A stretch of DNA of 64,000 nucleotides from Polychytrium aggregatum (lineage: Eukaryota; Chytridiomycota; Chytridiomycetes; Polychytriales), in assembly GCF_025602895.1 (NCBI RefSeq), contig NW_026516232.1:62001-126000 (forward strand), written 5' to 3'. The notes below the pieces were generated by a model, which was not told where the DNA came from, did not search any database, and saw nothing but the letters and a program-made list of their open reading frames with translations. Each line of letters starts with the position of its first letter. The first letter of the stretch is position 1. This document shows positions 1-64,000 of this stretch, in pieces. Made by a program: the position numbers and the translations under genes.

Positions 1-20
1 TTGTGTGGGGCCTCCCGTAG

Positions 21-1444
21 GACTTGGGCAATTCCAACTACTCAATTATCATGCCGAGGGAAGTGTTCGACCGCAAGACCAATGCCGAGCTGGTGGCATC
101 TGCGCTTCAGAGCCTGGACATTCCAGCCTCGGTCAACGAACGCCACGATATCGTCGTCGATGGCAAGAAGATATCCTTTGTTCCCTCCCCACACCCCATC
201 CCGTTTCGCCTGTCTATCGGCCGTCTGAACTGCAGAGCTGAAATGATCCTTAACATGCATTGATATGTGCCGCCCGAATACGTATCCGGCTCGGCATACA
301 AAATCGTGCGCGACAGGGCATACCACCACGGAACCATGCTGATCGATTCCGATCTGTCGAGCCTCGGAGCCTATCTCAAGCCCGACCCGGTACGCTGCTG
401 GCTCGGCTGTGTGCCGGGCCAACGATGGGACGGCGCCGAGTCGAGCCCACTCATTGCAAGCGCAATGTGCGGCCTGCATCTTAACCTTCGGTCTGCCGCT
501 TCAGAAAAACCTGGTCGGTGGAGGTGTGGCCAGTGTTCGATCGCCGGTCGCCAAGCTGCGGGAGTACTCGTACACGGCCGACCATCCATCCTTTTGCGAA
601 GCGGTGATTGATGCCTTTTGTTCCAGGCACGGTGCTGCTCGGATGCAGGTACGATCGAGCGCTTGTTGGCAGGGCACAGGCTCGATCTCATGCAGAAAAA
701 TGGACCAGTCTGCAGAGCTGAGCGAGGAGACATTCCAAGGCAACCCGAAGCTGCAAGAATACTACGACGAAGTGCGGGTGAGTCAGCCCGGCCCAGGCGA
801 TTCTCCGCTCCCTGGCCCAGGGAGACATGACCTCTGTATGCTGCATATGACTCGAGATAGAGGCGCACGGCTTGCTCAATGGAACCCAAACCTTTGCTGA
901 CGCATTCCCACCGTTTGCCAAAGACATGGAACTGGATCTATGGCCAGACTCCGACATTCACCCATCAACTGGAGCACTCCTTTTCCTGGGGCGATGTAGT
1001 AAGTTGACAAATCAAGTCGCTAAACTCTGTTCGCAGACCAAAGTGCGCTGACCCGTCCAATTGCCGATCAGATCATCGACATCAAGGTGGACGAGGGCTG
1101 CATTGTCGACGCCACCATCGCAACAAGCAACCCAACTGCTTCGCTTGCGTTCTTCCATGTGGCGACCAAGCTCAAAGGTGGGAACCGGGTCCGATATGAG
1201 CTCTATAGATGTAACCCTATTGACACACCTCGGAGCACCATCGGCTATCCACTGCGATGAGTTGAGCCCGTTGCATCTCCGTGGCGGAATTTGATTGACA
1301 CGACTTGGCTTGCCAGGGATGAAATACGAGTCTGCTTCGGTCGACCAAGCGGTTGCAATGGCCAAGCTTCGTGAACTAGAGATTGATATCGAGACGCTCG
1401 AGCATACTGCCGATCTTCGCGAATGGCTCAGAGCTCAGATCTAG
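21..1444 (+). CDS. Lipoate-protein ligase A family protein, 3' part (5' exons off the left edge)
   Basis: Likely mitochondrial enzyme that attaches lipoate to 2-oxoacid dehydrogenase and glycine-cleavage subunits (LplA/Aim22/LIPT1 family). Exons that fit by phase are 21-170, 282-389, 505-648, about 709-777, 924-998, 1072-1177 and 1317-1444. Joined, they read DLGNSNYSIIMP, then DGKKVSGSAYKI (the conserved lipoyl-binding lysine region), NLVGGGVASVRSPVAKL, NPKLQEYYDEV, WIYGQTP and QLEHSFSWGDV, then a small C-terminal domain ending in LREWLRAQI before TAG at 1442. Bases 1-20 are the end of an intron (acceptor cccgtag). The 171-281 intron has AT-AC ends. The start of exon 4 (709) is the least certain border. 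The family call is firm; whether the substrate is free lipoate or lipoyl-GcvH cannot be told from this part. Confidence 0.9.
171..281 (+). other. Candidate U12-type (minor spliceosome) AT-AC intron
   Basis: The intron starts ATATCCTTT, an exact match to the U12 AT-AC donor. It contains GATCCTTAAC at 245-254, close to the U12 branch consensus TTCCTTAAC, and ends AC at 280-281. It is 111 nt and phase 0. Removing it joins DGKK to VSGSAYKI, the conserved LplA motif. No AG lies between the branch site and the required exon start, so a GT-AG alternative does not fit. The branch-to-acceptor distance, about 28 nt, is longer than the usual 10-20. Confidence 0.8.
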
Positions 1445-2255
1445 TCATGTTAAGCCGCTTGTCAAAGCCAGACTGAGCTGCAATGAGCACAAGACCAAGA
1501 TTAGCAGCCGCCACAACGCACAGTTGAGTGGACTACAATTGGTCGATTGTATTCAATATCTCCAGGAGCATTCATCATCAAGGCCCCGACGCCTCGATAA
1601 ACTGCAGTGTCTGCAACCCAAATACACTCATATCGAGCACCGGAATCTCCCAAAGGCAGTTTGGTGTTTCGTGTTTCGTTTTTTCGTGTCGCTATTCTGT
1701 ACCGTCATGGACGATTGCGCTGCAGCGCTGTCTCCAATTCGACGGCGTGCCAACACGAATGCGATTCGATTCAATTGGTGAACTATATGGACGACAAGAG
1801 TCGATTCTGCTTTGCAGCCCGCTGCCTACGAACGGGTGCCGTCCCCTTGTGTATGCCTGGCAGGATCATATGCAGCTCGGAATGTGATGGTGATGTTCAA
1901 AGCATCATCGCCCACGGAAAATCAAGCTCGTATATTCGAGACCGTGCTGCTCAGTCGGCAAGCGTCCTCCGAAACTGCGAGTAATAGCGGAGGAAGCTGT
2001 GCGTTGACAGAGCGTCACTGATACGTGTCGCTTCAGAGCACAGCAAGAGTAGCAAACGAGCGGCGGGGGGGGGGGAAAAGCGTTTTGTTTCGGAAAAGTC
2101 GAAGGAAGTGTTTCGTTTCGAAAAATCCAAAGGAGGCTGATCGGAGTACCGGAGATCAAAAATACAGTTATCGGGTATGTAAAACATACGGATGTGTAAA
2201 GGGGTGGGCCCGTCATATGCATTTTAAACATTCACAGAGACGCTGGCCCGTCTCC
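1445..2255. other. Convergent intergenic region
   Basis: This lies between the 3' ends of the lipoate ligase (+) and the GH79 gene (-). Several ORFs of 70-130 codons overlap here but show no recognisable motif. A run of 11 G lies at 2065-2075. I see no gene. Confidence 0.6.
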
Positions 2256-4437
2256 TCAGTGGCTGAAACATGTGGGGTCGATGCCGATGGTGAGGACGGT
2301 CACCGACAGTGGGTTGGCTGTGAGGACAAAGGTGCCGTTCGAGTCCGACCAGACGTCTTCCCACTGAGGTTCGCCCTTCCAGTTCCCGTCGGTGGTCAAG
2401 TCGTTGGGTCCGTTTTCAAGAACCTGGCCGTTAAGGGAGAATCCGCTCTGGAGAGCGATGCCGTTCTTGAACGAGGCAAGGCGGGTGACGATGCCATTGT
2501 AAGATGTGCACCGACCGGCCTTGATAACGACGCCGACATCGACCATGGTGTTGAGATCCTTGTGAACAACAATGTACTTGACGGTGCCGTCGGTGTCGTC
2601 CTTGATGCCCCAGAGCTTGATCAAATTGGGGTTGACGCCAAAGTCAACGTTGCTGGTTTCAATCTCGGGTTTGAAGATGCTGACGTTGGCAGCACCGCCG
2701 TGGAGCCGGTTGAAGAGCGCTGCCGCGTAATAGATCGACCCGGCCTGGACATTGCCGGTAGCTGGATCGATCTTGAACGGCGTGTACTGCGTACTGACAC
2801 CGTGCAGGTGGAAGCGCGAGACACCCCGGAAGGCGAGCTCAAACATCATATTGGCTGCCCAGAGGGTGGCAGCAAAGGTGTCCGAGATGCCCGTGAGGCC
2901 GCCGCAGGAGACACTGGAGCCCTCTCCAAGCACCAGCTCGCGGTTCTGCTGGCGGAGCTGCTGGACAAAGGCCGGTTGAATAAAGTCAAGATCGCCGGGC
3001 TGGGGGTCTGGAATCCGATGATGTGTGCGATGTGTGTGATGTGGAGATGAGAGTGATGCGTGCGATGTGTGTGATGTGTGTGATGTGGAGATGAGAGTGA
3101 TGTGGAGATGAGAGTGAGAGTCGTTAGCAAGAGATTCGCGATCCATATGAGATGAGGCTGTATAGATGGCTGGCAATATAATGAACGGAAAGGGAAATGC
3201 TTCCAAAGATGCGGGGCCTATGGGGTCGGTGGTTTGTAACACGGGAGTCCGCTGCAGCACAACGGATGCTGTCTCAACAGCAATCTGTCGACCGCATAGA
3301 AATGTATGGGAAGGAACACTGAGCACAGAGTGCCCGACTCGAGCTGCGTTACCATTCAGGAGACTGGCTATCGTGGTGTTGGTGGGCCCAGTGAGGAACG
3401 AGCACTGGCCGAGCTGGCCATATCTGTGAAACGAGATGTATCTAAAGTCGGGAAAGTCGGAGGCGAACTGGGGCAGCTTGTCGAGCCAGCAGGGCAGTTT
3501 CTGGTAGTCGCAGCCGGTGATCGAGGGCCCCTGGAGCGGGATGCTGGTCGACGCCAGCGCATACTCGAGGGCGGTGTCGTAGTTTTTGATCTCGGCCGTA
3601 TAGTTGTCCCAGGTGTACGGAGCTGTTCTCCAACCTGACAGCGACGGCCGAACGAAGGAGACCGAGCATGTGTGTGTGAAGCAATGAGTACCACTTTCGA
3701 GCACGACATGTGGGGCGATGAAGGCTTGCAAGTCAACCGAAATGTGACCCAGCCAGGCGCAGGATCAAAACGCCAAATGCCGTGGCGACCAATGAGTGCA
3801 CATGTCAATGAGTGCATATGCCAATGAGTGCACATGTCAATAAGTAGCCCGTAGTAATCTCACCAGAGCGGAGAAGATAGTGATCAGGCTCATTGCCGAC
3901 CTCGATGGCCACAATGTACTGCGGATCGATGTTGGGCAGGATTCCATGTTGGACAAAGTCTTGGGAGAAGATGGGGTTTGCAGGGACCTCGGTGACATCC
4001 AGGATCAGGCGGATGCCCGTGCTGGCGGCCAGTTCGCCAAGCAGTTTCACACTGCCGGTCGACACAGCCGAAGACTGGGTCTGCGGCCGAGAAAATGCCG
4101 TGACGGTGGCGCCAGACCACCACATCCTGCTGGCCGAGTTTCCGCCGATGCGGATGATGGGGCCGTCGCTGCCGTGCAGATCACCATTGAGGTTCTTGAG
4201 CAGCTGGATCATGGTTGGGTTGCAGCAGGCAAACGAGCCGTTGCCCTTGCCAAAGGCCAGGACGACGTCGGCCCACTCGATGGAGAGGCTGATGAAGCTG
4301 GAGGGGACAGTCGGGCCGTTTTGCTGGCTCGTCCATGACGCCGTCAGCTGCGGGTTGAAGTACGGCAGGGCGCGTGCAGCCACCATGACCGGGAACATGA
4401 GGGCGAGAAGGAGGAGGGAGTCGGCGCCGGGCTTCAT
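2256..4437 (-). CDS. Secreted GH79-type glycoside hydrolase (beta-glucuronidase/heparanase-like)
   Basis: Three exons, 4437-3864, 3634-3353 and 3007-2256, join in phase to give 535 aa. The N-terminus (MKPGADSLLLLALMF..) is a signal peptide, so the product is probably secreted. Family landmarks are SLSIEWADV near residue 50, RIGGNSASRMWW near 95, and IEVGNEPDHY with the likely acid/base Glu183. LVLGEGSSVSCGG holds the likely nucleophile Glu314. A beta-rich C-terminal domain follows, ending in DPTCFSH. GH79 enzymes cleave glucuronosyl linkages, for example on arabinogalactan proteoglycans or heparan-type glycans; the substrate here is unknown. Both introns carry tandem repeats. A 376-codon ORF antisense to exon 1 is a shadow. 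Confidence 0.88.
3017..3118. repeat. Minisatellite in GH79 intron 2
   Basis: Imperfect tandem units of the type GATGTGTGTGAT and GATGTGGAGATGAGAGT fill the intron just upstream, in the minus sense, of the exon 3 acceptor. Confidence 0.85.
3791..3838. repeat. Three-copy repeat in GH79 intron 1
   Basis: AATGAGTGCACATGTC occurs three times in tandem; the middle copy is TGCATATGCC. It lies near the donor of intron 1 (3635-3863). Confidence 0.8.
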
Positions 4438-5791
4438 CTTTCCGGGGTCAGAGCAAGGAGACGTGGCGTATGGAAGTGAGGTTGGGAGCCTGGATGGCGG
4501 TCGGGCGATGCCGGATCAGACAAGCTGCCTGGCAATCTGTGGGAAAGAGGCGAAGGGGGTGGGGAGCTCCAAGGAGGCGCCAGAGAGCCGCGCGAACTTG
4601 GGCGCTCTGATTTATGTCAACGACGATTCCCTCAAGAGATCAGGCACAGCGAGGAGGCAGGAAGGTGGCCTCGGATGCAATATGCAGCGCGCCCACATGT
4701 CCGCATGCGCTTGGTCTGCCCAGAGGCTTTGCGTTGGCGGGCTCTGGCGGGAAACTTGCGGTGGACAACGGGTACGGGCGAGCAAATCTCTGCGCGAGGA
4801 GCACCGACATCGGAGCCAGCGAGACACCGACGGAACACTGTCAGCCGGGGCCGCGGAATATGGCAAGCCAACGGCACCATCTCCGAGCCAAAGTGAAGGA
4901 ATGCAAAGCCGACTGAGAGTTGGTCTCGTCTTTGGCGCCGAGGGTGTTTTTCAGGCCTGTGGGCGCATGGCATCTCGGCGCTTCTGCCAGCTTGCTCAGG
5001 GACAAAAGAGCGGCAATCGGTGAGCCCGGGGTGGCTTTTCTTGCCGGGCGTAACGGCTGGAGCGGAGACTGTCTTGGCCTCCGAAGGAAGATGGCCGCTT
5101 GTTTTCCGACCACAGTTCCTGTCGGCCAGTGCAGTATCGGCGTCAGCGTTCCTGGATCTTTGGGTCGATCAATCAGTGCCTGGCTGGCGAGCCCAGCACT
5201 TCATGGATGCGATCGTGCCAGCAACCCGTCGCTGGCACGCCAATCCAAACGGCCTGTCAACAGCCTCCGGGACATCGCCATCATGCAAAAGGTTTCAGCC
5301 AATGCCAAGCTATGCCGTAGCCAGAGCAGTAGAGTGTAGTCAGGCTGCAACCTCCAAAGCGCAAGCTACTTTCAACAAGAGCCGTGTATTGACAGATACA
5401 GACATAGAAGATTCAAACTTACAAGATGAGGCGTGCCATCCGAGTGCGCGGGAGGGAAGGGATAGCCGAGCATAGAACAAGACGCAAAGTCGCAGCAAAA
5501 CTGGTTGCTCTGGAAGCGAACATGGCCGTCCAGAGTGACCGACCCTGACCAGGACTGTACAAGAAAGAAGGGCTACTCCCAGTAGCCGTTGGGATACACA
5601 AATGGCAAAAGCCCTGGCGATAACCGTCGGAATAGTCGATGGTCAGGGCCGAGTAAAGAAGTTATATGTCGCAGTCGAGATATCGACATCGAAGACTGCT
5701 AGGAAAGGAATTAGAGAGGGTGGGACGGCATGCCAGCAAGACACAACAGCGCCGGGGTGGGGGAGTTGCTGGAGGCCAAGGGCGACAAAGA
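4438..5791. other. Intergenic region: GH79 upstream sequence and 3' flank of the kinase-like gene
   Basis: About 1.35 kb between two minus-strand genes. ORFs up to 151 codons on the plus strand have no conserved motif and overlap in several frames. I see no gene. Confidence 0.6.
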
Positions 5792-8253
5792 TCAGAAAAA
5801 GAGCTTCTGGCGAGGATAGATGGACTCGATGACGTTCTTGATCCTGTAGCGTTCCTCGAGAAGCAGAGCGGTCGAGATAATCATCGGGGTCTCCTGGATG
5901 TACCGGTTCTCGAACCAGATCTCGCCAGCAACGGTGCTATCGTCGAGGTTATGGGTGGTGTACTGGCCGATGGGCCTCTTGTCGGGGTAGGCCAGTAGGG
6001 TGTAGGTGCACTTTTGCTTGGTCGATTCTGCCCAACCAAACTCGACTGAGCCGTCGATGCTGCTGAACTTGTACTTGAGCGAGAACAGGCCGCGACGAGA
6101 GAAAATGGAGCGACGGCTGCTCTGGAAGGCGTCGTAGATGTTGAAATCGCTACGGTATGTCGGCAAAGGACAGTCAAGTCAGTGCACATAGTAAGCGGTG
6201 TGGCCGGGGGCCGTAGGATGCTTGATGCGATTGATGCACGCTATCCACGGACATGGGCTGGGCAGAGACTCTGCATGTTATGTTGAGATTGGATAGACGA
6301 TGCTCGGAAAACAGAGACTTACAATTCGCCGAGACCACCAATCTTTTTCATTTTCAGAAGCACGGGACTGGTGGGATCGCCGCCGAGGAGCTTGATGGTC
6401 CATGTTTTATAGCCCTTTCCAAGGCCGGTAGCATCGCCCTGTAGCATGAGCAGTTTGAAAGTGACGGAGTGAGCGGAATGAGGAAGCAGCAGGGCACACG
6501 CGTGAGTGAAGCAAGAAAGTAGCTAGGGCACATGCAGATCGTGGTGGTGATAGGGCTCGAGTGGTGGCGATGGGTTCGAGTGGAGATGCCGGCGGTGGGA
6601 ATCTGATCCGTCCCTCTCGATCTGGCTGCTCATGCCGATCAATGTCGGCAACGCATACGTACAGTCGAAAACTCAAAGGGCAGTTTGGGATCGGGGTACT
6701 CGATGCAATAGCAGCTGCTGCCGCTAGCGTTGCCAATCTGGATGTACTGGTTATCGATCCACTTCTTCTTGCGAGTGTACGCGAACCTGGCCTGCTCGGT
6801 GCCCTCGACCATGCCATAGTAGTCGGGAAGTGCATCCTCGTGCTCGGGCGGCACGGAAAGATATTCGCTCTCGGGCGTTTGGCTGGTCGGTACGCGGCGG
6901 GAGCCGGAATCCGTGCCAGAGTCCGTGGACGGATCGGACAGAACCTGGATGAGTGCCGATGGCGGCGTAGTCGATGGCGGCGTGGTCGATGGAAAAGATG
7001 CAATTCAGGAGGACGAGTGAGATGGATGTGTATGTGTGTATGCCGGGATGAAAAGCCGGCCTGCGACGTAAACCAGTCTTTTGCACCATCAATCGAGCAC
7101 CGACAGCAACAGATGGATGGACAAGCTGAGGCCCGCGGCTGGAGCCCAAGTGGGACTTACACTGGGCTTGTTGGGGTTGGCTGGAGGAGAGAGACTGGAC
7201 CGGCTCTCTCGCCCAATGTCATTGAATGTATAGGTGATGTACCAGGTCTCGGGGCGGCTCCCCTCGGACTGGAGCCAGCACATCTTGATCAAGTCCTTAA
7301 GGGGGTTGTCGGAGAGCGACTCGCGATGGCCCTTGAGGACGAGCTCGCGAATCTCGGCAGGATCGAGGCCGCTGAAGGGCATGGCCCTCTCCATGGTCTC
7401 CCAGCAGAGCATGGCAAAGCCGTAAATGTCCGACTTTGTGGTGAACCTCGGGAGGGTTCCAAAGGACTCGGGGGCCAGGTAGGGGGCGTGCGAGGCAGAG
7501 TACTGCATCTGCGCCGACGGAACTACCGACAGAGCATAGTCCGAAAGCTTGGGAACGATGGTGCCGTTGACAACATCGATGAGGACGTTCTTGCTCTTGA
7601 TGTTGGAGTGGGTGATACCACTGCTGTGGAGGAAGTGGAGACCCTCTGCGGTTTGGGCCAGGAGGCTGATGCGCTTGCTGGTGTCGAGCGAGGTGGCGTA
7701 GAAGGAGTCGGAGATGTGCAGAAACTCATAGAGACTCTTGAGAGGAAACAAGTTGGTGAGGACGGCACAGATCTGGGGGTCGTCCTGGGCGATGACGTCG
7801 ATGATGGAGACGACGTTTTTGTGGCTCAGGTCGCTCAAGTGGCTGGCCTCCTTGGCAAAGACCATGGCGGCAGGAGAGTTGCGGATCAGCTTGACAGCGG
7901 TCCAGGAGTCGGGCTGTATCTTGGCCGATAGCTGGCGGATGGTCTGGTGCGAGAAAGGAACAAGCGGCGTGAGGCAACGGACATGGCGGTGGGCACGGTA
8001 GCCAAAATGGTAGTAGACATGGGATCGTTGGGACCGTTGGGACCGTTGGGATTGGAGGGATTGGAGGGATTGGAGGGCCAAGCAGCAGCACAGGGGGCAA
8101 GACGGTGAGAACGGAGCCAGCAACGAGCGGGGTTTTAAGGAGGCAGATCCGTCGACAAGGGCGACAGCGGACCGAGGCCCCACATACCTTGAAGACGTTC
8201 GGGGACTCGTCTGGGCAGAGCGGCTCCAGTTCGTGCTCGTTAAATCCCAGCAT
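5792..8253 (-). CDS. Kinase-like protein (probable pseudokinase) with an extra C-terminal domain
   Basis: Five exons join in phase: 8253-8188, 7943-7161, 6944-6663, 6438-6323 and 6149-5792, giving 534 aa. Residues 23-283 form a TKL-like kinase fold. It has the VAVK-type lysine (AVKLI, Lys40), a C-helix Glu in FAKEASHLSDL, and APYLAPESF as the APE motif. The glycine loop is missing. The HRD motif reads HSN (residues 134-136), so the catalytic Asp is Asn, and DFG reads SDYA (Asp157). Catalysis is therefore doubtful. A Ser/Thr-rich linker leads to a C-terminal domain from about 320, with RKKKWIDNQYIQIG, YKTWTIKLLGG, FSLKYKFSSIDGSVEFGW and a final helix ISTALLLEERYRIK. This pattern suggests a tubby C-terminal/LURP-one type barrel, but that is only a resemblance. 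Intron 1 carries a minisatellite. Confidence 0.78.
8023..8077. repeat. Tandem repeats in intron 1 of the kinase-like gene
   Basis: Units GGGACCGTT (about 3) are followed by GGATTGGAG (about 3). Confidence 0.85.
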
Positions 8254-9578
8254 TGCGGCGGTTGTGGATGCGGACTGCGGGCTGCGGGCTGGAGGCAGGC
8301 TGGGGAAGAGCGGCCGCTGGAGGAATATATGTTCTGGGCGGGTGAAAAACGACGACGCCTCGACGCAGGCGGGTGGGCGTCTCGGCCAGGTTGTGCACCC
8401 ACGCGAGCCAATGGGCGGGTCAATGTGCGAGCGAGGAGGGCGATTGCAGCGAATAGCTGAATGAGAGGGCCGCTGCTAAGAACCAGTGAGCGACAGCAGC
8501 AAGCGATTACCAACGCAACAGGCTGAGCGGGCACTGCAGCTGCCCCGACGAAAGCATGGGCGCTGAGTCTGGCCGCGCCTGGTCTGTCCAGGCGACCCAA
8601 GGCCGTCGCATGACCAGCTCGGTGCAAGGGGATTTGCAACGCCGATGGATGAGGGGGCGGGGCGGTGGCGAGCGCCCAGGAGAAATGAGGTCGTTGCAGC
8701 GTGGGAGGTGGAGAAATGGTGGGCGACGAAGAGAGGGATTCGTTGGGGACAATCGGTGGGAGGTGTCTGTGGGTGTCTGTGGGTGTCTGTGGGAGGTCCG
8801 CGGAACTGGGAATGCTGTGCTTGTCAATGTCGTTATCGTTGTTGCTGGGTGTTGCTGGGTGTTGCTGGGTGTTGCTGGGTGTTGCTGGGTGTTGTTGTTA
8901 TCGGTGTTGTTTCTCTATTTGAACATGCTGCTCGCACCCACATCCAGTCGCACCCCAGTCTCCACGCCCCGCAATGTTAACAAGCTCGTCTGTGTTGCGA
9001 TTCGAGTGTTGGTTTTATAATCGCCGTCGGTCAATATCACGGCGTTGATTCTGTCCCCATCCTCAGCGAACATTCCCGCCGTTGGCTCAGGCCCGGAAGG
9101 TTTGTTCTCTCCCCCCCCCCGACGTCCATCTGATCCTGCTTGCGTCTGCCGAATCTGCCCTGTGGGTTTCCTCGATGTAAGCACGCCCCCTTGCTGTGGT
9201 GCTGTGCGATGGCCTTGCCGCTCGATGGCCGCCGCTGCTGTTCAATCCCCCGTCTCACTTCCTCGCCGCCCATCAGCCGCTCGCCTGGATCCGGCTGTCC
9301 AGCCCAACCCGCTTCCTTCAGACCCAAGCCAGCGGCATCTCTCCCACCAACCCCCACTGATATCCTCATTGCTGCCATTAACACTCGCTTCTCTATCAGC
9401 GTCTCATCTCCAATTCGGTCTCGATACCGCTCCTCACATCAAAGCCTGAAGGAAGGGGATGGCCCGACAATAATTATCTTGGCGATCCTGCTGTCCATCC
9501 CGCTGCGAATCCGCCCACTTCGCCTTACACTCCCAGCCTTCCCCTTCCACTTCCGCTCTCCCTCTCCCATTCATCACT
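8254..9578. other. Divergent promoter region between the kinase-like gene (-) and K+ channel gene (+)
   Basis: About 1.3 kb with no convincing gene. It holds two minisatellites (8763-8793, GTGGGTGTCT; 8841-8890, GTTGCTGGGT). The last 400 bases before the channel ATG are strongly C/T-rich on the plus strand, as at other gene starts here. Confidence 0.6.
8763..8890. repeat. Two 10-bp minisatellites upstream of the K+ channel
   Basis: Three copies of TGTCTGTGGG lie at about 8763-8793. Five perfect copies of GTTGCTGGGT lie at 8841-8890. Confidence 0.9.
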
Positions 9579-12500
9579 ATGAACTATGGCCCTCCTCTAG
9601 CGGGCCCAGGGCGGCTTCACGACCTTCCCGACCTTCCCGATCCCAGCGGCCCCGAGCAGAACCCTCATCTCGACAGCGATGGTCCCTACGGCTTGAGGCT
9701 GGAGCACTTTGCGACCACGGACACCGCCGTCAGCGATCCGCTGTTCTACAACATCCGCCCTCAGACCACCGTCACCCCCCTGCAATGGCTGAGGAGTCGG
9801 GCCCGCAAGCACCCGAGGCCCTCCGAACCCATAGCCGAGCCTGAGCCTGAGCCCGTGCCCGTTCCCAATCTCGCGAATGCATGTATTATCTCGTCACTCC
9901 TGCGCCTCGGATGGACCTGGCTGACCACCGTATTTTGTGCCATGGGACTTGCTCCCGGCCCAATGATGCATCGCTGCGGTCGGCAGCGGCAGCATTCCAG
10001 CATCTTGCCGGGATGTTCCTCGGCTTCTGCTTGGACTCGCTTCGCCGCTCCGCCTTGAAGGGTTCAATGTCGGCTGGTCAGCCAGTACATCGCCTCGGAC
10101 CTGCCTGACAGCCCTTTTAACGCTGTCTGCCGACTTCCCCTGGCCTGGTGCCTTTGCAGAATGCTACCCCTCGACGGCCGCCCTCAGTCTACAGCGACTC
10201 GACCGATCAGTCCAAGGAGTTGCCGCGATGGAGAGCTCGTGTCTTCCACATCCTCCACAACCGCAAAGAGTCGCCGCTGGGGCGGGTCCTGCATTGGGTC
10301 TTTCTACTGGGCCTGTGGATCTCCATCGCCAACTTTTGCATCGCAACGGTTTCGCAGATCACCGAGCACCCTGAGGCCCGGGTATGTGTTCGTTGCGCTT
10401 CGTCGATTCATGGCCGATTCTGGCCTGGAAGGCGTCAGCGCCTGTGCCATCCAAGCACCCCGAAACTTCCACCGAAATGCATCCGCTGCCCTTCGCCATC
10501 GCACCTGCCTGACTGCACATCATGGCCAGCTCTCGGGCCTTGCTCCTCTCCTCCGCTGTATTCTGACCCTGTGGCCCGATCGTGGTTCTGTTCGAGCAGG
10601 TGGCACTCTTCTGGATCGATTTCGCCACGACCATGATTTTCGTCGTGGAGCTCACGATGCACATCATCGCCTCAAGGTCATGGCGGACGCTCTTCACTTG
10701 GTCGCGGGTGATTGATTTCATGGCCATTGTGCCGTTCTTTATCGAGGTTATCGTTTCCTGGGCCCTGCGCCAGGATCCGATCGAGTACAGCTACTCGATG
10801 GGCACCATGAACTCGCTCCGCACCCTCAGGGTGCTGCGAGTCTTCAAATTCTTCCTCAAGTCGTCCAAGGTAGTCCACAATACCGCGCCGTCTCGCTCCG
10901 TGCTTTCAGCAACATGGCTTTCTGATACCGAGTCGATTCTGCCTTGCCCTCGGCTTTGGCTGAGACTGGCTGTGTTTCAGAGCTCGACGCACGGGCCATG
11001 CTTCTGACTTTATTCCGTTCCTAGCTCAATTTCCTGGTTCAAGCGCTGTACAACTCTCGGGATGGTGAGGACTTGGCGCTGGCTGCATTCATGGAGGTGC
11101 GCGGGATCATGTCGTTGTGCACGTCGGCTGACTCGGTCCATTCCAACTCTCAGGAATCCTCGCTTTGGTCTATGTGCTGCCGCTCATCATCTTGTTCTTT
11201 GGAACGATGGTGTTTTTCGCGGAGCAGTCCGAAGAGGTTTACGTCAATGGGGTATGCTCGCGGGGGTGGGAGTCCCATTTACATCTAAACGAGGACACGC
11301 AAAGCTACTCCGAGTTGACTGAGCGCTGTGGATTTGATATGAGCCGCCAACCATCTCCCCCCTCACCTCCGATTCACCTTACCCGTGATCGTTCGATTAC
11401 AGGTGTGGTACTATAAGGCGACAGGCAACCCTGCCAACTTTCAGTCGATACCGTCAACGTTTTGGTTCATGATGGTCACTCTGACAACAATCGTACGTAC
11501 AGCCCGGACTGGACGCGATCGGTATCTGTCTCTGGGGCGATAGTGACGCCGTGTGTGCATGCGGATGTCAAATGTGCTTGCGGATGTCAGATGCGCTTGA
11601 CAAATCAGTGCGGTTGTGCCCAAGCGCTCATGTGTTCGTGTGCTCATGTATTCATGCACTCGTGTGCTCCCATTTTTCTCCTGTGGCGGCTCTGTTGACT
11701 CGTACCACGACTGTCGCTGTGCTGGTGGCTCTCCAACCTCTGGTGGAACCTATCTGGACGTATCCGGACATATCCTTCACTCGCTCCGTGTGGGTTCAAC
11801 TCACAAAATCAACGCTGTTCCCTGTGGATACGCTTACCTTACGGATCCTTCTGGTGCATCAGGGGTAAGTTGCTGCTGGCAGATGGTATGGGTACGGGAT
11901 TGCGACGCTGTGTTCGGATGGCGCACACCACTCCTCATAACCACTCACACCCGAATCCTACATTTCAGCTATGGCGACGTCGTGCCTCAAACCACGCTCG
12001 GAAAGATGGCGACCATTGGTGCCATGGTGGCCGCCATGTTCGTTGTTGCTTTCCCGCTGACCATGATCACCACGCAGTATACCGTGATCGTCCGCAAGTT
12101 CAACCAGAAGCGGCACAAGGAAAACGAATGGCACAATGCCATGGAGCTAGCAGCCGCGAGAGCGCTCATGTACAAGACGCCATCGCAGCAACAGATCAAT
12201 CCTGCTTCCAGCGCCACCCTTCCAGCTCCCGGGGCATCGCAGACGCTCTGGGTTGGCACCCCACAAAAACCAGAGAGCATCCGGCTCAGTCTTACGCCCC
12301 CGACTCCTGTGATCGAGACAAAGCACTTCCCCACCCCAAACATGCCGCCCGAAAGCGCCATCATCGAGATCCCGGACTCGGCCGCATTGCAAACACCCAA
12401 GGGCAGCCCCACCCAGATCGCCTCCAATCCAAACTTCCCATTCGACTTTACTCAGCTCCACCAAAAGTTTGCCGAGCTCATGCGAGATACGGACCAGCAG

Positions 12501-13472
12501 GATTCCCGCTCGTCGCTGTCGATCTACGATGACCTGGGCGGCGTGGCCGATGCCGATGCCGAAGACACTGCTGAAAGCTCGCAAGAGGATATGTTGGACA
12601 TGGACCCGAGCTTCGAGCCGGCGCCGGCGCCGGTGCCCTCGGTAAGGCAAGTCACTTTCGCCCTCGACCGCGACCAGCAAGCCAGCTCGACCCAGCAAGC
12701 GCAGTTTGTCGCCGATCCCAGCGACCCTGTCGTCGACGGCGACGCTATGCCCTTTGGCTTTCCTCTGGAAAAGTTTGGAACCACGGGCGACCTCGACGAC
12801 ACGCACACCGCCCGCAGTCGAACGGCCCCGCTGCGGCTTCCTCGAATCAGCAAAATTGCCAAAAAGATCCGCGATCGTGCTCGCCGCGATTTCGGCCTCG
12901 CCTCAGGTACCGCTTCGGTCTCGCCAGTAGCCGGCGCACTCCCCAGCCCAAGAGGATCTACTTCGAAAGCTGCTCCAGCCGACGAAGGCGGCTCGTCGAC
13001 CTCGATACGCTACAGCGCAGGCGACAAGGATGCCGATGGCAAACCGAAAGCCCGCGGGATGCACCGGTCACGAAGCCAAGGATTCGGCCCGCAGTACATG
13101 TCCTCGCCGGACCTCCTCTCTGGCGCTTCGTTTCCTGGCCTGCCCGAGCCAGGGCCTGAAGACCGCTTTGCCATCCCGCCGCTGAAGCCCCATCGCACGC
13201 GTCGAAACTCGACATTCTCGTCGTCGCCCCGGACAAGGGATCTGTCGAAACGACACTCGGTCTTTGACCATTATCCGTGTGCGAGCTGCATCGAGCGCAT
13301 GATGGAGCCTCGGCTCGACGGAGGCGAGGCGCCCAACAGCGTCTATCTGCGTGTCGTTGATTGGCGACACCAAATCGGCGACGGGGTTGAAGAGGACGTG
13401 CTGATGATGAAGATTGCCATCACCGAGCCTGGGCAGTACAAGAAACTGATGAAGGCCCTGGCCGAAATCTGA
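9579..13472 (+). CDS. Voltage-gated potassium channel alpha subunit (6 TM, Kv-type)
   Basis: Plasma-membrane K+ channel. Exon 1 starts at ATG 9579, within MNYGPPLAGPG; its 3' border near 9880 is unresolved. Later exons fit by phase: 10160-10381 (S1, VLHWVFLLGLWISIANF), 10600-10869, 11025-11064, 11154-11251, 11403-11492, 11863-11864 and 11969-13472. The third carries S2, S3 and an S4 with five basic residues at every third position (RTLRVLRVFKFFLK). S5 is ILALVYVLPLIILFFG. The pore helix is FQSIPSTFWFMMVTLTTI, followed by GYGDVVP and S6. The signature TTIGYGD is completed only if a 2-nt exon supplies GG. The cytoplasmic tail is about 450 residues, low-complexity at first and ending in LMKALAEI. 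I see no BTB/T1 domain at the N-terminus. Kv channels are common in animals and known in zoosporic fungi, but absent from yeasts. Confidence 0.85.
11863..11864 (+). other. Predicted 2-nt micro-exon (GG) in the K+ channel gene
   Basis: Exon 6 ends ...ACA ACA ATC (11492) before gtacgt, in phase 0. The pore exon begins C TAT GGC after ttcag (11968). Two bases, GG, are needed to give Ile-Gly-Tyr-Gly-Asp. At 11861 the sequence reads ..gcatcag/GG/gtaagt.., a perfect acceptor and donor around exactly GG. Flanking introns would be 11493-11862 and 11865-11968. Confidence 0.65.
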
Positions 13473-14415
13473 CACGCCGCCAGGCTCGGCAATCCGGCAG
13501 CAGCCCCCCTCCTCTCACCTATGATCTTGCGATTCTCTCCCAAACTTTCATCCGTAACCTTGGAACTCCTCCCCCCCCCTCTCACTTTGATCCACCAGCC
13601 CTCCTTCCTCTCAGCGGGTGGCTCGTCATCTTCACCCTGGATGCGTCCATGACCATTGTAATCCATCTATCTATGCGAGCGCAAGCCAAGACGCATGACC
13701 TTGATTCCAACGATTGGATCATGCGGCTCTGTAATTATTGAATACTCATAGTCAATAGAGTTCCTCATCATCGGCACTGACCCCATCCAGCCCACAGCGG
13801 GGCGGAATGTACTATTGCCGCACCGAGGGCAAAACCTACAACGCGAAACGGATATGCTGAACGTGGCTGTTCCAGCAGGCATGAGAATAGGACGTGGGAA
13901 GGGAAACTGCCCCCCCCCATCAACCACACCTCCATCATACCATCATCATCACATATCTCGACTCATAGGCTCAGCGGACATGAGTGATGTGTATTTTATG
14001 AACCGGCTCGTAGTATCATAGAACGTGTCCTCCAAGCCGGCCGGGCAGGTATTGTCCAAGCATCGCATCGTTTGTGACTGTGCCGAGGAGGGTCGTCTCC
14101 AAGTAGCAGCGGTGCCATCGCGCACCCAGCAGGCAGAGGCAGACGACTCGACCAGCAGCGAGCTATGGGGTTCAGATGAGTCGACGATGGTCAAACATGC
14201 TACGGGAGCGATGGTTACGATGCCGGTCAGTCCAGAGGAATCGTCCAAGCGAGTCCATCGGCCGCTACGGGATGCCATAGAGGAGCACGCCACTGACTTT
14301 TCTCGATCCGATCACATCTGAACGAGAGAAGACTTTTGATCTCCGCAAACCCAAAGCGACGGTGCAGCCAGCAAGGCTGCGAGGTGAAAAGGGGAGGGGA
14401 GAGAAGCTCTCGCAC
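13473..14415. other. Convergent 3' flank between the K+ channel and p24 genes
   Basis: About 0.9 kb. The small ORFs (up to 114 codons) overlap each other without motifs. I see no gene. Confidence 0.55.
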
Positions 14416-15635
14416 TTACCGCTGGAAGAAGAATACTTGGAAGGCAGTAACGAGGATCAGGCCGATGGCCTGAAGAACCGACCACCACAGCACGCGAGAG
14501 TTGGTGTGCTCCGAGACTGTTGCCGCGGCAGACGATTGCCCGTGTTGCCGACAATCGTCGATGACCAAGCCGTGGAATGTGGATTCCATGCGATGTTCAC
14601 GATGGCAGACGATTATGATGACGGGAGATTGGGTCAGCCTGTGGCAGATCGTATCGGGCGACGATGGACTGCCTCCGATCGTTTGAGGCGGGCCAGGGTG
14701 TCGAGGATGGATCCGAAAACCTGTTGCATCCGATGAAGAGGATATGCGGCGACTGCACTCGCACTCGGCATCATGGCTTACCCCGTTTGTGGTCCTGGAG
14801 CTGTGGAGCAATGTAGCCCTGGGCATCGCGGATGAACTGGATCTCGTTCGCCAGGTTGGCAACCTCGTTGGCCAGGGCTTGGACATCTGCCAAGGACAAC
14901 AGCCACACACGCATCAGTCAACACCAATACCAACTCGTCCAAGGGGCACTCTCGCAGTCTCTCGTCCGAATACAGAGCAGAAGTCGTCCCGCACTCTCCG
15001 AAATTTAAAAAAAAAAGCAAGAATAGGGACATGGAAAACGATCGCACCTTCCCGCTGCGAGCTTTGGGTCTGGGCAACCTCCTCGAGCTTGCGCTGCTCC
15101 GCAGGGCCATGGATGACGAAGGATATGCTCCTGTCGTTGTATCCCGATAGCTGGTTGCTGAAGCAGTACTCGTAGTTGCCTTCCTCGGAGGCGTAGAAGC
15201 CGTGGTAGTACGACGACTCGCCCTTGACTTGTGTGATGATGCTCCGAGTGTTGGGCGAGGTGATCTGCCGATAGGACGGAGAAGGAACGGAAAGCATGAG
15301 CACCGAGGCACTGAGAGCTGCCACACGGCGTTGCTGATCAGCCCTGTTGATGAAAGACGGGCGGCAGGTGCATGTCTATGGGGGCACGGTGCTGAAAAAC
15401 GAGCCCTGGTGATGCTGGGCCTCACCCAAAAGTCGAGGTCTCGGTTGCCGCTTCCGGTGTCGTGGACCTGGAAGGAGACATCGAAGCGCTCCTGCGGCTT
15501 GAGAAACTCGATGAAGCACAGCTTTTGGCGGGGGCGGATCACGGCATTGAAGTTGTTGAGGGCTGCAGCTGATCCGAAGAACAGCAGCAGGAGCAGCCAC
15601 ACCAGGCGCTGGGCAGGTGCAATCGGCGACGACAT
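14416..15635 (-). CDS. p24/TMED (emp24/gp25L) family cargo receptor
   Basis: Exons 15635-15426, 15264-15048, 14886-14782 and 14516-14416 fit by phase and give 210 aa, the normal size for p24 proteins. A signal peptide (LVWLLLLLFFGSAAA) precedes a GOLD domain. This includes KLCFIEFLKPQERFDVSFQV, DLDFWITSPN, YYHGFYASEEGNYEYCFSN and ISFVIHGP. A coiled coil follows (ALANEVANLANEIQFIRDAQ), then SEHTNSRVLWWSVLQAIGL as the single TM segment. These proteins shuttle between ER and Golgi in COPI/COPII vesicles. The cytoplasmic end is only VFFFQR and lacks the usual dibasic residues. The stop codon lies inside a perfect donor-like cgGTAAGT, so an extra 3' exon extending the tail is possible. Confidence 0.88.
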
Positions 15636-15880
15636 TGGTGCAGGAGGTGAGGGACGGCAGTGGCCGAGGCTGCAGATGCGATGGGCACTTTGAGGCGCGC
15701 GACCAGGCCCAGCCACGTGATAGGGTGTGGCTGTCCACGTGGCAGGCAATCCGCTTTTGGAGGCCCGTGCAACCGGGCGGGGTATTCGCGGCAACGAGAT
15801 GGATGCGCTGGGTTGACGAACACTTGCAGCGGGGGCTCGCCCAGGCTTTTCCGTTGCCGACCATACGGAATATCGACGAT

Positions 15881-15992
15881 GCACACAACACTGATGACAT
15901 CCACAACACTAATGATATTCACGACACTAATGATATTCGCAGCACTACTGATATTCGCAGCATCAATGATATTCACAGCATCAACGATATCG
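15881..15992. repeat. 15-bp minisatellite upstream of the p24 gene
   Basis: About seven imperfect copies of a unit like CACTAATGATATTCA or CATCAATGATATTCA lie between the 3' end of the AT-hook gene and the 5' end of the p24 gene. Confidence 0.85.
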
Positions 15993-16035
15993 CATCCTCC
16001 ACTTCCACCACCGCCACGGGCGCTGCTCGAGCCCG

Positions 16036-17151
16036 TTACCGCTTGCGTTTGAGCCCCGTCTTCGCGATAGTCTCGACGATCTTGTCCACGAACGACTTTT
16101 TGCGGAGCACTGCCCCCAATATGCTGAAAAGTTCGCGCAGTTGGTCCTCACTGAGATGACCCAGTTCGTTCGGCTCGTCCTCCATGTCGGAAAGCAAGGG
16201 TGAAACGGTGGCCGTGGTATTGTGGCTATTGCTGGAGACGAACGCGTCATTTGGTTTGGGGCTCATCGGCCTATGAATCGGCAGCTCAACGTATGTCGGC
16301 TGTATCCCGAGTAGAGTCTCTGGCGCACTGCTGTTTTTTCTGGGCCGTCCGCGCTGGCGCTTGATTTGAGGAGCGGGTACGACTACATCAGAGTCGTCGA
16401 TTGAAGAGTCCGAGCTTCCACGAGGTACCTCAGGGAGTTGCTGGGCGGCGGCGTTTGCTTTAGCCGCGTGATTGTGTCCGTCGCTCTTTCGAGGCCGCCC
16501 CGGTTTGCGTTTTGGAGCTTCGACTGAACCGGGGACGGCGGTGGCGACGATGGCGGCGGCGGCGGCGACGGAAGGAGGGCTCGCAACAGCGGTGGGTCTG
16601 GCGGAATCGCTCTTTCTGGGCCGCCCAGGCCCGCGTTTGACAGTTGCCGATGGGCTCGCCGGCGGCGCCGATGCAAGCGAGGCGGATGAAGATGCTGCAG
16701 AAACAGCACCAGCAGCATCGGGCAGCGGGTGCTTGCGTGGTCTTCCTGGCCGCCGTTTGGTCGGAGTAATAGCGATGGGGGGCTCGTTCGGCATTGCCGC
16801 AGGGGCTATGGGTGCTACCGATGGCTTGCTCAGGTTGGCCTTGGGCTTGGGAGGGCGGCCGCGACGACGAGGCAGCGGCACAACGACAGCGGTCTGGATC
16901 TGGGCCTCGTTTCCTTTGCTCGTCTTTGGGGGGCGGCCAGGGCCGCGCTTCTTCACGGGCTCGGGACTCGGGGAAGGCGACGGTGACGGCGACGGCGAAG
17001 ACATGTTCCAGGGTGGAGAGCTTGCCGGTGCAGCGTCGGAAGGGGGCGGCGAGTATCGGTTGGAAGAAGAGTCGGAGCCGGGCGACGAATCTCGGAAAGA
17101 TAAAGAGTCGCTGGACCAGAGCTGATCGGAGGATGCCTCGTGGGAGGCCAT
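16036..17151 (-). CDS. Protein with six AT-hook DNA-binding motifs
   Basis: Single-exon gene of 371 aa, starting at MASHEASS; the frame is open further upstream but this is the first plausible ATG. A Ser/Pro-rich N-terminus with an SP-repeat tract leads into six AT-hooks of the form (K/R)xxGRP(R/P)K. They lie at about residues 68-76, 95-102, 132-140, 172-180, 214-222 and 264-272, separated by Ala/Pro/Ser-rich linkers. AT-hooks bind the minor groove of AT-rich DNA, as in HMGA proteins, so a nuclear chromatin role is likely. The last 60 residues (HLSEDQLRELFSILGAVLRK and VDKIVETIAKTGLKRKR) look like a short helical domain ending in a basic patch. I do not recognise the orthologous family. Confidence 0.8.
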   Translation of the reverse strand: MASHEASSDQLWSSDSLSFRDSSPGSDSSSNRYSPPPSDAAPASSPPWNMSSPSPSPSPSPSPEPVKKRGPGRPPKTSKGNEAQIQTAVVVPLPRRRGRPPKPKANLSKPSVAPIAPAAMPNEPPIAITPTKRRPGRPRKHPLPDAAGAVSAASSSASLASAPPASPSATVKRGPGRPRKSDSARPTAVASPPSVAAAAAIVATAVPGSVEAPKRKPGRPRKSDGHNHAAKANAAAQQLPEVPRGSSDSSIDDSDVVVPAPQIKRQRGRPRKNSSAPETLLGIQPTYVELPIHRPMSPKPNDAFVSSNSHNTTATVSPLLSDMEDEPNELGHLSEDQLRELFSILGAVLRKKSFVDKIVETIAKTGLKRKR

Positions 17152-18058
17152 CTTGCCCAAAGCCGACGGCGATGCGACGGAGAAAGGGGTCGATTTTGGC
17201 GCCGATGGCGGAGAAGGAGAAAGACAGCCAGGGCAAGGCGGCTCACGTGATGGGATATTGACACGCAGCACAGACCATCTGCACCAGCAGTAGTTCGGTC
17301 GGAGCGAGAGGCCCCGGCGGCATCGGGGACTCTGGGGAGCGCTGGACGGTGGTCTCTGGGGCCGTCGCCGTGCCGCATGAGCAAGCCCAGGCCCACTGTG
17401 CGATATCACAGCCGCGGGCTCGTTTCCAACTCGGGATTGGCACTCGGCGGCCCGGACAACCGGTACAAGAGCCACACGAGCACAGCCGTTGTGTGCTTGG
17501 CTCCACATTCGCATTGCGCTATGCCAGGATGGCCCGAGCATGCAAGACCAGGCTCGTCGAGAGGAACTGCTATTGGAGGGAGGGAAAGGCAGTCGGCCAG
17601 GCGATCACCGTTTATCTCCAAACTAACGAGGCCCTGGCCGCTGGAGATAGTCAATGATCGCAGGCGCCCATTCAGACCGATAGGCACTTGGACACAGCAG
17701 GGCATGTCCATCACAGGCCATGCCCAGTGCAGGCTGCAGCACCGCAACTGCACTCGTCGCTGGATTCTTCAGGGCAGCATTCCCACGAGCCACACGCTGT
17801 GGCGGTGCGCCGTCCCACGCGTCGGTTCTACAATTTCCAAATGCGGCAAGCACAGCGAGAGCGGCCGAGAGCGGCCGAGAGATGCGCCGGCGAGAGCACC
17901 CGTCCTCGCTGTCGACTTGCCCAGTCCATCTGCGTTTGTTCATCGGATTCCTTCATCCATCTGCCCATCAGATTTCCTTTCGTTCGTCTGTCTTTGCCGC
18001 CCATCCATCTCCCGATCGCTGCCCTTGCCAGCTCACTCCCACCCTTCAGCTCCCGAAG
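17152..18058. other. Divergent promoter region between the AT-hook (-) and dynactin (+) genes
   Basis: About 0.9 kb without a recognisable gene. The last 130 bases before the dynactin ATG are C/T-rich on the plus strand. The reading frame of dynactin exon 1 is open to 17720, but that part has no motif. Confidence 0.55.
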
Positions 18059-21000
18059 ATGGCTGACGACTCGACTCCGATCCCCAGCCATCTCGCCCTC
18101 GGCAACCGGGTCCAAATCAACGGCATCGGTGCCACCATCCGCTTCGTCGGGGCGACCGCCTTTGCGACCGGTCGATGGGTCGGCCTGGAGCTCGATGCCG
18201 AGACCGGCAAGAACGATGGATCGGTCCAGGGCAAGCGCTACTTTGAATGCAAGCCTGGATACGGCGTCTTTGTCCGTGCCAACCAGATCCGTGCCCCGCA
18301 CGACGACCAAAATGCCGCAACCACCACCACCCCCGGTCGTCGGGCATCGCTATCGGCGAGGCTCAGCGTCGGCCCTGGCTCGCTGCCTCGCTCCTTTGCG
18401 CCCCCACCTGCTCCTCCGTCGTCCACTTCGCCGCCAAGCTCGTCGCCCAAGGTCGACTCGTCGCGCCCCGCATCGCCCGCACGCACCCTCGGTCGCTCTG
18501 CTTCGGGCACACTGCCAAAGTCGACATCAACCCCTGGTGCCCGCCTGAAAGGCTCGGCCATGAGCCAGGCCCTTGCGCTGGCCAATTCGCTCGCCGTTTC
18601 GTCCTCGACGTCGCCCTCCATGCCGTCCTCGCTGCCGTTCGATCCATCGCTGGGTCCGTCCACCCCGACCCCAGCTGCGGGCCGGCCTCGACCCGTGTCG
18701 ATGTTTGGCCGTCTGCCCACCCGCCCGGCCGACCCCGAGACACCGGTGCCGCACGAGTCGCTCGAACTGGAGACCCCGATTCCGATCCCTGACAGTCCCG
18801 TATCCGATGAGGCGTTCCCGGACTATTCGTCCTCGCATATCTCGCCCGGCAACCTGCCACACGTGTCCAACCCCTCGTTGGCCAGCAATCCACCTGATGC
18901 CACGGCGACCAGTCCTGCACCAGCACCCACTTCCGAACGGCATGACCAGGCCGAGCTAGATCCGACCCAGTCCGCTTCCGGGTCACACGAGTCGGTTTTG
19001 CAGAAGGTATGTTTGCGGCGGCTTAGTGCGTGCGTGATCATGTCTGGCCCAGCTGGACCCGAGGCGGTACCGTCGTTGGTATACATTTTCGATCCGGTGC
19101 CAGCTGCCACAGCCGCCTCTCGAGCTCACCACCCTTCACTCGCACATTCGTTGCATATCCATGTCACGGTCCTCGCTGCTCTGTCGTTGATGGATCACGC
19201 CGCATCCGACCTGCGCATCAACTGGGAACTGCTCGTCCACTCAGATGGTGTCCAACCGCGAGGTCGATGACCTCAAAATCAAGCTTCGGATCCTCGAGAC
19301 CAAGCGAGCTGAGGACAAGGAGCGGCTCAAGGACATCGATCGTCTCCGAAGCGAGCTCGAGGCATCGCTCGAGATCCGAACCAAGCTGTCAAGCCGTCTC
19401 CAGGAATCCCAGAACGACGTGCGGGACGCCAAGCGCCAGATCCGCGATATCACTAACGAGCGCAATCTCCTCGAGGAACAGCTCGTCGAGGCTCAGGAGG
19501 AGCTGGAGATGATGACCCTGGACAAGGAAATGGCCGAAGAAAAGGCCGATGCCTTGCATGCCGAGGTCGAGGCGCTCCAGGGCAGATGCGAAGAGCTCAT
19601 GGTCGACGTGGAGGTTCTCAAAGAAGAGGCCGGTATGTGCATGCGCTGTTTGCAGTCCCTCGACGGGAACATCGTGACTGATCAGGTTGCGCTGCTTGTT
19701 ATGTTGTCGCACTGCCCATCGCCTTGCCTCGATACTGACATCACGGCTACGCTCCGCATGTCTGAGTAGAACTCATCCGGATCGAGTCGTCCGGCGGAAT
19801 CAGCGACAGTCCCTCAAGCCGCCCTGCACTAGAGTACCGCCAGCTCGAGCGGCAGAACGAGCGCCTGACCGTGGCGCTGATCCGGTAATGGTTCTGTCTA
19901 TCGCCGGTCCACACAACTATGCCGCCATCGCTGTTATCATGATCATAGCCCCCGACCATAGCTAACCGACTCGTTTCCAGCCTCCGGGATGTTACCACCG
20001 AGACCGAGTCCGAGCTGCGCCATACCATCGCGCTGTTGGAGAAGGAGAATATGCATCTGGCTGATCAGAAACGTAAGTCTCATGAGCAGCACTTCGTCCT
20101 TATAATACCATCACTGGAATGGACAGCGTATGCTAGGGCCCAGGGCGATGACGTGACACTGTTGAGGCGCACTTCAGCTTCACGATGCTGAAAAGTATCT
20201 GTCCTTGGAATGCAGTCAAGGATGACCAGCTGAAGAAGCAGATCGAGGATTATGAGCAGCAGGTTGAAGCCCTCAAGGAGGAGCTGGACGAGGCCCTGAG
20301 TGCCGAGGAGATGATTGTCTCTCTCACCGACAAGAACATGGCGCTGCACGAGGTAAGCCCAGGACGCCAGTCACATGGGGTGATGTTGGTCTCGCAGCCC
20401 ATATCCCTGTGAGACTCGAGTCTTGTTCCGAATGTGTCCGCCGTAGCGGTGCAATGCTTGGTGCGCTTCTTAAGCGTCGTTCTTGCTGCTGGATATAGAA
20501 AATCGAGCAAATGAAGGTCGCCATTTCGGACCTCGAGGACCTGAAGGCTGTGGCCGATGAGCTTGAAGAGGGGCACGTCGAGACCGAGAATCAGCTGCAG
20601 GAAGTCATCGGTGAGCAGCGCTGTCCGACTGCATTGCGTGCACGACCCGGCGCACTATGGAGGATGTCGATGTGCATTCTTATCAAGGCAGCGCTCGACG
20701 ATTTGCGCATCTGCCCCATGGCTGCTGACACATATCCGCGATCACATTGCTAAACCTGGAATCGTAGACTTCAAGGATATGGTCATCAACGAGCTCAAGC
20801 GACGCTACGACGAACAACAAGAGTCCCTGATTGACTATGAAGGCACCATTGTGCGCTTCCGCGAGCTTGTCAAGACCCTCCAGAGGCAAGTGCCTATGCA
20901 AACGCCCGAGGCCTGTGCCTCCAAAAGCCAGAGTGTCGGCTCTCGTCAGCACATTGGCGTCAGCAATCCGTTTCAGTGGTTCAATGGTTCAGTGGTTCAG

Positions 21001-24000
21001 TGTTCCCCTTACACCCACTTACTCCGTCTTGTGCCGACACAGTGAGCTGGAAGAGCTGCGCGGTGGATCGGCAGATGACGAGGGCGACAAGCTCGTCGTG
21101 CATTCTCAGGAGATCCTCAGCCTCAACATGCAGCTGCAGAGTACCGTCACCAAGGCCCAGACCAAGGCCATCGACCTCGAGCTCAAAAAACTGGATGCCC
21201 TCCAAGCAGCCACGCATCTGCAGTTCGTCACGGTGAGCATCTCGTTACAGAGCCGGCCAAGTTGGGCTCCGCGTACAGCCGCTCCACTGACAGCTGCTTC
21301 ACGCCTCTGACACACTATCGTGCTGACCGATACACTGCTGCTGTAGCGCTATCTGCCCGAGTCGTTCTTCGACAACGAAGACGATGCCATCCAGTGCGAG
21401 CTGATCTTCCAGCGCCTCAACTTCAAGGCCGACCTCGTCCAAAAGATCCTCAAGGAGCGATTCCAGATTGGCTCGCAGTTCAACGACCCCCAGTCGCACA
21501 ACGCTCACGCCACCGCCGACGGGCTGCTCTTTGGCGGTGTCATCAACCGCAAGCTCAGCAAGGATGGTGCCAAGGACGAGCAGGAGTGGGACCACCAGAC
21601 ATACATCTGCGAGATGGTCCAGCGGCTTGTGTATTACAACTCGATCGTCAAGCGGTTTATGTCGTATCTGGAGTCCTGCAGTGTAGATGAGTACCTCAAG
21701 ATCGGCAAGATCCACCACGACCTGGTGGGCGCCGAGCGAAGGTATGACACATCCTTCTTGCTCTCGAGTCATCGATGGGCTGGCTTGCGTGCTCTTTTCT
21801 GTCTCCGCGACGATCGATCCCGAACAGTTGCTCATGTCATGCCTCGCGATCCAATCCGCATGCCTCCCTCCGAATCAACTCGATGGAATGTCTGTCCCCA
21901 GACTGAACGGACTGGTCGAGCTCCTGAAACGCGACGAAGTTCGTGGAGTGCATATCCTCACCGACATTGGAAAGTAAGTCCCGACGTGTTGATGCTCTGT
22001 TTAGGAGCGACAGCCTGGCTCGAGGACGGACCTGTTTCCAGAAAGCTGTTCGCTGCGCTGTCGCCGCCACTCTGGACAACAAAGCGACGGATCCATGCTC
22101 ACTCGTCGATTTGCCTGCAGGTCCATTAGCCAGATGGAGCATCTGTCCGAAACCCTGCTCGTCAGCGACTTTGGTGTGCGCTCGACCGTTGCCCAGAGCA
22201 TCATCACCTCGTACCTGGAAGGCATGGACATTGGCTCGGAGCGCATCGATGCAGAGCTCGAGAAGCTCAGTGTCTGGTTCGAGAGGCACGAGGACGAGGA
22301 TAATGACTTTGAAAGAAGCTTCCGCAGCATCTCTGGCGACGTGCTGGATATCCTGCGCTCGGCCCTGACCCAGAACAAGGGCGCCAAGGCCCGTATCCGG
22401 TACGTTGGGACACACATGTTCTTGGTGCAAACACTGTGCAATCGATTCTGCTCCGCCGAGGGAGAGGAAACGAACCATCGTGAAAGTAGAATGTCGAGCT
22501 AACTGGGTTTGCACTTCATGTATTCCTGCAGCAAACTGATCAAGCGAATGAAGGAAATCGTCGATGCCAGCAGCATCGTTCGATACGACATTTGCGAGTT
22601 CATCCGAGAGATCTACCAGGCGGTTGCTCGCACCGTGGACTATTGCGCCGAGGTTTGTAAATGCTCTCGTGGGCTCAGAAGGCGCCAAAGGCCAATGATG
22701 CCACAGTTGTGGAGTCGGGCGATGGTATCGGAGCACGAAACAGCTGCACTATCACAGCAGTCCCAGAGCAAGCGGCGACAAGATCCACCATTGCCCATCG
22801 CCCATCGCCCATCGTCCATCGTCCCCGCAGCCAAATTTCATGCAATTGACACAACGCCTTTGTATCGCTTCCTGACTCGTGCCAGACCTCGCACAAGACT
22901 GTCTTCATGATCAAGACCAAGCGCGAGCACAAGACCAGCATCAGCATGAACGTATTTGACCAGATCTCGGCATCCGCATGCGAGCTCTTCCTCGGGCAGA
23001 CCGAGGCAATGCTCGGACATGGGCTTTGCCAGAACCTTGACCGCCTGAACATCATGCTCGACAAGGTTGTCGAGGCTGTCGAAGACGGCAGCTACGTCGA
23101 GAAGGTGAACAAGAACGCCGAGCCGTGGAAGGCGCGCGCCGAGTTCATCCGCAAGGAATACAGCCTCAACACCGACCTCGAGAAGAAGATCGAGTCGCTC
23201 AATGGCGAAGTCATTACTCTCCTCAAGGACATCCACATCAAGGACCAGAACATCCAAGAGTCCAACATCCGCATCGAGTTCCTCGAGAAGCGCATGGAGC
23301 AGTCCCAGAAGACGGCCGAAACCATCGCCGCGCTCGAGGAAGAACTGTCCATCGCCAAGACGCAGGAGGACGCCTACGAAGAGCTGATCGAGGCTCTGCA
23401 TGGCGACATTGAACACCTGGAGATGGAGCATCGCAAGCTGGCCAAGCGGCTGGAGCTCCAGCAACAGCAGTACCAGCAGCAACAGCAGCAGGAGCGGGCC
23501 TCGCCTCCCTCGATCCGCAAGATCAACACCGGCATCGAGCTCGGTTCCGCCGGCGGTCCACCCATGAGCCCGCTGCCCATGACCCCCGGTGGTCCCGGAC
23601 GCTCCGAGACGCCGATCGTGCTCGATGCAGCAACCAAGGAGGAGATCCAGGCCCTCAAATCGGCCCTCAAGTTTGTGCGAGCCGAGAATGCCCGGCTCAA
23701 GGCCAGCAAGGTCCAGGTGGATGCCGAGTTCCTGTTCGACCCGAACGATGCCCTGATGCGCTTCAGCAAGCCCCACAGCCAGGCCAACAACGGCTCGACC
23801 GGCAAGGACGCCGGCGACGGCCAAAATGCCGGCCCCGGCGGCAGCGCCATCTCGCCTCCCAAGGGCAGCATGCCTGATCTCGAGTCTTCGCTCCGAAACC
23901 TGCAGAGTGAGACACGAGCCTTCTTGGTGGAGGCGCATCAGTTCGCATCTGCACCCAAGGTCGTGGACGTGACCAAGCAGACGTCGGCCCTGGAGATGAA

Positions 24001-24507
24001 ATGGATCAGCTCGCGACACAACCCGGCCCACCAGCAGCAGACCAAGGTCGAGTCGACCAAGGAGCTGGTCAAGCGCGGCACCGAGCTGAAGGAGCGCATC
24101 AAGCGTGTCAGTGAAGCCGCCCACCAGGGACAGGTACGATTGGTGACCCTCTGATATGCAGCTTCTGGCTCAGGCGTCGTTGGCTCTGTTGACCCAGCCC
24201 GGTGGGCCAGCTGCTCGGCAAGCCAAATAGCGTTTCATGCTTTTGTCCATCCTGTTCGTTTGCCACTCACATCTGCCCATTCTGTTGCCCTCCGCACCTC
24301 CAGCCCCAGGACAACCTTCTCGAACCGCTGACAAGCAAAAACCCACCCACACCTGTCCAGCCGCTGTTGCTCGGCCGGGTCCGCATTCCCGCGCTTGCCT
24401 CGATCATCGATCAGCAGAGCCCGTACTTTGGCCAGACCAAGGGCAGCCACCAGCTCACGCTCGGCAGCCGCAAGGAGTTTGAGAGACTGCACACCTGCTT
24501 CGTGTGA
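18059..24507 (+). CDS. Dynactin subunit 1 (p150Glued/Nip100 type)
   Basis: Largest dynactin subunit, linking dynein to microtubules and cargo. Fourteen exons fit by phase: 18059-19006, 19245-19632, 19770-19884, 19981-20072, 20216-20352, 20499-20610, 20768-20885, 21043-21232, 21347-21741, 21902-21973, 22121-22399, 22532-22652, 22886-24133 and 24304-24507. They give about 1472 aa. Residues 15-77 are a CAP-Gly domain with GKNDG (50-54) and FECKPGYGVFV. A basic Ser/Thr/Pro-rich region of about 230 residues follows. Then comes coiled coil 1 (exons 2-8), the central dynactin p150 domain (from RYLPESFFDNEDD), and a second coiled coil with a Gln tract. The C-terminus matches family ends. The intron after 20885 has a GC donor (AG/GCAAGT). 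The start is the ATG just before the CAP-Gly domain. Confidence 0.93.
20886..21042 (+). other. GC-AG intron in the dynactin gene
   Basis: The donor reads AGAG/GCAAGT and the acceptor CGACACAG/T; phase 2 matches on both sides (LQ-S-ELEELRG). A GT-AG alternative (donor CAA/GTGCCT at 20890, acceptor GTGAG) is possible but has weaker sites. Confidence 0.65.
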
Positions 24508-24784
24508 GAGCTCCAGCTGCTGTGTCGATCGTCGGGATGAAATGGCAGCGGCGCATCCGGTCAAGACCGTCTCAAGTCACCACGAGTTTTCAGTATCTCC
24601 TTCCTCTTCTTTCTTCCTCAGCGTTCACAAAACGAAACGGGACGAGTCTGTATTTATGATCAGCGGCAACTCCCTTTCGCTCTCTTCCTTTCTTTACGAT
24701 CTGGGCCAAATAAAGCCTCATCACATCCACCATCGGCAGAGTGGCGACAGCTCCCATGAAGAGCGGAAATCCACGCCCTCGTCT

Positions 24785-26581
24785 CTACAGCGATGGAGTC
24801 AGCGTTCCTGAAGCAAGGGTCGACTTGGCAACCTGGAAATCAAGCAGGACAACCTGCGCCAGGAAACCAGCTGAGGCGCGGGCTGCCTGTTTGGCTGAGG
24901 CCGACTGCCATGAAAACACCACGCCAGCAATCATGGCATGGACGTTGAGGATATCGATGCTGTTGGCAATGTCGATGTGGATGTTGATTCTCCTCCAGTG
25001 GATTCGGTTCAGGTTGGCCAGCATTTCGGGATGGTAGCGTGATACCGAGATCGAGTCGTGCAGCCAGGGATCGGCCTGCTTGTCCTGGGCAATGTCGCTG
25101 GGCTCCGAGGCCTCCTCGGATGCCGTGGGCTTTGCATCGCCCAGAGATCGTGCGGTGGGCTGAGGACCCGGAAGTTCATATGCCGTGTGCGCCGTGATGA
25201 CACCTTCGGCACCGTCGATACTGCGGCTCCGATCCGAGCGGCCAAACAGACCCTCCTGGAAAAGCGCCCACGACGAACTCCACTGCTGCTTGAGCTGCCC
25301 AGCCAACTGCCTCGAATCGAGGCCCCGGGAGCTGTGCCTTGCGTCAGCATTGACTCCAGCAGCCTCGTTGCCGGTGTCGTTGCCGGTGCCATCGCTGTCG
25401 TTGTCGCTCGAGCCGCTGCGGAAGCCAGAGTAACTGTGGACCAGAACATGATCCATGCGGCGGGCTTGCTGGAAAACCTCGGGATAAGGGTGGTCGTTCG
25501 TGATCGCCGAGCTACAGTATCCCACAGCCAGGTCGTCCCGAAGATTCGAGACGAGCGTGCAGGTCTGGAACTGGACGAGCGAGCGCATGTAGATCCCCGA
25601 GGGAGTTGTCATTCGCTTGAGAATGGGCTCGTTCTCATCGGCGATACCGTGGTCGGGCGGGGACGTCAAAGTCGAGCCGAGCTTGGATGTCTTGCGGCAA
25701 ACAAATGTGGCAACGGCAGAGTTAGCACAGCTGTCGTCAGCAGGATATGGATAATGGATGTCGGCGGTCCATTGTTGCCTTCGATAAAACGGCATGCACC
25801 TCTCATTCAACACACCAGCAGGCCAATGACCTTTCCCTTCTCGGGCCCGTCTGTCATGAGCAGGTCCTTGCCGGTCTGTCCCATGAACGTGCAGAAGGTC
25901 TCGGCAACGGCGTTGACAACATAGCTCGCTGGGCCGGCTCCCGTCGATCGCTTGGCGCCAAGATGCGGCGTCGAGATCGTCATGAACGAAAGCGGTGTCA
26001 GCGAGCAGACATGCTCATTGGACAACATGAGCGATCGAAGAGAGAGCTCTGGGTGTGTCGCTGCGAGGCCGAGGAGATATGGGAGAGTCGTCCGGGCGAT
26101 GAGGCCGCCGAGCGAGTGGCCGAGGACCGAGAGGAGGACATGGGTGGGTGTCGACAGTTGAGGGAGAACCTCGGCCTGGATCCAGGTGCTGGTCTCCTGA
26201 GCCAGCCGGAGAGACATTTTCGCAAGCCCGTCGTTGGTGCTGATTCCTTGGTTGGACTTGCTCTGGAGGACAAAGAGCTGCGAGCGTTCGTTGGAGGCGG
26301 GATCGGCAGCGAATTGCTCTCGAAGCTGGTCGGCAAAGTTGTCAAAGTCGGTGGCGACGCCCATATGGCCGTTGATGACGATAACCACCTGGTGAGCGCA
26401 TCATGCGAGTGCCGTCAGAGATGCAGAGCACGAGGCCATCATTCCTTTGGCTGATCGAGGATGGAATTGGGTGCGATGCGGAGACGATGCTGGTGCGGTG
26501 ATGCCGCAGGAAGGGAGGGCACTATCAAGGGGGGGGGTTTACCAGGGCAAAGCCTGCTGATCCTTCGATGGACGAGGACAT
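24785..26581 (-). CDS. DUF676/ROG1-like serine lipase (alpha/beta hydrolase)
   Basis: Three exons are proposed: 26581-26543 (MSSSIEGSAGFAL), 26388-25816 and about 25690-24785, giving about 505 aa. Exon 2 starts VVIVINGHMG, the oxyanion strand of this family. It carries the nucleophile elbow GHSLGG, then FMTISTPHLG and ETFCTFMGQTGKDLLMTD, all typical of DUF676 proteins such as yeast Rog1 and the FAM135 group. Exon 3 has PILKRMTTP and LRDDLAVGYCSSAI, then a polar insert, and ends MLANLNRIHWRRINIHID with a His-containing tail (DILNVHAMIAG). The likely role is a lipid or ester hydrolase; the substrate is unknown. The exon 3 start was chosen from the pyrimidine tract before cgcaag and is uncertain. 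The 277 bases between this gene and dynactin hold no gene. Confidence 0.82.
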
Positions 26582-26611
26582 AGTTCGCGTGCTCTCGCGG
26601 GAGATCCGGTG

Positions 26612-26667
26612 GAAGATGGAGATGCGAGATGGAGATGCGAGATGGAGGATGGAGGCTGGAGGATGGG
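26612..26667. repeat. Minisatellite just upstream of the DUF676 gene
   Basis: Imperfect units such as GATGGAGATGCGA and GGAGGATGGAGGCT lie 30-90 bases upstream of the proposed start codon. Confidence 0.8.
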
Positions 26668-26916
26668 CGAATGGCTCAACGGCGCATGATGATGTGATGG
26701 CGGCAGGATGACAGCGGGCGCCACGTGAAAGTGCCAGGGGGCCAAGGGGAATGTGCCGCTGCGTTGGCTGGCAACGGAGCGCTGTCCCAGAGAAACGGAC
26801 TGGCTGTCCCCAAGCTGTGGGATGTGCGCAGAGTGGTGTTGTATTCATGGTGCAAGTGAATTACAGTCAAGCGTCAGTATATGTGTCAGCAACCTTCGAC
26901 TCGCGGCGCTGTCGAA

Positions 26917-28941
26917 TCAGTCCACGCTCAGGCTGCAGTAAGGAATGGTGTCGTAGACTTCAACGTCTCGGCCGTGCTCATCAAGCGACTTTCGCAGGTC
27001 GTCCAGGGCCCGCGAGCTTATGTAGGGGTTGTCCTTGACGTACAAGTACTTGAGCCCCGAGTTGTGTAGCAGCCCCTCCTTCAACGAACTCAGCCCCTGG
27101 TCGCCGAGCTGGTTGCTCTCCAGAATCAGGTGGGTGATGCCCCGGTTGTGCTTGAGCATGATTCCCAACGCCATGGCGCTGTAGTCGTTCAGCCCGCAGG
27201 ACTTGAGATTGAGAACACGCAGTGTGCTGTTCTTGTTCTTGAGGACGATGCACAGCTGGTTGAGACCATCGAAAACCAGCGGGATCCGGGTCAACTTGAG
27301 CCACACCAGGCTGGTATTGGCCTCGAGGACCAGCGCGAGATACCGCAACCCCGGTGCGGAGAATGGATTCGATCCGATCTCGAGGTATCGCAGCGTGCTG
27401 TTGACTTCGAGAGCCTCACAGAGAAGCTCGATGCCCTTGTCGTGGATCGAGTTGGCGGTCAGGTACAGCTCCGAGAGAGCGGTGTTGACCTCGAGAGACC
27501 TGCCCAGGGCCGCCATTCCCTCGTCACCGATCTTGTTGTTTGTGAGCGACAGGCACTCGAGGGTGCGGTTCCGTCGCAGCGCCAAGGAGATATACTGCAT
27601 CCCGACACAGTCGATCCCGGTGCCGTTCATGCACAGCTCGACCAGAGTGGCGTTGGCCACCAGGGCCTCGCCAACTGCCTTTGCGGAAGGGCGGCCGATT
27701 CTGTTGCCAGAGATGTCCAAGGTTTGGAGGGACGAGTTGGATTTGAGGACGCCAAAGAGAGCCTCCATTCCGTCGGCGGCGATGCAGTTGCTGCTCAGGT
27801 CGAGATGGACGAGTGTGCAGATGGCGGGACTGGCTTCCAGCACGGCTGGAGTGCCTGGGAGAGAAGCGGATGCCGCATGGCGTGGAGGTCGATGCGCGAG
27901 GGCCTGGGCGATGTACTTTGCGCCCTTGTCGCCGAGTTTGTTGAAGGGCAGGGCGAGCTTCCGAAGACCGAGGTTGGACCGAAGCATGCGTGCAACGTAT
28001 CGGCTCTGGTCCGATGTCATGTCGATGCTCCCGATTGTGACGGCCTGGATGCAGCGGTTGGCTCGAACAGCCTGGCAGAACGAGTCGATGGCATGATCGG
28101 GCCACACAAAGCCAGCGAGGGTCTTTGGAATCTGGAGCTCACTCAGAGTGCCATGTTCGACCAGTTGCGCAAAGTCGTCGACAGGAACGGCACCTTTCTG
28201 GTCTGCGCTGCTCAGGGCCGTGTTGATGCGGTCCTGAATCTGCGAGATCCGGGCTTCTGGGAAGTACGTGGCCCGAGCGAATCGCAACTGGTCTACGAGA
28301 GACGGAATGTTGCCCAGGATCATGGCCAAGGCTCCGTGCGGGATCGCCATGGCGTTGTGTCGCTCCTCGATCTGCTCTGGGGTCAATGAGAAGCACGAGC
28401 GCTGGCGAGATGCGATCGGATGGCGAGCCGCAGGGCGGGCAGATCGGTCGTCTTCATTGGATGCATTTTGCGGTGCTGCCGATGAGCTGAATCGGCTGGA
28501 CGCTGGTGGCTCGCTTGGCAGTCCGCTGGCAGGAGCCGGCAGATGTGTGTCGGCGATAGGCCCTTCGACCAGTGTGTCTTGCTCATCGTCCGCTTCAACG
28601 ATCGCTTCAACGATCGCTGTCGACACATGTGCTGTGTGCGGCCTCTTGCTTGGCCGATCAATGTCCATATCCATATCTCTATCCGTATCGCAGCTGATGC
28701 TGGGGCGCTTGGATGATCGCCTGTGCGGGCCGGCATTGGCATCGACGTCAATGGGGATGCGCTGGAGCAGCCGATCGACCTTGTCGTTCAAGACCTGGAT
28801 TTGATTGAGCAGATGCTGGTAGAGCCGCAGGTGAGGACACGGCAGCGCCGCTCCCTGGGCTTGCAGGTCTCCATCGGCATCGGAGAGAATGGTGATCTCG
28901 TCTGGATCGGGTTGGTCTCGATCGTGTTCGGGTTGGATCAT
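26917..28941 (-). CDS. Leucine-rich repeat protein (RNI-like, NLRC3/RanGAP-type repeats)
   Basis: Single-exon gene, 674 aa from MIQPEHDRDQ. The first 180 residues are acidic and polar with basic clusters (RRSSKRPS, RPSKRPHT) that could act as nuclear signals, and a short predicted helix LLNQIQVLNDKVDRLL. Residues 225-330 form a helical region. Eleven LRRs of about 28 residues follow, for example LVHLDLSSNCIAADGMEAL, LECLSLTNNKIGDEGMAAL and ITHLILESNQLGDQGL. These are ribonuclease-inhibitor type, so a protein-binding scaffold is likely. There is no NACHT, F-box or kinase domain. The frame is open 5' to 29637, but those residues lack motifs; the ATG at 28941 gives the cleanest start. Function unknown. 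Confidence 0.85.
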   Translation of the reverse strand: MIQPEHDRDQPDPDEITILSDADGDLQAQGAALPCPHLRLYQHLLNQIQVLNDKVDRLLQRIPIDVDANAGPHRRSSKRPSISCDTDRDMDMDIDRPSKRPHTAHVSTAIVEAIVEADDEQDTLVEGPIADTHLPAPASGLPSEPPASSRFSSSAAPQNASNEDDRSARPAARHPIASRQRSCFSLTPEQIEERHNAMAIPHGALAMILGNIPSLVDQLRFARATYFPEARISQIQDRINTALSSADQKGAVPVDDFAQLVEHGTLSELQIPKTLAGFVWPDHAIDSFCQAVRANRCIQAVTIGSIDMTSDQSRYVARMLRSNLGLRKLALPFNKLGDKGAKYIAQALAHRPPRHAASASLPGTPAVLEASPAICTLVHLDLSSNCIAADGMEALFGVLKSNSSLQTLDISGNRIGRPSAKAVGEALVANATLVELCMNGTGIDCVGMQYISLALRRNRTLECLSLTNNKIGDEGMAALGRSLEVNTALSELYLTANSIHDKGIELLCEALEVNSTLRYLEIGSNPFSAPGLRYLALVLEANTSLVWLKLTRIPLVFDGLNQLCIVLKNKNSTLRVLNLKSCGLNDYSAMALGIMLKHNRGITHLILESNQLGDQGLSSLKEGLLHNSGLKYLYVKDNPYISSRALDDLRKSLDEHGRDVEVYDTIPYCSLSVD

Positions 28942-30639
28942 GGCTGGACACAACGGGCCAGCATTGATCGACGACAGGTCGGGGCGGCGGTGGTGGAGAT
29001 GCGAATGGGCGATGGGCACAGAGAGTCTGAGATGAGAGCAGAGCGGGCTGCCTGCCGGGCGGGGGGAACCGCCGGTGCCAAGCGCAAAAGAAACGGCGCT
29101 TCCTTTTTTGGTGATATCGATTCGAAACTTCGTTGGCAAACCACACCAGATGCTGTCGGGACCGAGGCCGGCATCAAGTCCAGGCCGGCCGCGACTCGGT
29201 CTGCGAAAGCACAACTTGCCCGCACCAAGGGCGACCTGTCGACTTGCTGGACCGGCGTATCTGCGACAGAATACCCACGCGCCATGTGCTGCATCGACAT
29301 GGGTTGCCTGCGGCACATTGATGTTTGCGCTCAGCGTCCGCTGTGGTTGTGCGTTGTGCTGCCCCAAGACGGCGGTTGGTTGGTTTTGTCGATCGACGAA
29401 AGCAACCACTGCCCGCAGCCGCCCTTGTTGGGTTCGCTGATGGATCGGCATCAAGGCGGGCAAAAACGCAAGACGCGGCGGCCCACTGCAGCGACGCCCC
29501 ACCCAGGAGCTCCCGTATGCGCACCCGCTCAGCAAGACCGCCAGGGCCAGCAAGGCATGCCAGCAAGGCAGGCCAGCAAGGCATGTCAGCCACCAGACCG
29601 ATCCTTGTGCGTGCCAGTGGGCGTGATGCCGATACAACCCGAGCTTGTGCTTGTCCTGCAGCCCTGGTTCTCTGGGGCGACACTCTGTGGGTCGCTTTGT
29701 GGGTCCACCTGGCCCATTGCGCGCGCTCGTGGGTGCGTAACGGCAATGTTACTACTGGCGCTGTTGTTGCTGCCGATGGTGGTGTTAGTGATGATGAATG
29801 TCGCTGAGGCCGATGAGTGTCGGTGAATGTCGGTGAGTGTCAGTGAGTGTCGCTGAGTGTCGCTGAGTGCCGATTACTTCCAATGTCGTTACCGGTGTTG
29901 TTACCGATGTCGTTACCGATGCTGCCGCTGGTGCCGCTGCCCTCCGCGAGTAAGCACAGCCCATCCACCCACCCGCCACCACCACCACCGCGGTGGCTCC
30001 CTTGAGCTCCTTGCCCCTTTGGGCGTGCGTTGTGCTCGCCCTCCTCTGCCCGGCCTGGCAGTGTTACTGCTGGTCAGATGTGCCGCTGCGGTGCTCACTG
30101 CTCTGTCGGGGCTGTCCCATACTGGCACTTCTGCTCTGGCCGCTTGCGTGCTTTCTTCTTCTTGTCCTGCCGGCCTGTGGGACGACCGCCGCGGCCGTTG
30201 CTCCTGCTGCCCGTATCCGAGTGCTGCAAGTGCCACGGCCGGGTTGGTTGCCAGTGCCGTCGGCGCACATCGCGGGCGATCGCCGGTGTTGCCAGTGTGG
30301 GTGGATGTGTGCGGGCTTGGCTCCTCATATATCGCTCTCCCAGCCCTCCGTGCGCTTTCCCATCTCCTGCGCTCTCGCTGCCTGGTTTCGCCCCCTCTTC
30401 CTTCCCCCCCCGGCCTGCTGCTGACGCTAGAGCCCGCCTCTGTTCGCCTGCCTCTTAGCCTCTGTCTGTCGGTACCAGTCCATCGTCGACTCTTTCTGCT
30501 CATCTCGGTCAATAAGACCCCCCTGTCGCGGTCCATTGATTGTCGTCCAACGACCCCAACCAAGCACCGACCTCCTGGCCCGACCAGGCAATTTGCCTCC
30601 CACAGACCCCGTCCCTCACCCGCTCCCGTCTCCATTTCA
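28942..30639. other. Divergent promoter region between the LRR (-) and AhpD-like (+) genes
   Basis: About 1.7 kb. Long overlapping ORFs on both strands, up to 370 codons, contain only low-complexity Cys/Leu/Ser-rich text. Minisatellites lie at 29802-29932. I see no gene. Confidence 0.5.
29802..29932. repeat. Compound minisatellite in a divergent promoter
   Basis: About nine units of GTGTCGCTGA or GTGTCGGTGA type run to about 29872. They are followed by units of GTCGTTACCGGTGTT type to about 29932. Confidence 0.85.
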
Positions 30640-33600
30640 ATGTCTTCGACATCGCCTCTGTCGGCCTGCAGCGACCCCTCTCCTGCCTCGGCGTCCGCTG
30701 CCCCAACAGAACCTCATACCTTTGCCTCGCTCTCCACCCCGCCCAGCTCGCCGTTTGTCATGTCCTCGCAGGTCGATAGCCCTGCGGTCACATACATCCG
30801 CACCATGGCCCCGATCGCCGAGCCCGGGCCCATGGGCCGTGTTGGATCTCGCGGAAGCATGTCGTCTCTGCAGATGACCCGGTCCTTGACCAACCTGCCC
30901 CCTCGGGTCTCCAGCATATCCGAAAAGAGCCCCTACGAGCGCCAGTATACCGGCAAGAACCAGGGATAGTAAGTCCATGCTGCCAATCTTGCATCGTTGC
31001 TGATACTACTGCTATTCGTTGCTGCCGTTGCGAGCTGCTGCTGTTTGCTACCGGGTCCACTGGAGTATCCAGGAATAGTTCGAGCAAACCACACACCACA
31101 CCAGTCCACTCCACTTGACCCGGCCTTTCCTGTGCTGCACTTTCCTGACCATACATCATTCCTGCACTCCGTGCACCTGGCTCAAATCCTCCTAAACTAG
31201 CTCCAGCCCTGTCATCTCGCGCGGCGGATCCTCGCCGTCGATCCACAGCGTCAATGCCGAGAAGCGCCGACCACCCCAGATGCCCCTCCCCGATATTACC
31301 TCCAGCCCCGAGGACGATTTTCTCGACACCTCCATCCAGAGCTTCAAGACACTCGACTATTCCCAGTCCGCGTCCAGCTTTGTCTGGAGCCCGAGCACCG
31401 AGGACGGTGCCTCCGAGCCCGACTCGATCCTCCTGGACGACGAAGCTTCTCACAGCTCCGGGAGCGTCATCAACGGCATCCTCGAGAACCTCAGCCCATG
31501 CGGCCCCGACGGCTGCACCGAGACCCCCAAGACCGACCAGCCTTACTTCCGCTCGTCCTCGGCCGTCCCCGACTATGTCAAGGAAACGTCCACCAAGCTG
31601 GAGCGCCCGACGCTCAACGATCTGCTCAAACCACACTGCCCACCCATGGCCGAAGTTCAGCGCGAGTATCAGGTACGGTCGATGCACGTCCCGCGCTGCG
31701 CCTCGGCCCACCAGACGGCGGCTGTCTTTGCCCTCTGCCAGTGTGGGTGTTCCCTTGCCCTCTGCCGGTGTGGATGCCCCTCGTCCGCCCCTCCAAACGC
31801 CTGTCCGTCTCTGGACGCCTGCTCTCCCTGTGGTGTGGTGTGCTGCAGATGGTCCGAGTCTGGGTCTGGCGCAGCGTCGCAGTCTCCTCCACCCTGCGCG
31901 CATCGGCCATCGTCCTTGTCGCTCCATCCCCACTTGCATGCACGCCTGCACGCCGCTCGTTGGCTTGGCACCCTCGCACCCAGTGCTGCTTGCCTGTCTG
32001 CCTTTGCCGATTGTCTCGATGAGACGAAGGCATTGTGCATTCGTCAGCTGCATGGACTATCCATTTGTCAACCACCCGCCCGCCTCCGCACCAACCAGCC
32101 TCTCTGTCGATTTTCTTTTTGGCTTGGTCTGCGGCGCATGCGCCGACATCCCGATTCTTCTGCTCATCGTCGATTCTCCATGTATCAACCGCTGTTGCTG
32201 TTGCGATGCGATCCCACAGGGCTTCTCGAATATCATGTGCTGGTTCAACGGCTCGCCTGACAAGTCCCTGCCAACCTTTGCCCTCTGGCCGCCGACCATC
32301 CGGACGTACCACATCATCACGCCTCGTCTCCTGCAAACGCCAGCCGTGGATCTGGGTGTAAGCCACTGAGTATTTGCGCGCGCGGCTTTCCCATGCGGTC
32401 GACAGTGACCACCAACCCAAGCGATCATGACATGTCCTTCCGACTCACTCCTACTCTGCTCTCTACCTTCTCCCCTTGCGGCATGCTGCTTGCTAGTACT
32501 CCAAGGTGACTGCCCGTCTGCGACGTGCCGTCCTGTTGATCAGCAGTCTCCAGTATCGATGGTAAGACCGTGCTTCATTCGTGCCACTGAACGGCGTGCC
32601 TGTTCACCTTGATCCACGGCATCCTCCATCGCCACCCGGGAGAGTTGACTGACTTGCCATCAATCTCGTACAAATCGCTGGTTGCGATTGAACAATCATG
32701 TGCTCGGTGCTTGAATGTGTCGACTTGCCGCGCCGTAGCTACTACTGTGCCGCACATACCGCTGCTACTGGTGAGTTTTGCATTGCGATGATAATTGTGC
32801 GGCTCGCCTGTCCTTGTCGCTGCTGGCCATGCAGTCCCCTTTCAGTGCTGTGATTTTACCAAAGGTCGCTTTTGTCATCCGTTCGCTTCTGCCTATCGGC
32901 TCTGAGCTGTCCGTTTGCCTCCCTTTGCGTCCTTTGTCACATTCCAACCATCATCCGCCATCAATCTCACCCGCTACTATCATCGCTCGCTACCAACCTC
33001 CCACCAGGCGATATGCTCCACGGCTCGTGGCGCTCCCAGGTCCGAAGCTCGTCGCGAGAATCCGATTACCGGCCGATTGTCGATCCTTTCGACAGCCGTC
33101 TGTCAGAGTACGAGAGCGAGGCCCTGTTCCTCGCGACAGCAGCCAGCGCCATCCCATCCAAGGTCACTCCGGACCTCAAGCGCCGAGTGCGGGCGCATTT
33201 CAAGGGAGAAGAATATGAGCAGATTGCCTGCATCACTGCCTTCATTGCCTGGACAAACGCCATCACGGTAAGCAGACCTTGTCAAAGGGGCTCACAGAGA
33301 CAGGGCCGAGTTACTCTCGGGGTGGGGGATGCTGACGCAAGTGCCCAATGCGACGAGGGTATTTTGACAGCTGGACGATGCAGCACAGCACAACTGATTT
33401 TCAAACGCTTTCCCTTTGCCTCCAGGACTCGGTCGGTATGGAGCTCGAAGCCGCTGCTCTGCTGTGGGCCGAGGAGCAGATCTCCGACGCTGGCTGGGAG
33501 GGCCGCCGACACGCCCCAGAGACCTACGATCCCGCCAGTCTCAAGAGCCGGATTGAGCTCAAGCGCGAGGCCGAGACGCAAGAAACGACCCCGCACCGGG

Positions 33601-34456
33601 GCTTTGGTCGAGTCATGGACCTTCTGCGGCTCTTGAGGAGCACTCAGGGCGCCAACTCAGCCGAAGCCGCGTGGCTCAAAGGGTTTCCATCAGGTGCGTA
33701 TCCATCTGTGTCAGGCTGCTCGAGATGTCGAGGCGAGGGGTGAGGGCCACCTGAGTATTCTTTGTTCGTCGATAGCGCGAGTTCTGACAGTAGCAACCTC
33801 CTGTGGCATACCGGACAGGCCACACCCAACTCAACAAGTGGCTCAAGTATACCCTTGGATTTGTCCCCGAGTATCTTGGCAACATGACCAACAAAGAGTC
33901 TAAGCGGGCGGTCTGCTTTGCCCTCTGGCAGTTCCTCCTGCGACCCAAGAACCACGTCGATCCCTGCGTGACCGCCAACGGCGTATCCGAGTGGTCTCAC
34001 GGTGCCAAGGTGCTCCTCTGGTACGTCTACACCACCAAGACGGGCAACCTTCTCCTGCAGGGCCACGCCGCCTTCCTGGCGCAGCAGATGCGGGTGCCGC
34101 ACCACATCCTCTCGATTGCGGCTGCTGGCGGATGCATCGGCGACCCGCGCGTCGACATCGCCCTCGACTTTATCCGCACCTCGGCCTCGCTCAAGCGCAC
34201 CTACACCGGGCAGCTGTCGCTCAAGCTCTTTGAGAGCGTGGCCAGCCCCGCCGGTGTCATGGAGCTGGTGTCGTCTCTGGGCCTGTTCAACATGCTGCAT
34301 AGGCTCTCGGCCATCCTCGCTCCAGACCCGCCGCGCTTCGAGCCCGAAGTCAAGTACTTTTTGTCGACGGTGGGAGCAGGGCTGGGTCTCGACCCCAGCA
34401 AGGCCGGCCCGCAGCGAGACCAAGACGCTGAGAATCCCCTGCAGTTTCTGCTGTAG
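30640..34456 (+). CDS. AhpD/carboxymuconolactone decarboxylase-like protein with a Ser-rich extension
   Basis: Eight exons fit by phase: 30640-30968, 31201-31672, 32220-32357, 32497-32561, 32739-32770, 33008-33267, 33426-33693 and 33819-34456, giving 733 aa. Residues 1-267 are Ser/Pro-rich and probably disordered. From about 268 an AhpD-like fold begins, with VTARLRRAVLLISSLQYR followed by CYYCAAHTAAT. This is the CxxCxxxH redox motif (Cys335, Cys338, His342). DLKRRVRAHFKGEEYEQIACIT and FIAWTNAITDSVGMELE complete it. A second, similar half (HTQLNKWLKYTLGF, LLWYVYTTKTGNLLLQGHAAF) lacks the cysteines. AhpD proteins are thiol peroxidase partners and CMDs are ring-cleavage enzymes; the actual substrate is unknown. 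That the Ser-rich exons belong to this gene rests on phase agreement. Confidence 0.75.
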
Positions 34457-34477
34457 AGACCCAGACGGCACCGAAGG

Positions 34478-34505
34478 ACCAAAGGACCAAAGGACCAAAG
34501 GACCG
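34478..34505. repeat. AAGGACC repeat 3' of the AhpD-like gene
   Basis: Four tandem copies of the 7-bp unit AAGGACC/AAAGGACC lie about 20 bases after the stop codon. Confidence 0.85.
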
Positions 34506-36110
34506 ACTATCCGAGGATCAGCAATCAAGCGGCCGCGATGTGTATACCACAGGCGATGATGTATTCGCACTCCCGTATCTTTCGCGGGGGGGGGCTGCCG
34601 AGGCGTTTCTGGGTTTCCACACTTTCTCTGTCCCTTCATGTGCTCCGTTCCGCTGTCCCTGCCCGGGCCCAATCCGGCACCTTCATCTTTGCACTTGCAT
34701 CCACATTGGCTCTGTCCCGTCATCGTTTCCATTCCTCTCTGACAAGTTACTCCCTATGCACCTTCCATTTCGCGATGCATGTGTGCACGCCATGAACCTC
34801 CGCCTCTCCGCCTCTCTGCCTCGCATAGAGCTGGAATTCGGTCATGGCTGCTGCTCCCCGGATACAACAGCCGTCCGCTCATACATGTTACAAACTACCA
34901 TTCCCTCTTTCCCTCTTTCTTTCTTTCTTTCTTTCATTCTTTCTTCTTCTTCTTCCCCTTCCATCTGACCACAAGAACATCTCATGACGACTTTTTAGTT
35001 ACTGCTCGTCCCCTGACCACTGCCGCCCACCCTAAACCCATTACACCGATTACATTTCGATCGCATCTTCCTGATTCTCGCTCTATATACTCTGCCCTAT
35101 TGCACTTTCCGAATGGCTGGGATCCCTGCCCGTGCTGCCAAGCCCGCTTCTCGTCCGGAAACGCCCGGCCTTGGTTGGCCCCCAATTCTTCTCGGAAGCA
35201 ATCGGCAATCCATAGCATCAACAACGAACGACGACTGCAGTATCCCTATCCGACCTCTCTCCCGTTGTTTGTGGTCTTCTTCTATCCTTCCTTTTTACTT
35301 GCTCCATCAATGCCTCCTCCATTCTTTATTTTTATTCTTTATTCTTTTATATCCCTTTGCTCCCTCACTTTCATTTATTCAATTTGAGCGCTTTACTGTG
35401 GTAAGATGAGGAGAGAAAGCAAGCAGGTCGAAGGCAGTGCCCGACACAACATACCCGCTCATATCGCAAGCGCACCCAAGGACACTAACGCAGCGAAGCG
35501 AGCCAAGTCAGGTCAAAGCAAAGCAAGCGGCATTGACGAGACGAAGAAGACATGGCTCGCATCGATCATCGCCAAATTTGGACCTTGAAGGGCGAGCTTC
35601 CCAGCGGACCACACACGTCCCGTCCAACTGCCTTGAACTGCTCATCTGAACGTTTCTCGGCCGCCGCGGCCACAAACCAGCTCAGCCCCAAGCTAAGCTA
35701 AGCCTAAGCCAGGCTGCGTCGTGCCATTTATACAGGAGCACCCCTCCTGAACCAATAGCTGTCAAGCTCTCATACCTCATTCATTCAAACCTATATTCCC
35801 TCCGCCTTTGGTAACCACCAATCAGCACTGCTGCTGCTGTTTTCGTTGTTTTGATGTTGTTTTGTTGCTGTTCTTTCTGTTGCCGCTGTCTGGCTCAGCG
35901 ACGATCTTGTTGGATTTGGATTCCCTCTTGTCTCAGTACCATGCTGCTGTCCGTCTCGATTCCGGATGACTTTGTTATTTCTCTTTCTCCCTTTCCCCCA
36001 TCCTCTTCTCCCCCCCCCTTTTTTTTTTTCAAATTTGATTGTCGTCTCTCCCCCTCCCTACTCGCTGTGCTCTCCTCCGCCATTGCCTCCGGTCGTTCCG
36101 CCCGACCTCG

Positions 36111-36113
<3 letters not shown>

Positions 36114-36143
<30 letters not shown>
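36114..36143. repeat. GGTCAA hexamer array
   Basis: About five tandem copies of GGTCAA lie in the intergenic region. The run is too short to be telomeric. Confidence 0.85.
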
Positions 36144-36589
36144 AACAGACCAGATAGACAAAAGGGCATAAACAAGAATCAAAAAAAAAAAAGACATTAA
36201 GGTAGAGCTCGACCAAAAATATAAGTGTACATTTCTCGATAGTTGCCACTGTCCACGGCCGCCGCAGCTCTTTGATTGTGATCTGTATTGAATGGACGGA
36301 GGAGGCGGATGTGCCGTGTGCATATATTTCCAGGAGCCAGAGAGACAGACAGAACGATGGCGAGTGAGAGTGAAAGTGTGGAGGAAGGTGGTGGTGGGTC
36401 AAGGGATTGGGTCGCTGCAGGTCTCTGGATCAGTTGGCGATCTGTGCCGGGGTTCGCACACATTCCAAAGTCAAAACGAATGTCGCCAAATTAAGCGCGG
36501 AGGACGACTTGCTGCTCTATCAAATATACTTGGGGAGGGAAGGTGACTTTGCTGGCGAGAACGAGGGTGGGTGGGTGCATCAAGGCACC

Positions 36590-36712
36590 CGACAGCGCAC
36601 CGAAGCTGGAATACGAACTCCATGGTCAAGCCCAAACCAAAGCCAAGCCAAGCCAAAGCCATGTCGAATCAAGCCAAGTCATGTCAAATCAAATCAAGCC
36701 ATCAAAGGCATT
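36590..36712. repeat. Degenerate AAGCC/CAAAGCC repeat tract
   Basis: Many near-repeats of AAGCCAAGCC, AAGCCATGTC and AATCAAGCC overlap and extend past the stop codon of the epsin gene. Confidence 0.7.
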
Positions 36713-39700
36713 GGGGCCGGCCGTGAACCCGCTCTGCTGTTGCTGCTGTTGCTGCTGGGGCTGCTGCTGTCGCATAGGCTGCAGGGGATTCTGTCCAGAA
36801 GCCTGGAGGTTCTGTGGAAGCAGGACGTTGCCAGCCGACATCGAGAAGCCTTGGTTGACAGGAGCCTGACCAGGCCAGGCGCCACCGACGGCTGGGTTGG
36901 GGCGCATTGCTCCGTATCCATAGTTGCCGCTGAGCGGGGTCGAGAGCACCGGGGTGTTGGCGCTGCCGAGGGCGTTGAGGCTTGGGCCAGTCTTCTCGAC
37001 CGGGCGGTTGGGGGTCGACAGGGAGCTCGGGTCGAGCGAGACAAGCTTGCTAAAGGGATCGTTGGCAGCGAGGGCACCAGTCGATCCTGGAGCGCCGGAG
37101 GAAGCCACCGAGGCCTACACAATGGCACAGTGTCGCAAGAACAGAACAGGGCCGGATGGGACGAAGCAGGGCCGAATAGGACAAGATCAAACACGATATT
37201 AGAATGGCGGATCGTTACTGTCCGCTCAGATGCGGAAATGAAATGGACAATTGTCCAGAGTGCCTTTCTTCGGAACCAACTCTCCCTGCCCTCCCCGCTG
37301 CTCAGGATACACAAACTCGCACCCGATCCATTCCAAGTATAAGGATACATACCGTCGCCGAAGCAGTGAGTCCAAGGTTGGTGGACGACAAAGGCTTTGG
37401 CTGCAGCGTCGCCATGGGCGAAGGTCCACCGAATCCAGGCGGGAAGCCATTGTTGTTGGCCTGTGTCGGCTGAAGCGAGGTCGACTGGAACTGGGCAAAG
37501 TTGGCAAAGCCACTGTTGACGGCAGGGGCAGGGGCAGGGGCAGCGGCCTGAGGCTGAGCAAAGGCCGCAAACGAGGACAAAGTGGCGGCGGTCTGTTGCG
37601 GCTGAGGGGGAGCAGGGAAGCTGGCAAAGGCACCGTTGCTGCTGCTCGCAACGTTACTCGAGGCGCTGGTGCCCTGGAAAGCACCAAAGCTGGCAAAACC
37701 TGCAGAGGCAGGTGCAGGTGCAGGCGCGGCAACGTTCGGCATGGTGGCCTGGCTTGGAGCCGATTCAAAGTCGCCCCAATCGTCGCCATCGGCTGTGTTG
37801 GCGGTTCCAAAGTCGAAAAGGTTGGCGGTCGGGACGGTGGAGGCAGCGCCTTGGCTGCCCTGAGACTGAGCTGTCGAGCCGCTGGACATGATAATGTTGA
37901 TTTTCTTGGTTCTGGACGGAGGAGAAGGAGGAGGAGGAGGAGGGGGAAGGAAGGAACAATACCCCCACCCATGACGAATTAGGTTTTGAAGTTGGTGATA
38001 CACGAGGCAAGGCAGACCAAGGTGGAGAGCGGCGAGCGTGAGCAGAAGGGCAGCCAAAGAAGGGAATGGGTCGATGGAGAAAGGTGGGAGCGGAGTGCAG
38101 ACTGTGGACGGCTGTCGTACCCGGACTCGGCTCCCTTGCGCTCTGGAGATCGGGTTCTGGAGGTGTTTCCACCGGTGCTCGAGGCTGCTGGGGCGTCCTG
38201 GTACCCGCTCGAGCCTGATGTTGGGACACAGCGGGACACGTCAGAACGACCAGGATATCGAATGCGGATTGCAAGGTATAGTGCGCAAAAAGTGCATACC
38301 TCGCGCCGAGTCGCTGTTACTGTATGAGTCGCTTCCGAATAGGCCGTAGCGACTCCCGCCCGAGGAGAAGCTGGGGCCAGAGCTGAAACCGGAGCTGAAG
38401 CCCGATCCGCCCTCGACGCCCTTGTATTTGTTGCGGTTCTCCTTGGCCTTTCGACGCTCGTCTTGGATGCGCTGGGTGTCGGACAGAAGCTCGGCAATCT
38501 CCTTTGCGCGGTTGCGAACTATCCAAGAGAGCGGAAAGGCACACGATCGAATAAGCCGCTGGGGTATCAAGGAAGAAGGACACAGCACCCGGGTGACCAA
38601 GCAACCCAACAACAACGGCAATGAACGTCCCCGGAAGCCAAATCTGCCTCCAGTCACTGGCACTGACCGTTGATGCCCTGGTCCTTGCCCTTTTCGTCAA
38701 TGTAAGAAAAGTTCTTGAGGGCCTTGACCTCGTAAATGTGCTCGCGGCTCGAGTCCACGACCTTCTCGGAGCCGTTCTTGACGAGGTACTCGAGCAGCTG
38801 CAATGCCTGTCGACGGCGAGAGCGAATCCATTGCATCAGTCTGAGCCGCGGAGGGAGGGGAGAGACGAGCCCAGAGGTTGTCTCAAACGACACGCGGCGC
38901 TGCGCTGTTCCATCGCTGGTCGCTTGAGCCGTCCGTGGATATGCGTGTGTGCATCGGCGAGTGAGTCTAGGCCTGGACCGATCATCACCTTGTAGGTCAT
39001 TCTCCAGTTCGATCCGGTGTTTTGCATCTGCTTGAAGATCATGTCGACGATCTCGTTCATGTGCACGCTAACAGTGGCGTTGGTGTATAGGCGGCCAGGG
39101 AGGGAGGATCCAAAAGCAGGACAGAGTCAGCAGGGACAAGCAGATGGAGCTCGAATGGAAATCCGCGGTCCCGGGTTTTGGATTTGCAAATCCAAGCAGA
39201 CACAGCCACACAAGCAGCACATATTGGCTTCCAAGGCCTCTGCAAACGGATCCGGGGGGGGGTTTTGCTTTTGAAAGTGCTTCTGCCCGGCTGCAGCACA
39301 CGAGCGCGACGCTTACTAGTGGTTAGTTCCTTTTCGGAGGAGGGGGTGGGGTGGGGTCGAAGATGGCAGATATTTCCATCGAACGTTGATAGAGAAGAAG
39401 GTCGTCAGAACAACGCTGGACCCGGGCGCAAGAACGAAACAGAAGATTTGGGAGGGGCTTACCTTGCGCAATTTCCTGCATCAGTGTCGAGCTCGCGCCC
39501 CCTGGTTGCGGTTCGCCAAAGCAGCGTTCGGAGCAGATGGTTGCAGTGGATTGTATATGATTGAATATGATTGTATATGATTGCAGTGAATTGTATATGA
39601 TTGCAGTGGAATGTAGCGAATTGTAGCGATGGACGGAAAGAGTGTCGTTTGTGAGCCAGGGAAATAATGGGCAAATGGGCAGATGAGAAGAAACGGGCGA

Positions 39701-40492
39701 ATGGGGTCAATTGTAACATCAAGGCTATCGGAATCGAGACCGGCGTGTGTTTGGGTGCTGACGGTGGCTTGTTTGGGACCGATGGCTTGGATCTCTGGTG
39801 AAGCCCTTGAGGGCTCGATGGATGGTGAAATCGGATTCCCGTGCCGTGCATGGACAACAGCCGGTTCCCTCGCCTCGGATGCCTCGGATGCCTCGAGCGA
39901 ACGAGCTTCGATCCAGTCTTGTGTCCCACCAGAGTCGAGCTCTCGCTGTTTCAAATCCACAGCGGCCGGATGGCTGGCTTGCTCGCTGACGGGCTTGCTG
40001 GCGGGGAGTGGAGGTTCTTGTGCTGCGGCCTCAAATATCTCTTGATCCTTTCGCAAGTCCTCCACCACGCCGTCTTCCTGCTTCTTCTTCGTCTTCTTCT
40101 TCTTCATTCACCCCTACTTCGGTCGCAAACACCCAAGCCCGTGGCCGGAATCCAACACGGACGATAATCCCCTCCGCGAAGCGACTCTCATTCGGGTTGC
40201 CTCCTCCTCCCGTGCGGTCGCGAAGAAAGTCCCCCGTTCCCCTCCCCTCCCCCCCCCAAAAAAAGAGACGGCTGAGAACAACAAAATAACACAAGGAGCA
40301 AGCGATCGAAAAATACACAGAGAGAAAGAGGTTTATATATATATAGAAAGAGAGAGGCGACCTACATGGCTCGTTGTTGGTGGCCTCGACGACCTTGGCC
40401 TGCCACTCGGTGTAGTTCATCACGACGGCCTTGACCTTGTTGGCCATGGCCGTCAAGTTGGTCATATCAAAGTAGTTTGTGATTTTGTCCAT
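36689..40492 (-). CDS. Ent3/epsinR-type ENTH-domain clathrin adaptor
   Basis: Adaptor for clathrin coats, most like the Golgi/endosome epsins (yeast Ent3, human CLINT1). Exons: 40492-40366, 39501-39463, 39067-38989, 38806-38668, 38518-38300, 38214-38121, 37911-37353 and 37114-36689. The ENTH domain reads VVMNYTEWQAKVVEATNNEPWGASSTLMQEIAQ in segments. It continues with VDMIFKQMQNTGSNWRMTYK, ALQLLEYLVKNGSEKVV and VRNRAKEIAELLSD. The phase between 39463 and 39067 does not match unless a further small exon of 3n+1 nt exists; I could not place it. The tail has GDDWGDFES, a likely gamma-ear/AP-1 binding motif, many FASFGAF-type repeats, a Gln tract, and ends NAFDGLI. No ubiquitin-interacting motif is visible. 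Total about 565 aa. Confidence 0.86.
39542..39632. repeat. Minisatellite in intron 1 of the epsin gene
   Basis: Units such as ATTGTATATGATTGAATATG and ATTGCAGTGAATTGTATATG repeat in tandem. Confidence 0.85.
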
Positions 40493-41192
40493 GGCTCGGG
40501 CAGATACAGCGTCGCTTGAGCACAGTATAAAGGGGAGGGGCGCTGGTCGAGACAGAGGGCGACGGGCCGGGTGTGCAAGTGGAGGGCAGGGCAGGTCAAG
40601 GCAGGTCAAGGCAGGGCAGCGCGAAAGGCACGTCGAGACCAGCAGGCAGAGAGAAAGGCAAGGGGAGTCGAGCCGGCGAGGAGCGAGGACGCGCATTTGG
40701 AGAGCGAGAAGAGAGCGAGAGAGCGAGAACGGATCCGGATGGCGGAAATCGGATCGAGGCACCGCCGGACAGCCGATTCCAAGGGACGGCAACGATATGC
40801 ATCGCGATCGAGGGAGGGACGCCGACAAGATGCGCACGCGCATATATTCAATCGGCGAGGGTGCAGCGTCGCCGCTGGATTCTCGGATTTCAAAGCGAAT
40901 GGGTCGAGGAGCAAATGTCGATGGATAGCAAAATGTATTATGGACCAACACAGCGCAAAGCCAGGCCCGAGAGCGACCGAGGCGCGGCGACTGCAGTTAA
41001 AAGAGGCAGATGCACTCTAGTATACAAAAAGCACCAGGCTCTTCGATATATGAATGAAAGCGTGTGAATGGGACAAGATTGGGGATGGGGGAATCGAGAG
41101 AAGGAAAAGGCCAGCTATTCAGAAATGGGAGAAGCACACAGCACAGCGACGGAAGAGAGTCCAAAAACGGCCACTTAACATGCCAAGGTTGC
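40493..41192. other. Upstream region of the epsin gene
   Basis: About 0.7 kb between two minus-strand genes. It is purine-rich on the plus strand (pyrimidine-rich in the gene sense) with AGGTCAAGGC and GAGAGCGA repeats. I see no gene. Confidence 0.6.
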
Positions 41193-42418
41193 TCATGACG
41201 ACGCCACCGACGTGCGGTCCTGCTTGTGCAGATATCCCGACTCGGGGCTGAGAGGCGGCCAGTACGACGAGCGCTCGCTGGGGTAATGCCGCGAGGGCAT
41301 CGACGGCGAGACCGAGGCGTCTTCTTCATGCGACAGCAGCGAGTCAATCGAGATGCGGCGATGCGGGCGAGATCGGTACGGCGGGGTGATGGACTTTTCG
41401 ATGCGCGAGGGAGCGTCGCGGGAGCTCTGGGTGCGCCAGAGGGATTTCGGAAAGTACAGGGTCGACGGTGGCTGGGTCGGCGAGGCTGTGAGCGTTGCGG
41501 AGCGAGGGGTGGCGCTTCGATATTCTGGATAGTATTCATGGCGATGGCCCTGGTCGTTGTGGACAGGCCGTTGATGGTGGTGGTAGCTGGGGGCGCTGTG
41601 GAGATAGCCGTGGCTCGAGGGCCTTGATTCGTACTGAGGGGTTCAGCCAAGGCGAGAAGGAAGCGACACAGGCAGACAACGAAGTCAGCACATTGCGTGG
41701 AATGTAGCGCAAAAGGCACACAGATCAAAGGCAAGAAAGGTCGCACGCGGTTGTCAAGGGAGGGAAGCCGTATAATGGCAGGACGACCTACCTCGATCGA
41801 GGGGCTCTTCTTTGAGGCAGCTTCGAGAATGTGCGGCGGACAGTCGAGAGTGAAGGGCTCCAGGAAACCCGTGCGGATGGCCCACTCATGACCAAACTCG
41901 TTGAGGTCCAGAAGCATCTCGGCAAATTCAGGATGGGTGCACTTGTGCCGCACGTTGATTGGACTTGGGTGCGACGGCAGGTAGAAAGTGGCCGATGAAG
42001 GACGGGAGGAACGGTCTGCGGGCGAGTACGGCAGGCTAGAGTGGGAGGCACCACCAAAGGTGTCGGAGTGAACGAGCGGGTGCGCCGGAGCCTCGAGGGC
42101 GAAAACGGATCGCGGAGGCGAACACAGGTCCATCAGCAGAACCATCTTGGCCTTGGTCGCCGTCTGAAGCCAAAGACGCCAGATTTTGGACTTTTGATCA
42201 GAGACGGAAGAGTTGGAGGCGTCTTCGAGACGGGTCCGGACGGTGGTCAGGGCATGAGTGGAGAAGCGGTAGCCGTGCGGATAGCGCTGCAGATCCAACA
42301 GGGTCTGGAGGAGCTGGTCGAGGTATCGCGAGTAGGACTCGCCCTGGTGCCTCGAGTCGAAGCGATGCTTCTGGGCGAGCTTGAGGTTCACGGCGTGAGT
42401 GCGCGAGTTGGTAGCCAT
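41193..42418 (-). CDS. Hypothetical protein, two exons
   Basis: Exons 42418-41792 and 41633-41193 join in phase 0 and give 355 aa from MATNSRTHAV. The first 90 residues look folded and helical (LKLAQKHRFDSRHQGESYSRYLDQLLQTLLDL in part, then SKIWRLWLQTATKAKMVLLMDL). A second helical piece (FAEMLLDLNEFGHEWAIRTG) follows a Ser/Pro-rich stretch. The second exon is low-complexity, rich in Ser, Pro, Tyr and His, with RRISIDSLLSHEEDASVSP resembling a phosphorylation-regulated tail. I do not recognise the family. Good frame and phase agreement and a clean donor (gag/gtaggt) and acceptor (ctcag) support a real gene. Confidence 0.65.
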
Positions 42419-43551
42419 GGGGGAGAGGTGTGCGCTGGTTTGAGGCGGATGGGTGGGTGCGATGAACAAATGGAAGGTTTTCGGCAGAGTCGGGTGCGTG
42501 TGAGGCAGGGAGCGGCTCTGAAACAGGACAGTCGGAGAGAAAGAATCCGACAAAAAAAGGGTTCGGGATAAAGGAAGGAGGGCAGCCGAGACTGGGAGGG
42601 AAGGGAAGACGTGCACAACTGACTGGGAGGGTGAATCACGAAATTTCCGAACCCCGAAAAAATGGATTCAGAGCGATAGGGAGAGCGAGGGGGCGACGGG
42701 GGAGGGCAGACAGGCGAGGAGGATCCGATGAATCGAGCTTTGACTGGTACAAAAGCAAGAGGGGAAGCCGGTCAGGAGATACAATCAGGAAGGGCGGCAA
42801 CGGAGAGAGAGAGAGCACAGGCGGGGCCTGGGATGTTCAGCAGACAGAGATGGTTGGCGCTTGATAGGGTTGTGGAGACAAGCCAGGGTCGGATCAGGCC
42901 AAGGGGAGAAACGGGCTGACAAGCATTCAAGAGCAGGAGAGCGAAAGTGCAAACAGGAGATTGCAGGCACGGACAGGGCCAAAGCGAGCGGCGAGCAGCA
43001 GGGGGGGGGAAGCGAAAGGGATTCGATTGAATGGGATGCAGATGGGTCCAGGAACGTGATGGGGCTGGCCAGGAAGGGAGTGAAAGCCAGCAGCACGCAG
43101 GGGGCAAAGGAACGGCCGAGAGGAAAACGGACGAGCAAAAGATGGAGGTGCAACGGGGCGAGGGGAAAGTTCGAGAATATAACCGCCGAAGAGCGGGTCG
43201 AGGACGGGGACGTGCAGAGGCCGAATTGGAAGGCGAACGAGTGATTGGCGGGTCGGCGGCGGAGGCGTGGAACGGACGGAAAAGGGCAGTGGGGAGCCCT
43301 TGTTGACACGGCAAGCAGTCTTGTATCCAACACGCGGACAGGACAAGCAACAACTGGGGCGCACAACAGCGGCAGCAGCAAGGGATCGCTGGCGGTGGGG
43401 CGTCCAAAATGGAATCCTGGGGGGAAACAAGGGCGTCCGGAGGGCGATCGAGAAGACGGAATGGCCACAAAGAGGGGCGAGAGAGAGCAAGGGCGATTGA
43501 ATGAGTTGGCGTTGAAGAGCGGGGGGAGACACAGGAAGCGAGAGCGAGAGA

Positions 43552-43622
43552 GCGATGGAGTGATAGAACAGGGCGATGGAGTGATAGAGAACAGGGCGAT
43601 GGAGTGATAGAGAACAGGGCAA
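43552..43622. repeat. About 24-bp minisatellite
   Basis: Three tandem copies of a unit beginning GCGATGGAGTGATAGA and ending AACAGG. Confidence 0.9.
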
Positions 43623-45755
43623 TCGAGGCGGCAGCGGTGAGGGTCGCGGTCGATGCAGACAGGACAAGTTGCCAGCCAGGATCGTCAGTCTCGGCCGATG
43701 ACCCGAGTTGCGGCAAACGTGTTGGGAGGGCGTGCTCGCCGTCGAGCGAGCCCAAGCCGAGATCGAGACCGAGACCGAGACCGAGCCGAGAAGGCGGCGG
43801 GGAGGGCGGCAGGGATGCTGCTGTACAACTGGGAACGGAAGGATACAGACCGCGAACAGTCCAACCGACTCAGCGGCGACACAGGGACGCTCAATGAACA
43901 CCAGCGAGGACAGCTGACGCAAGCGCGGCCCGCAAGGCGAATGCCATCGTGACCAGCGACCACCCCCCACGGGCGACGCTTGGCAGCGCAATCCATCCCC
44001 GGCCCATCACTGGGGCAGCTCGACGAGCGAACAGAGCCGATCACGGCTGGACGGCCACATGCAGAAGGCGGTCTGATCCGAACGCAGACGTCCTTCTCTC
44101 TTCCCGCAGACGCCATCCGATCCGGTCTGAGACCCGACCCAGCCTGCCCCCCCCCCGGCGAGAACGCAGCGAGGACGCAGCGAGAAGCGGCAGCCGGTGA
44201 CACATCGTGCGTGCCGTGTGTGTGTGTGCGCGCTGCCACACAAGGCCGGGGGCGGCGTGGTGCGCACACGCGCCGAGGCTGGCGCGCCGTTGTTTCTGTA
44301 CAGACATGATCGAATGTCGCTGTACAGCAGAGGAATGTTCAGCGACGGCCAGCCCGCACGCCCGCGCAACCCGCACAGCCCGTGCGGATGCCAAGAACTC
44401 GCCGCCGCCCAATCAGCGGCCGCTGGATCGCCGCGCCCTGCCAGCAAGGCGGTCCCAATCGCGGCTGCGCAGCCCCGCCGTGCGACCGCGCGAATCCTTC
44501 TGCGCGGCGGATACCCTGCGTGCGAGCGACGCCACTCCGCCGCCATCCCGCTCTGGCAGTGCGTCATTGGCCAGCGCTGCGTCGCAAACGTGCCCCCGCT
44601 GCGCTGTATCTGTGCCGATCTGTGCCACCGCCTGCGCGGGCCTGTGTTCTGCGTCTGTCCGCGTGGCCGCCGCAGATTCGGCTTGTGTGCGACCGTTCGG
44701 CGCCGTCGAGCCAAACAGCAGATGGTCGAAGCACACCGCAAGAACAACCGCGGCTGTCATCGGGGCCGGCGGCGTCGCTTGCGTGCTGGTCCTGTCGCTT
44801 GCCTGCTCGCTCTCCGTCAAACATCGCCCCCGTCAGAGCCACCTCCCCGCCTGCACCGCTTGCACCGCCTGCACCGCTGCCCCGAGCCGTGCGGTGCTCC
44901 GCCAGTTGGTTCCGCGTTCCGAAGGACCGGCGCCCGCACAACCAACCCGCACAGCTCCTGCTCAGTCCAGGCCCGCGACCATCCTGTTCAATCAATGGCC
45001 TCGGCAGCACCGCTTTGACTCATGCAAGTCCTTTGCTCAGATCGCACAACCGATTCTGTCCTTGGCGCCGCAGTGCCCCCTCGCTTGCCTGCCCGCCTTG
45101 TCCTCGGCCCTCCGGTTCCTGGCGACACACATTCGCTTCTATACATCTGCTGCTGCCCCCCACTCGGCTCGCTGCTCAGTCGCCATGCACCAATCGCAGC
45201 CGGCCTCCGTTTGTTTGCTGCCCAGTCCGGCCACAGCGGGGATCCCGTGTACCGCCTTCGATTCCACCTCTGACCGGCTGTTCTGCGCATGTATCGCGCC
45301 TGTGTAGCTGCTGCGGGGCTCCTTGCTCCCTATCCACGCTCCATCTCCGGGCCTTTCCTCCCTCCTCATTTGTGGCCGCTATCCCACCCCGGTCGCCTTC
45401 CGGATTCGTGCTTGTCCCTCGTCTCGACGTGTCTGTGGTGGACTCTTTCCTTCCCCTGCTGCCGGATTGGCTCGCCGCGACGAGTTCTGTTCCCGACGCC
45501 GCCTCCCATGACGTTGTCATCTGGTCGCTGCACGGTGCCACCTGGCCTCGCTTGTCCAGCTTGGATCGCACAGCCGGTCATCCGTGTCGGTGGTCTTTCG
45601 ACTTCCACAAAACAGCCTGGAACAAACGAGAAAGACCTTGGTCTGCTGTGCAACCTGCCGCGCCAAGAGGGAAAAGGGACATGTACATCGCAGCGTGTTC
45701 CCACGGCCTTTTGTTGCCAGCTTGTTTATGGATTTGTGTGACGCTTCTGCTCTCA

Positions 45756-45813
45756 TTGCTCCATTGCTCCTATTGCTCCTACTGCTCCTATTGCTCCTAT
45801 TGCTCCTGTTGCT
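45756..45813. repeat. 9-bp minisatellite ATTGCTCCT
   Basis: About six tandem copies of TATTGCTCC or TACTGCTCC. Confidence 0.9.
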
Positions 45814-46384
45814 GTTCACCTTGCCGTGCTTGGCATGTCCTTCCAACAACAACAACAACCCCTGCACTCTTTCGCTGCTGTCCGCCCTGCTTTTCCCCCG
45901 GTGCCACTTCCACCAACTTCCCCCCGGCATGGTCCTGCCTTTCTTTCTGTGCTGGTCATCTGCCGGTTCCCCATCAACCTGCCCCCCCCCCACCACAACT
46001 GCATCTTGCTTCTTCGGCCCCTCGCTCTGGCTGGCGGTCTGCCCAGAGCCGCGCGTGACCCTGAGGGCTTCGTCCCATGACTCAGGTTTCCGTCCTCTGC
46101 TCCTTCGGGCTTTGTTCGCCGTGTTCACCCAAACTGGATCGGGGCTTCTTCTTTCCTCTCTTCCCCCCTCCTTCATCCCGCCATACCCGTGCTGATCGCG
46201 TCGGCAGGACAGGTCTGGTGGATTGCTGTGGTTGAGGGTCCGGCCCAGACCCCGAGCAGAACAGTAGATGCTTCCTCCCCGCCTCGTCCGATGCGAGCTC
46301 GCTGGAGAGGGTGCAGTGGAGTGCAGTGGAGTGGAGGGGGCGAGGGCGATGGTGCTTCCCTCCGATCGAATCGTGTTCGCCGCA

Positions 46385-49300
46385 TTACTTTTGCCGGTGC
46401 TGGCTCAGGAACTGCTCTGCCTCGTCCAGATCCTCTGGCTTTGTCTGGGCCAGCGGTATCGTTGCAGGCAAGTCGGATATCCAGGACCATGGACGGCCAG
46501 AACAGCGTTTGGTTCATTCGTTCGGGAGGGGGAATCGTTGATCATTCGAAACAGATGAATATATGAGGTGTCAGCCATTCGGATCGGTCTGGTGCTGTTT
46601 GCTCTCTGGCCGATGCACACCATTCTATCAGAGGGTCTGGTCATCTCTTGCCCGTACCTTGTCGTTTTCGACGGCTGATTTGTAGTATCGTGCCGCCGCC
46701 GCCACGTCCCCGGCCGACAGACTGTACTGCGCCAGGCGAACCAGCACGCCAGGATCCATGTCGATTCCCGCCAGCGATCGCTTGTAGCATCGAACGGCGT
46801 CGTCGTGCCGATCGCTCTCCTCATAGCACTTGCCCAGAGCCACCCAGAAGCGGCCATCTTCGGGTCTGCCATTTGCAAGCAAAGTTTGAGCGTGGGCGCG
46901 TGAGTTCGTCGGGTGTGGGAATCTGTCGCAGCCGAATCGTAGCCTCCCCTCCCCACCCCTGACTGCTTTCGTGTGTCTTTCCCTGCAGCACAGCAGTCGC
47001 CATTGCAACCATGGCTGAGGGGCGAATGTCTGCCTACCGAATCGTCACGGCCTTGGTGTAGTAATAGATCGCATACGAGGGCATCCGCAGCATTTCGTAT
47101 GCCTGACCCAGCCCATACCATGCTCGATACTCCCGCTCGTTGATGTCTGTTGGGGGGAGGGCAAAGTTACATCAGGCAACGTCAATTGCATTCATGTCTC
47201 CCCTCCTGTTCTGACAAACGCATTTCGAACCAACCTGATTTTGACCTGCCCTCTTCCCATCGTTCGGTATCGCCAAGCATCAGTGGCACTCCCTTCTCCC
47301 CGCCTCCTCATCGAGAGTATCCACATACCTATCGCGCGTCGGTATGCTTCGATTGCCGCCTGGAGCAGCTTCAGTTCGACCATTTCATGGCCCATGAGAA
47401 TGAAGGCTTGGATGTAGTTCCGATTCAGTTTCAGCGCTCGCTTACAGTAGAGCACTGCCCGCTCGTGCTCGTCGCGTAGGCTGTAGTAGTTGGCTGATCG
47501 AAGCCGTGGCAGGGAAGCAGATCATGGACCGGAATCAGCGAGCGCAATTCGCCTCAAATGTATCCAGCTATCTCTCTCCCTCGTTCACAATCCACCGCCG
47601 GGCTCCGACTCGTACCAATGATGCAGCAGGTCTCTGCCTTGTACTTGTCAATGCCGACAGCATTGTGGGCCAAATAACTCAGCTGGGCACGCTTCTTCAT
47701 CACAAAGAGGACGTGCGAGTAGGTGTCCATAAACTCGACCGAGTGCGGGTCGGCCTTTCGCAGCTTCTCGAATGCTACCTCAGCGCGCTCAAAGTCTGCT
47801 CCCACAGACAGACAGACAGACAGACAGGCAGGCAATAGTTGTTGGATCGAGTCAGCCAGAGGTAGTTGAGAAACCGTCGTTCACTCGCTGAACATGCCTC
47901 GGATGTACAGCGCTGTTTCAACCTTGCCAGATGGCAATGTCCCTAACCCTGCTCCAGCCTTGGCCCCCCCCCGTTATCACTTAACATCGTGCCCTGGCCA
48001 CCCACCTTGGCTATTGTACAGCAACATGGCCTTGGCCGCCTGGTTCGGAAGGCTCTCGGGAAAGAGCTTCGTCAGGACCCCGATGCGCTCGTCGGCTTTG
48101 TCGTCCAGCAGGTTGAGCTCGATCGACAGGTTCAGCAGAAACGCGGTTGTCGTAAAGTGGTTCAGCGATGGAAGTTGCGTCTGAAGCTCATCCAGCTGGA
48201 TTGTAGCGGTGATGGAGAAGATCGAGTGAGCGATACATAGATCATCGGAGCCAGACCTGACTTTCAGCCCTCACTCAATCGAAACGTTGCTGTCTGGCCC
48301 CAGATCCATCCATTCAACTCTGGACACTGTGTTCACCGACACCATCGCTTACCAGTGATACCGAATCCACCACCGATGTCAGCTCGAGCCAGGCGCTCCA
48401 GTTGAGCGGATATCGCTGGACCGACCGGATGAGAGCCGTTCTCGCCAAATCCTTCGCGTTTTGCTTGCTGCAAACCACTCCAAAACTGCCATGCATTTGT
48501 CCACGAATCGATTCATCCGTCCATTCAGCCCATTCATTCGCAGCCAGTGTGCATGAGTAGAGAGTTGAGAGGGCGGGGCTGCGGTTGCTTCACTGTCTCG
48601 TCGAACCTCGATATCATCCACAAACGCACACCCCATCCATTCCATGCATCCATCCATGCATCTGTCAAGATCGACGCTCACTTACAGGTACAGCAGGAAT
48701 CCGTCGAGTTCGTCTGCTTCATACATCGGCAGGAGCTCATCGTAAATGCTGCCGAGCTCGCGGTTGGGCTGCTGGCTCTCGAGGGGACCTTGGGGTCCGT
48801 CAGCGGACGAAAGGAATGAATTGACGGAAGAGTTGAGCCGCGAGATGCCCACTGTTGTAAAGATCCGCCATGGCATCTGCGCTAGTATTCGAGGGAGGGA
48901 ACTCGCTCGCTGTGCTAACAACACCCCCTCACCCTCACCACATCAACAGCAACGAACGTTACCTGCGATCGCCAGGCCCTCTTCTTCTTTGCGCTTCTCG
49001 CCTCCCTGGAAGACAGATCAGTGGCGGTGGTGAACAAAACTCGCAGTTCGGCCACCAGATTGTCGCTGCTGCTGTCGCCAGCCTCGATCCCTCGTCGACA
49101 ATCGCTGATTCACGCACACACCCGCCGACTCAGATCAATGTCTTGTTGCTCATCCACCCTATCTGCCGATCTCTCCCCCTCAACAGATCCCCCCTCCCTT
49201 TCTTCCTTTGCCCCTCTTGCCTTGGGATTCCTACCAGCAGTTGCGAGTACAGTCTCAGAAACAGCATCTTTGGATGCTCTGGGCCGCCGGCTTTGCCCTG

Positions 49301-49852
49301 GCACGACTGCAGGACATGGCTGCACCGATCAAACTCTCGCAGGTCAAAGTATGTCCTGGCGAGCAGGTATTCTGAGAAACATGGATGCGTCGAGTCGAGA
49401 TCGAGCTGCGGCTGGCTACCCAAGGATTGCTCTAGCATTGACAGGTGGATGGGGGCGATGGGCTGGTCGGCCGAGAAAGCGACAAGCTGTTCAGCAAGCC
49501 TGGATAGACGAGGGAATCGATGGATGAGCTGTTGAATGCGAAGACACGGCCCTGCATGGAGAAGCCATGGCCTTGGTCATGCCTCGGAATCCGCTGATTG
49601 TATCGCGGGCGAGGGCCGGACGACCGAGACCACGGCGAGAATTGCCCAGCAACCAGCCAGCGACCAGCCAGCAGCCAGCAACCAGAGGCCGCGGGCTTGA
49701 GCTCACCACTTGGCCGATCGAAACAGGCCGCGGTCCGAGCATTGGATGATCGCCTTTTGGATCCATCGACGCAGCCGCTCGCCATCGCCATCGCCATCGC
49801 CATCGGCACGGGGCAGATTTGTGCGTGAGTCGGGTGCGTTTATTCTGCTCAT
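46385..49852 (-). CDS. CDC23: Anaphase-promoting complex subunit 8 (TPR protein Cdc23)
   Basis: TPR scaffold subunit of the APC/C ubiquitin ligase. Eleven exons agree fully by phase: 49852-49707, 49499-49235, 49005-48963, 48788-48686, 48467-48353, 48195-48006, 47795-47616, 47493-47329, 47146-47038, 46865-46658 and 46444-46385, giving 527 aa. The N-terminus has [12 protein letters not shown], the family start. Further landmarks are [107 protein letters not shown] and [12 protein letters not shown]. The conserved CCxIGNYYSL reads CCIIANYYSL, the Ala arising across a splice junction. A GATGGC repeat near the start encodes Gly-Asp pairs. The start ATG is the only one in frame before the conserved region. 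Confidence 0.93.
47806..47834. repeat. CAGA tetranucleotide repeat in a CDC23 intron
   Basis: About six copies of ACAG/GCAG lie close to the acceptor of the exon that starts at 47795. Confidence 0.85.
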
Positions 49853-50383
49853 TGCGCTGTCGTGGTTGCTGTTTCAGCAGCGCTTGCGGTGGTGGTGACT
49901 ATCGTGGTTGGCCCGCGGACAGAGGGAGCAGGAGGAGGCGAGCCGGATCGATGGTCGGGCAGATCAGGATCCAAGATGCCCGCGACGATTCGCAAAAGCA
50001 CCGCCCGAAGCCTGACCCTGGCTGCCAGCACTGCCACATACAGCATATCCGAAATGATATGGGACACCCCGCTTTGAGCCATGAGAGTTGTTTTTTCTGA
50101 ACTGAATACACCCACCCACCCATCGCAGTCATGGCCAAACACAGCACCCTCGATTTCCGCATCGCTGCACTGCGACCGGTGGTCTTCACTCGGAGGCTGC
50201 CAAAGTGATCTGTTCTATTTCTTATGGCATAGTTAGACGCAAGCACATTGCATACTCCGCTGACAAATGGGTTGTGGGCAGGTGTCCCATTTCCCCCCTG
50301 AATACAGTGTATCTGGCGCTCGGCATATATATGTATATATAGTCGATTCTCCACATGGGTCGACATCTCTCGCACCGTCCCGC
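49853..50383. other. Short region between CDC23 and the WD40 gene
   Basis: CDC23 upstream sequence and the 3' flank of the WD40 gene. A minus-strand ORF of 97 codons (50142-49849) has no motif and is probably not a gene. Confidence 0.55.
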
Positions 50384-53300
50384 TCAGCTCCTTTCCGAAG
50401 CGCCCTCGGCCTTGAGGATCTTGCCGAGGCGCTCTTGGAGCGACGAAACCTCCTCGATGATGACCCCGCCGACGACCGGATCTCGCTTGTCACGCTTGGG
50501 AAACTTGAGATACACCTCGCGGATGATCTCGACGGCAGCCTGGGCAGCCTCTCTGGCGAGCAAGGAAGGATGCACACGGAGATAGCAGTCAGCAATGCAC
50601 TCAGCAGTCAGCACTGCAGTCCACAGAAGTCAGCACCGCCGCTTCAACCGTGTGGTGTGTTGGCCAAAACGACTTCAACAATCTCGTTGGACAATGTGCA
50701 CTCCCAAGTGCTTACCTGAGTGCAGGTGAGGCCGGAGACTTGCCTATGTATTTCTCGATGTGCTCCAAGCTTGTGAGCACGTTGGCACCGGTGTTGCTGT
50801 CGCAAGACATGATGGCACTTGAGTCAAGATCCCTCCCGCACAGCAGCTTCGTTGCCTCGTCGCTCGACAACCCCGGCGAGGTCAACCGGTCTGCGATGGG
50901 TTGGGGCCCCAAAGTAACAGCCAGTCAACCCTGCTCGGCCGCGACGCTCCCTCGCACTCTGCCTACCTCAGAATCGCACACATGGTCTGTGCCATCCTCT
51001 GAAGAGCCTCGAGCCCTTCGCGGTCCCACTGGCTCTTGTTCTCACCCGCCTGGGCAAAGTAGCATCCGATCCGCAGCTGTACCACAAGCAGCTCCCGTGT
51101 CCGCTTCGCAAATTCCAGAGCCAGCTCGCCCAGGGTCGACTTGGCTCCGCCCTCAAGAACCTTGGTGATGCAGCTCAAGATCTGACCCTCGGAGTGCCGT
51201 TTCAGACGCACGAGGGCCACTCGCTCGGCGTGCTTGAGGACGGTTTTGATAAAGTCCGTTTGCGGATAGTTCTGTTGATTGTGGGCGAGATTCCCCCACC
51301 ACCGAAGTGTTGATGGAGAGCACATGCCACGACGAGGACAGCAGTTATAGCTCGCATTCCGTTCATCCATCGACTAATCCATCCATCCATTCGTTCATCC
51401 ATCGACTAATCCATTCATTCACTGATCCATCCATCGATTGATCCATTCATTGATCCATGCATTCATCCAGTCATCCGCCCCAAGCTCGCCCCCACGCAGA
51501 CTAACTACTCACCGTATTCATCTCAAAGAACACAATAAAGTATTCTTCAAAACGTTTGGTTGCCACGAGGCAGTCCAGGTAAATGCGGCTGCTGTATGCC
51601 GATATGGTCTTTTCTCGGTTCACGACAAGATGGCCGAGGCCATCCCGTCCGCCGGTGGTGTCGCTCCCGACTGGAGTAAACAGGCGCACAATATCTTCTT
51701 CCACCGATCTGGTTGGGTTGGCCAGCAGCTTCATGACCAGCCTGGAAAATGGCACGGAGGTGTGTCGTGTCATAGTTTCTGAGGAAACCGAACTTCAAAA
51801 CCATGGCGCAACTTGATTTCTCACATTTCACACACATCGCATTTCACACACATCGCACTTCACACACATCGCATTTCACACACATCGCACTTCACACACA
51901 TCGCATTTCACACACATCGCATTTCACACACATCGCACTTCACACTTACGCCTCCAATTTTAACATTGGGATAACGTTCTTTGGGTTCGTTACGGTCGTC
52001 TCGATCATGGCCCTGCGGCGGCTGTTCGTGTCGGTTGGGGGACTCACTTGGATCGACACCTTCCCGTTCAAACCCAGCTTAGGCTCCTCTGCCAAGCTTG
52101 CCAGGTTATTGATCGTCATGGACGTCGGCGTCGATGGCCCTGCCACCGATATTGACGTTCTGAGAGTTGGTGTGCCGAGCTTGGCGAGTTTGGTGTCGAG
52201 GAATGGAGTCTGGCTGCCGACCGAACCTCCTTGCATAACGCTGGTGACAGACTCGCTTCGCTCTCGCGAGGGACCGGCGCGGTACGGGCGGATGGGCACA
52301 AACTCGATCTCGCCCTGCCGCTTGGCTTCGTGGTATTCTGCAATGATTGTCTGACGAGGCTTCTGTCCAGCTGTCGTCAACAGAGCGTCTTCGCCCGCTA
52401 GAGCGGTCACCGGCGGCATCCACCTGCCTTGGTCGTGAACCGTCGGGAACAGCATGATGTTGTACAGATCCGCCAGATCCTGCAGATGCCGCGCCGGGTC
52501 GTCTTCATATATCTCCGTGAACTTGATTCCCATGGCGATGCCCTTGCAAAAATCGTTTTGGAGGACACATTCGACCAGGCTCTGCAGCGACTCGACATCC
52601 ATGTAGGTCGAGTCGGCCTGCATCCCATCGCAGATGGCTCTGGCAGACACAGACAAGCGAAGGAAGCACGATCGTTGAGTATCTGGTTTAGCTGCCCCGA
52701 CTACGCTCCGAGAGCCCGGCGCATCCCCTCGCACACCCACAAACATATGCATGCTCCTCCATCCAGGGAGCATAACATTGGCAAGACACGGGGGCGATGA
52801 TCCAAGCTTACTTTTCTGCCTGGAGTGCTTGTTCCCAGCTGCCTCGCTCAACGCTCCGGAGCGAGTTGAATCTTAGCGTCTCGAGCTCGAACGACTTCCG
52901 GAGCTTGACAGGGATCTGCAGCGAGAGCAGACAAGATGCCGTCGGTAAATGAAATCGTGCACCACGAAGCAATCCCTGCTGCGACACTGATCGGTGCATC
53001 GCTGCTTTGTGTCGACCGGCACACTGATAACACCATGCACTGGCTGGTCCATTTGTCCCTGCCATATCACAAACCGGATCGACCCTTGACCTCACGCAGA
53101 GTGGCAAAGAAAAAAACGTACCAATCCCCACCACTGCGTCATCGCCTCAAAGTTTGGCGGCAGAAAGTAGGTCCACTGCTGGAGGTCGTTGCGCAGCTTT
53201 CCAACCATCTCGTTTCCGCCGATCTTCTGACCCGTCGAGAGCCTGTGCTCGCTGTCAAGCGCATTCGGGGCCACCGTCCACGAGTCCGGCGATACTGGAG

Positions 53301-56100
53301 GTCTTGCTGTCAGCAGCTCGATCAACTGTCCTTCGTATGTTGATGTCAGACGCCCCTCAAACCGACATGACTTGGACAGCTGCAGGATTCCATTGAGTGC
53401 CGACACTAGGTCCCGGTTGTTGACGAAGCACTCGATCTCGTACTCGCCGGACTGCCGCTGGGCATCGTAGCGGTGTGGCGTCGTCGCTGCAAAGAGCTCG
53501 CCTCGCAGCGTGGTCATGATCACGTCGCCCGTGCCGCTGAGAGAATAGTAGGTATCGGGGTGTGATGCAGATGGGATGCCTGCACCATGTAAGTGTCGGT
53601 CAGTATCTGGGTTTGGTTTTGTGGTCGCAGCATCTGGTTTTGTGACCGCAGCGTTTGGCTTCGTGGTCGCAGCTCATTCACTACTTCTCAGGCCGATATC
53701 GAGCGAGCGGCACATTCCACAGGGATGCCCGGCTTGTTCACGGCACCATCGCCCTCACCCACAGGCAGGTGCGTCCAATCGTTTGCGACGACGAGTGGAG
53801 CTGCAAAGCAAGTACTCACAGGATACGATGGGGGCTCGGGTGGCATTATCGACAAACTCGCCAATCATCGTGCCGCCAACAACCGTCGCACACCCTTGGT
53901 CGTCCTTGGCCTTGGTAACGCTTTCGCGGATCAGGGTCTTGATTGTGGTGGACATGCTGCCATCGGAGCTCGGCAGCCCGATGAACGATGTGCCAGAGGT
54001 CTCCCGCGGCACCGTTACGGACGCTGTGAACGACCACGCCCTCCAGGCGCCGTCTCGGCACCCCACCGAAACAACATCGCAGTGCGTGTTGGACCAGCAC
54101 ATCTGTGGATAGAATACAGGCGCACAGTGAGGAGGCTCAGTACTCGATCGATTTGGGCTCCCTGGCGAAAGGCAGCTGTAAGCGCATACAGATGCCCGCC
54201 AGATAGTACTTGCATAAATCCCCCTCCCCGCGAGCGACCATGCGACCATGCGGCCATGCGACCATGCGACCATGCGACCAAGTTGTACACGCATCGTTAC
54301 CGAGTCAATGGCGGAGTAGCTGCCCTCAAGTTTTCCAGCTGGATATTTGGAGTATCGGATATCCCACAGTCGCACCACTGCATCGTCGCCTATCAAATGC
54401 ACAGATGCAAGCACGATGTTTCAGCTCCACCATGGCTATCTCATCCACCCGAAGCGAACCAATACTGCCACGCATACGCCCACCAACTGCTAACGTACCT
54501 GCAGTGGCGAGCCAGTACGGCACAAACGGATTGAATTGAGTGCATGACACTACTCCATTGTGAGCACGCGCAACGCTCCACACCTATCATGCGAGGGGGG
54601 GGGTTGAAGAGTCACAGTCAGCAGCATAGTACATGGACCAAGCCCTTCATCCAGCTCGTCGATATGCCATCGATGTGCCAAACGTATACATCCGGCAAAT
54701 GACACATCGTATGCTTACCACCGAGGATTTAACCCCTCCGAGGCCCATCTGACGCTGATCAAGCAGGCTGACGGATCGGTCAACGGAACCAGCGGCAATC
54801 AGCGATTGGCCGAATGGATGCGGTGACCAGTCCACGGACAGTAGATGGTCTTTTGCAAACTGGAGGTACCCAGGGTCAATTGTGTGGGATAGATCCCCAT
54901 GGAGTGATGTGGATGATCAACAGAGTCAGTACTCTCCTCATTTTGCGCGGATGCATGCTCGACAACGGCCCCACCGTTTCCCGGGCGGTGACAGTGTTCT
55001 GTTCCATGTCCCAGATGAAGGCGATCTTGCCCTGTGTCGCCAGGAAGTGTGATGGACTGGGATTCTGTATGTACTCTTTTGAGGCATTGGGCGCGAACTT
55101 GACTCGGCCAATCTTGATGGTTCGGACCATGTTCCCTGTGACGACACAGCGGCGGTGTCCGATGCGATTGCCAGCCCGGTAAGCGCCATGGCAGACTGAA
55201 TACTTCATGTTCGCAACGCCGCTCCTTCGGCTCTATGAGACTAGCATGGTTTGCACCGGAGGACCGTACCTGGCGGTGCAATGCTCACGTTTTTCTGGTC
55301 GTTGCGGGGTGGATGCATGAAGATCAGCACAGGCAGCGAACCAGCGACACAAGGGCTAGCAAAACCAGCAGCTACTCACCAGACTCGATTTGCCAATGGA
55401 AAATTCCGCCGAATGGGACAGCCCCTTTCCGTACGAGGCGAGCTCGTTGTTGTCCATGTCAAAGAGATGGACGCCGCCCTTTAATGAGCCCGCGAGGATC
55501 TTGGTCCCAAAGACATCCATATCGAAGATGGGCTCCGGAACAGAAAATACAGCTTTGATCTGACATCGAGTTGGCCAACCGTGGTAAGCACGCGATAGAG
55601 CTGGTCGCCGCCATGCCCTCGAGCACGGATCCAGCATACATAGCCCAGTGAGCTGTGCCATTTGGTGGCGTCGAGTCCCACGTTGTTCTGGGCGAGCAGG
55701 CAATTTTACTTGCCTTCAGCGGCGGAGGAGATGCCTCGTCGTCATCACCGCTAAACTTGACAGAGCAGCAATTCTCCATAACGAAAAAGTTGTTGGACTT
55801 GTCAGCCGTTCCCACAACAAAGTATGGTGTTCCCTGTGCCAAGTGAGCTCGAGGTTAAGATGGGCCCACACACGGCCACGGCCACAGACACTGACACGGC
55901 GGTTGCGGACCCAAGCGATCATACCATGAGAGACACCATCGAATAGGCCGCAACAGAGTTCGGCAGCGCGTGCACATGGCTGTCCAGGATTTTGTCTTGG
56001 CGACTGGTCCGCGCCGCGGATATTCGTCGGTTAGCGCAAGCAGCCCGCGCTGAGCAGCGACAATCACAAGGGCAGAGAGGGACTCGGTGGCCCTGATTGC
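50384..56100 (-). CDS. Large WD40-repeat protein with a helical C-terminal half (many exons, family unknown)
   Basis: Minus-strand coding pieces run from about 56070 to the stop at 50384. Beta-propeller blades include TPYFVVGTADKSNNFFVM (from about 55831), the exon 55559-55380 (FDMDVFGTKILAGSLKGGVHLFDMD in part) and ATQGKIAFIWDMEQ. Others are WSPHPFGQSLIAAGSVDRSVSLLDQR, AHNGVVSCTQFNPFVPYWLATAG, DDAVVRLWDIRYSK and DTYYSLSGTGDVIMTTLRG. From about 53450 downward the sequence is helical: LIELLTARPPVSPDSW, NFEAMTQWWG, DFCKGIAMGIKFTEIYEDD and VEIIREVYLKFPKRDKRD, ending KILKAEGASERS. The last junction (50716 to 50552) fits in phase; several others do not yet, and the 5' end is unresolved. Two adjacent genes cannot be excluded. 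I do not recognise the family. Confidence 0.6.
51364..51478. repeat. ATCCATCCATTC-type repeat in an intron of the WD40 gene
   Basis: About ten units of CCATCCATTCATTCAT type, a tetranucleotide-derived array. Confidence 0.85.
51826..51945. repeat. 15-bp minisatellite in an intron of the WD40 gene
   Basis: About eight tandem copies of CACACATCGCATTTCA or CACACATCGCACTTCA. They differ at one base (T or C), and the two variants are interspersed. Confidence 0.92.
53606..53672. repeat. 21-bp repeat in an intron of the WD40 gene
   Basis: Three copies of TTTGGTTTTGTGGTCGCAGC, with small changes, lie next to one another. Confidence 0.8.
54234..54286. repeat. 9-bp minisatellite CATGCGACC
   Basis: About six tandem copies of CATGCGACC, one as CATGCGGC, in an intron of the WD40 gene. 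Confidence 0.88.
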
Positions 56101-56131
56101 CCGCGTTGGCTAGCACGTCCTTTCTTCCCAA

Positions 56132-57966
56132 CTATGGCCATAGGAACCCGCCGCCTGTGTGCAGCGCAAATATCGACACCCATATCGACACCCATATCGG
56201 CACCCATATCGACACCCATATCGGCACCCATATCGACACCCATATCGACACCCATATAGATACATCTGAGCGAGTGCATTGTCAGAGCAAGAGCCACACG
56301 AGCAAAGGCAGTTACATTGATGCATTGAGCGTGACAGAGTTGCGCCAGGAGCTTCCGATAGACACGGCGCCTGGGCTCGTCGAGATGCTTGATGGGAGCT
56401 GAAATGCAGGCATCTGTGTGTTTGCCAGGTACCCTGCCACAATTCAGTGCTTGAGGGAGGATCTGGATGGATGGTCGGCTGATGCACTCGATGGGGCGCG
56501 CCAGAGATGGTGCAGAGCGTGGCCTATGCTCGCAGTCAGGCGTCCAAGACGAACCAGGGTCCGAGAGACGTATCGAGACGTGGGAACAGAGCCAGAACAG
56601 GGCTGGCACAAGGCGCCTTGCCAAAGGCCGCGTCGGCACCAGCTGGCCACATCGATCCGGCTCGAGCCAGCACGAGAAAAAAAGTGCTCTCGCCCACAGC
56701 CTCGCTGCGCTCTCGGCCGTCCTCGCGCCTCGCCCAGGGCTCGCGAGGAGTCGGGCCCAAATGCGCCCTCGGCCCCCATTTTGCTTTCTGCATCATCACC
56801 GACAGCCGAACCAGCCATCCCCCTCGCAGCGTCCGTGCCCAAAGCAGAACACCCACATATCACCGAGGCAAGTATGCACGCACGCTCTGCTGGGTCGCGG
56901 CGATGTCCCCTGCTGCCGGCCGAGCTGCCGCCCCCTGGTCTATTCCGGCATGTCGCATGTCCCCTTTCCTCTGTCCTTGGCGGTTCACCCATCGTCCCTG
57001 CCCCGGCCGGATATGGCTCGTCATTATGGCCGTTGCGCTCCTGCCCGATAGCAGACCCGCATTCAGCCTCGCATGCATATTTCTCGATGGCTGTCAATAT
57101 TTTCTGCATATGTGGTGTCGGCATATTCAGGGTGCTCCAGTCTGTGGTTTGGCTGTGATCCCTGCTGGCTGTGCACACCCTTCTCGTCCTCCAACTCCCC
57201 CTTTGGAGCCGCACCCCCCATAACATCGGAAGTGGACGGCTGTTGATAGTATGCAAAGCGTCGGTGTGGTTGTGTCTCTCACCATCCGCGCATCAGCCTG
57301 TATCTAACGTCTACATCTTCATTCCGTCCTGTCGTTTCTCAGGTACATCCGGTTCGTGCTTCATCCAAGCCGAGTCGCTCGGATTCTCCCTGAAGTCCCA
57401 TCGCACTGTCGGCTCACGCACCCTCCATCGCCCCCACAGCTGTATATAATCCGTCCCGCCTCCGTGCTTGGACGACTGTTTGCACCGCAGTGTTGGTAAG
57501 TGTTTTGGCACCGCCCACCACCGGCGCATGCTTGCTCACCGGCTGTCTCGGAATCGCTTGCAGCTCGCTTGCGGCTTTGGAGCTCGTATGGTCGAGAGCT
57601 GGGCGAACTGGACTGGACTGGCCACAAACGGGAGGCGGGGACTCGTCCTTTATCCGCCGACACTGGCACCCTGGATGGCATCAGACCCATCTGAGTGCGT
57701 CGCTTGATGAGTGAAGGAGTCGAGGTGATTTGGGATGGGCGGGTCGCAGCACACATGGGGCTGCCCAACTAACTTTTCGCTTGTATATCGTATTGCATCG
57801 TCGCTTCTGGTACCGCCCTTGGCGCTTTTAGTTCTTGTCAACTTCCCCTGTTTCCGACATCTGGCGAATGATATCGACCCAACTGATCTGGTAACAGCCA
57901 CTGCATCGATCCTGTGTTCCAAGGCAGCTTGCAGCATTCGGCCCGCGTAGTAATACGCGACTCGTT
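56132..57966. other. Region without a recognisable gene
   Basis: About 1.8 kb upstream of the WD40 gene. Overlapping ORFs up to 270 codons on both strands show no motif. A 12-bp minisatellite lies at 56172-56262. Confidence 0.5.
56172..56262. repeat. 12-bp minisatellite CATATCGACACC
   Basis: About seven copies in tandem. The unit exists as CATATCGACACC and CATATCGGCACC; the variants run A A G A G A A. Confidence 0.92.
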
Positions 57967-58647
57967 TTGTTGGCATCCAGATCAAGAAGCCCGATGTTTG
58001 AGACGTATTACTCCCATTTCGAGCAATGCTTCCCTCCGAAATCGCAGCATCCAAACACATACAAAGTCGCTGGTGCAGCCGGCCCGCCGAAAACCAAGAC
58101 TGTCCGAAGCAAGAGCCTGCTTGATCTTTACGACGACCTTGACCCTCTGTTTTCAGATTCCCTGCAGAGCGTGTATGGAGACGATGACTTTGGCCGCTGC
58201 ACAGATGTTCCGCGAGCAAGGCGTTCGGGCGAAATCATCTGTCTACCAGATCCGACTGCCTTGGGCTTTGAGGACGAGCAAGCCGTTCCCGTGTCATCTC
58301 CGTGCGCCTTCATTTCGGAGCTCCTGGCCCCCATATCGCCTTGTCCTGAACGACAGATCCAGGATTTCGGATCGACAGCAACTAATGACCCCATACTGGA
58401 TAATACTCGGCGCCGTAATCGCGAATCTGTCCATAGATTCACCCCATCAAGTCAGCTATTAAATTTCTCGGTATCAATTCAAGAGCACCACCGCATGCTG
58501 GACGAACCGTTTATAATGAATCCCTGGGCCTCAACGCCCCGCTTTCCTGCAGATCAGGTTGGTTCGGAATGCGCATGCTTTGTGTCGGTGCAAATGCTGA
58601 ATAGAGAGTGGAGCCTGTCCCGGATGCTACTTTGCACCAGCCATTAA
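57967..58647 (+). CDS. Uncertain ORF, hypothetical protein or upstream exon of the ankyrin gene
   Basis: Open frame of 226 codons from MLASRSRSP; a second ATG (MFETYYSHFEQ) follows at residue 10. The translation is polar with an acidic stretch (SLLDLYDDLDPLFSDSLQS) and no known domain. Its composition is less skewed than the noise ORFs nearby. It lies just before the ankyrin gene, whose own reading frame continues upstream to an acceptor-like tag at 58688. A donor such as atcag/gttggt near 58560 would join the two in phase 0, so this may be the 5' exon of that gene. Not resolved. Confidence 0.4.
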   Translation: MLASRSRSPMFETYYSHFEQCFPPKSQHPNTYKVAGAAGPPKTKTVRSKSLLDLYDDLDPLFSDSLQSVYGDDDFGRCTDVPRARRSGEIICLPDPTALGFEDEQAVPVSSPCAFISELLAPISPCPERQIQDFGSTATNDPILDNTRRRNRESVHRFTPSSQLLNFSVSIQEHHRMLDEPFIMNPWASTPRFPADQVGSECACFVSVQMLNREWSLSRMLLCTSH

Positions 58648-58688
58648 GCCGATACTGATGCCCAAATCGCACCATGTGATGTTCGTAG

Positions 58689-61600
58689 ATTGAGCCACAC
58701 CAGTTCAGAACTCAGCCGCCTTCGATCAGACGTTGCGGGGACCACAATCCCGGCTCCGGCAATTCCGAACCTGGCGCAGGCGACCGCCCCGAGTCGTCAA
58801 AGTCATCGTCATCTCGTGGGGACGCCGAAGCAAACGGTGATCGCCGCGAGCCCAGTCGTGAGGGGTCGGACCGAGCCGATTCGCGTGAACGAAAAGCCGC
58901 CGGGGACGACGACAGGGATTCGGACTCGGCTTCAGAGAACGAGGGCCAGAGCGACAGCAGCTTGAGCGACGTGGATGAGTCCAGCTCATCCCCCTCGGAC
59001 TCGGAAAGCACCTATTCGAGTGACGATTCCAACAGCAAAGCGCGCGAGCGATTGTCGAGGAAAGATAAACAGGCTCCCAAGCGTTCAAGTGACGAGTCCC
59101 TCAACAACTCCAGATCTCAGGCGCGAAAGTTGAAACGCAAGAATCTGCGTCGAATCTCGAGCACGTCTGCGTCGAGCGAGCACTCTGACCGAGAGCCCGA
59201 TGCGAAGACCTCTCGTCGACGGAGAAAGCAGAAAGGGCAAGGCCGGCGTGATCCGGCAGCCAAGTCAAGCAACGCTTCCGCCTCCCGTGTCTCGGATCGT
59301 CCAAAAAAGGGTTCGCCCGATGTCAAGGAGTACATGGACCACAATCCAGAAATACTTGAAGAGTATCTGGAGCGAAACCCCAGCGCCTTTATGCTCCTCG
59401 ACTGCGACGACGACGATGACGACGATTACAGCGAGCACATGAACCGGAGGCGCATCGAGGATGCGAAGCGGCGAGGCCGACTGCCGAGCCGTCGGAGCAA
59501 GAGCCTCCAGGACTGGGAGCGCGCGCAGATCGAGAGACTCAAGGAGTTTGAGCGGACCACGCATGCGTCAGCTCCACCCAAGCCGCCCCCGAATGACGCT
59601 TGGGAGGCGCCAAAGCCAGAGTCTTCGGCTGTAATTGTGTCGCCTCCCCCAAGCTCCCTGCAAACCAACGAAACCAAGCCGAAAATGCCAAACAAGAAAC
59701 ATCCACGACACAGCCCTGACGATCGAGACCTGCTTGATCCAGACGACCGGTCCGATCAGCGCAAGCAACACAAGCGCAAGGAAGATCGCCCGCCGCGTAA
59801 GCCCAAGGAGACCGAAGAGCGCCTGTCACGCACGGTGATTCAGCGACGATCGGTGACACCCCCGTCGGCGACCAGGAAAGACAGTGGCAGCGTTCGCGAG
59901 GACAGCGGCATTATCGTCGCTGGACGGAAGCGCGTCCTGCCTTACTCGGCCATCAATGCTCCCGATCGCAGCGGTCAGACACCGATCTTCAATTTCGCAA
60001 GGATTGGCGACGTCAGCACCTGTCTCTCGCTCGTCAATGCTGGCGCCGATCTCAACATCAAGGATCACGCTGGCTGGACACCACTGCACGAGGCCTGTCT
60101 CGAGGGCCACGACGAAGTCGTCAAGCTGCTGATCCAGTACGGCGCCGATGTCAATGCCACTGGCCACAACCAAGACACGGCCCTGCACGATGCGGCGCAA
60201 AATGGACATGTCAGCGTTGTCGAATGCCTGCTCTCGCATGGCGCTTATCTCCACGCCACTAACGCCAAATCAGAGACGCCCCTTGACGTCGCCAACGATG
60301 AGGAGATGCGCTCACTCTTGCTCAAATGGGACGAGATGATGGCCCAGGTCACCGAGCGTGATGACTCTGGACAGACATTGCTGCACAGAGCCTCGGCAGC
60401 AGGGAGCATCGCCAAAGTGCGCGAGTGCATCCGCTACGGTGCTGATATTGATGCCCAAGACAATGCCGGTTGGACACCGCTGCACGAGGCAGCTCTCGAG
60501 GGCCACGCGCTCGTTGCCGAGGAGCTGTTGATCTTTGGCGCCACGGTCGATCTGATGGGATACGATGACGAAACGCCGCTGATGGACGCTGTGTCCAACA
60601 GCCACCTCGACTGTGTGCGCATTCTCTTGGAGTTTGGTGCCAGCAAGGATCGGCGCAACGCTCAGCACCTGTCGGCGCTGGACATGTGCACGAGCGATGC
60701 AATCAAGGAACTGCTCGTCAAGCCCAAGACGCACTGGCAGCCATACCGCGAGCCCCGATACCGTGCCCAAATCGTCCACCCGAGCGGACCCAGCGGCCTC
60801 AGTGCCATCCGCGACTACGCCAGCGCCGTCAAGTTCCGAGCCAGTGAACGGGACGACCACGACGACACTGCGGGCCATGGCCGCACATCGGCGACCAGCG
60901 CTCGCCGGAAGCGAGCCAGCTCGCTGTGCTCGGACTCTTCTACATCGACCAGCCTGCGGCGGCGCGACACCAGCGTCGGAATCGGCGACAGCGTCGAAAC
61001 AAGCACGGCCGGACAAAATCAAGCCTTTGCTTGGGGAGGGCTGGGGAGTCGCGACGGACCCTTTGTGTCGACTCGCGAGGAGCGCAAGTTTGGAGGGCTG
61101 TTGAAAACCATCGAGGCCATCTACGGTGGCGATCCAGCCGCCGCTCATCAAGAAGTCAGTGCCCAAGACAGCAGCACCCAGTCGCGTCGACACCGCAAAC
61201 GCAAACGCGAGGTCATCGGCAGTGGCGCATCGTCGCCAGAAGACCACCGGGCTACAGACACGGCCATGTCGCCGACGGGGCAAGGTCAGAAGAAGCGCGG
61301 CCGCCCTCGCAAGCCGACAGATGATGCCGAGCGATCGCCAGAGGATACGGACATGCACGACCTGCACTCAAGCGATAACGAGGACGAGTCCGGACGCAAG
61401 AAGACCCAGAACCGCCTCCAGGGAAAGAGGCACATGGCCGACGTCTATCGCCAGCCTGACTCTCTTGAACATCCGAACGGCAAGCCTGATGCCGGAGCAA
61501 AAATGAAAGTCGCGGGTCGCGGCCGCTACAAGTCACGAGAGTCTGATTATGGAAAGCCACAACGGCATTCGGAATCCTCGGCGACTTCCTCCAGCGACAA

Positions 61601-64000
61601 TGGCGATGAGGGTGGCGAAGATGATTCAGACTTTGAAACGAAGCTGCAGACAGCGATGGAGAAGCAGGAGGAAGAGGATCGTCGTCTCGAAGAGGAAGAG
61701 CGTCGGCGCACAGTGGACTCGAGGCAGCCACATGCATCCCAGGACGCCTCAGCAAAGAGCCGTGTAAAGTCATCCGGAACCAAGCAGGCCGTAGCTGGCA
61801 GCACAAGCGATGAAAAGCACAAGCGGGAGCCGGAACGAGCCGACACCAGCGTTTCAGGTCGGAAACGGAAGGACACCGAGCCGGAGCGAGGCCAATCCAA
61901 AGCTTCCAAGGACTCCAAAGGCGATAAGGATGTCAAGAAAGAAAAAGTCAAGCGTTCGGACGCCCGAGCCAAGGATGGAGGCCGAGACAACGCCCTTGAG
62001 GACGACCGCTCCAAGCACAAGCCTATCAAGAGCGAGAAGCACAAGAGCCGCGATGCCGAACGGGAGCAGGGCCGACACAGATCCAGCGAAGAGGCTCAAG
62101 TCAAGAAGCAGCGGGACGACAATGAGCGGGAACGGCCCGGGCCAGACCCAAAAGGCCGAAAGCCCAACCCGTCAGAATCCGCCACCGAGGTCGATCGTGA
62201 TAAAAAGCCCAAGCTCAAGGTCGGCGTCGGTCGCGGGGAGCCCGGTTTGCCCGAGAACGAATCCGGGGTCCAGTCTCGTGGACGGCAGCGAAGTGATCGC
62301 CTGATTCACGACACGACAGAGGAAGAGGACGAGGGCGATGACGAATATCGGGAGCTGCAGCGGCATCTCGAGCTCGAAGAGAGCATTGTAAGCCGCAGCA
62401 CGGCCAGCCCGGACAAAGCCAAGACCCAAAGCCGAGACGGAAACAAGACGGCCGATCGATCACTGCTTTTGTCGGTGGAACGGGGACCCAAGGGGCGGCC
62501 ACACGCCTCCGAGAGGGCTCCTCCGGATCCTCTGGGTGTCCCGGCGGCATTGGACAGCGGCGACCGACCCAATGGAACGGGCTCGTCCGGCGAACCGCAC
62601 TCTCAATCCGAGCCAGCTGGAATCGGGACAGGGGCTGTCGCGGTCAAGTCGGAAGGTAGGCAGACGGGCAATTCTAAACAACGCGACGCAGGAATTGCTT
62701 GCCCGTCGATGCTGACTCTCCGCTCTGCTATATCGCCATCTGCGGATCGATTCAGACTTGGACATGAACAGCCGACCCAGCGAGAGCGAGGAGGCACTCT
62801 TCAGCCACCCCAGCCTCGACAATGTCAAAGTCGATCCTATGGAAATCGACGACTACTTTAATGTCGACTCTCCGGTCTCGCGTCCCACTGTTATCATCGC
62901 CGACGTCCCGCCGTGTGAGTTGGCCGGTCAGCTTCGCCGCTGAGATCGCAGCAAATCCAGTCGTGCCATTCGCCCATAATTTGTCATGGTCGGCCCACGA
63001 CCATGCTAGCCGCCGTGTTGTCGCACTGCAGAATTCATTGAACTTGTGCCTCGCAGCAGTCATTGACAGCGGCTCACCCATTGCTCTCTTCCTCTCCCAG
63101 TGAGTATTCCCCAAGACACCCTTGTGGAGGTCAAGCCCGAGCCAGAGTCAGACGAGCCAGATCAACCCACAAAGCCACCAGCGGAACCAATCGTTACCCC
63201 GCCGGTCAGCACCCAGCACAAGACTGCACCTCCCGAGGTTGCTCGGACAGTAGCCAAGAACACACAGACCAAAACCGACGAGGCATCGGCCAAACCCGCG
63301 CCTGTGCGAAAGAAGCGAATGATGCTTGCTACCAAGGGATATATGCGCCTGGATGGAGACGGTGTCATGATCTCTGCCACCGGTGAGATTGTTGACATGA
63401 AGCCCGTTGCTGTGGGTGCCGCCACCGAAACCGACAAGGCTCTGGATGTGCTGCCGGATCGTGATGGATCCGCAGACCACTCCAAGCCGACCGCCCTTCC
63501 GCTCGATGACCCAACGGCTGCTCCGGAGGGCGACATGGAGCTCGATGGATATCGTCCCAGTATAGCCGGTGCATCCGAAGCAACGAAGCCCAAGGACACC
63601 CACAAGGCTCTGGCGCGCAACCGCGAAAAGGAAGCAAAGGAGCTACACAAGGAAAAGCGACGGCGTCTCTCGGTTCAGACGGAAAGCAGTAGCGAGGTCG
63701 AGTCGATCGACTCGACCAGGGTTGGTGGACTGACCCGCGACAGTGTCCGCGAGCAAGATACGACAGGCAACGTGAGCCACAAGGCTGCATCCAGTAGGCG
63801 CGTCGCCACGGTGGACGCTGATGTGGACCGCTCGACGATCGGCTCCGAAGCAGCCGAGTCGGTCGACTCGGAAATCATCGACGTAGTCGGTGGGTTGTCC
63901 CAGCCGCCATCTCGACGAGCCTCCGTATCAAACGAGGAGATGCAGACAGCACCCCCTGCAGCTTCTACTCAGCTCAAGAAACGAATCAAGAAGAAGAGCC
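58689..64000 (+). CDS. Ankyrin-repeat and AT-hook chromatin-type protein (Hos4/ANKRD11-like), 3' end off the window
   Basis: Exons 58689-62655, 62756-62914 and 63101 to beyond 64000 join in phase. No ATG lies at the 5' end of the first; the frame is open from an acceptor-like tag, so an upstream exon is expected. The N-terminal 330 residues are Ser/Asp/Arg-rich with KEYMDHNPEILEEYLERNP. Ankyrin repeats span about 59950-60720: TPIFNFARIGDVSTCLSLVN, GWTPLHEACLEGHDEVVKLL, DTALHDAAQNGHVSVVECLL, a second block with TLLHRASAAGSIAKVRECI, GWTPLHEAALEGH and TPLMDAVSNSH. Then KKRGRPRKP, an AT-hook, near 61290, and a long charged Lys/Glu/Arg region. Later exons contain VDPMEIDDYF and MMLATKGYMRLDGDGVM. 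Repeats of this kind occur in Hos4 of the Set3 histone deacetylase complex and in ANKRD11/12; a similar role is inferred. Confidence 0.8.

Follow-up and report, generated by a model that had tools for sequence, protein, structure and literature searches.

Five Kv-type potassium channel genes of one genome very probably share a 2-nt exon within a glycine codon of the selectivity filter

The GG dinucleotide at positions 11863-11864 of the window (the whole stretch of 64,000 nucleotides analysed, C224:62001-126000) is very probably a real and old 2-nt exon, most likely constitutive, of a Kv-type K+ channel gene, to judge from the DNA of this gene and of its relatives in the same genome. An earlier sequence-only reading had proposed a 2-nt micro-exon as the source of the opening bases in the codon for the first filter Gly. 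This is supported by five Kv genes which are split at the same codon and share the motif AG/GG/GT (slashes mark exon boundaries). The window copy, K1, is modelled as follows, with helix names S1-S6 assigned by analogy with Kv channels.

9579..9878, forward strand: tentative N-terminal coding exon 1, with the ATG at 9579 and an unsettled 3' end
10160..10381, forward strand: exon of the S1 region, phase 0 to 0; the Pfam Ion_trans match starts at model residue 43
10600..10869, forward strand: 270-nt exon with S2-S4 (SLRTLRVLRVFKFF), which has a 270-nt counterpart in paralogues K2, K3 and K4
11025..11064, forward strand: exon of 40 nt, a length shared by all five genes; phase 0 to 1
11154..11251, forward strand: 98-nt exon with S5, phase 1 to 0 (98 nt in all five genes)
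11403..11492, forward strand: exon of the pore turret and pore helix, translated as VWYYKATGNPANFQSIPSTFWFMMVTLTTI, ending ...VTLTTI in phase 0 and followed by gtacgt
11493..11862, forward strand: upstream intron, 370 nt, gtacgt...gcatcag
11863..11864, forward strand: putative micro-exon of 2 nt, whose GG would form bases 1 and 2 in the codon for the first Gly of TTIGYGD, the selectivity filter; AG/GG/GT in all five Kv genes
11865..11968, forward strand: downstream intron, 104 nt, gtaagt...atttcag
11969..13472, forward strand: last coding exon, which completes the Gly codon by its third base and goes on with YGD, S6, a long tail and the stop codon; a related stretch occurs in the four other genes

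From exon 2 onward the spliced K1 model comprises 741 residues. Its last exon opens with a C at 11969, directly after atttcag, continues with TAT GGC GAC from 11970 and has a stop codon that ends at 13472. The peptide of exon 1, LEHFATTDTAVSDPLF, resembles LERFDTNDTVFSDPLF of K2 when compared by eye. Candidate phase-0 donors of this exon are gtgccc (9855), gttccc (9861), gcatgt (a GC donor, 9879) and gtattt (9930), while position 9883 has a GT in the wrong phase. Elsewhere in the window, positions 51824-51945 hold a tandem array of a 16-base unit (CATTTCACACACATCG) in 7.6 copies with 95% matches.

By domain content and alignment, the gene is a voltage-gated K+ channel of the Kv/Shaker type. 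The Ion_trans domain (PF00520) spans S1-S6 (residues 43-289 of the spliced model, E 2.7e-29). The core of K1 matches Kv4.2, Kv3.1, Kv2.1, Kv1 and Shaker chains, the best match being Kv4.2 (7e87, E 3.9e-23), and that alignment runs ungapped through the filter (ttigygdvvp / ttlgygdmvp). The regularly spaced S4 charges R127, R130, R133 and K136, which align with those of Kv4.2, are invariant in all five genes. The filter itself is in frame in each of them (TTIGYGD, TTLGYGD or TTVGYGD), in every case only with GG included. The host is most likely a flagellated, i.e. zoosporic, fungus, as indicated by domain matches in the genome to Chitin_synth_1 (26), Fungal_trans (a transcription factor domain of fungi, 11) and Radial_spoke (8), numbers that count pieces rather than genes; each of the three domains is absent from all 14 prokaryote controls. 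Shaker-like K+ channels have been reported in Chytridiomycota and other early-branching fungi (PMC7678990, PMC3410928). As described there, they are six-helix voltage-gated channels with a G[YF]G[DE] filter, as in K1. The word intron is missing from both main texts, and the word exon also from that of PMC7678990; under these terms, neither deals with gene structure.

The exon frames of K1 confirm that the exon ending in TTI (phase 0) and the exon opening with C-TAT-GGC-GAC give TTIGYGD only by the addition of GG. The GG that had been proposed, at 11863-11864 (cag/GG/gtaagt), is the only AG-NN-GT in the 476-nt interval. It is likewise the only single-codon in-frame cassette of this interval: with exons of up to 150 nt and introns of at least 40 nt on each side, 13 stop-free cassettes of length 3n+2 can be enumerated and GG alone ends in Gly. 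The eight open frames of at least 60 aa on both strands of 11300-12100 offer no rival reading of the interval. However, AGGGGT is present in 4.8% of 20,000 dinucleotide shuffles of the same interval, so that K1 by itself is only suggestive. Just 3' of the micro-exon, the intron sequence at 11880-11898 (cagATGGTATGGGTACGGG) reads G-Y-G in one frame, probably by chance.

The genome searched comprises 64.7 Mb in 418 contigs. Each half of the pore, used as query, finds at least eight places, haplotigs included, which correspond to five Kv genes.

K1: the window (C224), forward strand; haplotig on C29
K2: C101; haplotig on C61
K3: C370, from 204992 on
K4: C370, from 216875 on, reverse strand
K5: C143, reverse strand; haplotig on C381

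K3 (L042, G000:C370:202500-209500) and K4 (L043, 213500-219500) lie about 11 kb apart in opposite orientation with their 3' ends facing each other. The pair possibly represents an old local duplication, and the two proteins are 36% identical. A long array of CATCCA hexamers is found upstream of K5 (L046, reverse strand, about 5390-5220).

The five genes have the same architecture around the pore, with exons of 40, 98, 87-99 and 2 nt followed by a long last exon, and with like phases. The 270-nt exon is present in four of them, K5 carrying this part inside a 553-nt exon. The split falls at an identical codon throughout, in phase 0 before GG and in phase 2 after it. The pore exon ends in phase 0 with TTI, TTL or TTV (last codons ATC, ATC, CTG, ATT and GTG for K1 to K5), and the last exon opens with the third base of Gly (C, G, A, A and A) followed by TAY GGN GAY. 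AG/GG/GT occurs exactly once in each split interval (232-476 nt); beside these, the five intervals offer a single AG-NN-GT candidate of 2 nt, a CC in K2. The position of GG varies widely, the introns on its two sides measuring 370/104, 84/156, 118/181, 135/106 and 136/94 nt in K1 to K5. The stricter form YAG/GG/GTR is found in four genes, while K5 has aag. All 31 modelled introns start with GT and end with AG. AGGGGT is found in none of the 21 other modelled introns of the five genes, a control that leaves out the N-terminal introns of K1 and K3, located upstream of the modelled exons. These 21 introns are 89-224 nt long. Eight of the ten introns flanking GG fall within this range; one has 84 nt and the K1 upstream intron, with 370 nt, is the longest.

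In all five genes, the DNA thus holds a putative internal exon of less than 3 nt between an AG acceptor and a GT donor, required for the reading frame and conserved among relatives, here paralogues. The product of the AGGGGT shuffle rates is 2.2e-9 for the five genes and about 4.6e-8 for four, when K1, the source of the hypothesis, is set aside; as the genes share descent, these products speak against coincidence only and not for five independent origins. Identity at fourfold-degenerate sites between genes is 0.23-0.39, compared with 0.28-0.32 from base composition. Comparison of all modelled introns (blastn-short, E up to 0.05) gives no match between one pore intron and another, the single match being 12 bases long, between intron 4 of K1 and intron 6 of K3 (the latter a pore intron). 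The core proteins, on the other hand, are 37-57% identical to K1, which indicates purifying selection on both sides of the split. Since silent sites are near chance and pore introns cannot be aligned, AG/GG/GT, like the protein, looks to have been kept by selection while silent and intron sequence was randomized, conservation being measured here among paralogues of one genome. We infer that the 2-nt exon had a single origin before the gene duplications.

A simpler splicing scheme would remove the whole composite intron (476 nt in K1) at once, a non-standard boundary providing the two bases needed, either GT on the donor side or AG on the acceptor side, with an altered filter. A single splicing event would suffice, and the outer boundaries are indeed GT and AG. 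However, the first filter Gly would be replaced by Val in all five genes if the bases came from the donor side, and by Ser in K1 and Arg in K2-K5 if they came from the acceptor side, whereas the solved Kv relatives in the alignment carry Gly at this position. The boundaries used would moreover lack GT or AG, and the presence of AG/GG/GT in all five intervals would be unexplained. Such a scheme appears extremely improbable.

A longer alternative exon had been named as a finding that would refute the micro-exon. Apart from GG, an in-frame cassette ending in Gly was found only in K4 and not in K1, K2, K3 or K5; it is 86 nt long and would place 28 additional residues in front of the filter Gly. 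TTxGG does not occur a second time in any of the five intervals. The other route of refutation was a base error at 11493, and in its general form this explanation supposes that GG is missing from the assembly at 11492/11493, a single normal intron following ATCGG. The loss of two nucleotides would produce an identical frame break. Against this, the C29 haplotig is identical to K1 at the junction and throughout the interval, yet differs elsewhere (over 3.27 kb, by three SNPs and an indel of 2 nt), and the loss would have to recur in five genes whose last codons differ. A base error at this place is thus very unlikely, and an assembly loss deserves virtually no credence.

It could also be proposed that the motif is a recursive splice site or part of a stwintron, a relay for the removal of a long intron that leaves nothing in the mRNA. 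AG/GG/GT resembles a zero-nucleotide relay plus two bases. Stwintrons are, moreover, known in fungi (PMC6616335): as described in that source, adjacent introns are removed by consecutive reactions through intron definition, as we propose here, but no exon bases remain between them, whereas GG must stay. A zero-base relay would cause a frame shift and an early stop in all five genes. Every gene goes out of frame if the interval is removed entirely, and where a zero-nucleotide recursive site has AG directly before GT, GG stands between the two in each case. A relay would also have no need of GG, yet all five genes have it. A relay without retained bases is therefore very improbable.

The preferred reading remains a 2-nt exon that is retained. 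On an exon of just 2 nt there is hardly room for U1 snRNP on the donor together with U2AF on the acceptor, and for this reason the two flanking introns (370 and 104 nt in K1) would probably leave in two consecutive steps, through intron definition. If the upstream intron leaves first, the intermediate would read ATCGG/gtaagt; if the downstream intron does, it would read cag/GGCTATGG. Whichever the order, both intermediates would resemble normal substrates and the spliced product would be ATC-GGC-TAT-GGC-GAC, that is I-G-Y-G-D. This stepwise removal, as well as the inclusion of GG in the mRNA and its constitutive use, we infer from the gene structures. Splice signals differ among the copies: the micro-exon donor is gtaagt in K1 and K3, while less than ideal signals, which count against the reading as does the length of the K1 upstream intron, are found in K5 (acceptor aag), K2 (donor gtatga) and K4 (donor gtaatc). 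Among the 10 flanking introns, 7 carry a YTRAY/RTAAC-like branch site 12-70 nt before the acceptor, compared with 17 of the 21 others. The K1 upstream intron lacks one, and only cttac was noticed by eye. As judged from these words, there is no sign of decay of the branch sites in the flanking introns and none of special strength.

Errors at either step would be costly. Skipping of GG shifts the frame at the filter in all five genes, with the next stop 9-564 nt into the last exon; in K1, YGD, S6 and the tail are lost. Retention of the downstream intron places a stop directly after the Gly (TTxG-stop) in four genes and 11 codons later in K2, and retention of the upstream intron leads to an early stop in all five. 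Such early stops would suit a regulated switch, in which stage or stress would decide on the inclusion of GG, channels would arise only from transcripts that contain it, and the skipped form would be decayed or yield a truncated subunit. A switch-like micro-exon has been reported in Xlr2 of Trichoderma (PMC11121469), a study whose authors also refer to earlier tests in fission yeast. However, any exon whose length is not a multiple of three shifts the frame on skipping, so that the frame shift by itself is no evidence of regulation, and the gtaagt donors of K1 and K3 count against it. Regulation of this kind is compatible with the 2-nt exon reading and seems unlikely.

Ultra-short exons as a kind are already known, with 1 nt in plants and 2 bp in human. 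Arabidopsis has a constitutive exon of 1 nt (PMC4674806), and the plant genes APC11 and VPS55 have exons of this length that were proven by RT-PCR or RNA-seq (PMC4674806, PMC8831610). As presented in these sources, they are similar to the exon described here: internal, shorter than a codon, between two introns, not a multiple of three, long conserved and missed by annotation. They differ in that the plant exons are 1 nt long and RNA-proven, whereas the fungal GG is 2 nt long, occurs in five channel paralogues inside the selectivity filter and is known from DNA. The human 2-bp micro-exons of GRK6 and SEPT7 (PMC9929638) equal GG in size and show that splicing can include an exon of 2 bp. However, that of GRK6 belongs to a minor transcript and that of SEPT7 is alternative and located in the 5'UTR, whereas none of the five genes found keeps its coding frame without GG. 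A 4-bp micro-exon of human MPC1 is still spliced in when cut to 2 or 1 bp, and the authors favour exon definition even for very short exons, with 2, 1 and even 0 bp handled (PMC9929638). This view is the opposite of the intron definition proposed here. PMC13149111, PMC8042270 and PMC12409088 gave nothing against the micro-exon reading. No description of a 2-nt exon in a K+ channel gene was found in the open-licence literature, where exons named as 2-nt led only to plant papers on 1-nt exons and to two papers on unrelated matters, a weak negative since the wording varies (2 bp). As far as searched, a 2-nt exon in a fungus, its seat in a K+ selectivity filter and, given a single origin, its persistence over four or more duplications are new.

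Other K+ channel filters read in the genome are not split in this way. An uninterrupted-filter pattern has 26 sites, compared with 12 for the reversed control, and many of these sites are therefore due to chance. Among 12 of the 26 examined by eye, only L049 (TTIGFGD), L058 (TTGYGD) and L052 (TIGFGD) are pore-like. They represent three other K+ channel genes with the filter within one exon, and the split is thus seen only in the Kv group. In L052 (about 1499, reverse strand) and in L058 (about 1486) an acceptor-like AG precedes the filter codons by no more than about 15 bases; the genome may thus repeatedly have introns that lie close to the filter but leave it whole. No relatives of the channel were found in viral contigs. 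In bacterial and archaeal contigs, 568 stretches encode a relative, and TTVGYGD is contiguous in all of the best 80; this count carries little weight, as one search pattern held VTLTT.GY, the motif was sought in the forward frame only and a stricter pore-helix test failed in all 80. Neither the viral nor the bacterial and archaeal contigs yielded a fungal relative.

If the present reading is true, GG is among the smallest coding exons known and provides two bases of a famous codon of channel biology. The five genes would be natural replicas, with unrelated introns and splice sites of varied strength, and would offer a test bed for exons too short for exon definition. A bolder proposal, which we consider quite unlikely, is that the whole Kv family of this fungal lineage stands under one splicing checkpoint, stepwise splicing setting whether working K+ channels are made. 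An ancestral 2-nt exon would then have been kept through every duplication, for instance in connection with the wall-less zoospore as opposed to the walled thallus, and failure of either step would give a protein cut at the filter. Standard gene prediction could yield broken or filter-less K+ channels in such genomes, and counts of fungal Kv channels may therefore be too low.
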